From Chitinophagales bacterium (GTDB lineage Bacteria; Bacteroidota; Bacteroidia; Chitinophagales; Saprospiraceae), in assembly GCA_013299105.1 (NCBI GenBank), contig JAAFJY010000008.1:1-64000 (forward strand): 64,000 bases of DNA. Reading direction: 5' to 3'. The notes under the pieces were generated by a model, which did not search any database, was not told where the DNA came from, and was given only the letters and a program-made list of their open reading frames with translations. Below are positions 1 to 64,000 of this stretch, piece after piece. The position numbers were made by a program, and so were the translations under genes. Position 1 is the stretch's first letter. Every line of letters begins with the position of its first letter.

Positions 1-46
1 TTCTGGACTTTTCTTCGGCTCCAAATTTGCGGCGTGTCCGTCCCAT
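1..46 (-). CDS. N-terminus of a probable IS3-type transposase OrfA (partial, runs off the left edge)
   Basis: Reading the minus strand from an ATG at position 46 gives an open frame of 15 codons that continues off the window, starting MGRTRRKFGAEEKSR. This basic start followed by a helix opening with AEEK resembles the N-termini of IS3/IS911-type OrfA transposases. Just upstream, an IS-end-like sequence with an ACTGGACA core lies at about 85-121, which fits the outer end of such an element. Only 15 codons are visible, so the family assignment is tentative. Confidence 0.4.
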   Translation of the reverse strand, partial: MGRTRRKFGAEEKSR

Positions 47-83
47 TTTTTTGATGTTTGGTGGTGAAGATAACACGACCTTT

Positions 84-235
84 TTTCACTATAAAACCTG
101 TCCAGTTTTTGGGGAGTACTTCAATGGACATCTTTGTTTTTGAGGTTTCGCAAAAAAAGAACACAACTTCCTTCCAGTCAGTTGCTTTTCTTTTTTCACT
201 AAACCCAAACCTGTCCACCTTATTTTTTTACGCTC
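84..235. repeat. Probable IS end and a degenerate second copy about 110 bp away
   Basis: The stretch TTTTTTCACT occurs at 81-90 and again at 191-200. Each copy is followed by A-rich sequence and CCTGTCCA (97-104 and 210-217). Read on the minus strand, both give a GGACAGG core followed by AGTGAAAAAA, and the first is preceded by CCCCAAAAACT, reminiscent of IS3-family termini. The copy near 85-121 is 40-75 bp upstream of the transposase-like ATG, the usual place for an IS end. The second may be a remnant of an older insertion. No other gene is seen in 1-294. Confidence 0.35.
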
Positions 236-294
236 CCTAAGAGCAATTCCAGCGGTTAATCGTTTGGTTGACCCTTCTTTCTTAACCAAAATTC

Positions 295-546
295 ATGTCT
301 ATGAACATCACTTTTGAAGAACTTCGTTCGATCAAGCACCAGCTACCTCACGGCAGTGTTGCCAAGATCGCAGAGACATTGAACATTGCCGAGCAAACGG
401 TACGAAATTACTTCGGCGCTACCAAATTTGAAGAAGGAGCTACCACCGGCATCCACATTGAGCCTGGCCCAAACGGCGGAATCGTGCATTTGGATGACAC
501 TACAATTTATGAGGCAGCCAAGCAAATCCTGGCTGAACAGTCCTGA
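295..546 (+). CDS. Small helix-turn-helix DNA-binding protein
   Basis: An 83-residue protein. Residues about 8-40 form a predicted helix-turn-helix: GSVAKIAETLNIAEQTVRNY has the alternation of a turn between two helices with Q-T-V-R-N in the recognition helix. Residues 45-65 are a Gly/Pro-rich link with GPNGGIVHLDD, then a short C-terminal helix. It is probably a small chromosomal DNA-binding or regulatory protein. ATG 295 or ATG 301 could be the start; both are in frame. It lies between the IS-like left edge and a hairpin terminator shared with the convergent HlyD gene. The family is not recognised by name. Confidence 0.7.
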   Translation: MSMNITFEELRSIKHQLPHGSVAKIAETLNIAEQTVRNYFGATKFEEGATTGIHIEPGPNGGIVHLDDTTIYEAAKQILAEQS

Positions 547-583
547 TCACAAAAACCGATGTAACTACAGTAAGCAACAAAAC

Positions 584-621
584 AAAGCGCGGTAAGGAAA
601 CTGAATTCCCTACCGCGCTTA
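584..621. terminator. Bidirectional hairpin terminator
   Basis: AAGCGCGGTA at 585-594 pairs perfectly with TACCGCGCTT at 611-620 around a 16-nt loop that can itself pair through GG/CC. It sits exactly between the convergent ends of the HTH gene (546) and the HlyD-family gene (646), so it can serve both. Confidence 0.75.
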
Positions 622-645
622 TTCGATCAGGAGTATTCACCTACC

Positions 646-2073
646 TTAATCCTTGTTCTCGTCCTTCTTTTTCTTGCCATCCGAAAACAGTTCGTCTTCT
701 TTGACAACAATAACCACATCGCCAGATTTTAACTTACGTGCGATTGTAGAATAAGGTCCGGAGACCACTTTATCACCTTTTTTAACCCCACTTAGGACCT
801 GGATGTAGGTGTCGTCTTGAATGCCAGTTTTCACTTCTACCATTTTGACGGAATCACCTTTGCCCACAACAAAGACTACTTCTTTGAGGTCATTTTCGTC
901 AATTTCGGATTCTTCTTCCTCTAATCCTGATTGAGTCGCCACTTTGGACTTGGCTTTTTTATCGTCTTTTTCACGGGTGGTCACCGCTTGAATCGGCACG
1001 GTTACCGCGCCTTCCAATGTAGTGGTATTGACCTCTACCGAAGCCGACATACCTGGGCGAAATGGGTACCGCTTGCCTGGCACGATCAAATCCCGGTAAG
1101 ATGAAGGGTCGATGTTGATCCTCACTTCAAAGTTCGTGATCTGGTCGCTGGTCAATTGCGCGGTAGCAGAATTAGAGCTAGAATTGGCGATCTCGGTCAC
1201 ACGACCGCTGAATTTACGCCCCAGGTACGCATCCACTTCAATGGCAACCTCGTCGCCCAGCTTTACCCGTGGAATGTCATTTTCGCTCACGTCCACCCGT
1301 ACTTCCATGTTATTGAGGTTGGCTATGCGCATCATTTCAGTACCGGCCATTTGGATGGTACCTACTACGCGTTCGCCTTTTTCTACGTTCAACATGGACA
1401 CAATTCCGTTGGTCGGCGAGTAGATTGTGGTACGCTTGAGGCTGGTTTTCAGCTGTTTAAGGCTGGCCTCAGAGCTTTTCAAGCTAAACTCAGCGCTTTT
1501 GGCACTTTCTTGCGCCGAGCGAATGCCCGCATCCGATGCACGAAGATTGGCTTCCAAGGCTTTTTGGTTGGCCAGAGAGTTTTGGTAGTCCTGTTCAGAA
1601 ATGACACCATTTTTGAACAGTTTCTCATTGCGTTTTTGAATTTCTCTGGCGTTTTCCAAGTTCGCTACGATCTGCTCACGTTGGCCGCGCAGGTTTTCGA
1701 TTTGGGCGCTGGCATTGGCCAATTGAGCCTTCGAGCCATTCATTGAAGCGACTCCTTGCTCGACTTGTGATTGGTAAACATCTGGGTCGATTCGAGCCAA
1801 CACCTGCCCAGCGCGTACTGAGTCTCCTTCTTTGATGTACAATTCCACGATCTCACCCGATACGTCGGAGCTGATCTTCACCTCAGTCTGTGGAAATACT
1901 TTTCCGCTGGCCGCGACTACTTCCTTGATGGTGCGGAGTTCGGTCACTTCAGCGGTTACTTTTTCGCCTTTGGGCTTGTTGCGCGATTTCATCACAGCCG
2001 CTACGACAAGCAGTAACAGCAAACCGATCAGGCTATAAATGAGCCAGTTATTCTTGCGTTTTTTCGTTCCCAT
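646..2073 (-). CDS. HlyD-family efflux periplasmic adaptor subunit (MacA/RND-type)
   Basis: 475 residues. One N-terminal membrane anchor (about 12-28, WLIYSLIGLLLLLVVAAV) after a KKRKN positive patch. Then a barrel-sandwich half (VKISSDVSGEIVELYIKEGD), a long alpha-helical hairpin rich in Ala/Gln/Lys (about 105-215), the second half-motif (IYSPTNGIVSMLNVEKGERV), a beta-barrel region and a membrane-proximal domain. This layout is that of tripartite efflux adaptors joining an inner-membrane pump to a TolC channel. It lies 106 bp downstream of a TolC-family gene on the same strand, so the two are probably one operon. No ABC or RND pump gene follows; the pump must be elsewhere or was lost near the IS-like edge. 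The C-terminus is acidic then Lys-rich. Confidence 0.9.
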   Translation of the reverse strand: MGTKKRKNNWLIYSLIGLLLLLVVAAVMKSRNKPKGEKVTAEVTELRTIKEVVAASGKVFPQTEVKISSDVSGEIVELYIKEGDSVRAGQVLARIDPDVYQSQVEQGVASMNGSKAQLANASAQIENLRGQREQIVANLENAREIQKRNEKLFKNGVISEQDYQNSLANQKALEANLRASDAGIRSAQESAKSAEFSLKSSEASLKQLKTSLKRTTIYSPTNGIVSMLNVEKGERVVGTIQMAGTEMMRIANLNNMEVRVDVSENDIPRVKLGDEVAIEVDAYLGRKFSGRVTEIANSSSNSATAQLTSDQITNFEVRINIDPSSYRDLIVPGKRYPFRPGMSASVEVNTTTLEGAVTVPIQAVTTREKDDKKAKSKVATQSGLEEEESEIDENDLKEVVFVVGKGDSVKMVEVKTGIQDDTYIQVLSGVKKGDKVVSGPYSTIARKLKSGDVVIVVKEDELFSDGKKKKDENKD

Positions 2074-2179
2074 GGAGCAATAATCGAATGGTTTTAACAG
2101 AAAAGGGCAAAGGGTACTTCAGCCCAGGTTTTTCGTTTATGATTGCCTTGAACAATGCACAATCGCTTTGTCCAAAAAT

Positions 2180-3613
2180 TTAGTTTAGCGTGATTTTTTT
2201 ACCTTGGTAAAACTCCACCTGCTTCACGTTGAAGAAGTACTGAAACTTAGCCCGTGTGAGGTTAATCTGAGCCACATCAAGGTTGTTGCGAGCGGTATTG
2301 AACTCAAGTGCATTGATGGCTCCCAAATCGTAACGCTGTTTGGCATTGTCAAAAGCCAGTTTTGCTGCATTTTCGGCTGCTGTTGCTGCTTCCAGCGAGC
2401 GTTTGGCATTGCGTGCACCAGCGATGGCGTTTTGGATGTCAGATTTGAGGGTAACACGGAGCTGCTGGTTATTCAGTTCCACATTGTGTACATTTAGCCT
2501 TGCGCGTTCGATGTTGATGATGTTACGGCTGTTGCTGTAAATCGGAACGCTCAACTGGATACCTACACTTTGACCAAAGTTACGGTTAATTTGATCGAAA
2601 TAAGATATTCTCCCAGCTACTTGTGGTATCGTTTGGTCGATTTCAAAATTCACAGTTTGGCCATTGATGTAAGCTGTTTGGCCTACACGCATGGTGGTAC
2701 TGGTGAAATCGAAAGCACGGGAAGATGCAAAAGCATTCAAGTTACCGAAAATGCCCAGTGTTGGCAGGCGACCGCCTTTGGCAAGATCAATGCCTACATT
2801 GGCACTCTCCAGGCGCCTATCGCCAGCTTTTATTTGGGGTTGAGCGCCCAAAGCGTTGGTGAAAATTTCTTCCAAATTATAAGCATCAGGATTGGCATCA
2901 GCAGGAACCGTGATCTGCGGACGGTCAATTTTAAAGTCTGTTGCGGGATCCAATTGCAACAATTGTTTCAATGTCAAATAGTTGATCGCAACCTGGTTTT
3001 CAGCATCAATCACGCCCTGCTCATCGGTAGCTACCTGCGAAAGGGCGTCCAGTTTTTCATTCAAGGGACGAGCACCTGCTTCGATGAGTTTTTCGGCTTG
3101 GCCCAATTGTAGGCGGGAGTTAGCAAGGCGAGTTTTAGCATTGTTCAATTGCTCTTCTGATAAGAGTACATTGAGGTAAGAAAGGGCCACATTCAATCCC
3201 AAGTTGTTGGCAGCAGTGGCAGCATCCATTTTCAATGCCTCCACGTCATAGCGTCCCTGAATGATGCTGTTTCTAATCTGTCCTCCCTGGTAAATGGGAG
3301 AAGTAGCCGTCAAGTTGATACTGTTGGACGACAAATTGGCCTGGATAAAGCTGTTGGTGGTGGGGTCTACGGTACGGCCAAGCTGGATATTGCCATTGGT
3401 CGAAGCGTTTAGGCTTGGGTAGCGGTTAGCCAGGTTTTGGCGCTGGGTCAATACAGCGTTTTGGACCTGGTTTTGGGCCTGCTTGATGGAAAGGCTGTTT
3501 TGAGTGGCAAATTCCACACATTTCTCCAAAGTCCAGTTTTGCTGAGCAAAAAGGTTTTGCGTGAGCAAACACAACATCCAACAAAGGCCAAAAATCGTCA
3601 ATTTCGATTTCAT
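2180..3613 (-). CDS. TolC-family outer membrane efflux protein
   Basis: 477 residues with a Sec signal peptide (about 1-23, ending LFAQ) followed by NWTLEKCVEFATQNSLSIKQ, the typical first helix of TolC-family (OEP) proteins. Two internally similar alpha/beta repeats follow, with Ala/Gln/Asn-rich helices near 110-210 and 370-460. TolC proteins form trimeric outer-membrane channels with a periplasmic helical barrel. This is the first gene of a probable two-gene operon with the downstream HlyD adaptor. The promoter should lie in 3614-3856, where no other gene is seen. Confidence 0.92.
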   Translation of the reverse strand: MKSKLTIFGLCWMLCLLTQNLFAQQNWTLEKCVEFATQNSLSIKQAQNQVQNAVLTQRQNLANRYPSLNASTNGNIQLGRTVDPTTNSFIQANLSSNSINLTATSPIYQGGQIRNSIIQGRYDVEALKMDAATAANNLGLNVALSYLNVLLSEEQLNNAKTRLANSRLQLGQAEKLIEAGARPLNEKLDALSQVATDEQGVIDAENQVAINYLTLKQLLQLDPATDFKIDRPQITVPADANPDAYNLEEIFTNALGAQPQIKAGDRRLESANVGIDLAKGGRLPTLGIFGNLNAFASSRAFDFTSTTMRVGQTAYINGQTVNFEIDQTIPQVAGRISYFDQINRNFGQSVGIQLSVPIYSNSRNIINIERARLNVHNVELNNQQLRVTLKSDIQNAIAGARNAKRSLEAATAAENAAKLAFDNAKQRYDLGAINALEFNTARNNLDVAQINLTRAKFQYFFNVKQVEFYQGKKITLN

Positions 3614-3856
3614 GCAGTATCATTTTTTATTACAAGGAGTAGCTGGGGAAATCATAAGTTGTCTGCAACAACATTAAAATGATCATTTGGTTCCCAATCT
3701 AAAAGCTCCTTGACTTTCGACACTGCAATAGTAGAAAACGTCCTGCGAAAGCGCTAAATTTTTATATCAATTGGGGATAAACATGGATGAAAGACATACT
3801 TGGGCAGTTGAAATCCCACAAGTGTGTCGATGAAAAGTAAAGCCGAGGTGATAAAC

Positions 3857-4768
3857 TCAAGCCACCTCATGCCCCCTAGCGGCTTCCAAAAGCGCAAACC
3901 ATTCACGCTGGTCCAAGGTCAGATCCAGGGCTTGGTTTGCGGCTTGGATGCGTTCAATTTTGGTGGTTCCCAAAACAGGCAGGATGCCTGCGGGGTGTTG
4001 TAACAACCAGGCCAGAAGGATTTGGTCCAAGCTCCACACAGCTCCATGTGCCTGAGAGATTTTTTTAGCTGCTTCGATTACCTTCAAGTGCTGCGGATCG
4101 ACCGTTTTGCCAAAAACTTGACCGCTACCCAATGGCCCCCAAGCCACCGGGCGGCTTTGGTGCTGGATAGCCTGGTCTAATGTGCCATCAAACATGGAGT
4201 CGAGGTGAAAAAGGCTGGCTTCAATTTGATTGGTCACTAGTTCTGTTCGCGATTGTAGCATCAAAAATTGCGAAGGGGTAAAGTTAGAAACACCAAAATA
4301 CCGCACTTTTCCAGCTTTTTTCAATTGTTGGAAGGCTTCGGCGACCTCATCCGGGTTCATCAAAGGTGAGGGACGATGGATGAGCAAAAGGTCGAGGTAA
4401 TCGGTATGGAGGTTTTTCAATGATCGTTCCGCTGAGGCAATGATGTGGCCTTTGCTGGTATCATAAGACTTGAGCACGTTTTCAGGTCGATTGGGCGTCA
4501 CCAAATGAATACCACATTTGCTCACCAGCTGGAGCTGTGGACGCAGAGCTGGACTGAGTTTGAGTGCAGCTCCAAATTCCGCTTCCGTAGTGTAATGACC
4601 ATAGATGTCTGCATGGTCAAAGGTAGTCAAGCCCAATTCCAGCGCTTGTTCGATCAACGACAGCATAGCTTGGGTATTGAACTGGCTGCCCCAAACACCC
4701 CAATTCATCACCCCCCACACTAGTCGTGAGCAAAGCAGACCATCGGGCTTTAAGCTTACGTATTGCAT
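3857..4768 (-). CDS. Aldo/keto reductase
   Basis: 303 residues, a single (beta/alpha)8 aldo/keto reductase domain of the usual cytosolic NADPH-dependent type. The catalytic Asp and Tyr are in TTFDHADIYGHY, the Lys in LVSKCGIH and the His in LLLIHRPSPLM. The C-terminal cofactor site is ILPVLGTTKIERIQAAN. The closest named relatives by motif are YdhF-like oxidoreductases, but the substrate cannot be told from sequence. The next gene upstream on the same strand ends at 4824, only 55 bp away, so co-transcription is possible. Confidence 0.9.
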   Translation of the reverse strand: MQYVSLKPDGLLCSRLVWGVMNWGVWGSQFNTQAMLSLIEQALELGLTTFDHADIYGHYTTEAEFGAALKLSPALRPQLQLVSKCGIHLVTPNRPENVLKSYDTSKGHIIASAERSLKNLHTDYLDLLLIHRPSPLMNPDEVAEAFQQLKKAGKVRYFGVSNFTPSQFLMLQSRTELVTNQIEASLFHLDSMFDGTLDQAIQHQSRPVAWGPLGSGQVFGKTVDPQHLKVIEAAKKISQAHGAVWSLDQILLAWLLQHPAGILPVLGTTKIERIQAANQALDLTLDQREWFALLEAARGHEVA

Positions 4769-4823
4769 CTTATCAGAAATTTGGCACTCGCTTCAGATCA
4801 ATCCCGAGCGAGCGCCAAAGGTA

Positions 4824-5333
4824 TCATTTGTTTTGCAAAATCTTCAAATGTCCCAAATGATGACGGCTATGCCAATCGTAAAGAGACAAGAAACTATCCA
4901 ACCTTACCTTTTTGCCATAGGCTGGGTGCACATACCCTTTGCTCCAGTCCGTGATGCTGCGTAAAACCGCAACCAAATGTTGGTGAATGCCCTCAATCAT
5001 GGAGAGTGATATCCCAATTGGTAAGTAATAATCAACCAAAAGCGCAAATTCACCCTCTTCATAAGGCTTGATCGTAGGCCAGTCTTCGGTCAAGGCCATT
5101 TTTACCCGGCCCAGGGCTTGCATGTGGCTGTCGGCCACGTGGTGGATCACCTGGCGGCCATTCCAGCCTTCGGGGCGGTAAGGGGTTTCCAATTGGGTGG
5201 CGTTAAGCGATTCAGCTGCTTTGCGAAATTCAGCAGGAAAAGCTTCGAGGTAGTCAATCCATTGGGTGAGGTGTTCGGTGGTAATGGTAGCAGGCTCGGC
5301 ATGCTTACCTACTGGGTACTGCAATTCAATCAT
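4824..5333 (-). CDS. DinB/YfiT-family putative metal-dependent hydrolase or thiol transferase
   Basis: About 170 residues from the start chosen at ATG 5333 (MIELQYPVGK). An in-frame ATG at 5393 adds 20 residues with no domain value. The four-helix DinB fold is indicated by three His positions: VIHHVADSH in the central helix and LYDWHSRHHLGH near the C-terminus, matching the His triad that binds a divalent metal in YfiT/BstA-type proteins. Relatives include bacillithiol S-transferases and uncharacterised hydrolases. N-terminal YPVGK and the WNGRQVIHH motif are typical of the YfiT subgroup. Cytoplasmic, no signal. Confidence 0.82.
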   Translation of the reverse strand: MIELQYPVGKHAEPATITTEHLTQWIDYLEAFPAEFRKAAESLNATQLETPYRPEGWNGRQVIHHVADSHMQALGRVKMALTEDWPTIKPYEEGEFALLVDYYLPIGISLSMIEGIHQHLVAVLRSITDWSKGYVHPAYGKKVRLDSFLSLYDWHSRHHLGHLKILQNK

Positions 5334-5521
5334 GGTTGTAGTTTTTGTGAAAAGAAACTGAACGATCAAAAGTCGTTTTTGCAGCAGCATCAATTTGGGT
5401 GGGTCAGGGCAATAAAAGAAGCCTCAATCAGGTAAAAAACTCCGCCGTTGTGTTTCAAAAATCTAATGTACAAAAGTCTAGTAATTTTGAAAGCAAGAAA
5501 AAGTTTTTTCTACATTTGATC

Positions 5522-5734
5522 ATGCAATTGCCCTATTTATATGCCGACAGCTCCTGGTTGTTCCAATTTGAGCAAAAGCACATTTTATTGAATCCTTGGC
5601 TCATTGGGCCCCAAAGCGACATATTTTCATGGTTCAGTACCCAATGGCCCCAAGAAGTTTGTGCATCAATTGGGGCCCAACCGCCCGTTGATGCCATTTT
5701 GATTTCCCATCCCTCTACTGATCATTGCCATTAG
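5522..5734 (+). pseudogene. Truncated metallo-beta-lactamase-fold hydrolase gene
   Basis: From ATG 5522 the frame gives about 70 residues: MQLPYLYADSSWLF, then DAILISHPSTDHCH and a stop. The last eight residues are the HxxxDHxH metal-binding motif of the metallo-beta-lactamase fold, which normally lies in the first third of a 200-300 residue protein. The same frame past the stop reads QTFSD, another stop, then IDRKLEAF, as if coding sequence continued but was broken by nonsense mutations. The remaining domain is gone, replaced by non-coding DNA and a repeat element. An intact product is very unlikely. Confidence 0.7.
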
Positions 5735-6209
5735 CAAACCTTTAGCGACTAAATTGATCGAAAATTAGAAGCATTTTGATAAAATTGCCCCCCTACTGCG
5801 CCTGAAACAGTAGCCTGCAGGAGTTGTCGAAAAGCACGGCTGTAAGCCTGTAAAGAGCATGATTATAATTATTTGCTTGCCATAAAATGGCCCGATTTCG
5901 ACTCACCCTCATAAAAAAGGTCGTTAGGAAAATGCACATTGTGCGCTGCAAAAGCCTCCAAAATTTAAACATGCGCTAAATGGGCCAATAGAGAACACCA
6001 ACATCATCAAGATCGAAAAAAGACCCGCATAAAATCTTTTCGCATGAAAACGAACTACCTGGTAAAGGTTCAGCTAAGGAAGCATTAAAAAATTTAAAAC
6101 TAAACATGCCAAAAGGCATAAATCCTGCCATTAGGGGGACCGCCGATGATTTGAAAAATTAACTTACCGCCTTAAATTCCATATCTTCACCCCAAAAACC
6201 GTCATATCC
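5735..6209. other. Intergenic region: decayed coding sequence, repeat element, upstream of the aminopeptidase fusion
   Basis: 475 bp without an intact gene. The first 60 bp look like decayed metallo-hydrolase coding sequence. 5836-5853 holds a CGGCTGTAAGCCTG hairpin-like motif similar to those at 55.2-55.3 kb. 5855-5977 is a copy of the palindromic repeat. 5978-6209 is AT-rich and should hold the promoter of the gene at 6210; nothing more specific was recognised. Confidence 0.6.
5855..5977 (-). repeat. Palindromic MITE-like repeat, copy 1 (internally deleted)
   Basis: Starts GAGCATGATTATAATT and ends AAATTTAAACATGCGCT, giving terminal inverted repeats of the form AGCATGTTTAAA. The inside (TTGCTTGCC, AAAATGGCCC, AAGGTCGTTAGGAAAATGC, GTGCGCTGCA) matches the reverse complement of the right half of the copy at 50555-50737. 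Its right end (GCCTCCAAAATTTAAACATG) matches the reverse complement of the left end of that copy, so the middle of one arm is missing. Confidence 0.75.
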
Positions 6210-9200
6210 ATGCGCATTCCCATGTTGTTGTTCACCTTCTTATATGCCGCCTCCCTCATGGCCCAGCCCAAATTGCCCTACCTGAACGTCGAACCTGGTG
6301 TATCTTTTGCTTTAGCCAAAGACAGAAAAAGTCGTCTGAGTAAAATAAATTATCAAATAGAGTTTATTATTCCCGAAAAAGCCAATGAAGTGCTGGAAGG
6401 AAAGCTGAGTTTAAACTTTGAGCTAAACGACAAAAAAACACCCCTGCAACTCGATTTCAAAGGGCCTGGTGCGCAGGTGCGTGAACTGAACCTGAATGGC
6501 AAAAAAACCAACGTTGACCTTCGTCAAGGTCATTTGGTTTTGCCGGTGACTGGACTAAAGAGAGGCGTCAACAACGTACAAGTCAGCTTCACACCAAGCA
6601 ATCAATCCCTCAATCGCAGCACGGATTACCTTTATACTTTGGTAGTACCCGACCGGGCTTGCACCGTTTTCCCCTGTTTTGACCAACCTGATTTAAAAGC
6701 TCAATACCGCCTCAGCCTCGACCTGCCCCGCCAGTGGGAAGCCTTGCACAACAGCGCCTGGGAAAAACAAGACAGCAGCCAGGCCGGGCGAAAAGTGCTC
6801 AGTTCGGGGCAATCACAGGTGTTCAGCACTTATTTGTTTGCGTTTTGTGCGGGGCGTTTTCAAAAAATGACCCAAACCAGGGCAGGCCGCAACATGACCA
6901 TGTTGTACCGCGAAACCGACCAGGCCAAAGTGCAGCGCAATGCTTCCGCTATTTTTGACCTGCACGCCCAAGCCCTGCAATGGCTCGAAAACTACACGGG
7001 CATTCCCCTACCCTTTCCAAAACTCGATTTTGCGCTGATGCCTGGTTTTCAATACGGTGGCATGGAGCACGTGGGCTCGATTTTTTACCGGGAATCCAGC
7101 CTGATGCTCGACGAAAGCGCCACCGATAATCAAAAATTAGCCCGCGCTAGTCTGATCGCCCACGAAACCGCCCACATGTGGTTTGGCGACCTGGTGACCA
7201 TGCGCTGGTTCGATGACGTGTGGCTCAAGGAGGTTTTTGCTAATTTTATGGCTGCCAAAATCGTGAATCCCGGGTTCTCTCAAATCAACCACGACTTGCG
7301 TTTTCTCTTGGCCCACCATCCCGCCGCTTATGCTGAGGATCGATCACTGGGTAGCCACCCTATCCAGCAAACGCTCGATAATTTGCAAGAGGCTGGTTCG
7401 CTGTACGGCGGAATCATTTACCAAAAAGCGCCGATTGTGATGCGACAATTGGAGGAAACTATCGGCGAGCAGGCTTTTCAAAAAGGCATTCGGGAGTACT
7501 TGCAAAAATTTTCTTACAACAATGCCAATTGGGACGAACTCATCGCCATTCTCGACGCTCAAACGCCCCTGGACCTCACGACTTGGAGTAGGTTGTGGGT
7601 CAAAGTCAAAGGCATTCCCGTTTTCAATGTGCAGCAAGAGTTCAGCAACAATAAATTGAGCAAAATTATTTTGCAAGCCGAGGGCGAGGTCAAAAACCAA
7701 AAATGCCAATTGGTCTTTTTTTATCCAAATGAGGTTAAAATACAGTCCTTTGAGGTCAAAAACCAGCGTACCGAAATCGACTTGAGCAAAGTACCTACTC
7801 CAGCAGCAATTTTACCGGGCACCGATCCTGCTTCCTACGGCTATTTTGATTTACCTCCTGTTTGGCTACTGCACTTTTTGGAAAACACCCCCAAAATCAA
7901 AGACCCGGTTTTGCGCGGAGCTGTGCGACTGAACTTGTATGAGGCGGCGGTGCGAGAAAAAATTTCGCCCCTTCGCTTGCTGGAAAGCCATTTGCAGGCC
8001 ATTCCGCTCGAAAATGAATCGCTTAACCGACAATTGTTGCTCAATCAATTGGAGGCTTTGTATTGGCACTTTCTAATCCCTGATCAGCGCAAGGTATACA
8101 CTGCTTTGATCGAAGAAATCCTTTGGGATGCCATGGAAAAAAGCTCCGAATCCTCGGCCAAAAGTGCTTATTTCCAAACTTACCAGTCCTTGGCGGGTAC
8201 TTGGGCGGGTTTGACCCGTTTGGAAAAAATATGGTCCCGGGCTTGGAACATCCAGGGCTTGCCTTTGTCGGAAACCCAACGAACTGACTTGGCTTGTACC
8301 TTGGCCCTGCGTTGGACCGATCGCGCCGAAAGCATCCTCAAGCAGCAGGCCACCCAAATCAGCAACCCCGATCGGAAACAACGCTTTGCGTTTATCCGCC
8401 CGGCCTTGTCTTCGCAAGCAGCCCTGCAGGATAGTTTTTTCAACAGCTTGAAAAATGTAGCCAACCGCAAATATGAGCCTTGGGTAGAAGAAGCCCTAGG
8501 CTACTTGTGCCACCCACTGAGGGCCCAAAGCAGCGAAAAATACATCCGCCCTGGGCTGGAGCTGATGGAAGAAATCCAAAAAACGGGCGATATTTTCTTC
8601 CCCCGGCGTTTTGCCAGCAGCTTGCTCAGCGGCCAACAAAGCCAATCCGCAGCCAACCAAGTTTTGGAGTTTTTGTCGAACAATACGAAGTTTCCCGAAC
8701 GGCTGAGAAACAAAGTCCTGATGTCTGCCGACTTGCTATTCAGGTCCAGTCAGCAATTGTCAGATCCTTTGCCAAAACCCAAGGTTAGCAGCCTCAGCGA
8801 GCTCAAAACAGCCATTGAGCGCGAATTCTCTCGTCAAAAAGGTACGTTTTTCCTGGCTTTTCGCGATTTGAAAAACCCTCAAACGGCTATTTTTATCAAC
8901 GAAAAAACCACCTTGCACCCGGCTAGCACCATGAAAACGCCCGTGATGCTGGAGGTGTACAAGCAAGCCGCAGCGGGCAAATTTAAACTCAAAGATTCCA
9001 TCCGCTTGCACAACCAGTTTAAAAGCATTGTGGATGGCAGCCCTTACAGTTTGACCGAAGAAGACGACTCAGAATTAGGTCTTTATGCCCGCCTAGGCGG
9101 GAAAGCAAGTATCGATGAAGTGATTTATGCTATGATCACTCGTAGCTCAAACCTGGCTACCAACCTACTGATCGAATTGGTTGATCCCAGGCAGATCAAC

Positions 9201-9623
9201 CTGACCTTGAATCAAATTGGCATCAAAGACCTGGTAGTGATGCGCGGGGTAGAGGACGACAAAGCCTTTGCCAAAGGCTTGAACAACCGCACCAATGCTT
9301 TGGATTTACTTCTACTGTTTGAAAAACTAGGCCAAAAAACTGCCTTGGATCCCATTTCTTGTGAAAAAATGCTGCAAGTCCTGCGTGAGCAGCATTTCAA
9401 CGATGCCATCCCGGCCCAACTACCTGCAAATGTAGCAGTGGCGCACAAAACAGGCTGGATCACCCGACATCGCCACGATTCGGGCCTGGTAGAATTGCCC
9501 GATGGCCGCAAATACGGCCTGGTGATCCTGAGTAAAGATTGGGAATCGGATGAGCAGACCCGCAGAACAATGGCACGGGTTTCAGAGTGGATTTATGAGT
9601 GGTTTGTGACCAATGGAAAATGA
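6210..9623 (+). CDS. M1 aminopeptidase fused to a C-terminal serine beta-lactamase-like domain
   Basis: 1137 residues with a Sec signal (about 1-19, ending LMAQ). Residues about 40-560 are an M1 zinc aminopeptidase: substrate motif YGGMEH, then H318-E319-x-x-H322 with E341 as third zinc ligand (exact HExxH-18x-E spacing), and the catalytic Tyr region IIYQKAPIVM. A helical region follows (about 570-850). Residues about 860-1137 form a class A beta-lactamase-like serine hydrolase: S906-T-M-K909, S979-S-N981 and K1080-T-G1082, the SxxK, SxN and KTG motifs in the correct order. Both enzymatic halves keep their key residues. Probably exported and acting on peptides or cell-wall-related substrates. 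The gene stands alone and ends in a strong terminator. Confidence 0.9.
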   Translation: MRIPMLLFTFLYAASLMAQPKLPYLNVEPGVSFALAKDRKSRLSKINYQIEFIIPEKANEVLEGKLSLNFELNDKKTPLQLDFKGPGAQVRELNLNGKKTNVDLRQGHLVLPVTGLKRGVNNVQVSFTPSNQSLNRSTDYLYTLVVPDRACTVFPCFDQPDLKAQYRLSLDLPRQWEALHNSAWEKQDSSQAGRKVLSSGQSQVFSTYLFAFCAGRFQKMTQTRAGRNMTMLYRETDQAKVQRNASAIFDLHAQALQWLENYTGIPLPFPKLDFALMPGFQYGGMEHVGSIFYRESSLMLDESATDNQKLARASLIAHETAHMWFGDLVTMRWFDDVWLKEVFANFMAAKIVNPGFSQINHDLRFLLAHHPAAYAEDRSLGSHPIQQTLDNLQEAGSLYGGIIYQKAPIVMRQLEETIGEQAFQKGIREYLQKFSYNNANWDELIAILDAQTPLDLTTWSRLWVKVKGIPVFNVQQEFSNNKLSKIILQAEGEVKNQKCQLVFFYPNEVKIQSFEVKNQRTEIDLSKVPTPAAILPGTDPASYGYFDLPPVWLLHFLENTPKIKDPVLRGAVRLNLYEAAVREKISPLRLLESHLQAIPLENESLNRQLLLNQLEALYWHFLIPDQRKVYTALIEEILWDAMEKSSESSAKSAYFQTYQSLAGTWAGLTRLEKIWSRAWNIQGLPLSETQRTDLACTLALRWTDRAESILKQQATQISNPDRKQRFAFIRPALSSQAALQDSFFNSLKNVANRKYEPWVEEALGYLCHPLRAQSSEKYIRPGLELMEEIQKTGDIFFPRRFASSLLSGQQSQSAANQVLEFLSNNTKFPERLRNKVLMSADLLFRSSQQLSDPLPKPKVSSLSELKTAIEREFSRQKGTFFLAFRDLKNPQTAIFINEKTTLHPASTMKTPVMLEVYKQAAAGKFKLKDSIRLHNQFKSIVDGSPYSLTEEDDSELGLYARLGGKASIDEVIYAMITRSSNLATNLLIELVDPRQINLTLNQIGIKDLVVMRGVEDDKAFAKGLNNRTNALDLLLLFEKLGQKTALDPISCEKMLQVLREQHFNDAIPAQLPANVAVAHKTGWITRHRHDSGLVELPDGRKYGLVILSKDWESDEQTRRTMARVSEWIYEWFVTNGK

Positions 9624-9638
9624 AGAAATGAGCCCCAA

Positions 9639-9683
9639 TAAAAAATGCGAGATGCTGGATCAATCCAGGTCTCGCATTTTTTT
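9639..9683 (+). terminator. Strong hairpin terminator after the aminopeptidase fusion
   Basis: AAAAAATGCGAGA pairs with TCTCGCATTTTTT, and the inner CTGGAT pairs with ATCCAG, giving one long hairpin followed by a T run. It is 16 bp past the stop codon at 9623. Confidence 0.85.
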
Positions 9684-9750
9684 ATAGATACACAAAAGCT
9701 TGGTAACAAAAAAAGCTTACCATTTTCACGAATACAAAGGCTAAACGTGT

Positions 9751-9835
9751 GTCAACGTCACGCTGGAAAACAGTGAAAATCCGTTTCATCCGTAAAATCC
9801 GCGTTCCCAACCTGCACCGCGAAGCGGGGCAAAGT
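9751..9835 (+). repeat. Short dispersed repeat, copy A
   Basis: Contains GTCAACGTCACGCTGGAAA at the left, a run of ATCCGT-like units (AATCCGTTTCATCCGTAAAA) and CCGCGTTCCCAAC at the right. Similar left and right ends occur at 54298-54490 with a different middle. No coding potential is seen in 9684-9872. Confidence 0.5.
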
Positions 9836-9872
9836 ATTTGCCAATTCTTACAAGTTATTTTTTCCGTGGCCC

Positions 9873-10634
9873 TTATTCAACCAATAGCATCGACTTGCTG
9901 GCCGAAAAGCCATCAGCTTCCAGCGAGTAGTATAACAAGCCCTTCCCTTGCAATTGCTCGCGGGTCAGGCGAATTTGATTCATGCCTTTGTTGAAATCAG
10001 CATTCTGCTGCAAAACCTGGCGGCCATCTGCGGTGCGGATGCTGAGGTTCACTTTTCCAGCTTTGGGTAGGTAAAATGGAATCAAGGTCTCGTCCTTGAA
10101 TGGATTGGGCATGTTTTGAAACAACTCAGCCTTTTTGCTGGATGCAATCGCGGGCGTGTAGGCGAGTTTTACGTTCATCATCTCGTCATTGAGCGCGTAA
10201 GCCTCGGCCTCGGTTGGGCGGCTGAGGATGTTCATGGCACGACTCAGGACAACATTAGATTTGGCTTGTACTTTGATGGTAAACAACACATCGTCCAGCT
10301 TGTCTTCGGTCAGCGGGGTGCTCACGTTCCAACTGCAAGTAATGTTGCCATCTTTGGCAAAAAACCCAAAATTGTCTTTGCGCAGCAAACCCGACTCCAA
10401 TTCGGTGATTTCAGCCACCTTGGGATCAATGAACAAAGTAAATTGAAAACCTTGCACGCCACCCAGGTTGCGAGCGGTTACAGGAATATCATAACTTTGG
10501 CCTACTTTGAGGTCCATTTCGGCGGTCAGCATTTCAAAATCTTTGGCTCCTACCCGTAGGTTTTGCCCAAAAACAGGGGATAAACTGAAAATTGCCAAAA
10601 ACAAGAGGATGATTTTTGAATATTTCATGGTCAC
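9873..10634 (-). CDS. Secreted cohesin-like protein with type IX secretion sorting domain
   Basis: 253 residues. Sec signal about 1-23 (KIILLFLAIFSLSPVFGQ). Residues about 30-150 (LKVGQSYDIPVTARNLGGVQ onward, with FTLFIDPKVAEI) match a cohesin-type beta-sandwich. Residues about 175-253 begin LFQNMPNPFKDETLIPFYLP and end SASKSMLLVE, a typical Bacteroidota T9SS type A C-terminal sorting domain. The product is expected to be exported by Sec, then moved across the outer membrane by the type IX system and released or anchored. The binding role is inferred from the fold only. Confidence 0.85.
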   Translation of the reverse strand: MTMKYSKIILLFLAIFSLSPVFGQNLRVGAKDFEMLTAEMDLKVGQSYDIPVTARNLGGVQGFQFTLFIDPKVAEITELESGLLRKDNFGFFAKDGNITCSWNVSTPLTEDKLDDVLFTIKVQAKSNVVLSRAMNILSRPTEAEAYALNDEMMNVKLAYTPAIASSKKAELFQNMPNPFKDETLIPFYLPKAGKVNLSIRTADGRQVLQQNADFNKGMNQIRLTREQLQGKGLLYYSLEADGFSASKSMLLVE

Positions 10635-10720
10635 AAATGTTAGTTGGCACGAATTTCAGCATTTTTTCAGGACATTTGCAAGAGCAGCGCCATTTTTGAC
10701 AAAACTCATCGAATCTTTTT

Positions 10721-11440
10721 ATGCGCAAACTCTTATTGGTCAGTGCCACCGACTTTGAATTACAGCATACCCTTGATTGGCTGGGTTCTCAGGCACAGGC
10801 AGCACAAGAAGCGAATGCAGAAAAGCCTTTGCCCTTTTTCCAACTGCCATCCACCGAGATTCATGTCCTGATAACTGGTGTCGGGCTCCCTTTGGCGATG
10901 TACCAACTAGGCCGACACCTGGCCTTGCAACGCTTCGATTTGGTCATCAATGCCGGGATTGCTGGTACCTTGGATGAAGCGTTTGCCCTGGGCAGTGTTT
11001 GGCAAGTAACCAGCGAGCAATTTGCCGACCTGGGGGTGGAGGAAGCCGACGGACGCTTTACTGACCTGTTTCAATTGCAACTCATCGACCCCTTGGCTCC
11101 GCCCTTCCAAAATGGAGTCATGCGCAATTCCTTTGGCGCGGCTTATGATTTTCTGCCCAAAACCAGCGGTATCACCGTCAACAAGGTACATGGCCACAGC
11201 AGCAGCATTGCCGCTTTGAAAAAAAGAATCCAAGGTGGTTTGGAAAGCATGGAAGGCGCAGCGACTTTTTATGCCTGCCTGATGAACCAAGTGCCTTTTT
11301 TGGAAATTCGGGCCGTATCCAATTACGTGGAGCCTCGCAACCGCGCCAACTGGGAAATTGGCTTGGCGATCAAAAATTTGAATGAAGTACTGGTAGAAAT
11401 GCTCAAAGGCTTGCTCGAATCATTCGATCCTTCCCGCTGA
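10721..11440 (+). CDS. mqnB: Futalosine hydrolase
   Basis: 239 residues, a nucleoside phosphorylase/hydrolase fold. Diagnostic pieces are LLLVSATDFELQ at the N-terminus, VINAGIAGTLD, GLESMEGAATFYACL (substrate Glu near a Met) and EIRAVSNYVEPRNRANWEI near the C-terminus, the last being characteristic of futalosine hydrolases rather than MTA/SAH nucleosidases. It splits futalosine into hypoxanthine and dehypoxanthine futalosine in the futalosine menaquinone pathway. Its 3' end overlaps the convergent prmC gene by 38 bp. Confidence 0.9.
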   Translation: MRKLLLVSATDFELQHTLDWLGSQAQAAQEANAEKPLPFFQLPSTEIHVLITGVGLPLAMYQLGRHLALQRFDLVINAGIAGTLDEAFALGSVWQVTSEQFADLGVEEADGRFTDLFQLQLIDPLAPPFQNGVMRNSFGAAYDFLPKTSGITVNKVHGHSSSIAALKKRIQGGLESMEGAATFYACLMNQVPFLEIRAVSNYVEPRNRANWEIGLAIKNLNEVLVEMLKGLLESFDPSR

Positions 11441-12254
11441 GGTCTTGCCGCAATTCAATTTTGCGGTAGCCCAATTCTTCAAGCAGTACGACCACTTGAG
11501 GGGCGTTGAATTCATTGCATTCGTAAAACAATTGGCCTCGTGCTTTAAGTTTTTGCACAGCTAAATGGCCAATTTTTCGGTAAAAAACCAAAGGATCTTC
11601 ATCGCTCACGAACAAGGCTAGCTCAGGCTCATGATCCAAAACCGAATCAGGCATCAATTCTTTTTCGCGCAGCGGAATATAAGGCGGGTTGCTGATGATG
11701 GCATCAAAAACAGGTAATAAGGCCCAGTTTTGCTCATCTAACACGTCAAGGAGCTTGAATTGAACTTGAGTCTGGTTGAGTTGGGCATTTTCAGCCGCCA
11801 CTTCTAAGGCCTCAGGGCTGACATCAATGCCCCAAACCTCATCCGCTGGTCTTTTCTTTTTGATCGAAACTGGAATACAACCCGATCCTGTACCAATGTC
11901 CAAAAAAGTAAAATTGCCTTGGGGTAATCCCCGGAAAGTGTTCAGGACCCAATCGACCAGTTCCTCGGTTTCTGGCCTGGGGATCAAAACTGCTGGGTTG
12001 ACTTTGAATTTTAGTCCGTAAAAATGAGCTTGACCGAGCACGTATTGCAAAGGCCTTCCTCTAAGGATTTGGTCCACAATGAACAGGTATTGCTCAAACT
12101 GAGTCGTGCTCAATATTTTATCTTTGGGGTATTGAGGCCAATTGAAAGCATCCTCAAAAATAATGCGAGTGATGGCTTTGGATTCACGCTTACCGTGCAA
12201 AGGCACTAAGGCATCTTCTAGTGCATTGAAAAGCTCCGCAGCAGGATGGCTCAT
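11403..12254 (-). CDS. prmC: Release factor glutamine N5-methyltransferase
   Basis: 283 residues. N-terminal helical substrate-binding domain (1-90), then a class I SAM methyltransferase with FLDIGTGSGCIPVS (GTGSG at 121-125) and the N5-glutamine signature NPPY at 189-192. It methylates the GGQ glutamine of peptide-chain release factors. IPRPETEELVDW at 91-102 is a standard PrmC motif. The end overlaps mqnB tail to tail. Upstream at 12290-12322 there is a terminator-like hairpin oriented in the same direction as this gene, 36 bp before its start. Confidence 0.93.
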   Translation of the reverse strand: MSHPAAELFNALEDALVPLHGKRESKAITRIIFEDAFNWPQYPKDKILSTTQFEQYLFIVDQILRGRPLQYVLGQAHFYGLKFKVNPAVLIPRPETEELVDWVLNTFRGLPQGNFTFLDIGTGSGCIPVSIKKKRPADEVWGIDVSPEALEVAAENAQLNQTQVQFKLLDVLDEQNWALLPVFDAIISNPPYIPLREKELMPDSVLDHEPELALFVSDEDPLVFYRKIGHLAVQKLKARGQLFYECNEFNAPQVVVLLEELGYRKIELRQDLSGKDRMIRASL

Positions 12255-12289
12255 TCAGTAGTGATGATTAAGTGTGCTAAAGTATGCGC

Positions 12290-12322
12290 ATAAAAAAAGC
12301 TGCCCACAGAAGGCAGCCCCCA
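12290..12322 (-). terminator. Orphan terminator-like hairpin upstream of prmC
   Basis: On the minus strand GGGGGCTGCC, loop TTCTGTG, GGCAGC and then TTTTTTTAT: a classic intrinsic terminator. It lies in the 234 bp between divergent prmC and accC and would stop minus-strand transcription before prmC. It could end a small RNA transcribed from 12323-12488 or act as an attenuator in the prmC leader. Confidence 0.6.
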
Positions 12323-12488
12323 ATAGAACACTGTAAAATACTGTAATGCAAATTTAGTCAGTGATTGTTATATTTGCAAGCTCTAGCGAAGTTTTAATGT
12401 GTACTTTTTACCAAATGGAGGCATGAATGTCGGAAAATAATAGGAATTGTATTGTTTATTTGACAGTCATTCAAGCAAATAAGACCTT

Positions 12489-13958
12489 ATGAAAAAAATT
12501 TTGGTAGCCAACCGCGGCGAAATCGCATTGCGGGTGATGCATACGGCTAAGAAAATGGGAATCAGTACGGTAGCTGTATATTCTGAAGCAGACAGGGAAG
12601 CTCCCCACGTCAGATTTGCAGATGAAGCTGTATTGTTAGGTCCAGCGCCTTCTTCACAGTCTTACCTTCAAGGTGAAAAGATCATTAAGGCGGCCAAAGC
12701 GCTTGGCGTGGACGGTATTCATCCGGGTTATGGTTTTCTGAGCGAAAATGCTGCCTTTGCCAAAGCGGTTAGTGAAGCCGGAATCATATTCATCGGCCCT
12801 ACAGTTGAAGCCATCGAGATGATGGGCAGTAAATTAGCGGCCAAAGATGCGGTTAAAGCTTACAATATTCCAATGGTACCTGGGGTTGACCATGCCATTA
12901 GCGACATTGAAGAGGCCAAAAAGGTAGCAGGCAGCGTTGGCTATCCCATTTTAATCAAAGCCTCGGCGGGCGGCGGCGGCAAGGGCATGCGGGTAGTCGA
13001 AAAAGAAGCCGAGTTTGAAGAACAGATGGAACGCGCCATCAGTGAAGCTGTCTCGGCTTTTGGCGATGGTTCTGTTTTCATCGAAAAATACGTTACTGAG
13101 CCGCGCCACATCGAAATCCAGGTTCTAGCCGATGCGCATGGCAATACTTTGTACCTTTTTGAACGCGAATGCAGCATTCAAAGGCGACATCAAAAAGTGG
13201 TTGAAGAAGCGCCTTCTGCTGTTTTGACCCCCGATCTGCGCCGCCGCATGGGCGAAGCTGCTGTGGATGTGGCCCGTGCTTGTAATTACTTGGGTGCAGG
13301 CACCGTAGAATTTTTGGTAGATGCTGATCTCAATTTCTATTTCCTGGAAATGAACACCCGCTTGCAGGTAGAGCACCCGGTGACCGAATTGATTACAGGG
13401 CTTGATTTAGTTGAGCAACAAATTCGTGTAGCAAGGGGTGAAAAGCTCGCTTTTAGTCAAGACGACTTACAAATCAACGGGCACGCCCTGGAATTGAGGG
13501 TTTGTGCAGAGGATCCGCTAAGCAATTTTTTACCGAGCGTAGGTTTGCTCAGTCGCTACCGCAAACCAGTAGGCGAGCACATCCGTGTAGACGATGGCAT
13601 CGAAGAAGGCATGGAAGTACCGATCTATTATGATCCTATGCTGGCCAAATTAATCGTTTGGGCCCCTACCCGTGAGGCAGCCATTGCACGGCTAAAAGCA
13701 GCCATCGAAAATTATGAAATTGAAGGGGTCGCCACTACCCTACCCTTTGGCCGTTTTGTATGTGATCACCCAGCTTTCCAGCGTGGAAAATTCGATACGG
13801 GTTTCATCAAACAATATTATACGCCCGAAAAACTCCTGGACATGCAAGCTCCTGCTGAAAAAGCAGCGGCCATGTTGGCAGTAGAACTTTTTGAAACCCA
13901 CAAAAAGGTGTTGAATGCACCCAAACCCGGTACTGATGCTTGGATACGGCAGCGTTAG
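12489..13958 (+). CDS. accC: Biotin carboxylase subunit of an acyl-CoA carboxylase
   Basis: 489 residues starting MKKILVANRGEIALRV. Biotin carboxylase N-domain, ATP-grasp domain with the glycine-rich loop KASAGGGGKGMRVV, metal-binding FLEMNTRLQVEHPVTE, and the C-domain with HALELRVCAEDP. It carboxylates biotin on the carrier protein with ATP and bicarbonate. The length is slightly above the ~450 of E. coli AccC owing to a C-terminal tail of about 40 residues (DTGFIKQYYTPEKL onward), a form also seen in Bacteroidota propionyl/acetyl-CoA carboxylases. No biotin carrier or carboxyltransferase gene is adjacent, so the complex cannot be pinned down. Confidence 0.9.
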   Translation: MKKILVANRGEIALRVMHTAKKMGISTVAVYSEADREAPHVRFADEAVLLGPAPSSQSYLQGEKIIKAAKALGVDGIHPGYGFLSENAAFAKAVSEAGIIFIGPTVEAIEMMGSKLAAKDAVKAYNIPMVPGVDHAISDIEEAKKVAGSVGYPILIKASAGGGGKGMRVVEKEAEFEEQMERAISEAVSAFGDGSVFIEKYVTEPRHIEIQVLADAHGNTLYLFERECSIQRRHQKVVEEAPSAVLTPDLRRRMGEAAVDVARACNYLGAGTVEFLVDADLNFYFLEMNTRLQVEHPVTELITGLDLVEQQIRVARGEKLAFSQDDLQINGHALELRVCAEDPLSNFLPSVGLLSRYRKPVGEHIRVDDGIEEGMEVPIYYDPMLAKLIVWAPTREAAIARLKAAIENYEIEGVATTLPFGRFVCDHPAFQRGKFDTGFIKQYYTPEKLLDMQAPAEKAAAMLAVELFETHKKVLNAPKPGTDAWIRQR

Positions 13959-14188
13959 TTAAGTACCTCGTGTTTGAGCACCTCCACTGGTACCCCCCAC
14001 ATGCCCCCACTTAGGAAATCGTCGCTGATACGGATTTCGGCTTTGATTTTTAGGCCATTTTTCATCAATTCTGCTGGGAGGCTGATGGGCAGCCATTCGT
14101 TGCCTTTGTCGTCAACGATGCCCCAAATGCCGCCTTCTAGTTGCAAGTAGGTGATTTGGCCCTTGATTTTTTTCTTTTTAGCTGGCAT
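13955..14188 (-). CDS. Small conserved-looking basic protein
   Basis: 77 residues, starting MPAKKKKIKGQITYLQLE and rich in beta-type sequence (GGIWGIVDDKGNEWLPI, MWGVPVEVLKHEVLN). The Lys-rich start and about four alternating beta segments suggest a small OB- or SH3-like barrel. The motif G-x-W-G appears twice. Its stop overlaps the accC stop by 4 bp (convergent). The function is unknown. Confidence 0.6.
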   Translation of the reverse strand: MPAKKKKIKGQITYLQLEGGIWGIVDDKGNEWLPISLPAELMKNGLKIKAEIRISDDFLSGGMWGVPVEVLKHEVLN

Positions 14189-14283
14189 AAAGCTTGATTT
14201 GGGTGGATAATCTATGCACTAATCGAGAAGAACTTTTGTTATTTTCGACCAAGCTTCCCTTTTCGGGGGTCAAAGTCATGGAT

Positions 14284-15099
14284 TCAGCCTAATTTATTAA
14301 GCAATTTGGAGATGAGTTCATTTTGCATTTGCACCTGCTTCCGCAAGTCTTTCAATTCTTCGTGCAAGTGTGGCATATTGCCTCCATTGGCCGCTACTAC
14401 CGGGCCAATTTTATTGCGTACTTGCCAGATCTCGCGAATATCACCCAGTTTTGCTTCAGTAGCCTTGTAGAAGGCATTGTCCGCATCCAAAACCAAGGTT
14501 TTCCCGTCTTTCAATCGGTTTTGGACCCTTCTAACTGCTACTTCTGCTTTGTGTACCACCACATAAAGTTGCTGATCCTTGACGGTATTTTCCCATAGCG
14601 AAGGTTCAATAAAAGCACAAATCACCTTTTCACCTTCGTGCAGGGTGGGCTGCATGGCATCGCCAAAAACCTCAAAAGAACGGTGAGTGTGTGATTTGTA
14701 ACGGGAATCGGGCAGTGAAAAACTAGGCAATTGCTGCATAAAATTGGCATTGCCACTTTCTAATGCATACCCCGTATGAGCCGCAGATGGGACGTGCAGG
14801 ATTCGTTCCTCGTCCTGCGAATCGGTCACTACAGTCAAAACCCTGAGGTCGTTGTTCTCTCCGCTGGTCATGAACAACGGACCATCTCCTGTATACAAGA
14901 AAAGTGGATTCATTTTGTAAACCTCCACTCCTTTTCGCAGCAAGTCAATAGTAACATCACGCCGACCTTTCAAGATTTCGCTTAAACTCTGAGGCAAATA
15001 CTCCAAGGCCATTGCAAACTGACGACTGGAGCGCACCCGGTTTTCTTCCTTGAGCTTATTGTGGCATTGGATAAAACGTTGGGTTACAATACTGCTCAT
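14284..15099 (-). CDS. S24/LexA-like transcriptional regulator with degenerate protease site
   Basis: 271 residues from ATG 15099 (MSSIVTQRFI); a longer frame reaches 15198 but its first 33 codons lie largely in repeat DNA. Residues about 5-65 form an XRE-like HTH (QFAMALEYLPQSLSEILKGRRD). Residues about 140-240 form a LexA C-terminal fold (SFEVFGDAMQPTLHEGEKVI, VVVHKAEVAVRRV). The position of the catalytic Ser in GDSM is Ala148 and the Lys position in VAVKR is Arg190, so autoproteolysis looks lost. The C-terminus is a short coiled coil (LHEELKDLRKQVQMQNELIS). Probably a DNA-binding regulator with a non-cleaving dimerisation domain. Confidence 0.8.
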   Translation of the reverse strand: MSSIVTQRFIQCHNKLKEENRVRSSRQFAMALEYLPQSLSEILKGRRDVTIDLLRKGVEVYKMNPLFLYTGDGPLFMTSGENNDLRVLTVVTDSQDEERILHVPSAAHTGYALESGNANFMQQLPSFSLPDSRYKSHTHRSFEVFGDAMQPTLHEGEKVICAFIEPSLWENTVKDQQLYVVVHKAEVAVRRVQNRLKDGKTLVLDADNAFYKATEAKLGDIREIWQVRNKIGPVVAANGGNMPHLHEELKDLRKQVQMQNELISKLLNKLG

Positions 15100-15137
15100 C
15101 AAGGTTAGTAGGCGTTTTAGTGGCACAAAGCCAGATA

Positions 15138-15294
15138 AGAGTATGTTAAAAATTTTTGCTTGGCCCAAAATGGCCCTTTCCCCCACCCTTCGTTCCAAAA
15201 ATACTCATTATGCGCTGCATAATTCCGCTTTTTGCGCCTCGACTGGAAGAAAATCTGCTCATTTTTGACTACAGTCTTGAATTTAAGCATCCTC
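15138..15294 (-). repeat. Palindromic MITE-like repeat, copy 2
   Basis: Begins AGAGTATGTTAAAAAT and ends TTGAATTTAAGCATCCTC, diverged versions of the AGCATGTTTAAA inverted ends. Inside are TTGCTTGGCCCAAAATGGCCC and CTCATTATGCGCTGCATAAT, the latter matching the palindromic centre of the 50.6 kb copy (reverse complement). The rest of the right arm is poorly conserved. It lies between the divergent S24-like regulator and the metalloprotease gene and encodes most of the spurious N-terminal extension of the regulator frame. Confidence 0.7.
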
Positions 15295-15535
15295 AAAAAA
15301 AAGTAAACCGCAGGACCAATGCGTTGTCAAACAAATGTAATAAAGATGTCGTGATCTTGTGAATACTTTTCTCAAAAAAGTGATAAAAAATCTACTGCTT
15401 GCAACTTTGTGCTTCTCTGGATGCTCAAAACTGCCATCTGTCGATATTTGTCTGAACAATGGTGAGGCTTGTTTTATTTTGATGGTACAAAGCGGCCTTT
15501 TGGCCTTCACCAACTCATCACCAAATCGCACTCAC

Positions 15536-17965
15536 ATGAAAAAGTTGCTCTTGGCCGTGTTGTTACTCAGTGGTCTCAACCTATTGGCTCAAGATACCAA
15601 GTCCGCCACACCTGCCACCCCAACTACACCCGCCGCAGCCGATGCCAAAAAAGGCAAAGGCAAAAGCTATGAAGAAGTCATCACCAAAGACGCTGTCAGC
15701 GACGCCGGGCTCTTCAAGGTCCATCACATTGGCACTACCTACTTTTTTGAAATCCCCAAAACGCTGCTTGGGCGCGAACTGCTCATCGTGAGCCGCATTT
15801 CGGGTTACGTCAAAAACCTGAACTTTGGTGGTGCAGGCATGGAATCACGTCCACAGCAGGTGATCCGCTGGCAAAAACACGAAGACAAAGTACTGCTGCG
15901 ATCGGTATCCTATAACAATGTGGCCAACAACCACGAGCCCATCTCGATTTCGGTCAAGAACAACAACTTCGAGCCCGTGATCATGACCTTCGACATCGCT
16001 ACTTACAGCAAAGATTCGGCGAATGTGGTCATTGATGTCACCTCGCTATTCAATTCCGATGTGCCAATGATCGGCCCATTGAGCAAAGAAGAGCGCAAAA
16101 CTTTTGAGGTCACTTCGCTCGATACCAAGCGAAGCTTCATCAACCACGTGAACAGCTACCCGCAAAACATTGAGGTGCGGCATGTGCTCACCTACAACGG
16201 CACCAAACTCCCCGACAACGAACTGACCAATACCCTCTCGGTCGAGATGAACCAGTCGATCATTTTGCTGCCCGAAAAACCCATGCAACCCCGCAATTAC
16301 GACGCCAGGGTGGGTTATTTTGCGATCCAGCAAACCAACTATAGCTTGGACGAACAGCGCGCGGCCAAACAACGCTTCATCACCCGCTGGAAATTGGAAC
16401 CCAAAGACCCAGCGGCTTATGCTCGCGGCGAATTGGTGGAGCCCATCAAGCCCATCGTTTATTACATCGACCCTGCCACGCCTGAAAAATGGCGACCCTA
16501 CCTCAAACAAGGGGTGAACGATTGGCAAAAAGCCTTTGAAGCCGCTGGTTTCAAAAACGCCATTTACGCCGCCGACCCACCTACCAAAGAACAAGACCCC
16601 GAATGGAGCCCAGAAGATGTACGCTACTCTTGCATGCGCTACATCACCACCGAAATCCAAAACGCCGTGGGCCCACACATCCACGACCCCCGCACGGGTG
16701 AGATTTTGGAGTCCGACATTTGGTGGTACCACAACGTGATGTCTTTGCTGCGCAATTGGTTCTTTATCCAGACTGCGCCCAGCAATCCGGCAGCCCGCAA
16801 ACCAAAATTTGACGACAAGCTGATGGGCGAACTGATCCGTTTTGTGGCTGCCCACGAGGTAGGCCATACCCTGGGTTTGCCCCACAACATGGGCGGCAGC
16901 ACCGCCTATCCGGTGGACTCCTTGCGCAAGCCTGGTTTTGTGCAGCGCATGGGCGTTTCGACTTCGATCATGGATTATGCCCGTTTCAACTACGTGGCGC
17001 AGCCTGAGGACCAAGGAGTAGGTGTGTTTCCAGTCATTGGGCCTTACGATTTGTGGTCGATCATGTACGGCTACAAACTGATTCCCAACGCCAAATCCGC
17101 AGATGCCGAAGAAGCTACTTTAAATGCCTGGGTGAAAGAACGCGCTGGCAACCTGCTCTACCGTTATGGCCGCCAGCAAGGCAATCCCATTGATCCCAGC
17201 TCGCAAACCGAGGACGTGGGCGACGACGCCGTAAAAGCCAGCGACCTGGGCATCAAAAACCTGCAATTCATCATGAAAAACCTGCAAAGCTGGAGCGTAG
17301 AAGCAGGCAAGGACTACTCCGAAATGGATGAATTGTACGACAATGTGGTGGGTCAATACCGCCGCTACATCGGCCACGTGACCGCCAACGTGGGCGGCGT
17401 GTACGAATTCCCGAAAACGGGTGATGAAGATGGCATGATCTTCACCCACGTAGCCCGTGAAAAACAACAAGCCGCTGTGGACTTCCTGAATCGCCAGGTA
17501 TTCCAAACCCCAAGTTGGTTGATCGATGCCAACATCCTGGGTAAACTGGAAAACACGGGCATCCTGGACCGCATCCGCAGCGTGCATTCCGGGAGCTTAA
17601 ACAACCTCTTCCAGGCCGCTCGCCTCAACCGCATGATCGAAAATGAGGCGATCAACAAAGCTTCGGCTTACACGCCCAAGCAGTTGTTTGAAGACACCTA
17701 CAACAGCGTTTTCAGCGAGCTGAAATCGGGTCGCACTCCGGATATCTACCGCCGCAACCTGCACCGTGCCTATGTGGATGTGTTGAAAAACGTGATGGAG
17801 CTAAAGGAAGACCAATTTGACCAGACCGACATCAAAGCCCTGGCGCGTGGCTACCTGCGCAAAATCCACGATGCGGCTAAAAAAGCAGCCAAAAGTGGCG
17901 ATGAAGTAGGGAAAATGCACTGGGATGAACTGAGCGGAAGACTTGGGGAAATGTTTGAGGATTAA
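15536..17965 (+). CDS. Secreted zinc-dependent metalloprotease (DUF5117/DUF4953 type)
   Basis: 809 residues from ATG 15536 (MKKLLLAVLLLSGLNLLAQ, a clean Sec signal). An in-frame GTG at 15359 would add 59 residues but puts a second hydrophobic stretch ahead of the signal. Residues about 60-400 match the N-terminal domains of this Bacteroidota family (FKVHHIGTTYFFEIPKTLLG, RVGYFAIQQTNY). The catalytic site is H440-E-x-x-H444-x-x-G-x-x-H450, a metzincin motif, with Met-turn SIMDYARFNY some 35 residues later. Probably an exported or periplasmic peptidase of unknown substrate. A decayed copy of its last 25 codons lies at 20183-20258. Confidence 0.9.
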   Translation: MKKLLLAVLLLSGLNLLAQDTKSATPATPTTPAAADAKKGKGKSYEEVITKDAVSDAGLFKVHHIGTTYFFEIPKTLLGRELLIVSRISGYVKNLNFGGAGMESRPQQVIRWQKHEDKVLLRSVSYNNVANNHEPISISVKNNNFEPVIMTFDIATYSKDSANVVIDVTSLFNSDVPMIGPLSKEERKTFEVTSLDTKRSFINHVNSYPQNIEVRHVLTYNGTKLPDNELTNTLSVEMNQSIILLPEKPMQPRNYDARVGYFAIQQTNYSLDEQRAAKQRFITRWKLEPKDPAAYARGELVEPIKPIVYYIDPATPEKWRPYLKQGVNDWQKAFEAAGFKNAIYAADPPTKEQDPEWSPEDVRYSCMRYITTEIQNAVGPHIHDPRTGEILESDIWWYHNVMSLLRNWFFIQTAPSNPAARKPKFDDKLMGELIRFVAAHEVGHTLGLPHNMGGSTAYPVDSLRKPGFVQRMGVSTSIMDYARFNYVAQPEDQGVGVFPVIGPYDLWSIMYGYKLIPNAKSADAEEATLNAWVKERAGNLLYRYGRQQGNPIDPSSQTEDVGDDAVKASDLGIKNLQFIMKNLQSWSVEAGKDYSEMDELYDNVVGQYRRYIGHVTANVGGVYEFPKTGDEDGMIFTHVAREKQQAAVDFLNRQVFQTPSWLIDANILGKLENTGILDRIRSVHSGSLNNLFQAARLNRMIENEAINKASAYTPKQLFEDTYNSVFSELKSGRTPDIYRRNLHRAYVDVLKNVMELKEDQFDQTDIKALARGYLRKIHDAAKKAAKSGDEVGKMHWDELSGRLGEMFED

Positions 17966-17973
17966 AAATGGAA

Positions 17974-18009
17974 TTGGGTGGAAGGACGTGGAAATATCCT
18001 TCCACCCAA
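17974..18009 (+). terminator. Perfect 13-bp hairpin after the metalloprotease gene
   Basis: TTGGGTGGAAGGA (17974-17986) pairs perfectly with TCCTTCCACCCAA (17997-18009) around a 10-nt loop, 8 bp past the stop codon. There is no good T run, so it may act as an mRNA-end stabiliser as much as a terminator. Confidence 0.6.
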
Positions 18010-18065
18010 ATTGCATAGGAACGACACTTCCTAACACGACAAATTTCCCCAGCGAGCCCCTAAAT

Positions 18066-18101
18066 CATATGTCGTAAGTCGTATGTCGGCTATCGTATGT
18101 C
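18066..18101. repeat. 7-nt tandem array, GTCGTAT type
   Basis: Units GTCGTAA, GTCGTAT, GTCGGCT, ATCGTAT and GTC follow each other at a 7-nt period between the metalloprotease gene and the convergent lipoprotein gene. It is comparable in style, not sequence, to arrays at 22931, 24905, 51306 and 54079. Confidence 0.6.
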
Positions 18102-18147
18102 AAAAAAAACATGCCGAACAACCCAGAACTCACGTTATCAAATTGCC

Positions 18148-18669
18148 CTATTCCCCTTCCCCCTCCAATGGGTAGTAATGAAATGCCAAATAGGCAATTT
18201 TCCACGCTCCATTTTCCTTTTCCAGGATGCGAGTCTCCTGTGATTTCCCTAAGAATTTACGCGTATCTTTCTCATAAGAATATTGCTCAAAGGTGTACCA
18301 CGCCATGTCTTTGGAGATGCGGAAATTCTCGTTTTTGCGCTCCTCGGTAGAACCTTTCCAGATCGTTTCATCAGCATCGAATTGTTGTTTCTTTTCAGCT
18401 GCCAATGATTCAAAGCCAATATTGACCCTCACTTTTTCGAGATACCCTTCCCAATAGCCAAATTTTCGAAAGGCGGGAGATTGGAGGTAGGTGCTTTTCC
18501 AAGCTTCATAATCTTGCTTGTAGTAAGATTCTGTCTCCTTGGCAATGACCGCCTGGATGGCCGCTTTTTCCTTTTCAAAATCAACAGCGCTGCTTGCTGC
18601 TTGATCCTCTTTTTTGGTACAGTTGCTGAGGAAAAAGCAGGTGCCGAGCAAAAAGAAAATCAGGTTCAT
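18148..18669 (-). CDS. Lipoprotein with an NTF2/SnoaL-like domain
   Basis: 173 residues from ATG 18669 (MNLIFFLLGTCFFLSNCTKKED), a lipoprotein signal with lipobox LSNC. An in-frame ATG at 18735 adds 22 residues that would spoil the signal. Residues about 30-170 (KAAIQAVIAKETESYYKQDY, AWYTFEQYSYEKD, ETRILEKENGAWKIAYLAF) have the alternation and the final W-K-I-x-Y strand of the SnoaL-like/DUF4440 cone fold. Such domains bind small ligands or act as scaffolds. The specific role is unknown. Convergent with the metalloprotease gene. Confidence 0.75.
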   Translation of the reverse strand: MNLIFFLLGTCFFLSNCTKKEDQAASSAVDFEKEKAAIQAVIAKETESYYKQDYEAWKSTYLQSPAFRKFGYWEGYLEKVRVNIGFESLAAEKKQQFDADETIWKGSTEERKNENFRISKDMAWYTFEQYSYEKDTRKFLGKSQETRILEKENGAWKIAYLAFHYYPLEGEGE

Positions 18670-19160
18670 TTGAAGGCCAAGGCTTGCCCAAGGTTTGGGT
18701 TGTGGCCTTTTGGGTGTTGTTTTTAGGTGTTGCATGTAGATGTTTTAAAATTGGACAAAAGTGGGCCGTTTACAAAGGTATTCGCTTTGGGGGTATGATG
18801 CAAGTCTTGTGACGTGAGGCTTGGATTTGTAAAACTTGGTTTTTTACAAAAGACAGACAATAGAATCCTTTACTGGGTTATAGTTCAGTACCCTAAACAC
18901 ATTTAAAATCATGTAACCCTGGTTCAGTCAGTGAACGAAGACCGCTCCCTAAATCCATTTTAAATCTATCCGGAAGTTGCATTAAATGTCAGCTGGATGA
19001 TCGCATAGAAAATTTTGGAACTTTTTTGCCCATTATCAGCACTAAGGAATCTTGGCATTTACACTATTCCAAACCATCTGATCGTTTAAAAACGAAATAA
19101 ACGAAACAAAGATTACGTTTCGTTTGTTTTGTTTGTATATCTACCCTAAATTCATTGATC
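18670..19160. other. Intergenic region between the lipoprotein and the toxin-antitoxin pair
   Basis: About 490 bp without a gene on either strand. A small hairpin (TTTGTAAAA / TTTTACAAA) lies near 18821-18850. The last 70 bp hold the operator-like inverted repeat of the toxin-antitoxin operon. Nothing else was recognised. Confidence 0.6.
19090..19134. promoter_or_regulatory. Operator-like 18-bp inverted repeat upstream of the antitoxin gene
   Basis: AAACGAAATAAACGAAAC (19090-19107) and GTTTCGTTTGTTTTGTTT (19117-19134) are reverse complements with two mismatches, 9 nt apart. Each arm is itself a repeat of AAACGAAA-like sequence, which would suit cooperative binding by two dimers. The site ends 26 bp before the antitoxin ATG, where autoregulation by a toxin-antitoxin complex would be expected. 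Confidence 0.6.
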
Positions 19161-19619
19161 ATGAGTACTATAATTCAAAAAATAAACAAGTCCGATCAAA
19201 AGCTAGCCCGTTTATCTGCTAAAATACTGTCGGAAAGCGAAGAAAAAGCCTCAAAAAACAAAACGGAGGCCATCAAGCTTAGTATCCATGGATCGGAAGA
19301 AGTAGTCATCATTCCTTTAAAAGCATTGAAACTCTTGAATGCGATCATCAGTAACATGGCACAAGGAAAATCCATTGCGCTAATTCCAACCGAAGCTGAA
19401 ATAAGTACCCAACAGGCTGCCGAAATATTGAATGTTTCCAGACCACATGTGATAAAACTTTTGGAGAAAGGGGAAATTCCTTATAAAAAAGTTGGGAGTC
19501 ATAGAAGAATTTTATTGCAAGACTTACTAGAATATGAGGCTAATTTTAAATCAGACAGAAGAAAGAAATTGGACACTTTGGCAAGAGAGGCGCAACTGTT
19601 AAAATTTGGCTACGAATGA
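19161..19619 (+). CDS. Antitoxin with excisionase-type HTH, partner of the PIN toxin
   Basis: 152 residues from ATG 19161 (MSTIIQKINK). Residues 1-75 are a helical/beta N-terminal half with SIHGSEEVVIIPLKALKLLNAI. Residues about 80-130 are an excisionase/MerR-like winged HTH: ISTQQAAEILNVSRPHVIKLLEKGEIPYKKVGSHRRILLQDLLEY. The C-terminal tail is Lys/Arg-rich. The stop overlaps the start of the PIN toxin gene (ATGA), a standard antitoxin-toxin coupling. Probably the DNA-binding antitoxin that represses its own operon through the inverted repeat at 19090-19134. Confidence 0.85.
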   Translation: MSTIIQKINKSDQKLARLSAKILSESEEKASKNKTEAIKLSIHGSEEVVIIPLKALKLLNAIISNMAQGKSIALIPTEAEISTQQAAEILNVSRPHVIKLLEKGEIPYKKVGSHRRILLQDLLEYEANFKSDRRKKLDTLAREAQLLKFGYE

Positions 19620-20092
19620 TTTTTTCTCCTCGATTTACAGTCGTGCTTGATGCATGTGTACTTTATCCAGCTCCAATACGAGATATTCTACTCAATCTCG
19701 CGGATTTAGAAGTCTTTACGCCAAAATGGTCAGAAATCATACAGGAAGAATGGGTCAGAAACCTACTTTTAAACAGGCCTGAGCTAGGTCAAAAGAAATT
19801 GAGAAGGACAATCCAAGTAATGAACGCAGCATTCCCAGATGCCGAGGTTCATGGATTCGAAGAATTAATTGACTTGATTGAACTTCCAGATTTAGATGAC
19901 AGGCATGTACTTGCAGCAGGCATAAAGTGCAATGCAGGTGCGATTATCACTTTCAATACCAAAGATTTTCCTCAAGAAATCCTGGATCAACACAACATTG
20001 AAGTTTATTCCCCTGACGAATTTATTTCTCAGCTGAAAATATTGAATCCTGCCTTGGAAAACAGGCTTTTGAGAATCAACTGGCATCGTTGA
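19616..20092 (+). CDS. PIN-domain toxin with a frameshifted C-terminus
   Basis: 158 residues. PIN ribonuclease fold with the first Asp in FTVVLDACVLYP, an acidic pair around IQEEWVRN, LPDLDDRHVLAAGI and AIITFNTKDFP: the usual acidic metal site of VapC-like RNases. The last 13 or so residues (ENRLLRINWHR) do not fit the family, but the same DNA in another frame reads KQAFENQLASLKNPPVTKES, a typical PIN C-terminal segment, and a further shift gives KLVSILEKCGLRNASKYF ending at TAA 20184-20186. Two small indels have therefore removed the normal tail of about 40 residues. The catalytic core remains; activity is uncertain. Confidence 0.85.
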   Translation: MIFSPRFTVVLDACVLYPAPIRDILLNLADLEVFTPKWSEIIQEEWVRNLLLNRPELGQKKLRRTIQVMNAAFPDAEVHGFEELIDLIELPDLDDRHVLAAGIKCNAGAIITFNTKDFPQEILDQHNIEVYSPDEFISQLKILNPALENRLLRINWHR

Positions 20093-20186
20093 AGAATCCA
20101 CCTGTGACGAAAGAAAGTTGGTCAGTATTTTAGAAAAGTGTGGACTTCGGAATGCATCCAAGTATTTTATGGCTGATTTAGGCTAA
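20062..20186 (+). pseudogene. Out-of-frame remains of the PIN toxin C-terminus
   Basis: Frame two relative to the toxin gene encodes QAFENQLASLKNPPVTKE from 20062. From about 20115, frame one encodes KLVSILEKCGLRNASKYF and MADLG up to TAA at 20184-20186. Joined, these form the expected tail of a PIN_3-type toxin. The first shift lies between about 20040 and 20062, the second at about 20108-20117 near the GACGAAAGAAAG run. Confidence 0.7.
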
Positions 20187-20258
20187 AAGTGGAGATGAAG
20201 TAGGTAAATTGCACTGGGGGTGAACTGAGTGCGAGACTTGGGGAGCTATTTGAGGTAG
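20183..20258 (+). pseudogene. Decayed copy of the 3' end of the metalloprotease gene
   Basis: AAAAGTGGAGATGAAGTAGG at 20185 onwards matches the sequence at 17889 onwards (AAAAGTGGCGATGAAGTAGG). Both continue with CACTGGG, GAACTGAG, GAGACTTGGGGA or GAAGACTTGGGGA, and TTTGAGG. Translated with one single-base shift it reads KSGDEVGKLHW, then ELSARLGELFE, against KSGDEVGKMHW, ELSGRLGEMFE in the metalloprotease. This is a relic of a duplicated gene end, with the lipoprotein gene and toxin-antitoxin pair now between the two copies. Confidence 0.8.
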
Positions 20259-20323
20259 ACCATATTTCCCTTTCTAGTGGGAGGAGGAATAGATGTCTCT
20301 CCTCCTGCTAGATTGTTTGAACC

Positions 20324-20836
20324 CTATTCAATAGAGTGAAGCTTACCATTTTCTACTCCAATTTTTATGCCATGTTCATCCTCCCATGGACAATCAAACC
20401 ATAAATTAAAATACCTGGATTTAGTAAAACCAACATCAGTCCAGATTTCAGTTAAATTCACTGCACGATACGCATCATCTCTGTTCTGGATTTTAAAATA
20501 AGCCCTATTTGCATCCACTTCATTATCAAATCCTTCATCAGGAACCATACCATAACTTGTGTTTTCAATACAAACATTAAAATGCCTCCATATCTCATCT
20601 TTTAGCCATTCTTCGTTTGCGGAGTCGAAATTCAATAAATCATTCACAATGTCTGAAATTAAGGTTATCTGAGGTTCAGAATCTAAACTTGGTAGTTGAA
20701 AAAATTGAACTTCATGCTCTTGCCTGAAGAACTGCAAGTAGAGTCTAATCTTGAATTCAGAATACTCAGCATGACGTTCATTCACTTCGAACTGCCCTTT
20801 TTCGATTACTTCTTGTTTTGTCATTCCTTTTTTCAT
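20324..20836 (-). CDS. Hypothetical protein with a C-terminal W-E-D-E-H-G motif
   Basis: 170 residues, no signal or membrane segment, acidic. Residues about 15-95 look helical and amphipathic. Residues about 95-165 are beta-rich, ending FNLWFDCPWEDEHGIKIGVE and NGKLHSIE. An aromatic strand followed by W-x-D/E-E-H-G and a GK turn is seen in small DUF6985/DUF2262-like families, some of which are immunity-type proteins. That link is tentative. The codon usage and AT content look higher than in the adjacent E1 gene, consistent with accessory DNA next to the toxin-antitoxin pair. Confidence 0.6.
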   Translation of the reverse strand: MKKGMTKQEVIEKGQFEVNERHAEYSEFKIRLYLQFFRQEHEVQFFQLPSLDSEPQITLISDIVNDLLNFDSANEEWLKDEIWRHFNVCIENTSYGMVPDEGFDNEVDANRAYFKIQNRDDAYRAVNLTEIWTDVGFTKSRYFNLWFDCPWEDEHGIKIGVENGKLHSIE

Positions 20837-20861
20837 TCTTTCTCGAAACTTTGACTTGTTC

Positions 20862-22859
20862 TCAATACCCCACCAATCTCCTCACCTTCTCCCGGAACCG
20901 CTCCACTGGCAAAAACTGCCCCTCCAAAGTCCCCGCAAATGGAATTGGCGTATCCACCGACGCTTCCCGCATCACGGGCGCATCCAGGTACTCAAACAAA
21001 TGCTCGCTGATGTAGGCAGCCAACTCGGCACCAATGCCGCCAAGCAGGGTATCTTCGTGAAGGATCAACACTTTTCCGGTCTTTTTCACGCTGGCTTCGA
21101 TCGTGGCATAATCCAGGGGCAGTAAGGTGCGCAAGTCGATAATTTCAGCGTCCACTGCCATTTCTGCGATGACTTTTGTGGCCCAATGCACGCCCATGCC
21201 GTAGGTGATGATGCTCAAAGTGCTCCCCTCCCGGCGAATGGCGGCTTTGCCAATTTCCTCGGTGTAGTAGCCCTCTGGCACCGGGCCGCTGGTGCTGCGG
21301 TACAGGGCCTTGTGCTCGAAATAAATCACCGGATTGGGGTCGGCGAAGGAAGCCAGGAGCAGGCCCTTGGCGTCGTGGGGGTTTGAGGGATACACGACTT
21401 TCAGGCCGGGGGTATGGAAAAACCAGGCCTCATTGCTTTGGGAGTGAAAAGGCCCGGCTCCCGTGCCCGCACCAGTAGGCATGCGGATTACCACGTCGGC
21501 TTTTTCGCCCCAGCGGTAGTGCAATTTGGCCAGGTTGTTCACGATTTGGTTGAATCCGCAGGTTACAAAATCGGCAAACTGCATTTCGACCATCGCTTTG
21601 TAGCCTTTCAAACTCAGCCCTAAACCTGCGCCGATCACCGCGCTTTCGCACAAGGGCGTGTTGCGCACCCGACCATAACCATACTTGGCCAACAGTCCAT
21701 CGGTGATTTTAAATACCCCACCATATTCGGCAATGTCCTGGCCCATGAGCACCAGGTTCGGGTGCTTTTGCATGGCTTGGTCCATGCCATCGGCAATGGC
21801 ATCGATGAAGCGCTTTTCGTGGACCACTTCAGCAGGCGGTGCAGGTACATATATATAAGGTGCGTAAACATCGCGCACCTCTTCTTCAAGGGGATTTTGG
21901 GGATCGGCTTCTTCAAATGCCTGGCCCAAGCCCGCTTCGATTTGTTTTTTGAGACTGGCTGTGAGCTCCTTTTTGGCGTTTTCACTTAACACTCCTTTTT
22001 CAAGTAAGTGGCGCTCAAAATTTGCCAGGGGGTCTTTCATGGCCCATGCGTCCATCAAATCTTTTGGTACGTATTTGGTGCCTGATGCTTCCTCGTGGCC
22101 CCTCATCCGGAAGGTCATGCATTCGAGCAAAACGGGTTCGGGGTTTTCGCGCATTTCGGCGGCCAGGCGGCTCACGGTTTGGTATACTTCAACGATGTTG
22201 TTGCCGTCGATGGTCAGGGCTTTCATGCCGTAACCAGGGCCTTTGTCGGCAATTTGCGCACAACGAAACTGCTCATTGCTGGGCGTCGACAAGCCATAAC
22301 CATTATTTTCGACCAAAAAAATCACGGGCAATTGCCATACCGCCGCCAGGTTGAGTGCTTCGTGGAATTCGCCTTCGCTGGTGGCTCCATCGCCGCTGAA
22401 AGCCAGAGAAATCCGGCCTTCGCCAGATAGTTTATGGGCCAAAGCCACGCCAGTAGCCAGGGACAATTGCGGCCCCAAGTGCGAGATCATGCCCACGACG
22501 TGGTGTTCCAAAGCGCCAAAGTGAAAAGAGCGGTCGCGGCCCTTGGTGTAGCCGGAGTATTTGCCCTGCCACTGGGCAAACAAGCGCTCAAAAGGCATTT
22601 TTCGTCCCGTAAAAACCCCCAGGTTACGGTGCAGGGGAAAGATCATTTCGTCGGGCAAAAGGGCCAGGGTGGCGCCTACCGCAATCGCTTCTTGTCCAAT
22701 GCCTGAGAACCACTTGCTGATCCGGCCTTGCCTGAGTAGTTTGAGCATTTTGTCCTCAATCAAACGCGGGTACAACATTTCGCGGTAAAGCATCAGCAAG
22801 GTCTCTTCGTTCAATCCTTCGGTTTGGTAACGAATGCTTGTCGTGGCGGTGGCGGCCAT
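20862..22859 (-). CDS. 2-oxoacid dehydrogenase E1, alpha and beta subunits fused
   Basis: 665 residues from ATG 22859 (MAATATTSIRYQTEGL). A longer frame to 22970 only translates a tandem repeat (FQPFNLSTLQLF). Residues about 1-320 are the E1 alpha half with the thiamine diphosphate motif SGDGATSEGEFHEALN and VENNGYGLSTP. Residues about 335-665 are the E1 beta half (GQDIAEYGGVFKITDGL, RMPTGAGTGAGPFHSQS, ILHEDTLLGGIGAELAA). It decarboxylates a 2-oxoacid (branched-chain or pyruvate type) and passes the acyl group to E2. E2 and E3 genes are not adjacent. Fused E1 is common in Bacteroidota. Confidence 0.92.
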   Translation of the reverse strand: MAATATTSIRYQTEGLNEETLLMLYREMLYPRLIEDKMLKLLRQGRISKWFSGIGQEAIAVGATLALLPDEMIFPLHRNLGVFTGRKMPFERLFAQWQGKYSGYTKGRDRSFHFGALEHHVVGMISHLGPQLSLATGVALAHKLSGEGRISLAFSGDGATSEGEFHEALNLAAVWQLPVIFLVENNGYGLSTPSNEQFRCAQIADKGPGYGMKALTIDGNNIVEVYQTVSRLAAEMRENPEPVLLECMTFRMRGHEEASGTKYVPKDLMDAWAMKDPLANFERHLLEKGVLSENAKKELTASLKKQIEAGLGQAFEEADPQNPLEEEVRDVYAPYIYVPAPPAEVVHEKRFIDAIADGMDQAMQKHPNLVLMGQDIAEYGGVFKITDGLLAKYGYGRVRNTPLCESAVIGAGLGLSLKGYKAMVEMQFADFVTCGFNQIVNNLAKLHYRWGEKADVVIRMPTGAGTGAGPFHSQSNEAWFFHTPGLKVVYPSNPHDAKGLLLASFADPNPVIYFEHKALYRSTSGPVPEGYYTEEIGKAAIRREGSTLSIITYGMGVHWATKVIAEMAVDAEIIDLRTLLPLDYATIEASVKKTGKVLILHEDTLLGGIGAELAAYISEHLFEYLDAPVMREASVDTPIPFAGTLEGQFLPVERFREKVRRLVGY

Positions 22860-22930
22860 AGGTTTTAATTTGGTTAGGTGGCGCAAAGGTAAGGGATATG
22901 CTGTTATGGGTGGAGAATTCAAAGGGAAAA

Positions 22931-22962
22931 GTTGAAGGGTTGAAAGGTTGAAAGGTTGAAAA
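22931..22962. repeat. 8-nt tandem array, GTTGAAAG type
   Basis: Four units GTTGAAGG, GTTGAAAG, GTTGAAAG, GTTGAAAA in a row, in the 202-bp divergent gap between the E1 fusion and the sigma factor. Related arrays are at 23938, 40771, 54079, 62723 and 62792. Confidence 0.7.
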
Positions 22963-23061
22963 GAGCCCAAACATCAGGGGTCTTTTTGGAAATTCACGAT
23001 TTTTTTCTTATCATAGGGTGATTTTTGCATCTCAAGACGCACTACAATAAAACGATCCGTC

Positions 23062-23613
23062 ATGACCGCATTTTTGACCGAAATAAAAATGGTACAAAGC
23101 AGGCCGCAGGTCATTGCCTGGGAGGCTTTGTACGAAAACACCTTCCCGGCGGTAGCGCGTATGGTGCAGCGGGGCGATGGGGATTTGGAAGACGCCAAGG
23201 ACGTATTTCACGATGCTCTGTTGATTTTGAAAGAGCAACACGCCAAGCCTGGCTTTGAACTGCAAAAATCGCAAGAGGCTTACTTGTTTGGCGTGGCGCG
23301 GCATTTGTGGTTGCGCAAACAATCCAAACAACACCTGCCTTTGACGGAAACTGAATTGGCACTTGGCATCCAGGAATCCCATTTTCCCAAAGTAGAGGAA
23401 AAACGGCTTTTGGCCTTTTTGGAAAATGCGGGCAAAAAGTGCCTGGAACTCCTGCGCTCTTTTTATTTTCAGGAGCAAAAAATTGAAGAACTAGTTCAGG
23501 CTCAAGGTTATGCCAATGCCCACAGCGCAAGTGTACAAAAATACAAGTGCCTGGAAAAATTGCGTCACGCCGTCAAGGAACAATCGTTGAGCTATGAGGA
23601 CTTCACGGAGTGA
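23062..23613 (+). CDS. ECF-type RNA polymerase sigma factor
   Basis: 183 residues. Region 2 is AWEALYENTFPAVARMV and GDLEDAKDVFHDALLILKEQ, with the acidic D-A-x-D-x-F-x-D-A-L core-binding pattern. Region 4 is about 120-175 (EKRLLAFLENAGKKCLELLR onward, HSASVQKYKCLEKLR), in the place of the -35 recognition helix. It directs core polymerase to a dedicated promoter set. The start at ATG 23062 could be replaced by ATG 23089. The downstream small gene overlaps by 20 bp and is probably translationally coupled. The target regulon cannot be deduced. Confidence 0.85.
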   Translation: MTAFLTEIKMVQSRPQVIAWEALYENTFPAVARMVQRGDGDLEDAKDVFHDALLILKEQHAKPGFELQKSQEAYLFGVARHLWLRKQSKQHLPLTETELALGIQESHFPKVEEKRLLAFLENAGKKCLELLRSFYFQEQKIEELVQAQGYANAHSASVQKYKCLEKLRHAVKEQSLSYEDFTE

Positions 23614-23863
23614 TACCCAATTGATCGAAAAACACTTGCAAGGCCAATTGCAGGAAAACGAGCCGCAGGTTTTTGAGCAGCGTTGGCAGGAGAACTCCCG
23701 TTTTCGCCTGGATTTTTTCGCCCAAAAGAAATTGCACAGGCTCCTGCGTTTGTTTCACCGCCAAGAGGAGAAAAAGGCTTTTGAGGCCATTTATCAAAAG
23801 TTGATGAGCGATCCAAAGAAGGCCAATTGGAGGCGCAGTGTACTGGATATTTTTGGCCTTTGA
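23594..23863 (+). CDS. Small protein coupled to the ECF sigma factor
   Basis: 89 residues, strongly basic, no membrane segment. The sequence is one to three amphipathic helices (DTQLIEKHLQGQLQENEPQV, AQKKLHRLLRLFHRQEEKKA). It overlaps the sigma gene by 20 bp. The N-terminal part resembles the short cytoplasmic start of some anti-sigma factors (LIEKHLQGQL-E-E-FE), but no transmembrane or sensor part follows, so it may be a cytoplasmic regulator or a truncated anti-sigma factor. The function is not established. Confidence 0.65.
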   Translation: MRTSRSDTQLIEKHLQGQLQENEPQVFEQRWQENSRFRLDFFAQKKLHRLLRLFHRQEEKKAFEAIYQKLMSDPKKANWRRSVLDIFGL

Positions 23864-23973
23864 TTGAAACTTTTACTGGCCTGACGCGCCGAACCACTTG
23901 CTTCATCCCCTCGAAATCTCCCGACTGAATCCTCTCTCTTCAACCCTTCAACATTTCACCTTTAAACTAAAAG

Positions 23974-24648
23974 ATGATGGTCCAGTCCAGCCTGGTGCCC
24001 ATGGTGATTGACAACACCGGTGGGGGCGAACGTGCATTTGACATTTACAGCCTTCTGCTGAAAGAACGCATCGTGTTTTTGAACACCGATGTGAACGACA
24101 TCAGTGCCAACCTGATCGTGGCGCAGCTCTTGTACTTGAGCAGCGTGGATCCCAAATTGCCGATCAATTTGTACATCCACAGCCCTGGGGGCATTGTATA
24201 TTCGGGCATGGCCATTTTTGATACCATGCGCATGATTCCAAATCCGATTTCGACGGTAGCAGTGGGATTTACAGGTAGCATGGCTACTTTTTTGCTGAGT
24301 GCGGGCACCAAAGGCAAGCGTTATGCCCTTCCCCATGCCACCATCCACAACCACCCGGCGGGCGGCGGGGCCAGGGGGTATACTGAGGATGTGCTGATCG
24401 CTACCCGCGAGCAGGAGCGCATCCAGGCCCAATTGTTTCACCTCATGGGACAATTTACCGGACATAATCGCGAGGAAGTCGAGGAGTTTTTTCGCCGCGA
24501 TCGCTATCTGAATGCCCAGGAGGCCCTCGAGTTTGGCCTGGTAGACGAGATTTTGGGCGATACTTCAAACTTGGTGGTGTTGAACCGTGCGGCTCCTGAG
24601 GTGAGCTTGTGGCCAAATCAAAAGTCACTGGGATCGGCTCCGAAATGA
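23974..24648 (+). CDS. clpP: ATP-dependent Clp protease proteolytic subunit (divergent paralogue)
   Basis: 224 residues. ClpP fold with IHSPGGIVYSGMAIFDTM. The triad is complete at canonical spacing: S102 in GFTGSMATF, H127 in TIHNHPAGGG, D176 in EFFRRDRYL, followed by ALEFGLVDEI. The normal AASMG around the nucleophile is TGSMA here, and the usual IHQP at the His is NHP, so this is not the ordinary housekeeping sequence. ClpP forms tetradecamers that degrade unfolded substrates fed by Clp ATPases. Probably a second clpP of the genome. No clpX is adjacent. Confidence 0.88.
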   Translation: MMVQSSLVPMVIDNTGGGERAFDIYSLLLKERIVFLNTDVNDISANLIVAQLLYLSSVDPKLPINLYIHSPGGIVYSGMAIFDTMRMIPNPISTVAVGFTGSMATFLLSAGTKGKRYALPHATIHNHPAGGGARGYTEDVLIATREQERIQAQLFHLMGQFTGHNREEVEEFFRRDRYLNAQEALEFGLVDEILGDTSNLVVLNRAAPEVSLWPNQKSLGSAPK

Positions 24649-24724
24649 CGTTTAATCTTACCAACTGGCATCCAGGTCAACATACTCAAGCTTTTGAATA
24701 CACTCCGTTTTGAAAGCCTATTTA

Positions 24725-24768
24725 AAAAGTTGCATACAGAGATAAATCTCCGAATGCAACTTTTATTT
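24725..24768 (+). terminator. Hairpin terminator after clpP
   Basis: AAAAGTTGCAT (24725-24735) pairs with ATGCAACTTTT (24754-24764), inner GAGAT/ATCTC extend the stem, and TATTTC follows. It lies 77 bp past the clpP stop. Confidence 0.7.
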
Positions 24769-24904
24769 CGATGAGAATTTGGGTCAAATCATTTGTGAAT
24801 CAATAAATTGCAACAACAAAATAGTTGAGGTTTGCAATTTTCAAAATTCAAAAATCGTGCAAACCGGAGCTAAAATTGCCTTAAAACTTACCAATCAGCC
24901 CCAA

Positions 24905-24934
24905 CTCATAACCCATAACCCATAACTCATAACC
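24905..24934. repeat. 7-nt tandem array, CATAACC type
   Basis: CATAACC, CATAACC, CATAACT, CATAACC at an exact 7-nt period just before the 3' end of the enolase-superfamily gene. No coding or terminator function is evident. Confidence 0.65.
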
Positions 24935-24939
24935 ATTTA

Positions 24940-26379
24940 TCAACTCCACAAGCGATCCCAGCTCCGATCCTTGTCCCACTCTGGCGTGGGCAAGAAATAT
25001 TCCTTTTCGGCCAGGTGCTGCTTGGCTACTTCTTCGTTCAATTCCACGCCCAGACCTGGTTTTTCGGGCACGATGGCGAAGCCTTTTTTGACCAAGGGCT
25101 TGTCGATGCCTTTCACCAAGTCTTCCCAAAACGGCACATCCACTGAGTGGTGCTCCAGGGCGATGAAGTTTTGGGTAGCAGCCGCGCAATGCACGTTGGC
25201 CATGAACGAAATTGGGGTTCCAGCAAAGTGCATGGCCATGCCTACTCCTTTTTCCTCTGCGTAATCGCCAATTTTTTTGGTTTCAAGGATGCCACCAGAT
25301 GTTGCCAAATCCGGGTGTATCAGGTCAACGGCATTGGAATCGATGAGTTTGATGAATTCTTCCTTCAAGTAAATGTCTTCACCGGTCAGGATCGGTACAT
25401 CCACCGCTTGGGTGATTTGTTTGAGTAAATTGGTGTATTTCCAGGGAATTACATCCTCCAGCCAAGCCAGTTGATAAGGTTCCACTTTTTTGGCCAGGCG
25501 AATCACGTCATTGACGCCGAAGTGGCCGTAGTGATCCGAGGCCAGGGGAATGTCATAACCCACTGTTTCGCGTACCGTAGCAATGTATTCAGCAATGGCA
25601 TCGAGCCCTTTGTTGGTGATTTGAATACCTGTGAATGGGTGCTCGGTGGCCCCATAGCTCATTGGAGTAGAGTCCCACTGGCGGCCAATGTCCCAAAAAT
25701 TGGAATTGACCACCATGTCTTTCTGTCCTTTGAGAAATTCGATGCCGAAATCCATTTTCAAGAAGGTATAGCCTTTTTGCTCGACCCTTTCTTTCATTTT
25801 GGCGGCAAAATCGGCCTTGTTGTCCACCCTTGGCGTATCGGCGTACAGGCGCACCTTGTCGCGGTATTTACCGCCCAGCAGTTGGTAAACGGGTACATTG
25901 TAGGCCTTGCCAGCCAGGTCCCAGAGGGCCATTTCCACGCCGCAAACTCCCCCACCCTGTCGGCCGTGGAAACCAAACTGCTTGATCTGTTTGAAGAGCA
26001 TTTCTACGTTGCAAGGGTTTTTCCCCAACAAACGGCTTTTCAAAAACATCGCGTAGCGCCAGGAGGCTCCATCGCGCACTTCTCCCCACCCGGAAATCCC
26101 CTGGTTGGTATCAATGCGGATGATGGGGCAGTAGCCCTCCGCTTTGACTACGCAATATCGCATATCAGTGATTTTCAAATCACTTGGTGCCGAAAGTTTG
26201 TTGACTTTCTGCGTGGACTCTTCCAGCGTTTCACCCAAAGTAGAGTGTGTAAAAGCGGCCAATGAAAGGCCGCCAAGCCCCAAGTTGCGCATGAATCCGC
26301 GACGGCCATTGGGCTGTTCCTCTTCGTGGTGTTCAGGCGTGGGCGTGGGTTCGGGCAGTGAAAAACGATGGGTTTTCAT
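24940..26379 (-). CDS. Exported mandelate racemase/muconate lactonizing-type enzyme
   Basis: 479 residues from ATG 26379 (MKTHRFSLPEP); an in-frame ATG at 26415 adds 12 residues. Residues about 23-48 (NGRRGFMRNLGLGGLSLAAF) are a twin-arginine signal. The N-terminal capping domain is about 60-190, then the enolase-superfamily barrel with FLKMDFGIEF, the first metal ligand region LASDHYGHF, the second in LAWLEDVIPW and the third in ILTGEDIYL. Such enzymes dehydrate or racemise sugar acids; D-H-Y-G-H-F resembles acid-sugar dehydratases more than mandelate racemase itself. Divergent from a BASS transporter and an RraA-like gene; together they suggest hydroxy-acid use. Confidence 0.88.
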   Translation of the reverse strand: MKTHRFSLPEPTPTPEHHEEEQPNGRRGFMRNLGLGGLSLAAFTHSTLGETLEESTQKVNKLSAPSDLKITDMRYCVVKAEGYCPIIRIDTNQGISGWGEVRDGASWRYAMFLKSRLLGKNPCNVEMLFKQIKQFGFHGRQGGGVCGVEMALWDLAGKAYNVPVYQLLGGKYRDKVRLYADTPRVDNKADFAAKMKERVEQKGYTFLKMDFGIEFLKGQKDMVVNSNFWDIGRQWDSTPMSYGATEHPFTGIQITNKGLDAIAEYIATVRETVGYDIPLASDHYGHFGVNDVIRLAKKVEPYQLAWLEDVIPWKYTNLLKQITQAVDVPILTGEDIYLKEEFIKLIDSNAVDLIHPDLATSGGILETKKIGDYAEEKGVGMAMHFAGTPISFMANVHCAAATQNFIALEHHSVDVPFWEDLVKGIDKPLVKKGFAIVPEKPGLGVELNEEVAKQHLAEKEYFLPTPEWDKDRSWDRLWS

Positions 26380-26514
26380 GTTTGTGTACTGTTTATGTTG
26401 TGAAATAAGTGCCAAGGCTGAAGAATAAAATTATTGTCTAAAAATAACATTATTCTCAAAATATAAACTATACTTACGGCAAAAGAATATTTTTTCATTT
26501 CGCATTCCGCTTTC

Positions 26515-27576
26515 ATGGCAAAATCAACTTTGTACATTGCCACAGGTCTCATTGCACTGGCTATTGTTTTGTTTCTGATGGGGCAAATCATTTTTGCACC
26601 ACCTGCCTTGATCCTTGGGCTTGGCTTATTGGCTTTCTGTTTCAACCAGATGCCGGGGTTCAAAAGCTATGTTTTTACGGTTGGGGTATTGGCAGCCGTC
26701 ACCGTTTCGATGTCATATCCACAGTATTTTTTAGGAGTTAGCGACTTTTCTTCCAAAAAACTGATTGTGCCACTTTTGCAAATCATCATGTTGGGCATGG
26801 GCACCACCATGAGTTTCAAGGATTTTACTGATGTGGTCAAAATGCCCAAGGCCGTAGCGATTGGAATTTTAGCCCAATTCATCATCATGCCCTTGACCGG
26901 ACTAACCCTTACCAAAATCTTCCATTTTGAACCAGAAATTGCCGCCGGGATTATTTTGATCGGCTGCTGTCCTTCGGGCTTGGCCTCCAACGTGATGTCG
27001 TACATCGCAGGAGCCAATGTGGCTTTGTCCATTACCCTTACTTCGATTGCGACTTTGTTGGCACCTGTTTTGACCCCATTTTTGATGAAAAACCTGGCTG
27101 GTGCGATGGTGCCCGTTGATTTTTGGGCCATGCTGATTGACATTTGTAAAATGATCATCATCCCGGTCATCTTGGGTTTTACGATCAATCACTTTTTGAG
27201 TAGCCGCATTTCTTGGCTCAACAAGGTCATGCCACTGGTATCAATGCTGGCAATCGGGTTGATCATCATTGTCATCACTGCGCATGGCCGCGACAATCTT
27301 TTGCAGGTCGGAGGACTTTTGATTTTGGCTTGTTTCTTGCACAATACCATTGGCTACTTTGTGGGGTATTGGTTTGCAAAAATCAGTGGTTTGGACAAAC
27401 GTTCTTGTCGCACAGTGGCTATCGAGGTAGGGCTGCAAAATGCAGGGTTGGCTTCTGGCCTGGCCCTTGCGATGGGCAAATTGGCCACAGTAGGCCTTGC
27501 TTCGGCCATTTTTGGCCCAATGATGAACACCACGGGATCCATGTTGGCTTCATATTGGAAAGAGAGGCCCGTCTGA
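26515..27576 (+). CDS. Bile acid:sodium symporter (BASS) family transporter
   Basis: 353 residues, about ten membrane segments. Two N-terminal helices (TLYIATGLIALAIVLFLMGQ) precede a BASS domain: LGMGTTMSFKDFTDV, GCCPSGLASNVMSYIAGANV with the P-S-G-L-A-S-N crossover motif, and VAIEVGLQNAGLASGLAL with the second crossover region. Despite the name, BASS proteins import or export many organic anions with sodium. Linked to the following RraA-like gene (48 bp gap) and divergent from an enolase-superfamily enzyme, so the cargo is probably a hydroxy- or oxo-acid. Confidence 0.88.
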   Translation: MAKSTLYIATGLIALAIVLFLMGQIIFAPPALILGLGLLAFCFNQMPGFKSYVFTVGVLAAVTVSMSYPQYFLGVSDFSSKKLIVPLLQIIMLGMGTTMSFKDFTDVVKMPKAVAIGILAQFIIMPLTGLTLTKIFHFEPEIAAGIILIGCCPSGLASNVMSYIAGANVALSITLTSIATLLAPVLTPFLMKNLAGAMVPVDFWAMLIDICKMIIIPVILGFTINHFLSSRISWLNKVMPLVSMLAIGLIIIVITAHGRDNLLQVGGLLILACFLHNTIGYFVGYWFAKISGLDKRSCRTVAIEVGLQNAGLASGLALAMGKLATVGLASAIFGPMMNTTGSMLASYWKERPV

Positions 27577-27624
27577 GTCCATTCGATTTTTACATCACAA
27601 CAAACAGCAATAAACTCTTTACAG

Positions 27625-28536
27625 ATGAAAACCACCATACTTTCATTGTTCTTGTACTTGTTCGTCACAAGTGTTTTCGCTCAAAACATCAGCAAGGAGC
27701 AACTGATTTTTTACACCCAAGAGTGGAAAGGTGAGCGTTTTGCCGATGGTCGGCCCAAGGTATCCGATGCCTTGTTGGCGCGCATGAAAAACGTTTCGAT
27801 CGAAGAAGCTTGGGGTGTTTTGCGCGACAAGGGCTACAACAACCAATTCGAGGGCGGTTGGATGATGCTGCGCGAAAATCAGCCTTTCGCAGGTCGGGCA
27901 CTCACAGCCATGTACATGCCCCTGCGTCCTGAAATCCAAAAACGCATGCTTGACAAAGGGCAAAGCGAAGGCCGCAAAGGCCCCATGAATTCTTGGCCCA
28001 TCGACATGCTCACGCCTGGCGACGTGTATGTGGCGGATGGATATGGAAAAATTGTTGACGGCACCTTGATCGGCGACAACCTGGGCAACGCCATTTTTGC
28101 CAAATCCAAAAACGGCGTAGTTTTTGACGCCAGCGTACGTGACATTGAGGGCTTGGAAGAAATTCCAGGTTTCAATGCTTTTGTACGGGGTTGGGACCCT
28201 TCGTTTCTAACTCAATCCATGCTCATGGGCTTGAATACCCCGATCCGGATTGGCCGGGCTACGGTTTTTCCTGGTGACGTGGTTTTGGCCAAGCGTGAAG
28301 GGGTAATTTTTGTACCTGCTCACCTGGCTGAAGAAGTGGTGCAAGAAGCCGAGTTCATCGCCCTGCAAGATGCTTTTGGTCACCAACGCCTACGCGAAGG
28401 CAAATATACCGCAGGCCAAATCGACGTAAAGTGGACCGATGAAATCAAAAAGGACTTCTTCAAATGGCTGGATAGCCAGACTTTGCCAGTGCCCAGGGCT
28501 GAATTGGATGCTTTTATGAAAAAGAAGGGATTTTAA
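27625..28536 (+). CDS. Exported RraA-like protein (aldolase/decarboxylase family)
   Basis: 303 residues with a Sec signal (LSLFLYLFVTSVFAQ, about 1-19). The RraA/HMG-aldolase fold is shown by PGDVYVADGYGKIVDGTLIG, LIGDNLGNAIFAKSKNGVVF and FDASVRDIEGLEEIPGF; the R-D in SVRDIEG are the residues that bind pyruvate and metal in 4-hydroxy-4-methyl-2-oxoglutarate/oxaloacetate aldolases. Most RraA proteins are cytoplasmic, so the signal is unusual. Its 3' end overlaps kptA by 4 bp (convergent). Operon partner of the BASS transporter. The substrate is inferred only as a 2-oxoacid-derived compound. Confidence 0.85.
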   Translation: MKTTILSLFLYLFVTSVFAQNISKEQLIFYTQEWKGERFADGRPKVSDALLARMKNVSIEEAWGVLRDKGYNNQFEGGWMMLRENQPFAGRALTAMYMPLRPEIQKRMLDKGQSEGRKGPMNSWPIDMLTPGDVYVADGYGKIVDGTLIGDNLGNAIFAKSKNGVVFDASVRDIEGLEEIPGFNAFVRGWDPSFLTQSMLMGLNTPIRIGRATVFPGDVVLAKREGVIFVPAHLAEEVVQEAEFIALQDAFGHQRLREGKYTAGQIDVKWTDEIKKDFFKWLDSQTLPVPRAELDAFMKKKGF

Positions 28537-29087
28537 GAAAAAGCGGGCAAGATGTATTCCACTGGTACTTGATCGGTCAGCCAAACGCCATTATCGCTTT
28601 GGTAAAAAACGAAACCAGCCTCATGCATCTTGCCCGTTTCAATTTTCAAAACCACGGGATTGCCATGTCTGGAACCTACTTTGGTGGCCATTTCTTCATC
28701 TGGGCTCAGGTGTACGTGCTGGCGGTTTCTTTTTTGTAGTCCTTGGTCAAAAATCGAGCTCAAGTTTTTGGTGGCGGTGCCGTGAAAAAGGATTGCTGGC
28801 GGCATTTGGGGAGCTAAATCCAGGTCAATGTCGATGGAATGTCCTTGGTTGGCGCGGATTTTTCGACCACTTTCGTCAAAAGCAAAACGCTGCTTGTTGT
28901 TATTTTCAACTACATATTTCAGCTTGTCCAAGTCCAGATCGTGGCCCGCACTTTTCATTTTTTTGATCAAAACGGCCACCTCCGCCCAGCCATTTTCATC
29001 CAGTGGCAGGTCGATGGTTTCTGGTTTGTGCCGAAGTACCAAGCTGAGGAATTTGCTGGTACGGGTGAGGTCTTTTTCGGTGTACAT
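28533..29087 (-). CDS. kptA: RNA 2'-phosphotransferase (Tpt1/KptA)
   Basis: 184 residues. The N-terminal winged-helix half has TRTSKFLSLVLRHKPE with the R-H pair. The C-terminal ADP-ribosyltransferase half has PAILFHGTATKNLSSIFDQG, LQKRNRQHVHLSPDEEMATK and VVLKIETGKMHEAGFVFYQS, NGVWLTDQVP. These are the conserved positions of the Tpt1 family, which removes an internal RNA 2'-phosphate using NAD+. In bacteria the natural substrate is not firmly known. It stands alone, with its 3' end touching the RraA-like gene. Confidence 0.93.
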   Translation of the reverse strand: MYTEKDLTRTSKFLSLVLRHKPETIDLPLDENGWAEVAVLIKKMKSAGHDLDLDKLKYVVENNNKQRFAFDESGRKIRANQGHSIDIDLDLAPQMPPAILFHGTATKNLSSIFDQGLQKRNRQHVHLSPDEEMATKVGSRHGNPVVLKIETGKMHEAGFVFYQSDNGVWLTDQVPVEYILPAFS

Positions 29088-29222
29088 GACGGGGTATTTT
29101 TGCCAAAAGAAACGGTAGGTTAATTAAAAAAGTTCCTGTTCTTTGACAAAGCGTGTGTTTCTTGATGCAAAGCCGGATAGATGCATCAGAATCATATTTG
29201 TCTAAGAATCAAAGTTCTTTTC

Positions 29223-29876
29223 TCAGCCCCAAATCCACTGCCAAAGCCCAAACAAGGGCCTTTGATCGATGAAATAGACATTGCCAACAACCCCAAATAG
29301 CAACAAGAAAATACCCAAAGCGATCCAATAGGGTGCATAAACTCTTTTGCCAAAGTATTCACGGGCCAGTAGCAACAAGATCAAAACCAAAATAATCGGT
29401 ACCCCCGGCAACGCAATCCTGGCCGATGCTGGATCGATAAAAGGCAAAGCGCTCAAGATCATAAAGCGTTGATGGTAAGCCACGTTCTTGCGGAAATAAA
29501 TGGCCAGACCGTACAAGGCCAGAAAAAATGGGATGTCAAAAAGATTGGCGGCCAAGGCGATCAGGTTTTGGGCCCGCGATTGTTCCTGGTTGATGACCAA
29601 TATAAAACCCAGCAGGATCAGGGGAACCAAAATGTATGAGCTGCGCCCCACTTTTCGGTGTAGTTCCAGTTTGCCTTTCCAAATCAACAAAGGCTGCACA
29701 ATCAGCATGGCGAACCAGGCTACCAAGGTCAAAACGTGAAAATGCAAGCGGTAAGTGAAGGCAGGCGAGCCTTCAAAAGCTGGGAAAAACGCGAAATAGC
29801 TGCGAAAAAAAGCGAAAACGACAAAGCAAAAAATCAGGACAAAAAACCAGCTAATGCTTCGGTATAACTTTTCCAT
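29223..29876 (-). CDS. Multi-pass membrane protein
   Basis: 217 residues from ATG 29876 (MEKLYRSISWFF), preferred over ATG 29906. About six or seven predicted TM helices: SISWFFVLIFCFVVFAFF, LHFHVLTLVAWFAMLIVQPL, SSYILVPLILLGFILVI, ALAANLFDIPFFLALYGLA, ALPGVPIILVLILLLLA, APYWIALGIFLLLFGVVGN. His residues occur at the membrane face (LHFHVL, LELHRKVGRSSY, VAYHQRFMI), similar to DUF2306-like proteins. No charged catalytic cluster can be assigned. Function unknown; upstream and downstream genes give no lead. Confidence 0.75.
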   Translation of the reverse strand: MEKLYRSISWFFVLIFCFVVFAFFRSYFAFFPAFEGSPAFTYRLHFHVLTLVAWFAMLIVQPLLIWKGKLELHRKVGRSSYILVPLILLGFILVINQEQSRAQNLIALAANLFDIPFFLALYGLAIYFRKNVAYHQRFMILSALPFIDPASARIALPGVPIILVLILLLLAREYFGKRVYAPYWIALGIFLLLFGVVGNVYFIDQRPLFGLWQWIWG

Positions 29877-30102
29877 ACAATGAAGTTTTGGCCTTGAACA
29901 AAACACAAGGCATCGATGAAAGTATGAGTATTAACCGAAAGCAATCAGACAAATGTAGCATTTCACATACTGATAACCGACCATTTGAGAGCCTTTATTT
30001 TGCTTTTCAATAAAATTAGCGTAACTTTAAGTTTGATTTTGCGTAAAACTGGGCAACTTTCACCGTGAAAGTGCTTAACCCATCAACCAAACCTAAAATC
30101 CT

Positions 30103-31044
30103 ATGCCTGTCTTCAACTGGCTTGAGCAAGTCAAAAGCATCCTTCCTGCCGATTGGCAAAACAAGACTGGAAAAGGTGTCAAAATCGCGGTGCTTGATAC
30201 AGGTTTCGACCTCAGCCATCCATCTTTGGCCCATCACGATCTGGATGGGCACAAGTTCAACACGGGTCTGCCTGGCGATGCCAAACTGCGCGGTGGCATG
30301 GACGATCTGCGCGATCGCTACCTCAACAAGGGGCACGGAACCACGGGTATCAGCCTTCTGGCTGGCAAAAGCACCACCGATGGGGTGCAAGGCATTGCTC
30401 CCGATGTGGAGTTGTTTTTGATCAAAACGGCCAAAACTTTTGCGGAAGCTGGAAACGTTTCCGATTTGTACCGTTTCATCGACTTTTTTGAGGGTTTACA
30501 ATTGGCCAAAGACCTAAAAGTGGACTTTGTGGTCACCTCCTTCACCTTTGACGAAACCCAAATCAACCGCTTTGAAATCACCAAAGGCGAGGCCGATTTG
30601 GTGCTCAATGCACTGGCTGAAAGTAAAATCCCGGTCCTGGCGGCTATGCAGGATTACGAAAAAGAAGGCAGTTTCCAGCATTTATCGGGCAAGTTTTTTC
30701 CCAGTTGGCATGGGCAAGTGATCAATGCAAGTTATGTACCAAAACCATTGGATGACCGTTTTGAGTTTTTGAAAGACGATCCAGGTATTCATTTTTTTGT
30801 GGAAAACCTCAGCGGACAAGGCTGTTTCATCCGCGAACAAATCAAAGAAGTGGGGCCAAGCAATAGCTTGTCCGTGTATGTGATGGCGGGTATTTTGGCA
30901 TTGTCTTTCGAAGCATTAGGTCCTGAAAATTCGCCACGCAGCCGGGCTGCGGTCCGCAAACTTTTTGAGCAGCATTTCCCTAAATCAAACACGGCTGGAA
31001 AAACGGGTTTGAGGGTTTTGCAAGGCAATCCTATTTTGGTGTAA
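30103..31044 (+). CDS. Intracellular subtilisin-like (S8) serine protease, first gene of a three-gene operon
   Basis: 313 residues without a signal peptide. S8 motifs: D32 in KIAVLDTGFDLSHP, H78 in KGHGTTGISLLAG, and S255 in the segment SNSLSVYVMAGILAL, which aligns with GTSMAAPHVAG although most of that motif is replaced. The oxyanion Asn region AAGN reads AAMQ, so the oxyanion hole may be altered. A D-rich insert surrounds DDLRDRYLNKG. Cytoplasmic, in an operon with an exported barrel-like protein (42 bp) and a three-TM YLATT-like protein (28 bp). It may cleave a partner when triggered. Activity cannot be proved from sequence. Confidence 0.8.
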   Translation: MPVFNWLEQVKSILPADWQNKTGKGVKIAVLDTGFDLSHPSLAHHDLDGHKFNTGLPGDAKLRGGMDDLRDRYLNKGHGTTGISLLAGKSTTDGVQGIAPDVELFLIKTAKTFAEAGNVSDLYRFIDFFEGLQLAKDLKVDFVVTSFTFDETQINRFEITKGEADLVLNALAESKIPVLAAMQDYEKEGSFQHLSGKFFPSWHGQVINASYVPKPLDDRFEFLKDDPGIHFFVENLSGQGCFIREQIKEVGPSNSLSVYVMAGILALSFEALGPENSPRSRAAVRKLFEQHFPKSNTAGKTGLRVLQGNPILV

Positions 31045-31086
31045 GCCTTTGTGTTTTTTATTCATGTTCACCTGAATCCCAAAACC

Positions 31087-33090
31087 ATGATCCGCAATTG
31101 TTTCTTTTTATTGGCTTTCTTGGGTTTTGTATCCCTTTCAGCTCAGTCTTTGGTAGAAGATGTTTTGACCTTGAGCCAAAACAAAGCCCTGATTTTCGAC
31201 CCCGAAGGCAAGGTGGTTTCGTTGTCAAATTCCGACCCACAAGCATTGAGCCAAGCTTGGGAAATTTTGAAAAAATACGGCCCCGCCGAGCAGCAATTCT
31301 GGCGCGGCAATCCTTACCTGGACTTCAGCGATCCTGCCAATTTCTCGCTCTTGGCAGTTGGAGACAACAGGGAAGGAAAAAATGTCGGGAGTACTGGCGT
31401 CAGTGGCAGTAGCTTTGTCACTTTTTTTGCCGATGGTTTGGCTAAGTTCATCGCCAAACGCACCAAACAAGAATTGACCAATTCGTTTTTCCGCAAATTC
31501 AAAGAAGACTTGGCGCGCTATCCGGTTTTGGATACCCTTTTCCCGCAAACCCACTACCTGCTCAACCGCATCGACAAGGACATCTATTTTTTTGACAAAT
31601 ACCTCGACGACCTGCGCGACCATTTTGTGAAGGATTTGGAACGCATGCCCACCGGATTGGGCATGTTGGCCAGGGCTCATCCCGACAAATTGGGCGGCGC
31701 AGAAAGCGTATGGCTCTCGGACATGATGCGGGTATCGCAGCTGTATGTTGATGGTTTTGGGTTGAAAGAATCTTTGGGCTACCTGGCTTCAGAAGAATGC
31801 GACATGGCCACGCGTTGGAGCACTTTGCCCGATACCAGCGACCGCAAATTGGTGCGCAACATGTCGGGATCTTTTCGCACCATCAACCTGCTGACAAATG
31901 CCCTGTCGTACACCAAGGACAAAAAAATCGTGTGGTGTACCCCCGAAACCCTGTTCAAAGTGCTCAACAACAACAAATCCTTTGGCTTGCTGATGGGCAT
32001 TTTGTACGAACAAGGCGGCGATGTGCAGTTTTTGCCACAAATGAAAACGGGTACTGATTTTCAGCAAGTACTCAAGAGTCGGCAGCGCGATTGGGGGCGA
32101 TTCAGCAGTTTCAAAGCCCATTTCAGCGACCTGGTGATGAACATTAACCAGGTGCAAAATGCAGTCAAAGAAATTGAAAACATCAAAGACAATGCCTCAA
32201 GCGGTAACCGCAGCACGCAGTTCTACCGCATGTTCGATGCGGCATTTGGGGTCATGGAAATTGGCTATCAACTCAAAGCCGATTTAACAGGTTTACCCAT
32301 CAATCAACAAGAAAAAAACCTACTCTTCGTCATCCGCCAAATGAGCGAACTCAACCTGCACCTGCAAAGCAAAGAATACAGCGCCGCAGTGATCAACTTG
32401 GGCAATGTGATCGACCGCCTATCCTGGAAAATCTTGCAAAAGAAAAAATTGAGCAAAAATGGCCAGGCTACGAACATCACAGTGCCTGACACCACTGCTT
32501 TTTCTTCGATTTTTTGGAAATATGGTTCCTTCATGGCTACTGTAGCCGAAGCCAAAAACTCGGATGACGTAGCGCGGGCCATCGAAAGCATCGCCCTGCC
32601 CCCAGGCAGTGCCACGATGAAAAAACGCAACAATTTTACTTTTGGCATCAATACTTATGGTGGGGTTAGTTCGGGCTGGGAACACCTGAGTGACGATGCA
32701 GGAACCATCACCGACGTGAAAGGTGTGGTGGCTCCTTGGGCTCCCTTGGGCTTGGACATCAGCAGTAGAATGGGCAAAAACGGCGGCGGAAGCCTGGGCT
32801 TGTACCTGCCTTTGATCGATGTGGGGGCGCTAGCCGCCTTCCGCTTGAACGACAATGCGGCAGCGGATTTGCCCAAACTGAGCTGGAGCAATATCCTGGC
32901 ACCTGGTGCTTACATAGTGTGGGGATTCAGCAAAAAATCGCCTTACAGCTTGAGCATGGGCGGGCAAGTAGGCCCTGGCTTGCGCAAATTCAGCCGCATG
33001 AACGGCGCTGAAATCAGCGATCGACAGGGCTATCGTTTGGGCTTGAGCCTGGCGATTGACATACCAGTGGTGCCTTTGTTTATGCGTTGA
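31087..33090 (+). CDS. Exported protein with probable C-terminal beta-barrel, second gene of the S8 operon
   Basis: 667 residues from ATG 31087 (MIRNCFFLLAFLGFVSLSAQ, Sec signal); a frame from 31051 has no signal. Residues about 90-125 (GDNREGKNVGSTGVSGSSFV, FFADGLAKFIAKRT) and about 130-480 are helical, with many aromatic and charged residues. Residues about 520-667 are Gly- and aromatic-rich beta strands (NNFTFGINTYGGVSSGWEHL, GGGSLGLYLPLIDVGALAAF, PYSLSMGGQVGPGLRKF), ending LSLAIDIPVVPLFMR, consistent with an outer-membrane barrel. No named family was recognised. Tight spacing to neighbours on both sides suggests it works with the S8 protease and the three-TM protein. Confidence 0.75.
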   Translation: MIRNCFFLLAFLGFVSLSAQSLVEDVLTLSQNKALIFDPEGKVVSLSNSDPQALSQAWEILKKYGPAEQQFWRGNPYLDFSDPANFSLLAVGDNREGKNVGSTGVSGSSFVTFFADGLAKFIAKRTKQELTNSFFRKFKEDLARYPVLDTLFPQTHYLLNRIDKDIYFFDKYLDDLRDHFVKDLERMPTGLGMLARAHPDKLGGAESVWLSDMMRVSQLYVDGFGLKESLGYLASEECDMATRWSTLPDTSDRKLVRNMSGSFRTINLLTNALSYTKDKKIVWCTPETLFKVLNNNKSFGLLMGILYEQGGDVQFLPQMKTGTDFQQVLKSRQRDWGRFSSFKAHFSDLVMNINQVQNAVKEIENIKDNASSGNRSTQFYRMFDAAFGVMEIGYQLKADLTGLPINQQEKNLLFVIRQMSELNLHLQSKEYSAAVINLGNVIDRLSWKILQKKKLSKNGQATNITVPDTTAFSSIFWKYGSFMATVAEAKNSDDVARAIESIALPPGSATMKKRNNFTFGINTYGGVSSGWEHLSDDAGTITDVKGVVAPWAPLGLDISSRMGKNGGGSLGLYLPLIDVGALAAFRLNDNAAADLPKLSWSNILAPGAYIVWGFSKKSPYSLSMGGQVGPGLRKFSRMNGAEISDRQGYRLGLSLAIDIPVVPLFMR

Positions 33091-33118
33091 AATACATTTA
33101 CCATTAAAATACCTAAAC

Positions 33119-33781
33119 ATGATTCCCATTTTCGGAACAGTAAATCCTGATCTATCCCACGCTGCGCTGCTCATTGTAATCATCCTGGGCGCTGGAGCCT
33201 TGGGCGGCCTGGGCAATCGTTACATTGTGACCGACGATTCACCCAATTGGAAAAAAAGCCTGGTTTTGGGGATCATCGCCTCGGCGGCCATTCCCTTGTT
33301 TTTGCACATCGTGGACAGCAACCTGATGCTCGAAGCCAAGATCGACTTCACCAATTATTTCGTTTTTGCGGGGTTTTGCCTAATTGCGGCAGTATTTTCT
33401 ACCCGTTTTCTCGACTCCTTGTCCAGCAGCATCATCAATCGTTTGCAACAAGTAGAAACTCGCCAGACCCAGCAGGAAGAACTGGTGATGCCCATCGTGG
33501 AAAACAACCAAGCACCCTTGAACACTGACCCTGGTGCTCAAACTGGTTCCGAAAATGCTGACATTGGTTCCAAAGGCTTGTTCATGGACTCCCATGTCGA
33601 TGCTGCTTCAGCCATGAGCAGCAAGCAGTTTTTGTACTTCAGCGAAGACAGCCTGGCCAAAATGACCAACAAAAGCACCGCAGAAATTGCCGATGAGCTG
33701 AAAAAACTCGAAGCCCAGGGCAAGGCTAAGCAAATCACCAAGGGCTCAACGGGCGAGAAAGTTTGGGTTTGGAAAGGGTGA
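33119..33781 (+). CDS. Three-TM YLATT-like membrane protein with C-terminal winged-helix-like segment
   Basis: 220 residues from ATG 33119 (MIPIFGTVNPDLSHAALLIV). Three TM segments: about 14-32 (AALLIVIILGAGALGGLG), 47-65 (SLVLGIIASAAIPLFLHIV), 79-97 (NYFVFAGFCLIAAVFSTRF). GALGGLGN, the S-N-L-M after TM2 and FAGFCLIAA followed by F-L-D-S-L are features I recognise from the YLATT (YEATS-like-associating three-TM) domain of predicted conflict systems. Residues about 168-220 (LYFSEDSLAKMTNKSTAEIA, DELKKLEAQGKAKQ, EKVWVWKG) look like a winged helix with a beta wing. It is the third gene of the S8 operon. Confidence 0.65.
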   Translation: MIPIFGTVNPDLSHAALLIVIILGAGALGGLGNRYIVTDDSPNWKKSLVLGIIASAAIPLFLHIVDSNLMLEAKIDFTNYFVFAGFCLIAAVFSTRFLDSLSSSIINRLQQVETRQTQQEELVMPIVENNQAPLNTDPGAQTGSENADIGSKGLFMDSHVDAASAMSSKQFLYFSEDSLAKMTNKSTAEIADELKKLEAQGKAKQITKGSTGEKVWVWKG

Positions 33782-33905
33782 TTTTTTTAGTTGAGAAGTT
33801 TTGAGGGTGCCTCTTCGGAATCTTTGGGAATGGTTTTCAAGTAAAATTATTTGCCTTATTTTTGCAACTCAAAATCTACTTCCCTCTTCTGACCCGACAA
33901 AGTAC

Positions 33906-34868
33906 ATGATGGAAAAAATTTTTGAACTTTTCAAAGAGGGAGGCTTGGTGATGGCCACTGCTCCCGTCTGCGCCATTCTGATATTAGTAGAAATTTACCT
34001 CAGTAACCGGATCGAGCGCCCGGCTTACACCTGGAAAGATACGTTTACCAATGTTTACCTGACTTTGTGTCAAATGCTGGTGGACGTAATCACACGACGC
34101 ATTCCCACCTATCTGGCCTTGATGTGGGTGTTCAAGTACCAGGTTTATCATATCGAAAACAAGATTTGGTACTGGATTTGGCTTTTTATACTCCAGGATT
34201 TTTGTTTTTACTGGATCCATCGCCTGGAGCATTCCTCGCGTTTTTTTTGGGCTGTACATGTTACGCACCATTCATCTGAGCAATTTAATTTTTCTACCGG
34301 TTTTCGATCCTCAGTATTAGAACCAATTTACCGCTTTGTATTTTTCCTGCCCATTCCATTGCTGGGTTTCGACGCCAAGGACTTGTTCCTGGTTTTCTCG
34401 ATCACCCAAATTTATGGCATTGGGGTGCATACTGAGTTGGTCAAAAAAGTATGGGGTCTGGAATGGCTCTTGGTCACGCCCTCGCACCACCGTGTACACC
34501 ACGCCTCGAATGTGCGCTACCTGGACAAAAACATCGGCATGTTGCTGATTATTTGGGACAAAATATTCGGCACTTTCGAGCCCGAACGCGAAGACGAGCC
34601 CATCCGCTACGGCCTTACCTCCCCTACCGACAAAGACGGCTGGTTCAAGGTTATTTTCCACGAGTTCATCGCCATTTACCAAGATGCATTTGTAAAATAC
34701 CGATCTCAGCCCTGGAAAGTGCGCTGGATGTACATTTTCGGACCTCCAGGTTGGAGCCATGATGGCAGCACTTTAACGTCTAAACAGTTGCAGACGAAGC
34801 TAGCCAAACAAGAAAACAGCCCAGTTGAAAAGGCAAAAGGTATCCAGTACGCTGAGGAATTGGTGTGA
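33906..34868 (+). CDS. Sterol desaturase/fatty acid hydroxylase-family membrane protein
   Basis: 320 residues from ATG 33906 (33909 also possible). Five or so membrane segments (GGLVMATAPVCAILILVEI, WYWIWLFILQDFCFYW, FVFFLPIPLLGF). Histidine boxes of the non-haem di-iron hydroxylase family: YWIHRLEHSSRFFWAVHVTH followed by H-S-S-E-Q-F-N, and TPSHHRVHHASN. These proteins hydroxylate or desaturate lipids using di-iron and O2. The product of this one, such as a sterol, carotenoid or fatty acid derivative, cannot be stated. It follows the S8 operon by 124 bp and may not belong to it. Confidence 0.88.
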   Translation: MMEKIFELFKEGGLVMATAPVCAILILVEIYLSNRIERPAYTWKDTFTNVYLTLCQMLVDVITRRIPTYLALMWVFKYQVYHIENKIWYWIWLFILQDFCFYWIHRLEHSSRFFWAVHVTHHSSEQFNFSTGFRSSVLEPIYRFVFFLPIPLLGFDAKDLFLVFSITQIYGIGVHTELVKKVWGLEWLLVTPSHHRVHHASNVRYLDKNIGMLLIIWDKIFGTFEPEREDEPIRYGLTSPTDKDGWFKVIFHEFIAIYQDAFVKYRSQPWKVRWMYIFGPPGWSHDGSTLTSKQLQTKLAKQENSPVEKAKGIQYAEELV

Positions 34869-34911
34869 TTAGATGCTGGCATAGTGCAAAGACCAGCCAT
34901 CTAAGCTTGAG

Positions 34912-35496
34912 TTACACTGGCTTTTTCACCGCCACAATCACCCCTGAAGCCCAGGCCAATTTGCTCAAAACCAAGTCATTTCTTGACTCTAAATAGGCGA
35001 TCAGTTTTTCCGCTTTTTCAGCGTGTCCTTCGGGCCAGTTGGCTTGGGGCGACAGGTCATCAATGATGTACAAAGCACCTGGTTTCAACATGGCCAAAGT
35101 TTCGTCTAGCATCAGGTATTTTCCGTGCCAAGTATCGGCAAAGATGTAATCGAATTGGAGGTCTTTGTTTTGCTCCAGCCAAACTCCGCCATCGGAACAA
35201 ACCAATTCCAAACGAGCATCTTTTCCCAATTCGGCTTTGGCAACATCCAGTAAAGTTTGGTCAAAATCAAGCGAAATCAAGCTTGAGCCTTCATCCATAC
35301 CCTCCAAAATCCAAGCTGTGGCAAGTCCAGTGCCTGTGCCTAATTCCAAAAATTTTCCGCCCGGTTTGCTGGCAGCCAGGCTTCTCAGCAAGGTGCAAGT
35401 CAAAGGGTCGGATGGCATCGTGAAGCCAAGGGTCTGGCTGGCCGAGTCGATGGCCGCATAGGCTTTGGGAAAAGCCAATTCAGTGGTATTGGTCAT
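34912..35496 (-). CDS. SAM-dependent O-methyltransferase-like protein
   Basis: 194 residues, class I methyltransferase. KFLELGTGTGLATAWILEGM is motif I, SLISLDFDQTLLDVAKAELG motif II and FDYIFADTWHGKYLMLDETL motif IV, then ALYIIDDLSPQANWPEGH. The layout matches bacterial O-methyltransferases acting on small hydroxylated molecules (COMT-like), lacking a clear metal-binding triad. It ends 6 bp before the GH16 stop and is on the same strand, so it may be co-transcribed with the glucanase gene; a functional link is unlikely. Cytoplasmic. Confidence 0.85.
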   Translation of the reverse strand: MTNTTELAFPKAYAAIDSASQTLGFTMPSDPLTCTLLRSLAASKPGGKFLELGTGTGLATAWILEGMDEGSSLISLDFDQTLLDVAKAELGKDARLELVCSDGGVWLEQNKDLQFDYIFADTWHGKYLMLDETLAMLKPGALYIIDDLSPQANWPEGHAEKAEKLIAYLESRNDLVLSKLAWASGVIVAVKKPV

Positions 35497-35502
35497 GAAA
35501 TT

Positions 35503-37308
35503 TTAGTGTATTACCAATTTCCCCGTGCTGATTTTACCGTCATTTAGGAAAACCTTGGTCCAATAAGTACCTGCCGGTAAGTTCGACAAGGACAGTTGGC
35601 GGGTTTGTTTGGGTAAAATACTTTGTCGATCCTCAAAAATCAATTTGCCATCCATGCTCAGAATGTGGACTTGCGAAATGGGGCTGCCATACAAGTTTTC
35701 GAGTTGTACTTCGCCACGACTACTTGGATTGGGGTAAATCCGCATCACCTTTTCGGCATCCACTGATTCTATCGAGGTAGCAATAGCGCTGAAAACATCC
35801 AGGTTGTCCAAGTGATAGACATTGTTTGTAAAGGTATTTGGCGCAAGCAGCAAAACAAAGGAATTGACCGTTGTGTTGGGTACAGAGGCGTCGGGCTGAT
35901 CCAAAAAACTCAGTTCCAGGCGCTCCCATTCGTTTTGCTTGCTGGTGTAGGCCCGGTAGCGGCTGTGTCGTCCAGCTGGATAAGCGGCGGTTGCCCTGCT
36001 GCTGTTTTCCAGTTGAAAAAGGATCTCAGTACCTACTGGGGCATTGGAGTAAAGGTCAATGAAAAACTTGCGTTCCTTGCGCACAAAGGGCCCAACATCG
36101 GCTAATGGAGTGCCGCTGTAAACGATGACATCGTATTGAGAACCTCCATTGCGGACATAGCGGGCGCAAAGGTTGCTGCTATTGATTGCGTTTTTGGCAG
36201 GATTTGCAAAATTGTCAGTAAAGTTTCCGTTGGAAAAAGTCATGCTCAATGGCGAGGACTCGTCAAAATTTTCCAAACTGGCCGCTTTGCTAAAATCTGG
36301 AGCCACGGAAACGGGAATTTTTAAGGTTTTATCGCCACATGCTGTTTTAAACGTAGCGCTGATTTCACCTGATTTATCTCCCCATTTTACGGCGATATTG
36401 GGTGTGCCCTGTCCACTGGTAATTTGGGCTCCGGCGGGCACCGACCAAGTGATGCTGGCACCAGTTGGGGCATTGCTCAGGGTATAAGACTCGGCGGGGG
36501 ATTTGAAGGCCACTCTCTGATTCCCCGTGATCTGGGTGAAATTGCCATCATAAACCCGCACATAATCAATTTCAAAATTTTGTGGGAAAACCGTATTTGC
36601 ATTGGGGCTACCGGGCCAGGTACCCCCGACTGCTAAGTTAAGAATGATGTGAAAACGGCTGTCAAAGGGCCAGGGACTTGGGGACAACTGGCTGCGTTTG
36701 ACCGCAGCATACAATACATCGTCGATGTACCAGCGGATCTCATCTGTTTCCCATTCCACTGCGTATACGTGAAAATTTTGGGAATAATCGCCAGTTAATT
36801 TTTTGAAATTACCAGAAATTGAGCGGTTATTGGGCCAAGCTGGGCCAAAGTGAACGGTCCCATAAATAATGTCGGGCTCATGGCCCAGGTATTCCATGAT
36901 GTCGATTTCACCACCTTGAGGCCAGCGTTGGTCGTCGGTATTGAGCATCCAAAAAGCAGGCCAGATCCCCCTGCCAATGGGCATTTTCATGCGGGCTTCC
37001 ATGCGCCCATACTTGAAATCCCCTTTGAATAAAGTCCGCAAGCGAGAAGAAGTGTAGCTTGAGTTTTCAAAACGCTCACGTTTGGCGGTAATTTTGAGGG
37101 TACCTTCGCTGAGGGTAGCGTTTTCGGCACGGTAGTATTGCAATTCGTTGTTGCCCCAGCCGCCGCTACCCGTGCCAATTTGAGCGGTCCATTTGGTATT
37201 GTCCAATTGGTTGCCCTCAAATTCGTCGGCCCACACCAGTTTTGGACATTGGGCGCTTAGGACATTTGCTACTAAAAATAAAACGGCGGTAAAAAAGAAA
37301 TTCTTCAT
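35503..37308 (-). CDS. Secreted GH16 beta-glucanase with type IX secretion sorting domain
   Basis: 601 residues from ATG 37308 (MKNFFFTAVLFLVANVLSAQ); ATG 37329 adds seven residues. Residues about 25-260 are a GH16 laminarinase-type domain (LVWADEFEGNQLDNTKWTAQ) with catalytic E134 and E139 in GGEIDIMEY. A PKD/Ig-like segment follows (about 265-340, YTLSNAPTGASITWSVPAGA), then a beta-sandwich carbohydrate-binding-like region (about 350-520) and a C-terminal T9SS type A sorting domain (MRIYPNPSSRGEVQLENL to STGKLVIH). It is expected to hydrolyse beta-1,3- or 1,3-1,4-glucans outside the cell. Confidence 0.92.
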   Translation of the reverse strand: MKNFFFTAVLFLVANVLSAQCPKLVWADEFEGNQLDNTKWTAQIGTGSGGWGNNELQYYRAENATLSEGTLKITAKRERFENSSYTSSRLRTLFKGDFKYGRMEARMKMPIGRGIWPAFWMLNTDDQRWPQGGEIDIMEYLGHEPDIIYGTVHFGPAWPNNRSISGNFKKLTGDYSQNFHVYAVEWETDEIRWYIDDVLYAAVKRSQLSPSPWPFDSRFHIILNLAVGGTWPGSPNANTVFPQNFEIDYVRVYDGNFTQITGNQRVAFKSPAESYTLSNAPTGASITWSVPAGAQITSGQGTPNIAVKWGDKSGEISATFKTACGDKTLKIPVSVAPDFSKAASLENFDESSPLSMTFSNGNFTDNFANPAKNAINSSNLCARYVRNGGSQYDVIVYSGTPLADVGPFVRKERKFFIDLYSNAPVGTEILFQLENSSRATAAYPAGRHSRYRAYTSKQNEWERLELSFLDQPDASVPNTTVNSFVLLLAPNTFTNNVYHLDNLDVFSAIATSIESVDAEKVMRIYPNPSSRGEVQLENLYGSPISQVHILSMDGKLIFEDRQSILPKQTRQLSLSNLPAGTYWTKVFLNDGKISTGKLVIH

Positions 37309-37411
37309 GGATCTGAGTTTTAAATGCACTTGTAATACAAATTTAGAATTTGCATCGGACCTTTGTTGTCAGTAAGGAGTACTTTAAGCCATTTTGTATG
37401 ATATTTGTCAC

Positions 37412-38977
37412 TCACACCCAAACTGCCGAGATGGTTTTGCTACGCAATTGATAAATTTGGCTTTGCCAGGATTTGATTTCAGAATGGTCGAAAACCACTA
37501 GGAAGCCTTCGTTTAGGTTTTGTCGGTCCAAGTAATCTGCCAGTTGTTCCAATCCTTGTTGATGTGCTGCCTCACCGTACCAAATTTTCAACTCTACTAT
37601 ATATTTCTCTGCATGATAAGTAATGGCTACATCAATCCTTCGTTCTTCAGAAATTTCCGGTTCCTTGAAGTCGTAGCCCCCTCCATTGATGATCGGTTTG
37701 ATGAAAGCCAAAAAAATCAAGCGTCCATGTCTTTCCAAAAAATCGCGATCCTTACGGCTGTATTGTTCTTTCATGAACTGCTGAAACCTGGCGAGAACTT
37801 TGCCCATGTCCAATTTTCTATTGGGCAGTTGAAAGGCTGTGGAAGGATTGGGGCCGCTATAAAAATGTGAGGTTTCCACCTTGGAGCCAAAGTAATTGTA
37901 CAATACTTCGGCATAGATTCGATTATGAATCCGTAAACCTGAGCCATTGGCCAAAATTCCATGCACCAACCCAATGGAAATGAGCGGGTTGTGTACATTG
38001 TAAGAAACTGTTTTGACATTGATGATCATGTCAAAAATCAAGTCGTGCAAACCCTTGTTCGATTCAATGTTTTTGATCAAACTATCAAAGTTGGTATTAC
38101 CTTCTTTTACCAGTTCACTGGCCGCATACTCTAGGTCTTCGATTTCCCAGGTAAATTTGTTGCGTATTGGAATGATGTTTTCAGCCATCATTTTGCACAA
38201 CTTACTCACTAAAAAGGGATAACCAGATGTGAGCCACATCAGTTTGTGAGCTACCTGGTGCGTATCCATGTGAATTGAAGTGTCTTTTTGATATTCCTCC
38301 AACATGGGAATGATTTCCTCGGCAGACAAACTCAAATCTACCGGGTATTCACTGGCAATGTTCCAGGGTGAATTAAATTGCTGATCCTCGTGTGGTCGAA
38401 GCCTGCTCTTCAAAGTTTTTACATCGTGCAAACCTGCCAGGATTACACTGTGAAAAGTTTTGCCGCTGCCCCTTAGCGCACTAAGGTATTTGCTGCGCAA
38501 CAAGCCTAGAAACTGCAAAAAGACTTCATTGTTCCCACTACGGTCAACTTCATCAATGAGCAAAACCACTTTTTTAGGAAATTTTCGGATCAATTCACTG
38601 ATGATGAAATCCAGTTTTGAAGAATCATCCAGGTCTTTAATTTGGGATTCCAGCCAAGTGGCCAATTCAAATTTTTCTTGTTCAAAAAACTCGGCTTTGA
38701 GCAAATTCAAGAATGATTTGCCAAAACTGAGGTCAGTGGCATATTGGTCGGGCCCCATGCCTTCAAAGCTAATGCTGATGGGAAAAAAAGCTTCAGTAGC
38801 TGCCAAAAAGCGGTGCAATCCAACCAGGATTGTAGTTTTTCCGTACTGCCTAGGCCGGCTGATCACAAAATATTTACCTCGCTCAACCAAATCCAGGGTA
38901 GGCTTGAGCTTTCTGGAGATATCTGCCATGTAATGCAGCTCCGGGATGCAGGTCCCCGTTATGTTGAACTCTTTGGT
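37412..38977 (-). CDS. AAA-like ATPase with C-terminal PD-(D/E)xK nuclease-like domain
   Basis: 521 residues from ATG 38977 (MTKEFNITGTCIPE). The AAA-like domain has Walker A in FVISRPRQYGKTTIL (residues 38-52) and Walker B VVLLIDEVD (D143-E144); LTSGYPFLVSKLCKMM is the usual winged-helix/lid helix. The C-terminal third carries a PD-(D/E)xK-like core: D449 in ERRIDVAITY, then E462-L-K464 in YIVELKIWYG, with Q480-like downstream helix residues. This AAA_14/AAA-like plus nuclease architecture is frequent in bacterial accessory genes. It follows the zinc-ribbon gene by about 20 bp, so the two are probably an operon. Confidence 0.85.
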   Translation of the reverse strand, partial: TKEFNITGTCIPELHYMADISRKLKPTLDLVERGKYFVISRPRQYGKTTILVGLHRFLAATEAFFPISISFEGMGPDQYATDLSFGKSFLNLLKAEFFEQEKFELATWLESQIKDLDDSSKLDFIISELIRKFPKKVVLLIDEVDRSGNNEVFLQFLGLLRSKYLSALRGSGKTFHSVILAGLHDVKTLKSRLRPHEDQQFNSPWNIASEYPVDLSLSAEEIIPMLEEYQKDTSIHMDTHQVAHKLMWLTSGYPFLVSKLCKMMAENIIPIRNKFTWEIEDLEYAASELVKEGNTNFDSLIKNIESNKGLHDLIFDMIINVKTVSYNVHNPLISIGLVHGILANGSGLRIHNRIYAEVLYNYFGSKVETSHFYSGPNPSTAFQLPNRKLDMGKVLARFQQFMKEQYSRKDRDFLERHGRLIFLAFIKPIINGGGYDFKEPEISEERRIDVAITYHAEKYIVELKIWYGEAAHQQGLEQLADYLDRQNLNEGFLVVFDHSEIKSWQSQIYQLRSKTISAVWV

Positions 38978-38997
38978 CATTATCACTACTTTATCCA

Positions 38998-39843
38998 TCA
39001 ACGGCACCACAACCTAAGCCGCCCCAACAAGCGCAGCAAGCGCAAATTCAAGGGTTTTCCGGCATCAAAAAAGTGGCCATTGATTTCAATCCAATCGGCA
39101 GTTCGACGGCATTCGGACAGGTAACTGTACATCACCACTTGCGGTTTTTGCAAAACTGCCTTCCAATACAATCCCCTTTCGGTCAAACCAAAACCTTCTT
39201 TGCCCGTAGCCAAGATGCTCAAATCGGCTACCAAAATGATTTTTTCGCCATGCGAAGGAAAAAGATAGGCTTGAGAAGCATTTTTCAACCTGGGCAAAGG
39301 CATTTGCAATAAATCGGTGAAAAAATTGGCGGGTTTATCCACTCCCAGGTTCAAATAATCCCTGATCACCTCAAACAAATTGACCTCGCTGAAAGGCACA
39401 CTTTGGTACTTGAGGATGGCATCGGGCAGTTCCACCTCATTCAGGTCCTTGCAATAACGAATCACAAAAAAATCCAGCAGTTCTTCATACAGCTCTTCCA
39501 CATAGTTGTTGATGTCACGGGCTTGGTCCATGCCCAACATTGACATTTGTTGCAAACGGTCGGCAGCCTGCGCAAACCGGCGGCCAATGATATCGCGAAA
39601 CCCTGATTGGTACAAACGCTCAGAATACTCCGGCAGGCGCTCCGCCAAGTGTTCGCGTTCGACCCTAAGTTTGAGGGCGATGAAGAATTTTTCTGACAAT
39701 TGGGCTTCGATGTCTTCCTCCAGGTCAATGACGGCTGCAGTGCGCACTTTCGACTCGTTCCATTCGGGCTGTGGGGCACCACAATGGAAGCAAAAGCGCG
39801 CATCAGTAGGCAGTGGAGTTTGACAACGGAAACATTTTTTCAT
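38998..39843 (-). CDS. Zinc-ribbon protein with PH-like C-terminal domain
   Basis: 281 residues. Residues 1-25 are a zinc ribbon: CFRCQTPLPTDARFCFHCG, with C-x2-C twice. Residues about 40-170 are helical and acidic. Residues about 195-270 are beta-rich, with FPSHGEKIILVADLSILATG, GFGLTERGLYWKAVLQKP and RRTADWIEINGHFFDAGKP, resembling a bacterial PH-like (bPH/YcxB) domain. Probably a cytoplasmic scaffold or regulator. Being the first gene of the pair with the AAA-nuclease-like protein, it may sense or recruit for it; that is inference only. Confidence 0.65.
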   Translation of the reverse strand: MKKCFRCQTPLPTDARFCFHCGAPQPEWNESKVRTAAVIDLEEDIEAQLSEKFFIALKLRVEREHLAERLPEYSERLYQSGFRDIIGRRFAQAADRLQQMSMLGMDQARDINNYVEELYEELLDFFVIRYCKDLNEVELPDAILKYQSVPFSEVNLFEVIRDYLNLGVDKPANFFTDLLQMPLPRLKNASQAYLFPSHGEKIILVADLSILATGKEGFGLTERGLYWKAVLQKPQVVMYSYLSECRRTADWIEINGHFFDAGKPLNLRLLRLLGRLRLWCR

Positions 39844-40001
39844 AGGCGATCGCAGCGGCCAATTGGGTTTGGCTGCAAAATACTGGGTATAAAGTTAACA
39901 ATGCAAATCGATCAAACAATTTATTCGGTACGCTGTTTTGTTTCGGCGTTGAAAAACGTCAATTCCGCTAACTTGCAGCACCACCAATACAAAGCTACAA
40001 C

Positions 40002-40640
40002 ATGAATGAGCATTTGCCATCTTCCAACCCTCAATCCGAACAACACAGCGAGCAAAGTTACCTCACTTTTCACCCTTACAATATACTATTGACCTTGTTG
40101 CTCATCAGTTTGAGTATGATTTTTTTGGCCCTTACGGTCTCCTTTATTTACAGCCGGGTCAACAGCGACTTGCCAGCACTTCGCCTGCCTTGGTTGTTTT
40201 TTGTCAACACTTTGATCCTGCTGGCGAGTAGTTTCACCATGATTCGAGCCAAACAAGCTTACCTTTCCGATGATACTGAATTGTACCAAAAAATGCTGCG
40301 CTACACCATGATCTTGTCATTCTTTTTCCTGATCATGCAACTGGCGGCTTGGTACCAATTGCTCTTTCAAAACATCAGCTGGCAATCTGATACCTCAGCG
40401 GGTTATTTGTACGTGATTTCAGGGCTTCACTTTGCCCACGTCATCGGTGGCATTCCCTTTCTGGGCTATTTTATTTGGCAGGCGAAAAAATACATGAAGG
40501 AACCGGTGAGTGTATTGGTCTATTTTTCTGATCCTGAGAAAAGATTGAAACTGAGGCTTCTGACCATCTATTGGCATTTTTTAGACGCGCTGTGGATCTA
40601 TTTAATGCTGTTTTTCTTGGTGAATCAAGTGATCAAGTAG
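40002..40640 (+). CDS. Heme-copper oxidase subunit III-like membrane protein
   Basis: 212 residues, five TM helices: ILLTLLLISLSMIFLALTVS, LPWLFFVNTLILLASSFTMI, YTMILSFFFLIMQLAAWYQL, YLYVISGLHFAHVIGGIPFL and YWHFLDALWIYLMLFFLVN. GLHFAHVIGG and YWHFLDALWIYL are the last-helix motifs of cytochrome c oxidase subunit III. It has no catalytic subunit next to it; such orphan subunit III-like proteins occur in Bacteroidota, sometimes with alternative oxidases. It starts 158 bp from the divergent zinc-ribbon gene and ends before a hairpin terminator. Confidence 0.85.
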   Translation: MNEHLPSSNPQSEQHSEQSYLTFHPYNILLTLLLISLSMIFLALTVSFIYSRVNSDLPALRLPWLFFVNTLILLASSFTMIRAKQAYLSDDTELYQKMLRYTMILSFFFLIMQLAAWYQLLFQNISWQSDTSAGYLYVISGLHFAHVIGGIPFLGYFIWQAKKYMKEPVSVLVYFSDPEKRLKLRLLTIYWHFLDALWIYLMLFFLVNQVIK

Positions 40641-40699
40641 TTGAGGAGTTTAGTATTGAAAAGACTCGAGACCAATGCACTTCAAAATGTAACTTTTAA

Positions 40700-40737
40700 A
40701 AAGGTCATGCGAACAAAATCGTGTTCACATGACCTTC
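40700..40737. terminator. Bidirectional hairpin terminator
   Basis: AAGGTCATGCGAAC pairs with GTTCACATGACCTT around a short loop, with one mismatch. It lies between the convergent subunit III-like gene and the barrel gene. A run of A before and CTCT after give only weak U tracts. Confidence 0.65.
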
Positions 40738-40770
40738 TCTATTGATCTAAAATGCTATGGTTCTCTTTAA

Positions 40771-40796
40771 CATTTCAACCCTTCAACTTTTCAACT
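40771..40796. repeat. 8-nt tandem array, GTTGAAAG type
   Basis: On the plus strand CATTTCAACC, CTTCAACT, TTTCAACT: three units of the GTTGAAAG-type repeat on the other strand. It ends 5 bp before the stop of the barrel gene. Confidence 0.6.
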
Positions 40797-40800
40797 ACTC

Positions 40801-42441
40801 TTAGAATCTAGCCGTCAAGCCCACCAAACCATTGATGCCCATCACTGGATAATGCTCCCAACGCTGGCGAAGGTTATTCAGCACGTTGTTGACCCTTACG
40901 AAAACGCCGATGTTTTCGGTGGCGCTGTACTGCGCTCCGGCACTTACGTCCACCAGGGCATTGAGATTGCGAGAGCCTGTTGGCCCTTCTTGCACAGGCA
41001 CGCCATTTTGCATGAACAAGTCGCCGCGAATTTGCAACTTATCGTCCAACATGCGCAAAATCGCTCCAACGTTCAAGGTGACTGAAGGCAAGTGCCAAGG
41101 TTTGTTTCCACCTTCCATGGTGAAGAAATTTTGGGTAAAATTGGCGGTCAAAGCCAGGTTATCCATCAGGTCGGTACTCAGCTCGCCACTTACATAAACA
41201 ATCTGTGCGGTGTCGTAAACCACATTGAACCTTGGTACACTGTCCCGGTTGGTGGTAAACAGAGCCAAGTTTTTAACGTCTTTAAAGCCAACTTGACCAC
41301 GGTACCTGATGCCTTTTATCTCCCCTTTGATGCCGCCATAAAAGTTATTGTAGAATGAGTTTTCCAAGCGCATTCCCCTTGGGGCGATAAAGGGGTTGTA
41401 ATCCGTCAAGGAGCTAAAGGTATTTTTGCGCAGGCCTCCTTCGCCGCCTGCAAAAGCAGTAATTAGATTGTCCACCAAGTTGATCGAAGCCTCTACATCT
41501 GGGTAAATGAAGAACTCATTCTCGTGAGAAGCGATGTTAGCACCAATTTTCAAACGAAAGCGATCGCCGTGGTAAGAAAAATTGGGTTGCAAAAACACGT
41601 TGTTCAGGCTTTGGGAGACGGTGTCTTCAAAACCTGTGAAATCAGCAACTAGCTTAATACTCAGCGGGTGTTTTTTTTCAAACCACTTGGAGGCACCTAC
41701 TCCCAGCAAAAATCCAGTTTCTCTGGCTGTAAAATTATCACTCAAACTATAGAGCTCCGCCTCAGCTGAAACGTTGATATCAGCTACGGTTGGCTCAATG
41801 TTGTAAGCTTTGGCATTGGCATAGAACTTCTTGAAACGCTGGCGCACATCTTCTGCGGCAAAACTTGGGACATTTGGGCGGTTTTCAAGCTCTGCTTTTT
41901 CAGTATAACCATAATAATGTACGGTGTTGAGGTCGTAACCAACATTGCCACTGATTGAATACCCAGTTTTGGTTTTATAAATCCCATTCAGGTTGATATT
42001 CGATTCGCTGAATTTCTGGTTTTCGACCCGCTTACTGTTGTCAGCAGAATAGTGGTACACATCCAAGCCAATGTTGAGGTCTTCATCAGCGACAAAATCG
42101 TGTGAAGCATCTACATAAATCGCACTAGGGTAACCGATCCCGGCTTGGATGTAAGATTTGTAAGTATCTGCTTCGGGGTCCGTTTTCCAAGCCAAAGGGC
42201 GTATCCTTGGTGCTGGGTAAATTACATTGAGTGGCCTGGCCTGCAAATAGTAATTTTGGCGGCGAGTACTGGTGTCAATTGGTGGTAAAACAGGAGGCAA
42301 AACAAAGCGCTCGGCTTCGATCAAACGGGCATTGAATTGCTTTACAACGTCTACTTGCCCACCCGGCAGGTCTTTTTGGGCAAAAGTCAAAACCGCAAAA
42401 AAACAAAAAGCGGTGACCAATTTATATTTTAAAAACTCCAT
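40801..42441 (-). CDS. Outer membrane beta-barrel protein (TonB-receptor-like barrel without plug)
   Basis: 546 residues with a signal (about 1-21, FCFFAVLTFAQ). After a proline-rich stretch (RFVLPPVLPPIDTSTRRQNY) come about 20 alternating strands (LNIGLDVYHYSADNSK, GYSISGNVGYDLNTVHYYGY, NIGVFVRVNNVLNNLRQRW), ending VMGINGLVGLTARF with the final aromatic of outer-membrane barrels. The length and last strands resemble TonB-dependent receptors but there is no plug domain. It follows the TPR gene by 51 bp in a probable operon. It may be a structural or transport partner of the TPR protein in the outer membrane. Confidence 0.85.
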   Translation of the reverse strand: MEFLKYKLVTAFCFFAVLTFAQKDLPGGQVDVVKQFNARLIEAERFVLPPVLPPIDTSTRRQNYYLQARPLNVIYPAPRIRPLAWKTDPEADTYKSYIQAGIGYPSAIYVDASHDFVADEDLNIGLDVYHYSADNSKRVENQKFSESNINLNGIYKTKTGYSISGNVGYDLNTVHYYGYTEKAELENRPNVPSFAAEDVRQRFKKFYANAKAYNIEPTVADINVSAEAELYSLSDNFTARETGFLLGVGASKWFEKKHPLSIKLVADFTGFEDTVSQSLNNVFLQPNFSYHGDRFRLKIGANIASHENEFFIYPDVEASINLVDNLITAFAGGEGGLRKNTFSSLTDYNPFIAPRGMRLENSFYNNFYGGIKGEIKGIRYRGQVGFKDVKNLALFTTNRDSVPRFNVVYDTAQIVYVSGELSTDLMDNLALTANFTQNFFTMEGGNKPWHLPSVTLNVGAILRMLDDKLQIRGDLFMQNGVPVQEGPTGSRNLNALVDVSAGAQYSATENIGVFVRVNNVLNNLRQRWEHYPVMGINGLVGLTARF

Positions 42442-42492
42442 TGTTTTGTAGTTCTTGAAGGTTAAGAGATTTCAACTCGAAAAAATGAGCGC

Positions 42493-45400
42493 TTAGTTGC
42501 CACCACTTTTTTGGAATTCGAGTTTATTGGTCTCTGGCGTACGGTTCAACGGGCTGGTTTGGTCAATTTGGCGTTTGATCTGCGCCAATTTGGTTTGGGC
42601 CTGGTTCACTAGATCCTTGTCCTCGTTGTAATTTTCCAGTAAGGCCTCAAGTGCTGCTTTGGCGTTGTACAAGTCGCCTTTTTCAGTAAAAATGTCTGCT
42701 AAGAGCAATACACTTTTCGCTACCCAGTAAGGATAGTCGCTGCTTTTTTGGTTGGCTTCCATGCACAGTTGCTGTGCCCGATCAAGGTTGCGCTGGCGAT
42801 AAGCGATGAAAGCAATCAGGTACCGTGCCTCAGCTGTTTGCTCCGTGTCACTCAGTTGAATCACTTTTTGCAAAGCTGGCAAAGCAGTATTAAAATCGTT
42901 GTTGTCAAAAGCTTGCTTACCGATGTAGAAATTGGCAGTTGCTTGTTGAGCAGAGTTGGCACGAGGATTATTGGCCACTTTTTGAGCCAAAGGACCTACT
43001 GCGCTCTTGTTACCAGCACGGTAAGCGCTGCGCATAGCCCCTAATTGGGCTTCGAAAATCATATTCTCGTCAGAAGCGGCGCGCTCCAGGTCAGTGTAGT
43101 ATTTAAAAGCTTTGTTGAAATCCAGCTCATGGTTGTAAGCGATGATTGCCGCTTTTTCCACTGACTTGAGGTAAAACTTACCAGTTCCTTGCTGGGCTAC
43201 CCATTCAAAATCCTTCAGGGCTTGGCTGTACTGGCGGGTGAGCAAGTAGCTTTCCCCGCGGTAATAATAGGCACTTGGTAGGTAAACCCCTTGTGGGAAA
43301 GAACGGATGTAGCTTGTAAAGCCGTCAATTGCACGCGGATAATCCCCCCTTTCGTAGCTGACTTCAGCAGCGCGGTAGTTCACTGAATCGCGTTTTACAT
43401 TGTCGACTTTGTAGCCAGGGATGGTTTCCAGAAAGGCAAAGTACTCGCCGGGCTTACCCAGGTCTTTCACGTAAATTTCCTCGAGTGCAGCGCGTGCCTG
43501 GTTGGCTTCGCCTGGTTCTGGGTTGTTTTTGAATACTTGCTTGTAGTAGTTGATGGCCCCGTCGAAGTTGCCCCCGTTGTAGTTGATCAAGCCTAGGGCC
43601 AGCAAGCCCTGGTTGACCAATGGCGACTTGCCACGGTACTTGGTGATCAGATTTTGCAAAGGTGGCGTAGCGTCATTTGGTCGACCGATTTCAAGGTAAG
43701 TTTGGCCTACTCTCAATAACGCATCGTCTGCGAATTCTGAATTAGGAAAGTCTCTTGACAAACGCTCCAAAGAGGCGATTTCCTCCGTTCGGCGGCCCCT
43801 CAAACCTTCGATGATGGCTTTTTGGTACATCGCGTAATCATAACGGGCATATTTGCGGTCAATCGACTCATTGTAATAGCGCAGTGCAGCATCGTATTGA
43901 TTGACACGGAAAAAGGCGTCGCCCAAGCGCAGAGTTGCATCACCCAAAAGGTTATTGCTGATTTTGTCGTTGCGATAAACACCTCGATTGCGGTTGATCT
44001 GGTCCACAGTAGCGTTGAATAACGTCCGCGCCCGCTCGTAATTATCGAGTTTGAGGTAGTTGTAACCTTGCAAATAACTGGCTGTTGCCACCGAAGACTC
44101 CTCTGGCAAGTCGTTGTAGTTGCGGCTCTGGGTCAAAAAGCGCTCCAAGTATTGGGTACTTTCTTGGTAGCTCTTTTCACGGTGGGCGATGTCCCCCAAC
44201 CAGTAATAAGCAATGGTTTGGTAGCGCAGGTCTACTGGGTTGTCAAGTGAACGTTGAAGTAGTTCTTTGGCCTGGGGGGTCTCATTGTTTTGCAGCAATT
44301 GCAAGGCACGGTTAACAGCCACTTTTTGGTAAACAGGCACCAGTTGAGCCGTCAATTGCCCACCATTGCGGCGGCGCACATCATTCAAAACGTCTAGTGA
44401 CTGCTGGTAATCGCGGTAATTCATCAACACATCGGCTAAGAGGCGCTGGGCATCCTGGTAGTAGCGAGAATTGGGCTGAAAAGTCTGGATGTCAGCAATA
44501 GCCTCGCGGGGCTGGTTGAGCTCATAGGCCAGCTTAGCATGGTTGAACGTCGCTTCTTCTTTGATCGCTTGGTCAAAATTGAGGCGTTTGGCACTGCCCA
44601 AAGCGTTCAAAGCGTTGGTGCGCTGGCCCAATTTGATGTAACAATCGGCCAGGTAAAACATCGCAGATTGACCAATTGCCGACTCTGCTCCCGACAGTGG
44701 GCGCAGGGTGTTCACCGCTTTTTGAAAAGAACCTGCCTGGTATTGGGTGTAGCCAATTTGGTACAGCTCTTCCTCGCGCATTTTTTTGGAGTTCTCGGCG
44801 TAGTATTCCAAATAAGGCAGGGCTTTTTGGTAATTGCCCAGTTCAAAGTAAGATTGGCCCACGAGCTGTTGGATTTCCTTCAGGTCGCGCACGCCCCGGT
44901 CGTTTACTTTGGGTTCAGCGTAGCTGATTACATCCTGGTATTTTTTTTGCGCAAAAAGGATCTGCGTCAAATAATAAGGAATGTAGGGCTTGTAAGTGGG
45001 GTTGCTCTCTACGTTGCGCAGGGAATTGGCAGCCTGGGCATAATCGTTTTCAAAAAACGAACACAAGCCCATATAGTAAGTAGAAGGTGCATAATACTCT
45101 CCATCCAGCGATTGTTCAGCTACTTCCTTGAAGTAAGACCGCGCAATGCCAAAATTTTTCAAAGCAAAGTTGGCATAACCTTGGCGAAACTGCATCTGGG
45201 CCAAGTCTTGGCGGGTGACCCCCAGCGTTGGCACTTCGTTGTAAAACTCCAGGGCTTTTTCGTAATCCTCGGTATTGAAGTAATAATCTCCCATGTCCAT
45301 CAAGGCTTCTTGGTACTCAGGATCGGGACGGAAGGTGCGAATGAAATCCATCGTCATCAACTCACCTTCTTTGAGGCGCAATTGCACTGCGCACTTGGCC

Positions 45401-45639
45401 ATGTACAAGGCAGCTCTGGTACGCAAGCCCTCTGCCCGCCCTTCGTTGATTGGCAGACTCAGGTCGATGGCTTTTTGAAACTCGCGTTTGGCTTTGCCCA
45501 GTACGCCCTGCTCATAGAGCGCAACACCGCGTTTGAAAGCGCGGTTGGCATCAGTGTAAACGGCAGTCTGTTGCGCCAACAGGGTTTGACACAAACCCAG
45601 CACCAGCAACAGCGGCAGGATAGATTTTTTGAGGATCAT
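42493..45639 (-). CDS. Large exported tetratricopeptide repeat protein
   Basis: 1048 residues with a signal (LPLLLVLGLCQTLLAQQ). The mature protein is a continuous array of TPR-like 34-residue repeats, e.g. AFKRGVALYEQGVLGKAKRE, YNEVPTLGVTRQDLAQMQFR, VNQGLLALGLINYNGGNFDG, with A/G at position 8 and A at position 20 of the repeat. The C-terminus ends in a Gln/Lys-rich segment (LAQIKRQIDQTSPLNRTPET). Periplasmic or inner-leaflet scaffold; such proteins commonly bridge outer-membrane machinery. Operon partner of the barrel protein downstream. No catalytic domain is seen. Confidence 0.9.
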   Translation of the reverse strand: MILKKSILPLLLVLGLCQTLLAQQTAVYTDANRAFKRGVALYEQGVLGKAKREFQKAIDLSLPINEGRAEGLRTRAALYMAKCAVQLRLKEGELMTMDFIRTFRPDPEYQEALMDMGDYYFNTEDYEKALEFYNEVPTLGVTRQDLAQMQFRQGYANFALKNFGIARSYFKEVAEQSLDGEYYAPSTYYMGLCSFFENDYAQAANSLRNVESNPTYKPYIPYYLTQILFAQKKYQDVISYAEPKVNDRGVRDLKEIQQLVGQSYFELGNYQKALPYLEYYAENSKKMREEELYQIGYTQYQAGSFQKAVNTLRPLSGAESAIGQSAMFYLADCYIKLGQRTNALNALGSAKRLNFDQAIKEEATFNHAKLAYELNQPREAIADIQTFQPNSRYYQDAQRLLADVLMNYRDYQQSLDVLNDVRRRNGGQLTAQLVPVYQKVAVNRALQLLQNNETPQAKELLQRSLDNPVDLRYQTIAYYWLGDIAHREKSYQESTQYLERFLTQSRNYNDLPEESSVATASYLQGYNYLKLDNYERARTLFNATVDQINRNRGVYRNDKISNNLLGDATLRLGDAFFRVNQYDAALRYYNESIDRKYARYDYAMYQKAIIEGLRGRRTEEIASLERLSRDFPNSEFADDALLRVGQTYLEIGRPNDATPPLQNLITKYRGKSPLVNQGLLALGLINYNGGNFDGAINYYKQVFKNNPEPGEANQARAALEEIYVKDLGKPGEYFAFLETIPGYKVDNVKRDSVNYRAAEVSYERGDYPRAIDGFTSYIRSFPQGVYLPSAYYYRGESYLLTRQYSQALKDFEWVAQQGTGKFYLKSVEKAAIIAYNHELDFNKAFKYYTDLERAASDENMIFEAQLGAMRSAYRAGNKSAVGPLAQKVANNPRANSAQQATANFYIGKQAFDNNDFNTALPALQKVIQLSDTEQTAEARYLIAFIAYRQRNLDRAQQLCMEANQKSSDYPYWVAKSVLLLADIFTEKGDLYNAKAALEALLENYNEDKDLVNQAQTKLAQIKRQIDQTSPLNRTPETNKLEFQKSGGN

Positions 45640-45730
45640 AGCAAACTATGGTTTGGTGTAGCCGTTCAGCACAGTTTTGAACGACTTTGCAATAACGTAT
45701 GGATGACGATAAAAATGTTATCCCCCAGCA

Positions 45731-45751
45731 AAAACCCCATTTTTATTGGGG
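45731..45751 (-). terminator. Terminator between pncA and the TPR gene
   Basis: On the minus strand CCCCAATAAAAATGGGG followed by TTTTTGC, 69 bp past the pncA stop. It separates pncA from the downstream TPR gene. Confidence 0.7.
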
Positions 45752-45819
45752 AATTTTACCAGCACAGGAAATTTAGACAACCTTAACATAAAGTTCATGG
45801 AAAAATAGCGCTGACTTGA

Positions 45820-46443
45820 TCAAACTTCAGCCAGCACTTCAGTTGAATGAAGAATCCGGGCTCCAGCAGTTCTCATCTCTTCAAGCGCCAATTCAACATC
45901 GCCTTCCTGCAAGTTTACACCGCGGCAAGCATCTTCGACCAGGCTTACTTTGAATCCCAGCTCAAGTGCATCTAAAGCAGAAAACTTGACGCAATAATCG
46001 GTGGCTAAGCCAAGGATGTACACTTCTGTTGCTCCTTGCTCTTTCAGGAAATCGCCCAGACCAGTGGACTTGCGGTGACCATTGTCAAAAAAACCACTGT
46101 AAGAGTCGATATTGCTTTCAGTCCCTTTGTAAAAAATCTTGTGGATTTTCGATTGTTCAAGGCCAGCTACAAGTTCTGCGCCAAAGCTGTCTTGCACGCA
46201 ATGGATGGGCCAAAGTACTTGTTGCAAACCATCAAGATTGATGATTTGGCCAGGGCGGCGAAAGGGATACATAGCGGCGAAACTACCATGATCAGCGGGG
46301 TGCCAATCTTGGGTCGCAACCACCAATGGAAAATGATCGAGCAATTGATTGGCGATAGGGATCACTAGGTCGCCTTCTTTGACTTCTAGTGCCCCACCAG
46401 GACAAAAATCGTTTTGCAAATCTATAAGCAATAGGGTTTTCAT
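45820..46443 (-). CDS. pncA: Nicotinamidase
   Basis: 207 residues, isochorismatase-like fold. Catalytic Asp in LLLIDLQNDFCPGGAL (D8), metal-binding ATQDWHPADHGSF (D-x-H and H), Lys in KIFYKGTESNIDSYSGFFDN, and nucleophile Cys in ILGLATDYCVKFSALDAL. It hydrolyses nicotinamide to nicotinate in NAD salvage. It may also act on pyrazinamide, a known property of the family. It is followed by a terminator and lies 42 bp from lolD upstream on the same strand, so weak co-transcription is possible. Confidence 0.93.
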   Translation of the reverse strand: MKTLLLIDLQNDFCPGGALEVKEGDLVIPIANQLLDHFPLVVATQDWHPADHGSFAAMYPFRRPGQIINLDGLQQVLWPIHCVQDSFGAELVAGLEQSKIHKIFYKGTESNIDSYSGFFDNGHRKSTGLGDFLKEQGATEVYILGLATDYCVKFSALDALELGFKVSLVEDACRGVNLQEGDVELALEEMRTAGARILHSTEVLAEV

Positions 46444-46485
46444 GTTTGTTTACGTCAGGTTTTGGGTTACTTGCTGGCCTGTTAA

Positions 46486-47142
46486 TCAATTGCTACTCAA
46501 CAAACCGTCGGTCATGACAAGGCAACGGTCACTCAAGCGAGCCAATTCGTTGTTGTGGGTAACGATGATAAAAGTCTGCTTAAAATCATCTCGCAATTTG
46601 AACAAGAGTTGGTGTAAATCCTGCGAGGAACCTGAATCTAGGTTCCCGGAGGGCTCATCGGCAAAAATCACAGCTGGTTTGTTCATCAGAGCCCTTGCAA
46701 CAGCGACCCTTTGTTGCTCGCCACCCGAAAGTTGGCTGGGCTTGTGGTCCAATCGGGCACTGAGTCCCAGGTAATCGAGCAATTCTTTGGCTCGAGCCTG
46801 GGCTGGGGCTTCACTTTGTCCTTGGATATATGCTGGAATGCAAACATTTTCCAAGGCGGTGAATTCTGGCAAAAGGTGATGAAACTGGAATACAAACCCC
46901 AAATTGCGGCTGCGAAAATCGGCTAGTTTCTTGGCGTTAAGCTTGGATACTTCTTCACCATTGATGATGACCTTGCCATTGTCGGCAGTATCTAGAGTGC
47001 CCAAAATGTGAAGCAAGGTGCTTTTCCCTGCCCCTGATTTGCCCACAATGGTAACCAACTCGGCTTGCTTGACCACTAGGTCTACTCCTTTGAGCACTGG
47101 CAAATTGCCATATGATTTTTTGACATCGATTGCTTCAATCAT
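46486..47142 (-). CDS. lolD: ABC transporter ATP-binding protein, LolD-type
   Basis: 218 residues. Walker A GKSGAGKST, Q-loop FVFQFHHLLPEFTALENV, signature LSGGEQQRVAVARAL, Walker B AVIFADEPSGNLDS and switch His in FIIVTHNNELARL. The L-P-E-F-T-A-L-E-N-V region after the Q-loop is the hallmark of LolD/MacB-type ATPases that extract lipoproteins or couple mechanotransmission. No permease is adjacent, as is common for lolD in Bacteroidota. MacB-type function cannot be excluded. Confidence 0.88.
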   Translation of the reverse strand: MIEAIDVKKSYGNLPVLKGVDLVVKQAELVTIVGKSGAGKSTLLHILGTLDTADNGKVIINGEEVSKLNAKKLADFRSRNLGFVFQFHHLLPEFTALENVCIPAYIQGQSEAPAQARAKELLDYLGLSARLDHKPSQLSGGEQQRVAVARALMNKPAVIFADEPSGNLDSGSSQDLHQLLFKLRDDFKQTFIIVTHNNELARLSDRCLVMTDGLLSSN

Positions 47143-47443
47143 GGATTGGTGTTTGGAGGTTTAGTCGGATAACCTAGTGCATTGAGAACAAAATAATAAC
47201 CCATTATCGCTAGTCCCACGTCTCCTGACGGGGACTGCCCTGATGCGCATATCCTGACGCATTGGCGAGCTGGAATCATGCATTAACACACTTTAAATGG
47301 GCACTTATTTCGTTCCTGGACCACTAGAACACAACAAGTGCTTTGATCCAGTCCAACAAACATACCCAAAAAAAAGCTGAACTAGAGATACTGATATGAA
47401 AAAAAGGGGCAAGTATCGAACGTGCCGCTTTTCTTCATCGAAA
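47143..47443. other. Intergenic region between lolD and folE
   Basis: 301 bp. Small partly paired sequences (GTCCC/GGGAC near 47214-47236 and ATGCG/CGCAT near 47245-47262) and the folE terminator at its right end. No reading frame with coding character is seen. Confidence 0.5.
47397..47434 (-). terminator. folE terminator
   Basis: On the minus strand AAAAG, C, GGCA pairs with TGCC, C, CTTTT around an 11-nt loop, one C-C mismatch, followed by a T run (TTTTTC). It is 10 bp past the folE stop. Confidence 0.7.
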
Positions 47444-48127
47444 TCAAGCTTTTACTTGCTGGTAAAACTCAGCCCTCGTATCGGGATTTTCAAAACTTCC
47501 GCTGTATTCAGATGTGATGGTGCTGGAATGGTCATGTTGGATGCCCCGATGCGAAACGCACATGTGGCGAGCATCAATCACCACGATCACATCAGGCGTG
47601 CCGAGGATTTTGGTCAATGCCTGGTGAATTTGGCGGGTCAACCTTTCTTGCACCTGGGGCCTGCGAGAATAGTAGTCCACAATTCGATTGAGTTTGGACA
47701 AGCCAATTACTTTGCCACTCGATACATAGGCAATGTGCGCACGCCCTTCGATGGGCATGAAGTGGTGCTCACACATTGATTTTAGCGTGATGTTTTTTTC
47801 AATCAACATGCGCTGGTAGTCATATTGATTGTCGAACAGGGAAATGTCGGGTTCTTTGGCGGGATCCAGGCCCCAAAACACCTCTTCAACGAACATTTTG
47901 GCCACTCTGTGGGGCGTACCTTGCAAGCTGTCATCGTTCAAATCAAGGCCTAAAATGTCCATGATCGCCGCAAAATGCTTTTCGATCTGGGCCATTTTCT
48001 CCGCATCGTTCAGCACAAAAGCGTCTTCACGCAAGGGCGTTTCCAAATTACCTGAGAGATGATCATCACCAAAGTCATCATTGCGGCTCGCTTGGTTGTG
48101 ATCGAAAATATGATTGGTTAAAGTCAT
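47444..48127 (-). CDS. folE: GTP cyclohydrolase I
   Basis: 227 residues. Residues about 60-227 are the FolE domain: TPHRVAKMFVEEVFWGLDP, MLIEKNITLKSMCEHHFMPI (zinc Cys and His), VIGLSKLNRIVDYYSRRPQV, RLTRQIHQAL and IDARHMCVSHRGIQ (second zinc Cys and catalytic His). It converts GTP to dihydroneopterin triphosphate, the first step of folate and pterin synthesis. The N-terminal 55 residues are an acidic extension (NDDFGDDHLSGNLETPLRED) beyond the core. Confidence 0.95.
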   Translation of the reverse strand: MTLTNHIFDHNQASRNDDFGDDHLSGNLETPLREDAFVLNDAEKMAQIEKHFAAIMDILGLDLNDDSLQGTPHRVAKMFVEEVFWGLDPAKEPDISLFDNQYDYQRMLIEKNITLKSMCEHHFMPIEGRAHIAYVSSGKVIGLSKLNRIVDYYSRRPQVQERLTRQIHQALTKILGTPDVIVVIDARHMCVSHRGIQHDHSSTITSEYSGSFENPDTRAEFYQQVKA

Positions 48128-48380
48128 TTTTTGCAGAATATACAGGTCGGTTGCAAAAGACCTGTTTGAGTAAAACCCTCAATTGGGACGCAAAGTTAGG
48201 GCTTAGTAACGGGTAAATGCAAGCACTTTGACTTTTTGTTGGCTATGCAATGCAAAAACAACACTTTACAAACCCAATCGGTTTCAATATCTTTTCGACA
48301 ATCCATGCATTCCGTGTGGTTTTTTGCCTATATTTGGAGCATAGCACTACTATTTTACTCCTTTTCAACTCCTGCAACCC

Positions 48381-49643
48381 ATGTTAAAAGCCCAAGATTG
48401 GCAAACCCAGATATATTTGTCCGGTTTTGGCGGAAAAGTGCCCGAAATCAACCCCGATTGGGTGAAATTAGAGGCCACTGCCGCCAAAAAAATGAGCCCT
48501 TCCGCCGCTTCTTACATCATCGGCGGGGCTGGCTTGCAAGATACGATGCGCAGCAACCGCAGTGATTTCGAGGCCTACAAAATCCTGCCCCGGATGCTGC
48601 GTGATGTTTCAGATAGCGATACCAGTATTGAACTTTTTGGCCAAAAATTCAGCTCACCTTTTTGGCTTTGTCCCATCGGAGTATTGGAAATGGTGCATCC
48701 TGAGGCAGACAAGGCAGTGGCCAAAGCAGCAGCAGCTTGCGGCATTCCTTACGTTTTTTCCAACCAAGCTTCCGTGCCGATGGAGACCTGCGCCGCAGCG
48801 ATGGGTGATCAGCCGCGTTTTTTTCAGTTGTATTGGTCAAAATCACGCGATTTGGTCGCCAGTTTTGTCAAAAGAGCCGAAGCTTGTGGCTGCGCTGGGA
48901 TTGTGTTGACCCTCGACACTACCCTGCTCGGCTGGCGTACCCGCGATTTGGAAATCGCTTTTTTGCCTTTTTTGCAAGGAAAAGGCATTGCCCAGTACAC
49001 TTCTGACCCCGTTTTTCAAGCCATGCTCGACGCCAAATTGGCCGAAGGCAATAAAACACCCCGGCCAAAACTGAGTTTTGAGCTCCTAAATGGCCTAGTC
49101 AGTGCCGTTAAGCGCTATCCTGGCAAGGGTTTTGTGAAAAAACTGCGTTCTGGTCGTCCGATGGCTGCGGTACAGCTTTTTACGCAAACCTATTCCAACC
49201 CGGCCATTACTTGGGATGATTTGGCTTTTCTGCGCGAACAAACCACTTTGCCCATCATCCTCAAAGGTATTTTACACCCCGATGATGCCAGTAAAACCCT
49301 GGATCATGGCATGGATGGCATCGTGGTATCTAATCACGGTGGCCGCCAGGTGGATGGCTCCATTTCTGCCATTGGCGCTTTGCCTGGGGTGGTAAAAGCG
49401 GTAGCGGGGCGGATTCCAGTCATTTTGGACAGTGGCATTCGAGGGGGTGCCGATGTATTCAAAGCCCTGGCCTTGGGTGCTTCGGCTGTCGGCCTGGGCC
49501 GACCTTATGTGTATGGGCTAACCTTGGGTGGCGAACAAGGTGTTTACCAAGTTTTACGACACTTGATGGCTGATTTTGAGCTGACCATGCGCCTGGCTGG
49601 TTGCCGTACAGTAGGAGAAATTTCTTTGGACAATCTACAATAG
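48381..49643 (+). CDS. FMN-dependent alpha-hydroxy-acid oxidizing protein (lactate oxidase/monooxygenase-like)
   Basis: 420 residues, cytoplasmic. N-terminal MSPSAASYIIGGAGLQDTMR is the FMN-dependent dehydrogenase entry motif; RMLRDVSDSDTSIELFGQKF, PFWLCPIGVLEMVHPEADKA, FFQLYWSKSRDL, VLTLDTTLLGWRTRDLE and the C-terminal VVSNHGGRQVDGSISAIGAL with catalytic His and Arg are all present. The long loop with GWRTRDLE and LAFLPFLQGKG-like content is as in lactate 2-monooxygenase. It oxidises an L-2-hydroxy acid. The BASS transporter begins 7 bp later, so the two are one operon. Confidence 0.9.
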   Translation: MLKAQDWQTQIYLSGFGGKVPEINPDWVKLEATAAKKMSPSAASYIIGGAGLQDTMRSNRSDFEAYKILPRMLRDVSDSDTSIELFGQKFSSPFWLCPIGVLEMVHPEADKAVAKAAAACGIPYVFSNQASVPMETCAAAMGDQPRFFQLYWSKSRDLVASFVKRAEACGCAGIVLTLDTTLLGWRTRDLEIAFLPFLQGKGIAQYTSDPVFQAMLDAKLAEGNKTPRPKLSFELLNGLVSAVKRYPGKGFVKKLRSGRPMAAVQLFTQTYSNPAITWDDLAFLREQTTLPIILKGILHPDDASKTLDHGMDGIVVSNHGGRQVDGSISAIGALPGVVKAVAGRIPVILDSGIRGGADVFKALALGASAVGLGRPYVYGLTLGGEQGVYQVLRHLMADFELTMRLAGCRTVGEISLDNLQ

Positions 49644-49650
49644 CGACTTT

Positions 49651-50538
49651 ATGCAAAGTTCAAGCGGCTTGGCCGCCATCATGCCTTTTGCCTTGGGCAT
49701 CATCATGCTGGGCTTGGGATTGACCCTCACCATTGAGGATTTTAAACGGGTTACCCGCTTTCCAAAGTCGGTGCTGGTTGGGCTTTTTTGTCAGATGATT
49801 TTCCTGCCCATTTGTGCATTTTTTTTGGCTAAAATCTTTGGCCTGACGGGTGCAATGGCGGTGGGTTTGATGCTTTTAGCAGCTTCGCCGGGTGGTGCAA
49901 CTTCTAACCTTTACAGCCACCTATCCAATGGCGACGTGGCCCTGAATATCACCATGACGGCCCTGAACAGCGTTTTGACCCTCTTTACTTTGCCCTTGAT
50001 TGTCAATTTTGCCCTGGCCACTTTTATGGAAGGTGATCAGGAGATTGTCATGCAGTTCAAAAAAGTAATCGAAGTTTTTGCCATTGTGTTGGTGCCAGTT
50101 GGCATTGGCATGTTGTTGCGGCGATTTGCGCCTACTTTTGCCGATCGCATGGAAAAACCAGTGAGGATTGGTTCGGCTTTGTTTCTTTTCCTGATCATTT
50201 TCATGTCGATCATCAAGGAATGGGACCGGATCGGCCATTATACCCAGTTGATAGGTTTGCCGGTATTGGTGTTTAACATATTGAGCCTGGCAGTCGGTTA
50301 TTTTTTGCCCAAAATGGCAGGCGTACCTGAAAAACATGCAGTAGCCATTGGCATGGAGATTGGCATCCACAATGGGACTTTGGCCATTTACCTCGCGCTC
50401 AATGCTTTGAACAACAGCGAAATGACCATTCCGCCCGCTTTGTACAGCATTTTGATGTTCATGACCGCAGCCTTGTTTTCTATATGGATCAGGAGAAACC
50501 TCAAATTGCGAAAGCCTGCAGAACGGCTTGAACTTTGA
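49651..50538 (+). CDS. BASS family transporter, partner of the hydroxy-acid oxidase
   Basis: 295 residues, about nine or ten TM segments. BASS motifs: GLGLTLTIEDFKRVTRFPKS, LAASPGGATSNLYSHLSNGD (crossover P-G-G-A-T-S-N) and VAIGMEIGIHNGTLAIYLAL (second crossover). It starts 7 bp after the FMN hydroxy-acid oxidase, so the natural cargo is likely an L-2-hydroxy acid or its 2-oxo product. In plants, BASS6 moves glycolate and BASS2 moves pyruvate, which supports the idea but does not prove the bacterial substrate. Confidence 0.88.
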   Translation: MQSSSGLAAIMPFALGIIMLGLGLTLTIEDFKRVTRFPKSVLVGLFCQMIFLPICAFFLAKIFGLTGAMAVGLMLLAASPGGATSNLYSHLSNGDVALNITMTALNSVLTLFTLPLIVNFALATFMEGDQEIVMQFKKVIEVFAIVLVPVGIGMLLRRFAPTFADRMEKPVRIGSALFLFLIIFMSIIKEWDRIGHYTQLIGLPVLVFNILSLAVGYFLPKMAGVPEKHAVAIGMEIGIHNGTLAIYLALNALNNSEMTIPPALYSILMFMTAALFSIWIRRNLKLRKPAERLEL

Positions 50539-50554
50539 GGCTTCTCCCGACTAA

Positions 50555-50737
50555 GAGCGTGTTTAAATATTGGAGGTTTGCCAGAAAACGAGGCAAATTT
50601 TGACTAACCCTTTTAAGAAAGGTAGCAGGAAAAGCGGAGTTATGCAGCGCATAATGAGCATTTTCCTAACGACCTTTATTAGAAAGGTAAGGCGAAATTG
50701 GGCCGTTTTACGGCAAACAAATAATTTTAAACATGCT
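50555..50737 (+). repeat. Palindromic MITE-like repeat, copy 3 (full length)
   Basis: Terminal inverted repeats AGCGTGTTTAAA (50556-50567) and TTTAAACATGCT (50726-50737). The whole 183-bp element is an imperfect palindrome: the left arm TTTGCCAGAAAACG, CTAACCCTTTTAAGAAAGGT, AGGAAAAGC pairs with the reverse complement of the right arm (TTTGCCGTAAAACGG, CTTACCTTTCTAATAAAGGT, AGGAAAATGC). The centre is TTATGCAGCGCATAA. It fills the gap between convergent genes 49651-50538 and 50743-51177 and would form a long hairpin in RNA. Confidence 0.85.
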
Positions 50738-50742
50738 ATATA

Positions 50743-51177
50743 TTAATTGATCTTCTTAAACGCCAACATCTGACCAGTGGTGCCGATGCCGTAGTATTTG
50801 AGCACTTCGCCATCACATTCCACCAGTTTGTGGCACATATCGTCCTGTGCTGATTCGATGAAACAGAAGCCCGTTGGCTGCTCGTTGTTCACGGTACAAG
50901 CGCTATTGGTGCAGTTTACATCTGGTTTGATAGTAGTGCTAACGGTCAGTTTACCACCATTGATGTGCGACATCTGGTCTCCTTTGATTTCCAGGACATA
51001 AGTGCTGTCTTTTTCGGACAACCAGCGGCCTTGCATCAGGTCCATGTTGCTGGCAGCCAAATCGGCTGCTTTGGAAGCGGCAGCTTCAGCTGCGGCCTTT
51101 TCTTTCTTAGCGGCATTGTTGCAAGCCCCTAGGGCAAAAACTCCGAGAACCAAGAGTAAATGTTTTCCAAAACGCAT
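50743..51177 (-). CDS. Hypothetical lipoprotein
   Basis: 144 residues from ATG 51177 (MRFGKHLLLVLGVFALGACN), a lipoprotein signal with lipobox LGAC; a frame to 51261 has no signal. A low-complexity Ala/Lys spacer (AAKKEKAAAEAAASKAADLA) joins to a small beta domain (QGRWLSEKDSTYVLEIKGDQ, HINGGKLTVSTTIKPDVNC, TGQMLAFKKIN). Four Cys residues (NCTNSAC, FCF, MCHKLVEC) may form disulfides. Anchored to the inner or outer membrane. Function unknown; resembles small lipocalin-like META/DUF domains only in general shape. Confidence 0.75.
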   Translation of the reverse strand: MRFGKHLLLVLGVFALGACNNAAKKEKAAAEAAASKAADLAASNMDLMQGRWLSEKDSTYVLEIKGDQMSHINGGKLTVSTTIKPDVNCTNSACTVNNEQPTGFCFIESAQDDMCHKLVECDGEVLKYYGIGTTGQMLAFKKIN

Positions 51178-51498
51178 TTTGTATGTGTTTTTTTGGTGTG
51201 AAAAATGGAATAAGTTTGCAACAATATTACTGAAAACTTCGGAAAAACGCGGTCTGAACAATCAAGCGAGGTGTTTTTTTTCTGAACCACATTTTTTGTC
51301 TGAATCAGAATTTTCAGAATTGCAGAATTACAGAATTTCTTGCATGATGTTGACCAAAACAAGAATTTTAAAGAATTAGAGAATTGGCCCGTTTTCACGC
51401 CAAGGCGTGACGCGGCGCGCTACATCTTCATCGTCAAAATCATGGTGCTGCGACTTCTCCAAAGCTTCAAGAATATCACTAAAGCTATGATAATCGAA
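51178..51498. other. Intergenic region with an AGAATT tandem array
   Basis: 321 bp, the leader of the lipoprotein gene plus a region downstream of the haloperoxidase-like gene. At 51306-51340 CAGAATT recurs four times (51306, 51315, 51323, 51331), 8-9 nt apart, with more AGAATT units in 51361-51389. No coding region was recognised. Confidence 0.6.
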
Positions 51499-53040
51499 CT
51501 ACTGCGCCCCGTCTTTTTTAGCTACCGCATTGGAGTACTCGCCAATTTTTTTACCCACCTGCAAGCCCACTTCACAATCTGAGCGGTAGTGAATGCCGCC
51601 ATAAATCCGTGACTCGGAAGCTTCTTTGGCAAATTGCTCCATTTTAGCCGCCTGATCTGGGAAAATATAACCCAAAACCGTAGCCGCCGCCGCCGAAAAC
51701 GTGGAGTGCCCAGAGGTGTAGGATGGGAAATTTGGCGTGCCCAACAAGGTTTTCAATCCTTCGATCGCAGTTGCTGGACGAGGTGTATGGTAATGGTACT
51801 TGGTGTCCCAGCAGGAAATCCCAGCGTCTTGCAGCGACATGTTCACGTAAGCGAAGGTACGAGCAGTGCGCAAGAGGTTGAATTTATTTTGCAAAATCAA
51901 ATCTGATGCAATCCGGTTCCAGTGGCCAGGAGGCGTGTAAGTGCTCGGACCATCCGCCCAAAAATTGGCAATGCGGCGCGATTCGGCGGTGGGTTTTTCC
52001 TGCCAGCGCTTTACCTCGGCTGCTTCTCCAGCAAATTTTGGTGAGCCAGGCAATGGCGGTGGCCCTGGGCGTACCGTTTCTACATTCGGAATGCACCAAG
52101 GCTTGACCCGGCCATACATCGGCAACATGCCGGGGCGGGCGGGTGTCTCCAGGCTGACCCAATTCCAACCCCATTTTTGCTTGGCAGCATTGGCCAGCGA
52201 ATCGTAAATTGCTTTTGATCCGCCTGCTTTGCCCATGCCGTCGCTTTTGGCGCGCGCCAGAAATTTGGCCGCAACGGCTTTGCCCAAGGCATCGCCTGCT
52301 TGCAAATCGCTGGTTGTATTGGCACCCGCCCAAAGGCGCGACTGGCGGTGTTCTTCTGCCTTGGCCAGGATCAGGTCTTTTTCCAATGGGAATAGAAAAA
52401 TCAACAAATCAGTTGCCACCGCTGCTACCACTGCATCTTCAGAAGGATAGGAAGGCAGGTCATTTTTAGGCAAACGCAAAGTGATCGTTGGATCGGTGAT
52501 ACTGGGCGCAGGGCGTTTGAATTGCTCCTTGAAGTGCCAGGTAGCGATCAAAGCATCAAATTGGGCAGCACTCAGGTAGGCAAAAGCCCTTGCAGCGTAA
52601 GGTGGATTGGCAAAAGGGAAAAACGGATAGACCCCAGGGTTGGCAGCACTGGGCACGCCGTAAGTCCCATCAGGATTACTGGCCGGCGGAACGTTGTATT
52701 TGGCCGCCATCTCGCGGGCGATTTCATTCCAACGCACCACCGCATTTCCTCCCCAGTAATTCACCGCTTTTTCCTGATCAGGAGTCAAATTAGCGGATGC
52801 TGTTTTCAGCGCAGCCAATTCAGCTTGGTAAGAGCTGGAGTTGGTGGCCGCAGGTGAAGCAACACTCAGTGCAGTTTTGAAATCGTCGAGAAATGCAGGG
52901 TCCCAGTTGCCGCCGTTGCGGTCGGTATTGGCAAAAGTATAGGGATCGGCTTGGTTCAGCTCGATTTCAAGCTCTTTCTCACAAGCGAAGACCATCAAAG
53001 ACAATGCCATGATCGTCAAGGAGATATATTTAAATTTCAC
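51499..53040 (-). CDS. Vanadium-dependent haloperoxidase/PAP2-type lipoprotein
   Basis: 513 residues with a lipoprotein signal (YISLTIMALSLMVFACEKEL). Vanadate/phosphate-binding motifs occur in order: first DTKYHYHTPRPATAIE (Lys and R-P), then PSYTSGHSTFSAAAATVLGY (catalytic-site SGHS), then RIYGGIHYRSDCEVG (R and the last His). This is the pattern of bacterial vanadium-dependent haloperoxidases and PAP2 phosphatases. Most Bacteroidota members are secreted phosphatases or bromoperoxidase-like enzymes; halogenation cannot be judged from sequence. Lipid-anchored outside the inner membrane. Confidence 0.87.
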   Translation of the reverse strand: MKFKYISLTIMALSLMVFACEKELEIELNQADPYTFANTDRNGGNWDPAFLDDFKTALSVASPAATNSSSYQAELAALKTASANLTPDQEKAVNYWGGNAVVRWNEIAREMAAKYNVPPASNPDGTYGVPSAANPGVYPFFPFANPPYAARAFAYLSAAQFDALIATWHFKEQFKRPAPSITDPTITLRLPKNDLPSYPSEDAVVAAVATDLLIFLFPLEKDLILAKAEEHRQSRLWAGANTTSDLQAGDALGKAVAAKFLARAKSDGMGKAGGSKAIYDSLANAAKQKWGWNWVSLETPARPGMLPMYGRVKPWCIPNVETVRPGPPPLPGSPKFAGEAAEVKRWQEKPTAESRRIANFWADGPSTYTPPGHWNRIASDLILQNKFNLLRTARTFAYVNMSLQDAGISCWDTKYHYHTPRPATAIEGLKTLLGTPNFPSYTSGHSTFSAAAATVLGYIFPDQAAKMEQFAKEASESRIYGGIHYRSDCEVGLQVGKKIGEYSNAVAKKDGAQ

Positions 53041-53088
53041 GGTTGTCGAATTTTGAAAAAATTACAAAAATGAAAACATAAAACTGAA

Positions 53089-54039
53089 TCAATTTTCAGT
53101 TTTAGCGGCCTTGTTCCAGGCTTGGAATTGGTACAGGATGCCTCCGCCGAGCATGGTGCTTTGCCCCACGTTGCGGCCTTCAAGTACCTTACTACCCATT
53201 GCCATGAACCCAATGCCTTTCAGCGCTTTGGGGTAATACTGCGCTAAAAAACTGGCACTGCTCAGGTCCATATTGGCACATGGCAAAGGCATGTCGTTGC
53301 GTCGAATGTCCGGCCCGCCAAGGGTATTCATGACGCTGTAGCCAAGTTCCAAACGCAGTCCATTTTTGTAAAAACCCAAGTTGGCGTTGTAGTCCAACAC
53401 ATTGGGCATGATCATTTCGGAGGAGTAAACGCCACCGTTTTCGTAGTAATAATTCCGCTCTAATTTGATGTTGCTTCTTCTGGTCCAGCCCAGTTGTGCA
53501 GTGCCATAAAGCCCCATTTTGCTCTGGTAATGCAAAGTGCCCCTTGCACTGAGATTGGTAGAGCCGAGCCCAATCGACAAGGGTAAAAAATCCGGGTAAT
53601 AGTTGGAAGCAGGGGTGCTGAACATGCCCGTCACAAAACCTTCGAGCTTGCTTTCACCCAAACCCAGATTCAAAGCGCGGTATTTGAGCCCCAACGCCAG
53701 GTCTTGAATACCTTGGTGGCCGCTCATGCTGCCAGCACTGGCCGAGGTTTTGAAAAAAGGAAGACCCACCAAAACATTGAGATTATTGAGAATCCCCACT
53801 GCGGCCATTGGCATCAGCGCCTGGGTTTTGACCTCGCCCAGGTTCAGGTTTTCACGTTTGAGCGTTCCTTCCCAATATTCGGTCCATGAGGAAGATTGAT
53901 AAGGCAAAGCGATGCAAATACGCCCTTTTTCCATGATGAAGCCATCGGTGGCAGTTTGGGCAAAAGAAGCGGTTGCCAGATGCATGGTGCAAATGGTCAA
54001 GACGGCTGCCAATAGCCGTACATTTCGTTGTTTTTCCAC
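53089..54039 (-). CDS. Outer-membrane beta-barrel protein
   Basis: 316 residues from GTG 54039 (MEKQRNVRLLAAVLTICTMH, signal ending SFAQ). A longer frame from ATG 54129 first translates a tandem repeat (FNPSTFQPFNFS) and is rejected. The mature protein has about 12-14 alternating strands (GRICIALPYQSSSWTEYWEG, LSARGTLHYQSKMGLYGTAQ, KNGLRLELGYSVMNTLGG, STMLGGGILYQFQAW). It resembles transporter-type or sensing barrel proteins in Bacteroidota of unknown cargo. The gene is 48 bp downstream-side of the haloperoxidase-like gene on the same strand (upstream in transcription), so they may share an operon. Confidence 0.78.
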   Translation of the reverse strand: MEKQRNVRLLAAVLTICTMHLATASFAQTATDGFIMEKGRICIALPYQSSSWTEYWEGTLKRENLNLGEVKTQALMPMAAVGILNNLNVLVGLPFFKTSASAGSMSGHQGIQDLALGLKYRALNLGLGESKLEGFVTGMFSTPASNYYPDFLPLSIGLGSTNLSARGTLHYQSKMGLYGTAQLGWTRRSNIKLERNYYYENGGVYSSEMIMPNVLDYNANLGFYKNGLRLELGYSVMNTLGGPDIRRNDMPLPCANMDLSSASFLAQYYPKALKGIGFMAMGSKVLEGRNVGQSTMLGGGILYQFQAWNKAAKTEN

Positions 54040-54078
54040 GACAAAATAGTTGAATAGTGAGTGGAAGAAGCCGGAGAA

Positions 54079-54111
54079 GTTGAAAGGTTGAAATGTTGAA
54101 GGGTTGAAAAG
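54079..54111. repeat. 8-nt tandem array, GTTGAAAG type
   Basis: GTTGAAAG, GTTGAAAT, GTTGAAGG, GTTGAAAAG in tandem, upstream of the barrel gene. It creates the spurious Phe/Asn/Ser/Pro-rich extension of that frame. Confidence 0.7.
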
Positions 54112-54297
54112 AATGCAACACTTCAGCATGGTTGTTCCGAAAAAAGGATCAACTTACCCTAACAATAGGTCCAAGCATCTTCGGTTCAGAGATATAGCAT
54201 CCGATTACCAGTAGCAAAAAAGAGCACAGGACAGGTAATCAAAAAAATATCAGTAACGGTTCAAAAATAAACATTTCCAATTTTATGATTGCCAGTT

Positions 54298-54490
54298 GTC
54301 AACATCATGGTAAACGTCATGCTGGAAATCCGTAAGAAAGGGTGTGGAGTGTGTAAGTGTGAGTTCGGGTGTGGGCTTCGAGATTAAGTTTAGTCTCCAA
54401 TTGAAAACGAGGTTTCTTCACACTCAAACCCACACAAGCACCCAAACCCAATTTTATCCGTGTTCCCAACTAGCCTCGCGCAGTGAGGCA
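54298..54490 (+). repeat. Short dispersed repeat, copy B (with hairpin insert)
   Basis: Shares its two ends with 9751-9835: AACGTCATGCTGGAAATCCG at the left, ATCCGTGTTCCCAAC and CGCGCAGTGAGGCA at the right, where copy A has CCGCGAAGCGGGGCA. The middle 100 bp is a GTGTG-rich inverted repeat absent from copy A. Confidence 0.5.
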
Positions 54491-54531
54491 GCATAGTTAC
54501 GATTTGGAAAGATTTATTCGTGGCTTGTTAC

Positions 54532-55083
54532 TCAGGAAAACAACTCTGGAGGTGGAGAAGGGATGCGACCACGGACTTGGTCGGCATTCAGGGCGCAAGG
54601 GCCAAAATTGTGGGCATCTTTACAGGCAGGAACACTTGAATAATGACAAAAAATTGAGCACAAATCCTGGTTGAAGGTAAAATCCTTGAACTGAGATTTG
54701 AGCATTTTTTTCAAAGGTCCATCTTGTGGAAAACCGCCATTGCCCAGTTGTTTTTGGATAAAATCCTGGAATTGGGCTTGCAGTTTTTCGGTCCGCAAGT
54801 CACGGACGCAGTATATTTCTAAAGTATCGTTTTTGACCCTTTGCTTGACCAGTTGATACACTTCTTCGTCAATGTTCAACTTGCCTTCAACTTTTTCAAA
54901 CTCCGAATCGTGGGTATGCAGGTAAAGCGAAGCTGGGACCTTGATGATGCGGTAATTTTGCGAAAAAAACGCTTCAATGGCCATTTTACGCGCTTGTTGC
55001 CACTCGAAAACGAGCAACCCAGCGTGCACCAGGGTATTAAGCACGATGGAAAACAAGAGCAATATGGCCGCAGTTCTTTTCAT
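54532..55083 (-). CDS. Hypothetical exported or membrane-anchored protein
   Basis: 183 residues from ATG 55083 (MKRTAAILLLFSIVLNTLVH); an ATG at 55131 adds 16 residues. One N-terminal hydrophobic segment then a mostly helical, charged body (FEWQQARKMAIEAFFSQNYR, LNIDEEVYQLVKQRVKNDTL, DFIQKQLGNGGFPQDGP). Four Cys near the C-terminus (DLCSIFCHYSSVPACKDAHN and FGPCAL) might bind metal or form disulfides; the C-x3-C, then C-x-x-x-x pattern is not a known ligand set. Unknown function; no informative neighbours. Confidence 0.65.
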   Translation of the reverse strand: MKRTAAILLLFSIVLNTLVHAGLLVFEWQQARKMAIEAFFSQNYRIIKVPASLYLHTHDSEFEKVEGKLNIDEEVYQLVKQRVKNDTLEIYCVRDLRTEKLQAQFQDFIQKQLGNGGFPQDGPLKKMLKSQFKDFTFNQDLCSIFCHYSSVPACKDAHNFGPCALNADQVRGRIPSPPPELFS

Positions 55084-55395
55084 CTTGCAGCCAAGGTAGA
55101 TAAAATGCGGAATACACCAAAAAATTCGCAAGAAAATGTCGAAGTCTTTGAGAAATTCACAATTTTATCATTCTGAAAACTTCGGAGAACTTTTCAGAAT
55201 AAGCCAACAGTGAATTAAATAACACCATACTAGCGGGGCTGTAGGCCCCTAAGGTCGGTAGCATAAAGGTCAACATCATGTTTGGTGGGGCTGTAAGCCC
55301 CTAACGTTGGTCAGTCAACGTCACGCTAGCAATCATTTTCAGCACAAAAATTGCCGCTGCCGAAATTTTTCCGAAGTTTCCAAATCATTTGAGTT
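55084..55395. other. Intergenic region with paired GGGGC hairpins
   Basis: 312 bp. TTCTGAAAA/TTTTCAGAA hairpin near 55173-55200. Two units of about 50 bp each with GGGGCTGTARGCCCC, then CTAASGTYGG, then GTCAACRTCAYG: 55235-55282 and 55287-55326. No coding sequence. Confidence 0.6.
55235..55326. repeat. Two tandem hairpin-bearing units
   Basis: GGGGCTGTAGGCCCCTAAGG at 55235 and GGGGCTGTAAGCCCCTAACG at 55287 (52 bp apart), each followed by GTCAAC with CATCATG (55269) and CGTCACG (55314). The GTCAACRTCAYG motif also occurs at 9751 and 54298. Confidence 0.6.
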
Positions 55396-57336
55396 TCAAA
55401 CCTCAAAAGCATCCAAAGCTTCCGGGTTGCGCATGGCATCCTTGTTCACGGATTGGTCCAAGGGTAGGCCTAAAAGCTTCTTTTTCACCGCAATTTCCAT
55501 TTTTTTTCCACTCAAAGTATAAGGAATAGCGGGCACTTGCCGGATCAGGTCGGGCACATGCCGGGGCGAGCATTCCTGTTTCAAGGCCGTTTTAATTTTG
55601 GCGATTAAGGTTTGGTCCAGGGCTTGCCCAATTGGCAAAACCACAAACAAGGGCATGATCGAATCACCGCCCTCTTTTTCCAAGTTGACAATCAGGCTGT
55701 CCAATACTTCGGGAATTTTTTCGACGGTGCGGTAAATTTCAGCGGTGCCAATGCGAATGCCCTGGCGATTGAGGGTCGAATCCGAGCGCCCCAGGATGCG
55801 CAGACTGCCGCGATCCGTGATTTCCAGCCAATCGCCATGCCGCCACACGCCGGGAAATTCTTCAAAATAACTGCTGTGGTAGCGTTTGAAATCAGGGTCG
55901 TTCCAAAACTTGATGGGCATACAGGGCATTGGCTGGGTGATGACCATTTCCCCTACTCCATTCAAGATTGCGTTGCCTTGTTCATCCCAAGATTCCATCG
56001 CGCAACCCAAGGTGCGGCATTGAATTTCACCCTCGTACACGGGCCACCAAGGGTTTCCCCCCACAAAAGCCGTGCACACGTCAGTGCCCCCGCTCATGGA
56101 ACAGGCCCAAATCCCAGGTTTGACTTTTTCTGACAACCAACGAAAACCCTCCGGCGGCAAAGGTGATCCCGTAATGCCAATGGAGCGCAAGTCTTGCAAA
56201 TTCAGGTCAATGGGGCTGATTTCCGCTTTCATACAAGCCAAAACAAAGGCCGCGCTGGTACCAAAATGATGCACTCCCGCATTTTTTGCCATTTCCCACA
56301 GGCTATTCATGTTGGGAAAACCGGGACTGCCGTCGTACAAAACCGCTGTGGCTCCGGCCAGCATGGAGGCTTGCACAAAATTCCACATCATCCAACCCGT
56401 GGTCGAATACCAGAAAAAGCGCTCTCCAGGTTTTACATCGTTGTGAAAAGTAAGGTACTTGAGGTGCTCCAGCAACATGCCGCCATGCGAGTGTGTAATG
56501 GGTTTGGGCAGGCCTGTGGTTCCAGAAGAATACAGGATCCACATTGGATGACTGAATTCTACAGCTTCAAATGTCAGAGGCGAGTGGATGGATGTATTGA
56601 CAATTTCCTCCCAGTTTTCAAAAGTTGGATCAAGGGGTATTTCTAGCAAATAGGGCACTTGAATCAATGCCGCCAATTCCCCCAAGCCTTCTTTCAAAGC
56701 CTGTAGTTCTGCATTTCTTTCAAAACTTTTCCCACCATATAGATAGGCATTCACCCCGATCAGGACTTTGGGTTGAATTTGCTGAAATCGCTCCAGCACG
56801 CTTTTTACCCCAAAATCGGGCGAGCAACAAGACCAGATCGCCCCCAGTGAAGCACAAGCCAAAAAAGCAACTGTGGTCTGGGGGCAATTGGGCAAGTACC
56901 CCACTACCCGATCACCTTTCACAACTCCCAGCTTGCGCAAGTGTATTTGCAGGGCGGCCACTTGTTTTTCTATGGTGCTTTTTTCAAAAACTTGCAGTGA
57001 TTCGCGCTCGGATTGAAAGAGAAGCATGGGATTTTGTCCGCTTTGTCGGACAAAAACCTGTTCGGCATAGTTCAATTGTGCCCCATTGAACCATTTGGCT
57101 TCGGGCATTTTACCTGTCAAAACTTCCTTGTACTCCCAGTCAAGATGGAAATAGTGTACCAAAGATTCCCAAAACCGCGTTGGGTCAGCTACCGACCATT
57201 TCCACATGGCGGTGTAGTCATTTAAATCAAAGGCATAGCGGGGGTCATTCGCAAGAAAAGCCTGGTATTTTTTCAGGTTGGACTGCTGGATACTTTCAGC
57301 ACTAGGCTTCCAGAGAATAGGTGGTATGGATTTCAT
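55396..57336 (-). CDS. Acetoacetyl-CoA synthetase
   Basis: 646 residues from ATG 57336 (MKSIPPILWKPSAESIQQSN); ATG 57384 would start inside a hairpin. Adenylate-forming enzyme: the ACS N-terminal motif (PEAKWFNGAQLNYAEQVF), LGAIWSCCSPDFGVKSVLER, P-loop-like ILYSSGTTGLPKPITHSHGG, GWMMWNFVQASMLAGATAVL, GGTDVCTAFVGGNPWWPVYE and the C-terminal PYTLSGKKMEIAVKK with the conserved Lys. Length and the W-S-C-C-S-P-D-F-G motif match acetoacetate-CoA ligases rather than acetyl-CoA synthetase. It activates acetoacetate for ketone-body or poly-hydroxybutyrate-linked metabolism. Confidence 0.92.
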   Translation of the reverse strand: MKSIPPILWKPSAESIQQSNLKKYQAFLANDPRYAFDLNDYTAMWKWSVADPTRFWESLVHYFHLDWEYKEVLTGKMPEAKWFNGAQLNYAEQVFVRQSGQNPMLLFQSERESLQVFEKSTIEKQVAALQIHLRKLGVVKGDRVVGYLPNCPQTTVAFLACASLGAIWSCCSPDFGVKSVLERFQQIQPKVLIGVNAYLYGGKSFERNAELQALKEGLGELAALIQVPYLLEIPLDPTFENWEEIVNTSIHSPLTFEAVEFSHPMWILYSSGTTGLPKPITHSHGGMLLEHLKYLTFHNDVKPGERFFWYSTTGWMMWNFVQASMLAGATAVLYDGSPGFPNMNSLWEMAKNAGVHHFGTSAAFVLACMKAEISPIDLNLQDLRSIGITGSPLPPEGFRWLSEKVKPGIWACSMSGGTDVCTAFVGGNPWWPVYEGEIQCRTLGCAMESWDEQGNAILNGVGEMVITQPMPCMPIKFWNDPDFKRYHSSYFEEFPGVWRHGDWLEITDRGSLRILGRSDSTLNRQGIRIGTAEIYRTVEKIPEVLDSLIVNLEKEGGDSIMPLFVVLPIGQALDQTLIAKIKTALKQECSPRHVPDLIRQVPAIPYTLSGKKMEIAVKKKLLGLPLDQSVNKDAMRNPEALDAFEV

Positions 57337-57382
57337 GTCAGGCTTTGTATAATTTGATTTGCTGGATTCTTCAATAAACGCC

Positions 57383-57419
57383 AAGAGGGCAGCTAGGTTT
57401 TACCCAAAACTGCCCTCTT
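57383..57419 (-). promoter_or_regulatory. Leader hairpin upstream of the acetoacetyl-CoA synthetase gene
   Basis: AAGAGGGCAG (57383-57392) pairs perfectly with CTGCCCTCTT (57410-57419). It lies about 47 bp before the chosen start and has no T run in either direction, so it is more likely an mRNA leader structure than a terminator. Confidence 0.55.
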
Positions 57420-57575
57420 AAAAAGATAAAGATTTAAGTCGTTCTTATTTCGGCCAAAAAAGGCCGTTTTTCGGTGGTCCTTCGCCTCTTTTTTCAGCCG
57501 ATGCTCGGGCATCGCCTTCAAAAAGCAGGCTCGGCTGACGAAAAATCGTCATCTTTTTTATCTCGAAACCACTGA
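57420..57575 (+). ncRNA. Structured intergenic element, possible small RNA
   Basis: Between the HU and acetoacetyl-CoA synthetase genes: CGGCCAAAAAAGGCCG hairpin (about 57449-57464), then CAGCCGA, an inner GATGCTCGGGCATC, and TCGGCTG pairing over about 45 nt (57498-57538), and last TGACGAAAAATCGTCA followed by TCTTTTTTAT, a good plus-strand intrinsic terminator. The arms AAAAAGATAAAGA and TCTTTTTTATCT also pair. No gene is on the plus strand here, so a small RNA ending at about 57562 is plausible but not shown. Confidence 0.35.
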
Positions 57576-57621
57576 CCTAAATATTTACAGTAAAAAGTAT
57601 GGTTACTTGGTCAGCAAATGA

Positions 57622-57894
57622 TTAGTTTACTGAGTCTCCCAATTCTTTACCAGGTTTGAACTTAACCTGTTTTTTTGCAGCGATGGTGATCGATGCGCCG
57701 GTTGATGGGTTACGGCCAGTGCGTGCTTCGCGCGTGGATACTGAGAAAGTGCCAAAACCAATCAAAGTCACCTTGCCACCAGCTTTCAGTTCGTCGGAAA
57801 TGCCACTGATTACAGCATCTAATGCATCAGCTGCTTGAGCCTTAGTGATTTTTGCGCCTTCGGCAATCTTGTTTACCAGATCTCCTTTATTCAT
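57622..57894 (-). CDS. hup: HU family DNA-binding protein
   Basis: 90 residues: MNKGDLVNKIAEGAKITKAQ, helical dimer core DALDAVISGISDELKAGGKV, then TLIGFGTFSVSTREARTGRN and the DNA-binding arm PSTGASITIAAKKQVKFKPG. This is the standard HU fold; the A-R-x-G-R-N-P motif is at 58-64. The dimer bends and compacts DNA. The gene has a long upstream gap (57895-58355) with a TACGTTTG match to the Bacteroidota TAnnTTTG -7 element on the minus strand at 58031-58038, about 137 nt before the ATG; no matching -33 was found. Confidence 0.96.
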   Translation of the reverse strand: MNKGDLVNKIAEGAKITKAQAADALDAVISGISDELKAGGKVTLIGFGTFSVSTREARTGRNPSTGASITIAAKKQVKFKPGKELGDSVN

Positions 57895-58355
57895 TTCAAA
57901 GGGTTTTAGTAACGGCCTGCGAAGTCATTGAAACTAAAGCATGGAAGGACTTAGGTTTTCCAATCAGAAGTTTATTGACGCTTTCGAAGACAGTTACAGG
58001 GTTTGATGAAATAAGTATAACTCCAAAAAACAAACGTAACCTGTGGTGAATCATAAAATGTATTTACACAAGTGACCTTTATTTTTGACTTACCATAATG
58101 ATGAAACAATCCCAGTCCTATCTGTTAGGTTTTATTGGGCTCCAAAGGTAGCCGCTCTGCTTTGTAAAACCAAAATTTTTGAGACGAAAAAGCCCAAAAA
58201 GCCTGATTTTGCTGGTCTGTTCTGCATTTATTTCATAGAACAGACAATTTTTTGCCTAAAGCTGTCATTTTGCTAGTGGTTTCAAAGCAAAAAAGGGAAC
58301 TCAATCCCCATATGCCTTGAAAACATTGGAACCTTGAACGCAAAAGCAGCTAATT
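57895..58355. other. Intergenic region between HU and a small lipoprotein-like gene
   Basis: 461 bp, AT-rich, divergent promoters expected. The only specific site seen is the minus-strand TACGTTTG near 58031. CTGTTCTGCATTTATTTCAT then AGAACAG (58217-58244) can form a small stem. No reading frame with coding character. Confidence 0.5.
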
Positions 58356-58580
58356 ATGGTGTCGAGTGGTGCTAAAACTTTTCAAAAAACAGCCAACAAT
58401 TGGTTTTTTACACTCTTCCTTGGCTTGATCATCGGGATGAGCGGAGTGTCCTGTGCCCGTGGCTCTGGTTGCCCGGCGAACGAGGCCCACGCCAAAATGA
58501 ACCTGGAAAAAGCCCCCAGCAAGCACGGCAAAACCGATTTGTTTGGCAAGCCCAAGAAAAAATTGAAGCGCAAGCGCTAA
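58356..58580 (+). CDS. Small lipoprotein-like protein with a basic tail
   Basis: 74 residues. A hydrophobic segment (FFTLFLGLIIGMSGVSCARG) ends in VSC, acceptable as a lipobox, then GSGCPANEAHAKMNLEKAPS and a strongly basic C-terminus (GKTDLFGKPKKKLKRKR). The Cys-Pro-Ala after the signal and the Lys/Arg tail recall small Bacteroidota proteins with an S-x-L-F-G/K basic ending. Role unknown. Its stop overlaps the convergent flavoprotein gene by 4 bp. It might be an exported nucleic-acid- or lipid-binding peptide; this is a guess. Confidence 0.6.
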   Translation: MVSSGAKTFQKTANNWFFTLFLGLIIGMSGVSCARGSGCPANEAHAKMNLEKAPSKHGKTDLFGKPKKKLKRKR

Positions 58581-59791
58581 TCCCTCACCGCTTCCGTCCC
58601 AGCAATTTTACCCCCACTCCAGGCTGCCTGGAAATTGAAGCCGCCCGTAATGGCGTCAACGTCCAAAACTTCACCCGCGAAATAAAGGCCAGGAAATAAT
58701 TTGCTACCAAAGGTCTTGAAGTTGATTTCTCGCAGGTCCACTCCACCAGCGGTCACGAACTCTTCCTTGAAGGTACTTTTGCCGTTGATTTGAAACTGGC
58801 CTTGTGCGAGCTCCGTTTCTAACTTACCCAACTCATGCTTGTTCAAATCGCCCCAGCGTTTTTCGGGGCCAATGCAGCTGGCTTGAACCAAGCTTTTCCA
58901 CAAACGGCTGGGCAAACCAAATTTGGAATTGGCAGCACAGGCTTTTTTGCCTTCATTTTGCTTGAGTTGTTCCAACTCGGCTTTCACATCATCAATGTCC
59001 CAACCCGTCCAATTGATGCGGATCGAAAAGTGGTATTGTTTCTCGGCCAATTCTCTAGCACCCCAAGCGGAGAGTTTCAAAACAGCTGGCCCACTCAAGC
59101 CCCAATGGGTGATCAGCAAGGGGCCTTCGGTCTGGAGTTTACTGCCTTCCAAATAGACTTTTGCTTCGGGCACAGAAATACCCAACAAGTCTTTCAATCG
59201 TGGGTCTTTGGTATTGAAAGTGAACAAAGAAGGCACGGGCTCAACGATGCGGTGCCCCAAATCTGCCAAAACCTTCCACATGGCGGGACTGCTGCCCGTG
59301 GCGACCAAAATCCGGTCGGCGGCAATTTTCTGTTGGGTTGTTTCGATGGTCCAATGGCTTACCGTATCCCTTGGCGGAGTCAATGACTTAACGGGCTGTT
59401 GCAAAAAAACCTGCACCCCAGCTCGTTTGGCCGCATTGGTCAAGCAATCGACGATGGTTTGAGAATTGTCGGTAACTGGAAAAATGCGGCCATCGTCCTC
59501 CGTTTTCAAGTCCACCCCACGTTCTGCAAACCAGGAAATGGTATCGCCGCAAGCGAAATGGTGGAAAGGGCCGAGCAATTCGCGTTCGCCCCTGGGGTAG
59601 TGTTTGGTCAGCTCCCTTGGATCGTAACATGCATGGGTGACATTGCAACGACCACCGCCAGAGATTTTGACTTTGCTCAAAACCTCCTTGCTTTTTTCCA
59701 GGATGATGACTTTGGCTTTGGGGTTGCTCAATGCTGCATGGATTGCTGCAAAAAAACCCGCCGCGCCCCCGCCAATGACGATCAATTGCAT
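58577..59791 (-). CDS. BaiN/HI0933-family NAD(P)/FAD-dependent oxidoreductase
   Basis: 404 residues from ATG 59791 (MQLIVIGGGAAGFFAAIHAA), which places the FAD-binding GGGAAG right at the N-terminus; ATG 59869 would add 26 unrelated residues. Motifs KVKISGGGRCNVTHACYDPR, GRIFPVTDNSQTIVDCL, ADRILVATGSSPAMW, GLSGPAVLKLSAWGARELA, EEFVTAGGVDLREINFKTFG and YFAGEVLDVDAITGGFNFQA are the HI0933/YhiN family pattern. BaiN in Clostridium reduces bile acids, but most family members have unknown substrates. Its start faces the nnr gene at 59884 (divergent). Confidence 0.9.
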   Translation of the reverse strand: MQLIVIGGGAAGFFAAIHAALSNPKAKVIILEKSKEVLSKVKISGGGRCNVTHACYDPRELTKHYPRGERELLGPFHHFACGDTISWFAERGVDLKTEDDGRIFPVTDNSQTIVDCLTNAAKRAGVQVFLQQPVKSLTPPRDTVSHWTIETTQQKIAADRILVATGSSPAMWKVLADLGHRIVEPVPSLFTFNTKDPRLKDLLGISVPEAKVYLEGSKLQTEGPLLITHWGLSGPAVLKLSAWGARELAEKQYHFSIRINWTGWDIDDVKAELEQLKQNEGKKACAANSKFGLPSRLWKSLVQASCIGPEKRWGDLNKHELGKLETELAQGQFQINGKSTFKEEFVTAGGVDLREINFKTFGSKLFPGLYFAGEVLDVDAITGGFNFQAAWSGGKIAGTEAVRD

Positions 59792-59883
59792 GAAAGGGAT
59801 GAATTTTTGGCAAAAGTAAGGTAAAAGGGCTTCATCAAGCCTTGGTTTTTTCCTAATTTGCCCTGCCAAATCCTAAAATACCA

Positions 59884-61395
59884 ATGAAAATCCTCAGCGC
59901 TCAACAAATTCGCGATTGGGATGCCTACACCATCCAACACGAACCCATTGCCTCGATTGACCTCATGGAGCGGGCTTCGGAAGCCTTTTGCGATTGGTTG
60001 CAAGAGAAGTTTCCGCCCAGGCCTGCAGCGACAACCATCCATGTTTTTTGCGGTCTCGGCAACAATGGCGGCGATGGCCTGGCGGTGGCAAGGATCCTGA
60101 ATCGGCGGTTTTATGAGGTAAAAGTTTACCGTTGCCATTTGGGTACGCAGTTCAGTCCAGACCACCTCACAAATTTGGAGCGCTTGCCCAAATATGACGA
60201 AGTCTCGGTTTTGGACCTTCATGAAAATGATGCTTTTCCCGGTATTCCAGCTGCTGAAATTGTGATCGACGCCATTTTGGGCACGGGCATCAATCGGCCT
60301 TTGGAGGGCTATTGGGGGGAGTTTTTGACCCACTTGTCCGCCCATCCGGGGCCTAAAATTGCCATCGACACCCCAAGTGGTTTGAATGTGGATGGCAAAA
60401 CTAGTGGTCCCTGCTTCCATGCGGATTATACCTTGGGTTTTGAGGTGCTAAAACTGGCTTTTTTGCTGCCTGACAACGAACCCGCAGTTGGGGATTGGGA
60501 AGTGCGATCAATTGGCCTGCACCCAGGATTCCTGAACGAGGCGATCACGCCTTATTATTATATCGACGAAAAACTGCTGCATGGGGTTTTGAAAAAACGG
60601 CCCCGCCACGCCCACAAGGGCCTTTTTGGCCATGCCTTGTTGATTGTGGGAAGTTATGGCATGGTGGGTGCGGCCCTGCTGAGTGGCCGGGCCACTTTGC
60701 GCAGCGGGGTAGGTTTGCTCACCATCCATGCGCCCAGTTGTGCCTATCCGATCCTGCAAATGGGCTTGCCCGAAGCAATGGTCAGCGTGGACCGGCACCA
60801 ATTCAATTTTTCTGAATTTCCAGCGATGGACAAGTATGCGGCGGTGGGCATTGGCAGTGGTTTGGGTCAAAAAGAGCATTCGGTGCGCGCTTTGGAAGAC
60901 TTCTTGCGCGAAATCGGCCAAAAACCCCTGGTCATCGACGCCGATGCCTTGAACATCATCGCGGCTCAGGGCTGGCAACACCGCTTGCCCCAAGGCTGCA
61001 TCATCACCCCGCACCCCAAGGAATTCGCCCGCCTTTTCGGCCAAACCAGCGACGATTTTGCCACCCTGCACCTCCAGCAACAAAAATCAGCCGAACACGG
61101 CATTTTCATCATCCGCAAAGGGGCTTTCACCACTTTGAGCACGCCCGATGGCCGGGTGTTTTTCAACTCCACTGGCAACCCTGGCATGGCCACAGCGGGC
61201 AGCGGCGACGTGCTCACGGGCATCCTGACGAGCCTTTTGGCCCAAGGTTACGACACCGAAACGACTGCTTGTCTGGGCATCTACTTGCACGGGCTTGCAG
61301 GTGATTTGGCGGCTGCCAGCCTGGGCCACGAGGCCCTTTTGGCGGGAGATATTGTGGAAAAATTGGGCGGGGCTTTTGGGAGGATGCGGGGGTAA
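59884..61395 (+). CDS. nnr: Bifunctional NAD(P)H-hydrate epimerase/dehydratase
   Basis: 503 residues. Residues 1-215 are the epimerase (MKILSAQQIRDWDAYTIQHE, VFCGLGNNGGDGLAVARIL, VIDAILGTGINRPLEGYWG, AIDTPSGLNVDG). Residues about 230-503 are the ADP-dependent dehydratase (RPRHAHKGLFGHALLIVGSY, LPEAMVSV, PLVIDADALNIIA, CIITPHPKEFARLFG, NPGMATAGSGDVLTGILTSL). It repairs damaged NADH and NADPH hydrates. It is followed after 54 bp by nhaD; divergent from the BaiN-like gene. Confidence 0.95.
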   Translation: MKILSAQQIRDWDAYTIQHEPIASIDLMERASEAFCDWLQEKFPPRPAATTIHVFCGLGNNGGDGLAVARILNRRFYEVKVYRCHLGTQFSPDHLTNLERLPKYDEVSVLDLHENDAFPGIPAAEIVIDAILGTGINRPLEGYWGEFLTHLSAHPGPKIAIDTPSGLNVDGKTSGPCFHADYTLGFEVLKLAFLLPDNEPAVGDWEVRSIGLHPGFLNEAITPYYYIDEKLLHGVLKKRPRHAHKGLFGHALLIVGSYGMVGAALLSGRATLRSGVGLLTIHAPSCAYPILQMGLPEAMVSVDRHQFNFSEFPAMDKYAAVGIGSGLGQKEHSVRALEDFLREIGQKPLVIDADALNIIAAQGWQHRLPQGCIITPHPKEFARLFGQTSDDFATLHLQQQKSAEHGIFIIRKGAFTTLSTPDGRVFFNSTGNPGMATAGSGDVLTGILTSLLAQGYDTETTACLGIYLHGLAGDLAAASLGHEALLAGDIVEKLGGAFGRMRG

Positions 61396-61449
61396 AGCGA
61401 AAAAACCCCTACCTTCACCCCCAACACCAAACAAACAAGCACCCTTTTC

Positions 61450-62727
61450 ATGGAAACTGCTATTCTCATTGTCTTTATCCTTGGTTACATCAGCATCGTG
61501 ATGGAGCACAAGTTGGTCATCAACAAGGCAGCTTCGGCGCTCTTGACCGGGGCTTTGTGCTGGACCATTTTCGCTTTTTTTGAACCCGACAAACATGTGC
61601 TGGGCCACCACTTGGCCGAACACTTGGGTGAAATTTCGGGTATCTTATTCTTTTTGCTGGGGGCCATGACCCTGGTGGAAGTGATCGACGCCCATCATGG
61701 CTTTGAATTGATTGTCACGCGCATCAAAACCAAAAACAAGGCCAAACTCCTCTGGATCGTTGGCTTGACGACCTTTTTCCTTTCGGCGGTTTTGGACAAC
61801 CTCACCACCGCCATTGTGATGGTTTCGCTTTTGCAAAAAATGATCGACAATGACGAAGACCGCTGGCTGTTTGCGGGCATTGTAGTCATTTCTTCGAATG
61901 CGGGCGGAGCATGGTCGCCGATTGGCGATGTGACGACTACCATGCTGTGGATCGGCGGCCAAGTCACCGCAGTCAATATTGTCAAGGAATTGTTTTTGCC
62001 TAGTTTGGTGTGCTTGCTGGTCCCATTGCTTTTACTCACATGGAGAGTTCGGGGCGAAGTAAGTCCCAACGAAGATGAAATGGATCAAGGCGGTCCGACC
62101 AATCCTCGTGAGCAAAAATTGGTGCTTTTTTTGAGCGTCGCAGTACTGATTTTTGTACCGATTTTCAAAACGGTGACTCACTTGCCGCCTTTTCTGGGCA
62201 TGTTGCTGGGGGTAGGCTTGGTTTGGGGGATCATCGAGCGTTTGCACCGCCGCAAAGAAGAGGACGAACGCAAACGCTTGAGTCCATCCAAGGCATTGCA
62301 GAAAATTGACACTCCAAGCATCCTTTTTTTCATGGGCATCTTGCTGAGTGTGGCTTGCTTGCAAAGTGCAGAAATCCTGCCACATGTAGCCCAATGGCTG
62401 GACCAAACCATTGGCAACGAATCCATTGTGGTAATGTCGATTGGCTTGCTTTCGGCCATTGTTGACAATGTTCCACTCGTAGCCGCCGCTCAAGGCATGT
62501 ACAGCCTTGACACCTACCCTACTGACCACTATTTTTGGGAGTTTTTGGCGTATGCTGCTGGTACTGGAGGCAGCGCTTTAATCATAGGATCTGCTGCGGG
62601 TGTAGCGGCAATGGGCATGGAAAACATCAATTTTTTCTGGTATCTCAAACGAGTGACCTGGCTGGCTTTGGCTGGCTTTTTTGCTGGTGCTTTGGTGTAC
62701 ATGGCGATAATGGGGCATGTTGGTTGA
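61450..62727 (+). CDS. nhaD: NhaD-type sodium:proton antiporter
   Basis: 425 residues, about 11-13 TM segments. Key parts are ILFFLLGAMTLVEVIDAHHG, LSAVLDNLTTAIVMVSLLQK (D-N-L-T-T-A), VVISSNAGGAWSPIGDVTTT (the S-N-A-G-G-A-W-S-P-I-G-D motif), and SAIVDNVPLVAAAQGMYSLD. These are the repeated hairpin motifs of the ArsB/NhaD ion transporter superfamily. It exchanges Na+ or Li+ for protons across the inner membrane, often with alkaline or marine habitats. It follows nnr on the same strand and ends in a long hairpin. Confidence 0.92.
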   Translation: METAILIVFILGYISIVMEHKLVINKAASALLTGALCWTIFAFFEPDKHVLGHHLAEHLGEISGILFFLLGAMTLVEVIDAHHGFELIVTRIKTKNKAKLLWIVGLTTFFLSAVLDNLTTAIVMVSLLQKMIDNDEDRWLFAGIVVISSNAGGAWSPIGDVTTTMLWIGGQVTAVNIVKELFLPSLVCLLVPLLLLTWRVRGEVSPNEDEMDQGGPTNPREQKLVLFLSVAVLIFVPIFKTVTHLPPFLGMLLGVGLVWGIIERLHRRKEEDERKRLSPSKALQKIDTPSILFFMGILLSVACLQSAEILPHVAQWLDQTIGNESIVVMSIGLLSAIVDNVPLVAAAQGMYSLDTYPTDHYFWEFLAYAAGTGGSALIIGSAAGVAAMGMENINFFWYLKRVTWLALAGFFAGALVYMAIMGHVG

Positions 62728-62738
62728 AATGTTTAGGG

Positions 62739-62807
62739 TTGAAATGTTGAAAAGAAAGGGGCTACGTGAAATTCAACATGTAGCCCCTTTCTCTTCAACA
62801 TTTCAAC
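62739..62807. terminator. Long bidirectional hairpin between nhaD and tpiA
   Basis: GTTGAAATGTTGAAAAG and AAAGGGGCTACGTG pair, with few mismatches, with CATGTAGCCCCTTT and CTCTTCAACATTTCAAC. The stem of about 30 bp has its own GTTGAAAT-type repeats on each arm, so here tandem repeat units have become part of a terminator serving both convergent genes. Confidence 0.8.
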
Positions 62808-62814
62808 TTTTCAA

Positions 62815-63567
62815 CTAAAAGCTGTTGATGATCGTTGCAAATTCATCCGCCTTCAAAGAGGCGCCACCGACGAGTCCGCCGTCCACGTCAGGTTGAGAGA
62901 AGAGTTCTTTGGCATTGGCGGCATTTACGCTGCCACCGTACAGAATGCTGATGCTATTGGCCAAATCAGCGCCATATTTGCCCGCAATCAAGCTCCGAAT
63001 GGCCGCGTGCATTTCCTGCGCTTGGGCCGGAGACGCAGTGCGGCCCGTGCCAATGGCCCAAATGGGTTCGTAAGCGATCACCACTTTTTCCATCTCCTCA
63101 GCGCCGAGGTGAAAGAGCCCTGCTTCGATTTGGGCGTTCACATGGGCTACATGGGAGCCCGCGTCACGGATGTCCAGGCTTTCGCCGCAGCAGAAAATGG
63201 GGGTCAGTCCATTACTCAGCACCTTGTTGGTTTTTTGCGCCAACAAGGCATCCGATTCGCCAAAATATTCGCGGCGCTCGGAATGGCCCAGGATCACGTA
63301 GTCCACGCCTACCGATTGCAGCATTTCGATTGAGGTTTCACCCGTATAAGCCCCTTTGTCTTCCTGGTGGCAGTTTTGTGCACCTAAGAAAAAGCCTTCG
63401 CGGTTTTTCAATACCTCATTTACCGCATACAAATGAATGAATGGGGTGCAAAAAACCACCGTCGCTTTTGGTTCGGCGACTTTATCTAGGATGTCGTAGC
63501 AAAGGACCAAGCCATCGTTGTAAGACTTGTTCATTTTCCAGTTGCCCGCTACGATTTTTTTTCTCAT
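62815..63567 (-). CDS. tpiA: Triosephosphate isomerase
   Basis: 250 residues from ATG 63567 (MRKKIVAGNWKMN); ATG 63573 adds Met-Glu. All TIM residues are visible: Asn and Lys in AGNWKMN, His in YVILGHSERREYFGESD, catalytic Glu in VVIAYEPIWAIGTGRTASPA, then SISILYGGSVNAANAKELFS and DVDGGLVGGASLKADEF. It interconverts dihydroxyacetone phosphate and glyceraldehyde 3-phosphate in glycolysis. It lies 32 bp from the bioB gene downstream of it in the same direction (bioB is transcribed after... upstream side), so the two may form one transcript. Confidence 0.97.
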   Translation of the reverse strand: MRKKIVAGNWKMNKSYNDGLVLCYDILDKVAEPKATVVFCTPFIHLYAVNEVLKNREGFFLGAQNCHQEDKGAYTGETSIEMLQSVGVDYVILGHSERREYFGESDALLAQKTNKVLSNGLTPIFCCGESLDIRDAGSHVAHVNAQIEAGLFHLGAEEMEKVVIAYEPIWAIGTGRTASPAQAQEMHAAIRSLIAGKYGADLANSISILYGGSVNAANAKELFSQPDVDGGLVGGASLKADEFATIINSF

Positions 63568-63599
63568 TTCCATACAAGTTTGTTTGAATCACTCCGAGA

Positions 63600-64000
63600 T
63601 TATTCCTGGGCTTTGCGTTTTTCCTTGCCCAATTTGGTGTACTGCACGTTGGCTTCAATGGTATGTCCGGGGCGAGACCACCTCAAGTCATCAGGGTTGG
63701 AGCTCAAATCTTCGTTTATTTCTTCGATCTGAGGCACAAAACCATCCGTAAAAGGCTTTTTAGGGATCAAACCCAGCTCTTTGAACATGTCCATGTCCTC
63801 GTAAGCGTCTGGGTTGGGGGTGGTCAAGAGTTTGTCGCCAGCAAAAATCGAACCCGCTCCCGCCAAGAAGCACAAAGCCTGGCCTTCCTGGCTCATTTCG
63901 GTTCGGCCAGCCGACAGGCGCACCACCGTATCGGGCATCACGATGCGGGTAACGGCGACCATGCGCACCATTTCCCAAATGCCGATTGGTTTCAAATGCT
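63600..64000 (-). CDS. bioB: Biotin synthase, C-terminal part (runs off the right edge)
   Basis: The last about 130 codons are present. [20 protein letters not shown] and [20 protein letters not shown] are the conserved end of BioB (substrate and cluster region), and the tail has [20 protein letters not shown]. The start is outside the window. BioB is a radical-SAM enzyme that inserts sulfur into dethiobiotin. The tail after residue G-L-I-P-K-K-P-F is about 60 residues longer than in E. coli BioB, with Asp/Glu and a basic end, as in other Bacteroidota. tpiA follows 32 bp after its stop. Confidence 0.93.

Follow-up and report, generated by a model that had tools for sequence, protein, structure and literature searches.

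Exchangeable proteases paired with an exported protein family suggest a protease-controlled envelope system in Bacteroidota

Do three closely spaced genes in a 64,000-nucleotide stretch of Chitinophagales DNA (the window) constitute a single system, or do only some of them belong together? The ORF coordinates bear out the initial annotation in placing all three genes on the + strand, separated by 42 and 28 bp: a subtilisin-type (S8) protease of 313 aa (30103..31044), an exported protein of 667 aa, here termed EXP (31087..33090, from the ATG at 31087), and a YLATT protein of 220 aa (33119..33781). The annotation's suggestion that this protease-linked arrangement has not been described before is supported, though for a pair rather than a trio. 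Among PADLOC models, the S8 protein matches one named "subtilase" (1.3e-7), the YLATT protein matches none, and none fits EXP well (0.021 at best, for one model).

The first protein is an S8 peptidase by Pfam (Peptidase_S8, E=1.3e-8) and, as previously noted, has no signal peptide, with no hydrophobic stretch found. Among solved structures it is matched best by chains named intracellular serine protease, and it aligns with 7xr8 over the full domain, triad included (profile E=3.6e-63). In an alignment of the window protein with 29 relatives (29 of the 36 S8 proteins in the loci described below), the codons for catalytic Asp32 (30196..30198, +), which aligns with the Asp of 7xr8, His78 (30334..30336, +) and Ser255 (30865..30867, +) specify residues that are invariant in all 30 sequences. 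The other seven S8 proteins were checked separately; five are complete and keep the triad, and two are fragments that keep the Ser, so that Asp/His/Ser is intact in every one of the 35 complete members, the window protein included. By sequence, the putative enzyme is therefore not degenerate, contrary to the earlier proposal. Nor is SNS unusual as a serine motif in this family: among the 30 aligned proteins, the position preceding Ser255 carries T in 11 and either N or S in 7 each. The reported change in the oxyanion region holds in part: the Asn column is indeed altered, but the comparison of AAMQ with AAGN is off by one residue, because that column holds Asp184 (30652..30654, +; A-M-Q-D versus A-L-G-N). 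Of the 30 sequences, 22 have N in this column, 5 have D, 2 have S and one has a gap; the Asp of the window protein is a variant, found in those 5 of 30, within an otherwise clear S8 domain. The protein thus resembles intracellular serine proteases of the S8 type in its full-domain match, aligned triad and lack of a signal peptide, and differs from them in this Asp and in its operonic tie to EXP.

The second protein was said to match no family, and the Pfam search likewise gave none; a credible Pfam domain is absent from all 45 aligned EXP members. Its only hydrophobic stretch is N-terminal, within a signal peptide spanning residues 1-19 (31087..31143, +; MIRNCFFLLAFLGFVSLSA, followed by Q), and a hydrophobic N-terminus is present in 61 of 64 EXP ORFs. 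The structure prediction that had been proposed for this protein, performed with AlphaFold2 (mean pLDDT 76.4), gives a helical body at about residues 115-515 (31429..32631, +), where the helical moment dominates, and a C-terminal beta domain at residues 517-667 (32635..33087, +), which agrees with the annotated exported, barrel-type character. Both the barrel and the topology are predicted. The C-terminal domain appears to resemble 8-stranded barrels of the OmpA/OmpW/NspA type, with modest Z and large rmsd, and EXP departs from these in the large helical body, belonging to no sequence family, that precedes the barrel.

EXP relatives occur in 61 of 199 family genomes and in 16 of 395 sampled phylum genomes, the latter a lower bound because the phylum search scored only three candidates per genome. 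The distribution is patchy and the flanks of the loci are non-syntenic. A pattern-limited scan that favors the short EXP class gave 67 named loci, and in 62 of them the gene immediately preceding EXP is an ORF on the same strand; L067 was dropped, having no EXP ORF, and no upstream ORF could be scored at L079 and L111 (opposite-strand neighbor) or at L109 and L117 (contig edge). The spacing is tight, with a gap of at most 30 bases in 48 of the 62 and an overlap with the EXP start of exactly 4 bases in 12. In 57 of the 62, the upstream ORF encodes a protease of one of four unrelated folds, namely subtilisin (36), trypsin-like (13), CHAT (6) or zinc metalloprotease (2), and the remaining slots are occupied by a 5′-nucleotidase (four loci) or an unrelated ORF (one). 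The subtilisin count is that of our own S8 profile, against 34 of 62 labeled by Pfam. Two of the loci, L066 and L077, are cut by a contig edge. The 13 proteins labeled by the trypsin profile are also those from which it was made; independently, Pfam assigns Trypsin_2 to 6 and Trypsin to 2. Catalytic motifs are kept in these enzymes as well: HELGHIFGLRH in 2/2 metalloproteases, ACETG in 6/6 CHAT proteins and GDSG in 12/13 trypsin-like proteins.

A tree of EXP, computed under LG+G4 with no mixture from 66 rows (65 loci and the window, excluding L125 and L067), drew two warnings of long branches meeting; it requires at least six switches among protease folds. The L120 protein shares its N-terminal domain with the S8 proteins but has a trypsin domain in place of theirs. 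Where the protease is of the S8 type, its distances correlate with those of EXP (Mantel r 0.857, 29 pairs, 0 of 2000 permutations). The recurring unit is almost certainly a pair of protease and EXP in which the protease is exchanged. That the pair recurs while its protease is swapped for unrelated kinds suggests an undescribed protease-controlled envelope system, and a constant partner combined with four interchangeable protease folds strongly indicates that proteolysis is the conserved output. A three-TM anchor family is co-encoded or fused in 16 of the 67 loci, although none is seen beside the window pair; the charges flanking its TM2 (33 before, 36 after) are uninformative for topology. Because the CHAT forms start with a signal-peptide-like stretch, the compartment of the protease is not constant. 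In the fetched stretches, no S8, trypsin or anchor was found near EXP relatives longer than 1000 aa, or near the short or middling relatives at L132, L144, L145 and L146.

Downstream of EXP, 47 of 50 listed ORFs were scanned, and the best 25 of 56 families include patatin phospholipase (3), CHAP (3) and GH108 muramidase (1), placing effector-type genes in 7 loci. BNR-repeat proteins are equally frequent within the same best 25 of 56 families (3/47), and others there also have no conflict flavor. For 49 of 50 distal control ORFs, patatin, CHAP and GH108 are absent from the best 25 of 77 families; with families given in part for both sets, single matches may escape these counts.

The chances seem about even that the pair operates as a protease-gated module for envelope conflict or self-destruction. 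Its core would be two genes, a cytoplasmic protease and the exported EXP, with the three-TM family, where co-encoded or fused, anchoring the protease. The helical body of EXP would lie in the periplasm and its C-terminus would form a small outer-membrane-type barrel; we infer that sensing or gatekeeping is the constant task of EXP and that the protease serves as an exchangeable switch. Conceivably, an envelope disturbance such as phage attachment or a rival's attack could act on EXP, which would then license or unleash the protease to cut partner proteins and free effectors, encoded by adjacent genes, that damage the membrane and the wall. At some loci these could be a patatin, a CHAP protein or a muramidase, and in the window possibly the three-TM YLATT protein. 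Compartment weighs against this reading: the S8 and trypsin forms are seemingly cytoplasmic and EXP is exported, so they are unlikely to cut the mature EXP directly.

Regulated proteolysis of the DegS/RseP kind offers a model for a different reading, in which protease and EXP are a housekeeping pair for envelope quality control or stress signaling that tunes gene expression or outer-membrane assembly and has no conflict role. This seems unlikely, if still a serious contender: the co-inheritance of S8 and EXP, the outer-membrane-like domain of EXP, the lack of a match found in plasmids and phages, and the confinement of effector-type neighbors to 7 loci (best 25 of 56 families) would all suit it, whereas the patchiness of EXP (at least 16 of 395 phylum genomes), the way in which unrelated folds have repeatedly taken over the protease slot, and the patatin, CHAP and muramidase neighbors would not.

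Whether the trio forms a single system of three components, with YLATT indispensable, turns on the standing of the third gene. Its identification as a YLATT protein is secure: PF20303 matches at 96.5 bits, where the curated cut-off is 26.7 (E=1.1e-27), covering positions 1-105 of 107, and three hydrophobic stretches correspond to its TM helices. The winged-helix likeness described for the C-terminal tail is faintly suggested by HTH_36, whose match (E=0.25) falls below the cut-off. No YEATS-like domain, an association suggested by the name of the YLATT family, is present in the seven window proteins scanned. The short same-strand gap between EXP and YLATT would fit a three-part system, in which YLATT could replace the three-TM anchor or the effector of other loci. 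However, among the genomes examined YLATT adjoins EXP only in the window genome. The YLATT cut-off is passed in 4 of 199 family genomes, of which G018 and G125 also have EXP, located elsewhere; in two congeners YLATT is unlinked to EXP, and the window locus and the congener locus share only S8 and EXP. Across the 395 phylum genomes, YLATT occurs in 10 (9 over cut-off) and coincides with EXP in the window genome alone, and none of the ORFs at the remaining EXP loci that were fetched (L032-L051, L060-L126, L127-L146) matches a YLATT profile at E 0.01. The proposed survey of the trio's neighborhoods thus shows protease and EXP recurring together strongly and the YLATT gene unlinked elsewhere, the outcome for the third gene that the annotation had named as refuting its proposal, and an obligatory trio appears doubtful.

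It is more improbable again that the protease, encoded immediately 5′ of EXP, processes or licenses it before export, with EXP itself forming pores or acting as an antagonist once secreted or displayed at the surface; the signal-peptide-like N-termini and the modeled barrel would accord with such a role, but a credible known domain is found in 0 of 45 members and the C-terminal domain appears similar to resident OmpA/OmpW-type barrels. Chance adjacency without joint function, which the anatomy of one locus alone would permit, is already contradicted for the S8-EXP pair, though not for YLATT, by the upstream protease in 57 of 62 loci and by the two genes that window and congener share, and has a negligible claim.

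The protease-gated module, then, would have as its constant partner an exported family for which no Pfam model was found, and loci suitable for testing it are available in named genomes of Flavobacterium, Chitinophaga and Mucilaginibacter. Comparable gene groupings are known. In the portions of Kaur et al. 2020 (PMC7159879) that treat "System 3", trypsin, S8 and peptidoglycan-attacking effectors share one operon, a similar grouping of proteases with wall-directed effectors, but that system is centered on NucA nucleases and EAD1 adaptors, and the main text mentions neither outer membrane nor signal peptide. Gasdermin pairs (bGSDM; HET-Q1/HET-Q2) offer another parallel: in the relevant sections of two reports (PMC10989679, PMC9612521), S8 and CHAT adjoin fungal gasdermins, and caspase-like, trypsin, amidase and phospholipase genes surround bacterial ones, so that a membrane-acting protein likewise stands beside an exchangeable protease with phospholipase and amidase genes nearby. 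An adjacent exchangeable protease also accompanies EXP in 57 of 62 loci. Unlike a gasdermin, which is cytosolic until cleaved, EXP bears a signal-peptide-like N-terminus (61 of 64 ORFs), is predicted to combine a helical body with a small outer-membrane-type barrel, and appears to be separated by compartment from its S8 and trypsin partners; Pfam gasdermin matches none of the 45 EXP members, and no gasdermin is among the structure matches listed. Tentatively, and with less confidence than in the module itself, a trans-envelope defense of Bacteroidota can be envisaged, in which a barrel that senses attack at the surface would signal, via the helical body in the periplasm, to a cytoplasmic protease that is docked at the inner membrane and freely exchangeable in fold, and this would release lipase, wall-hydrolase or three-TM (YLATT) effectors. 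By analogy, gasdermin or inflammasome logic would then have a counterpart at the outer membrane; if EXP does gate death or defense, protease-controlled self-destruction would be relocated out of the cytosol and into the outer membrane, the site of first contact with phages and rivals.

The three genes in the window occupy the + strand as first described, with gaps of 42 and 28 bp between their ORFs. The first (30103-31044) encodes a 313-residue subtilisin-type (S8) protease that has no signal peptide. The second (31087-33090) encodes a 667-residue exported protein outside any Pfam family, referred to here as EXP, in which a signal peptide and a helical body are followed by a predicted small outer-membrane-type barrel. 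The third (33119-33781) encodes a 220-residue protein whose hydrophobic stretches and clear Pfam match confirm its assignment to YLATT (PF20303). The window is part of contig C76 of a 7.67 Mb genome, and an RNA 2′-phosphotransferase gene (Tpt1/KptA; 28533-29087, - strand, Pfam 3.3e-52) lies near the module.

Within the family, 61 of 199 genomes carry a relative of EXP; of 395 genomes sampled phylum-wide, at least 16 do. Scanning of genome contigs yielded 67 named loci, distributed over Saprospiraceae, Flavobacterium, Mucilaginibacter, Chitinophaga, Bacteroidales and others; an EXP ORF was obtained in 66 of these, and a same-strand ORF resides directly upstream in 62. Classed by Pfam, purpose-built profiles and motif checks, the upstream ORFs comprise 36 S8 proteases (two cut by a contig edge), 13 trypsin-like proteases, six CHAT proteases, two M10/M12 metalloproteases, four 5′-nucleotidases and one other; that is, 57 of 62 are proteases, drawn from four unrelated folds. 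Their spacing to EXP is exactly a 4-base overlap in 12 cases, at most 0 in 22, at most 30 in 48 and more than 100 in six. The S8 protease and EXP are the only genes common to the window locus and that of the congener G018, and a GH57-like gene (named by eye) flanking the G018 pair has a 72% identical counterpart on contig C25 of the window genome. Thus, the pair resides at non-syntenic places. The recurring unit is almost certainly the protease-EXP pair, with exchange of the protease.

The initial annotation regarded the window protease as degenerate, which its catalytic residues contradict. All 30 aligned S8 proteins (the window protein and 29 relatives at 13-36% identity to it) share Asp32, His78 and Ser255; the full triad is also found in five further complete S8 partners, and the Ser in the two contig-edge fragments. 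At the oxyanion Asn column, 22 of the 30 carry Asn, and the window protein and four others carry Asp, as does the furin-family protease PC2. The S8 profile aligns the triad with that of the intracellular serine protease 7xr8 across the whole domain. Judged by these residues, the window protein is expected to be an active or conditionally active enzyme. Catalytic motifs are similarly retained in the other partners: GDSG in 12 of 13 trypsin-like proteins (GYSG in that of locus L120), HELGHIFGLRH in both metalloproteases and ACETG in all six CHAT proteins.

Mapped onto a 66-protein EXP tree, the S8, trypsin, CHAT and metalloprotease states require at least six changes. Counting 5′-nucleotidase as a state gives seven, against a least possible four and a shuffled mean of 23.4, so the protease label is clustered but not of single origin. 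The starred branches by themselves force at least four S8-label and two trypsin-label changes, and the metalloprotease pair is nested within an S8 clade. The L120 protein matches the S8 profile over residues 1-67, corresponding to an N-terminal domain found in many S8 partners, before continuing into its trypsin-like domain. Over 29 S8-EXP pairs, the distances among the proteases follow those among the EXPs (Mantel r 0.857, 0 of 2000 permutations), so a protease tends to remain with its EXP up to the point of replacement. A 5′-nucleotidase/metallophosphatase occupies the protease slot directly upstream of EXP in one EXP clade (L061, L062, L069 and L072), and at L051 a trypsin-profile match (10102-11016, 2.7e-16) lies downstream of EXP rather than upstream.

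The pairing is mainly a property of short EXPs rather than universal, since a search limited to profiles for S8, trypsin and the membrane anchor described below found no such ORF in 15 fetched loci with EXPs above 1000 residues, nor in L132, L144, L145 or L146. The long relatives (1028-1499 residues; L127-L131 and L133-L142) carry added sequence between helical body and barrel. Small proteins precede some of them, in two homologous groups (L136/L138 and L139/L140/L141), and the gene following one (L129, 8610-9062) resembles, by eye, the tail tube protein of a phage or contractile-injection system.

Surveyed for conservation, the proposed trio holds as the protease-EXP pair and not with YLATT, which directly follows EXP only in the window genome among those examined. 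Congeners G018 and G125 carry both at separate loci; in the phylum sample EXP is found in 16 genomes, YLATT in 10 and both in one; and a YLATT profile search matched no ORF of L032-L051, L060-L126 or L127-L146. YLATT is therefore unlikely to be a true component, and it is the gene placed with least confidence: at the window locus it may be an effector, may substitute for the three-TM anchor or may merely be a chance neighbour. In two congeners the YLATT gene (L148, 6964-7725; L149, 1213-2028) has one and the same neighbour, a gene for a predicted membrane protein, and is not linked to EXP.

One membrane-anchor family, whose profile was seeded with 12 of its 16 members, appears in 16 of the 67 named loci, upstream of the protease gene in 11 and fused before a trypsin domain in five. 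Charges summed over ten anchors are 0 before and 19 after TM1, and 15 and 33 around TM3 (TM2 is uninformative); from TM1 and TM3 the protease end is predicted to be cytoplasmic. CHAT forms carry a signal-peptide-like start of their own, and so the protease compartment can differ. The weakest point of a protease-gated reading is the relay that it would need between the exported EXP and a cytoplasmic protease. Among the families listed for 47 scanned downstream ORFs are patatin phospholipases (three), CHAP proteins (three), a GH108 muramidase (one) and BNR-repeat proteins (three), together with many others of no apparent tie to conflict; patatin, CHAP and GH108 are absent from the list for 49 distal control ORFs, which covers 25 of 77 families. 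Downstream of the S8-EXP operon at L121 (9470-11929) are a protein with a transglutaminase-like domain (6.3e-7) and, cut off by the contig end, the first part of an ORF that looks NTPase-like by eye.

Of the single signalling system first envisaged, what survives, with neither a degenerate protease nor a recurring trio, is a protease-linked, protease-exchangeable module around a predicted outer-membrane-type protein. Two published accounts describe S8, CHAT and trypsin proteases, phospholipase and amidase as a guild around gasdermins (PMC10989679, PMC9612521), and to that extent the EXP loci share the guild. EXP differs in being exported and in an architecture that is not gasdermin-like; the module is thus not classed as a gasdermin member, although by analogy there is perhaps an even chance that it works like a protease-gated conflict system. 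Its guild also resembles the protease-effector "System 3" of PMC7159879.
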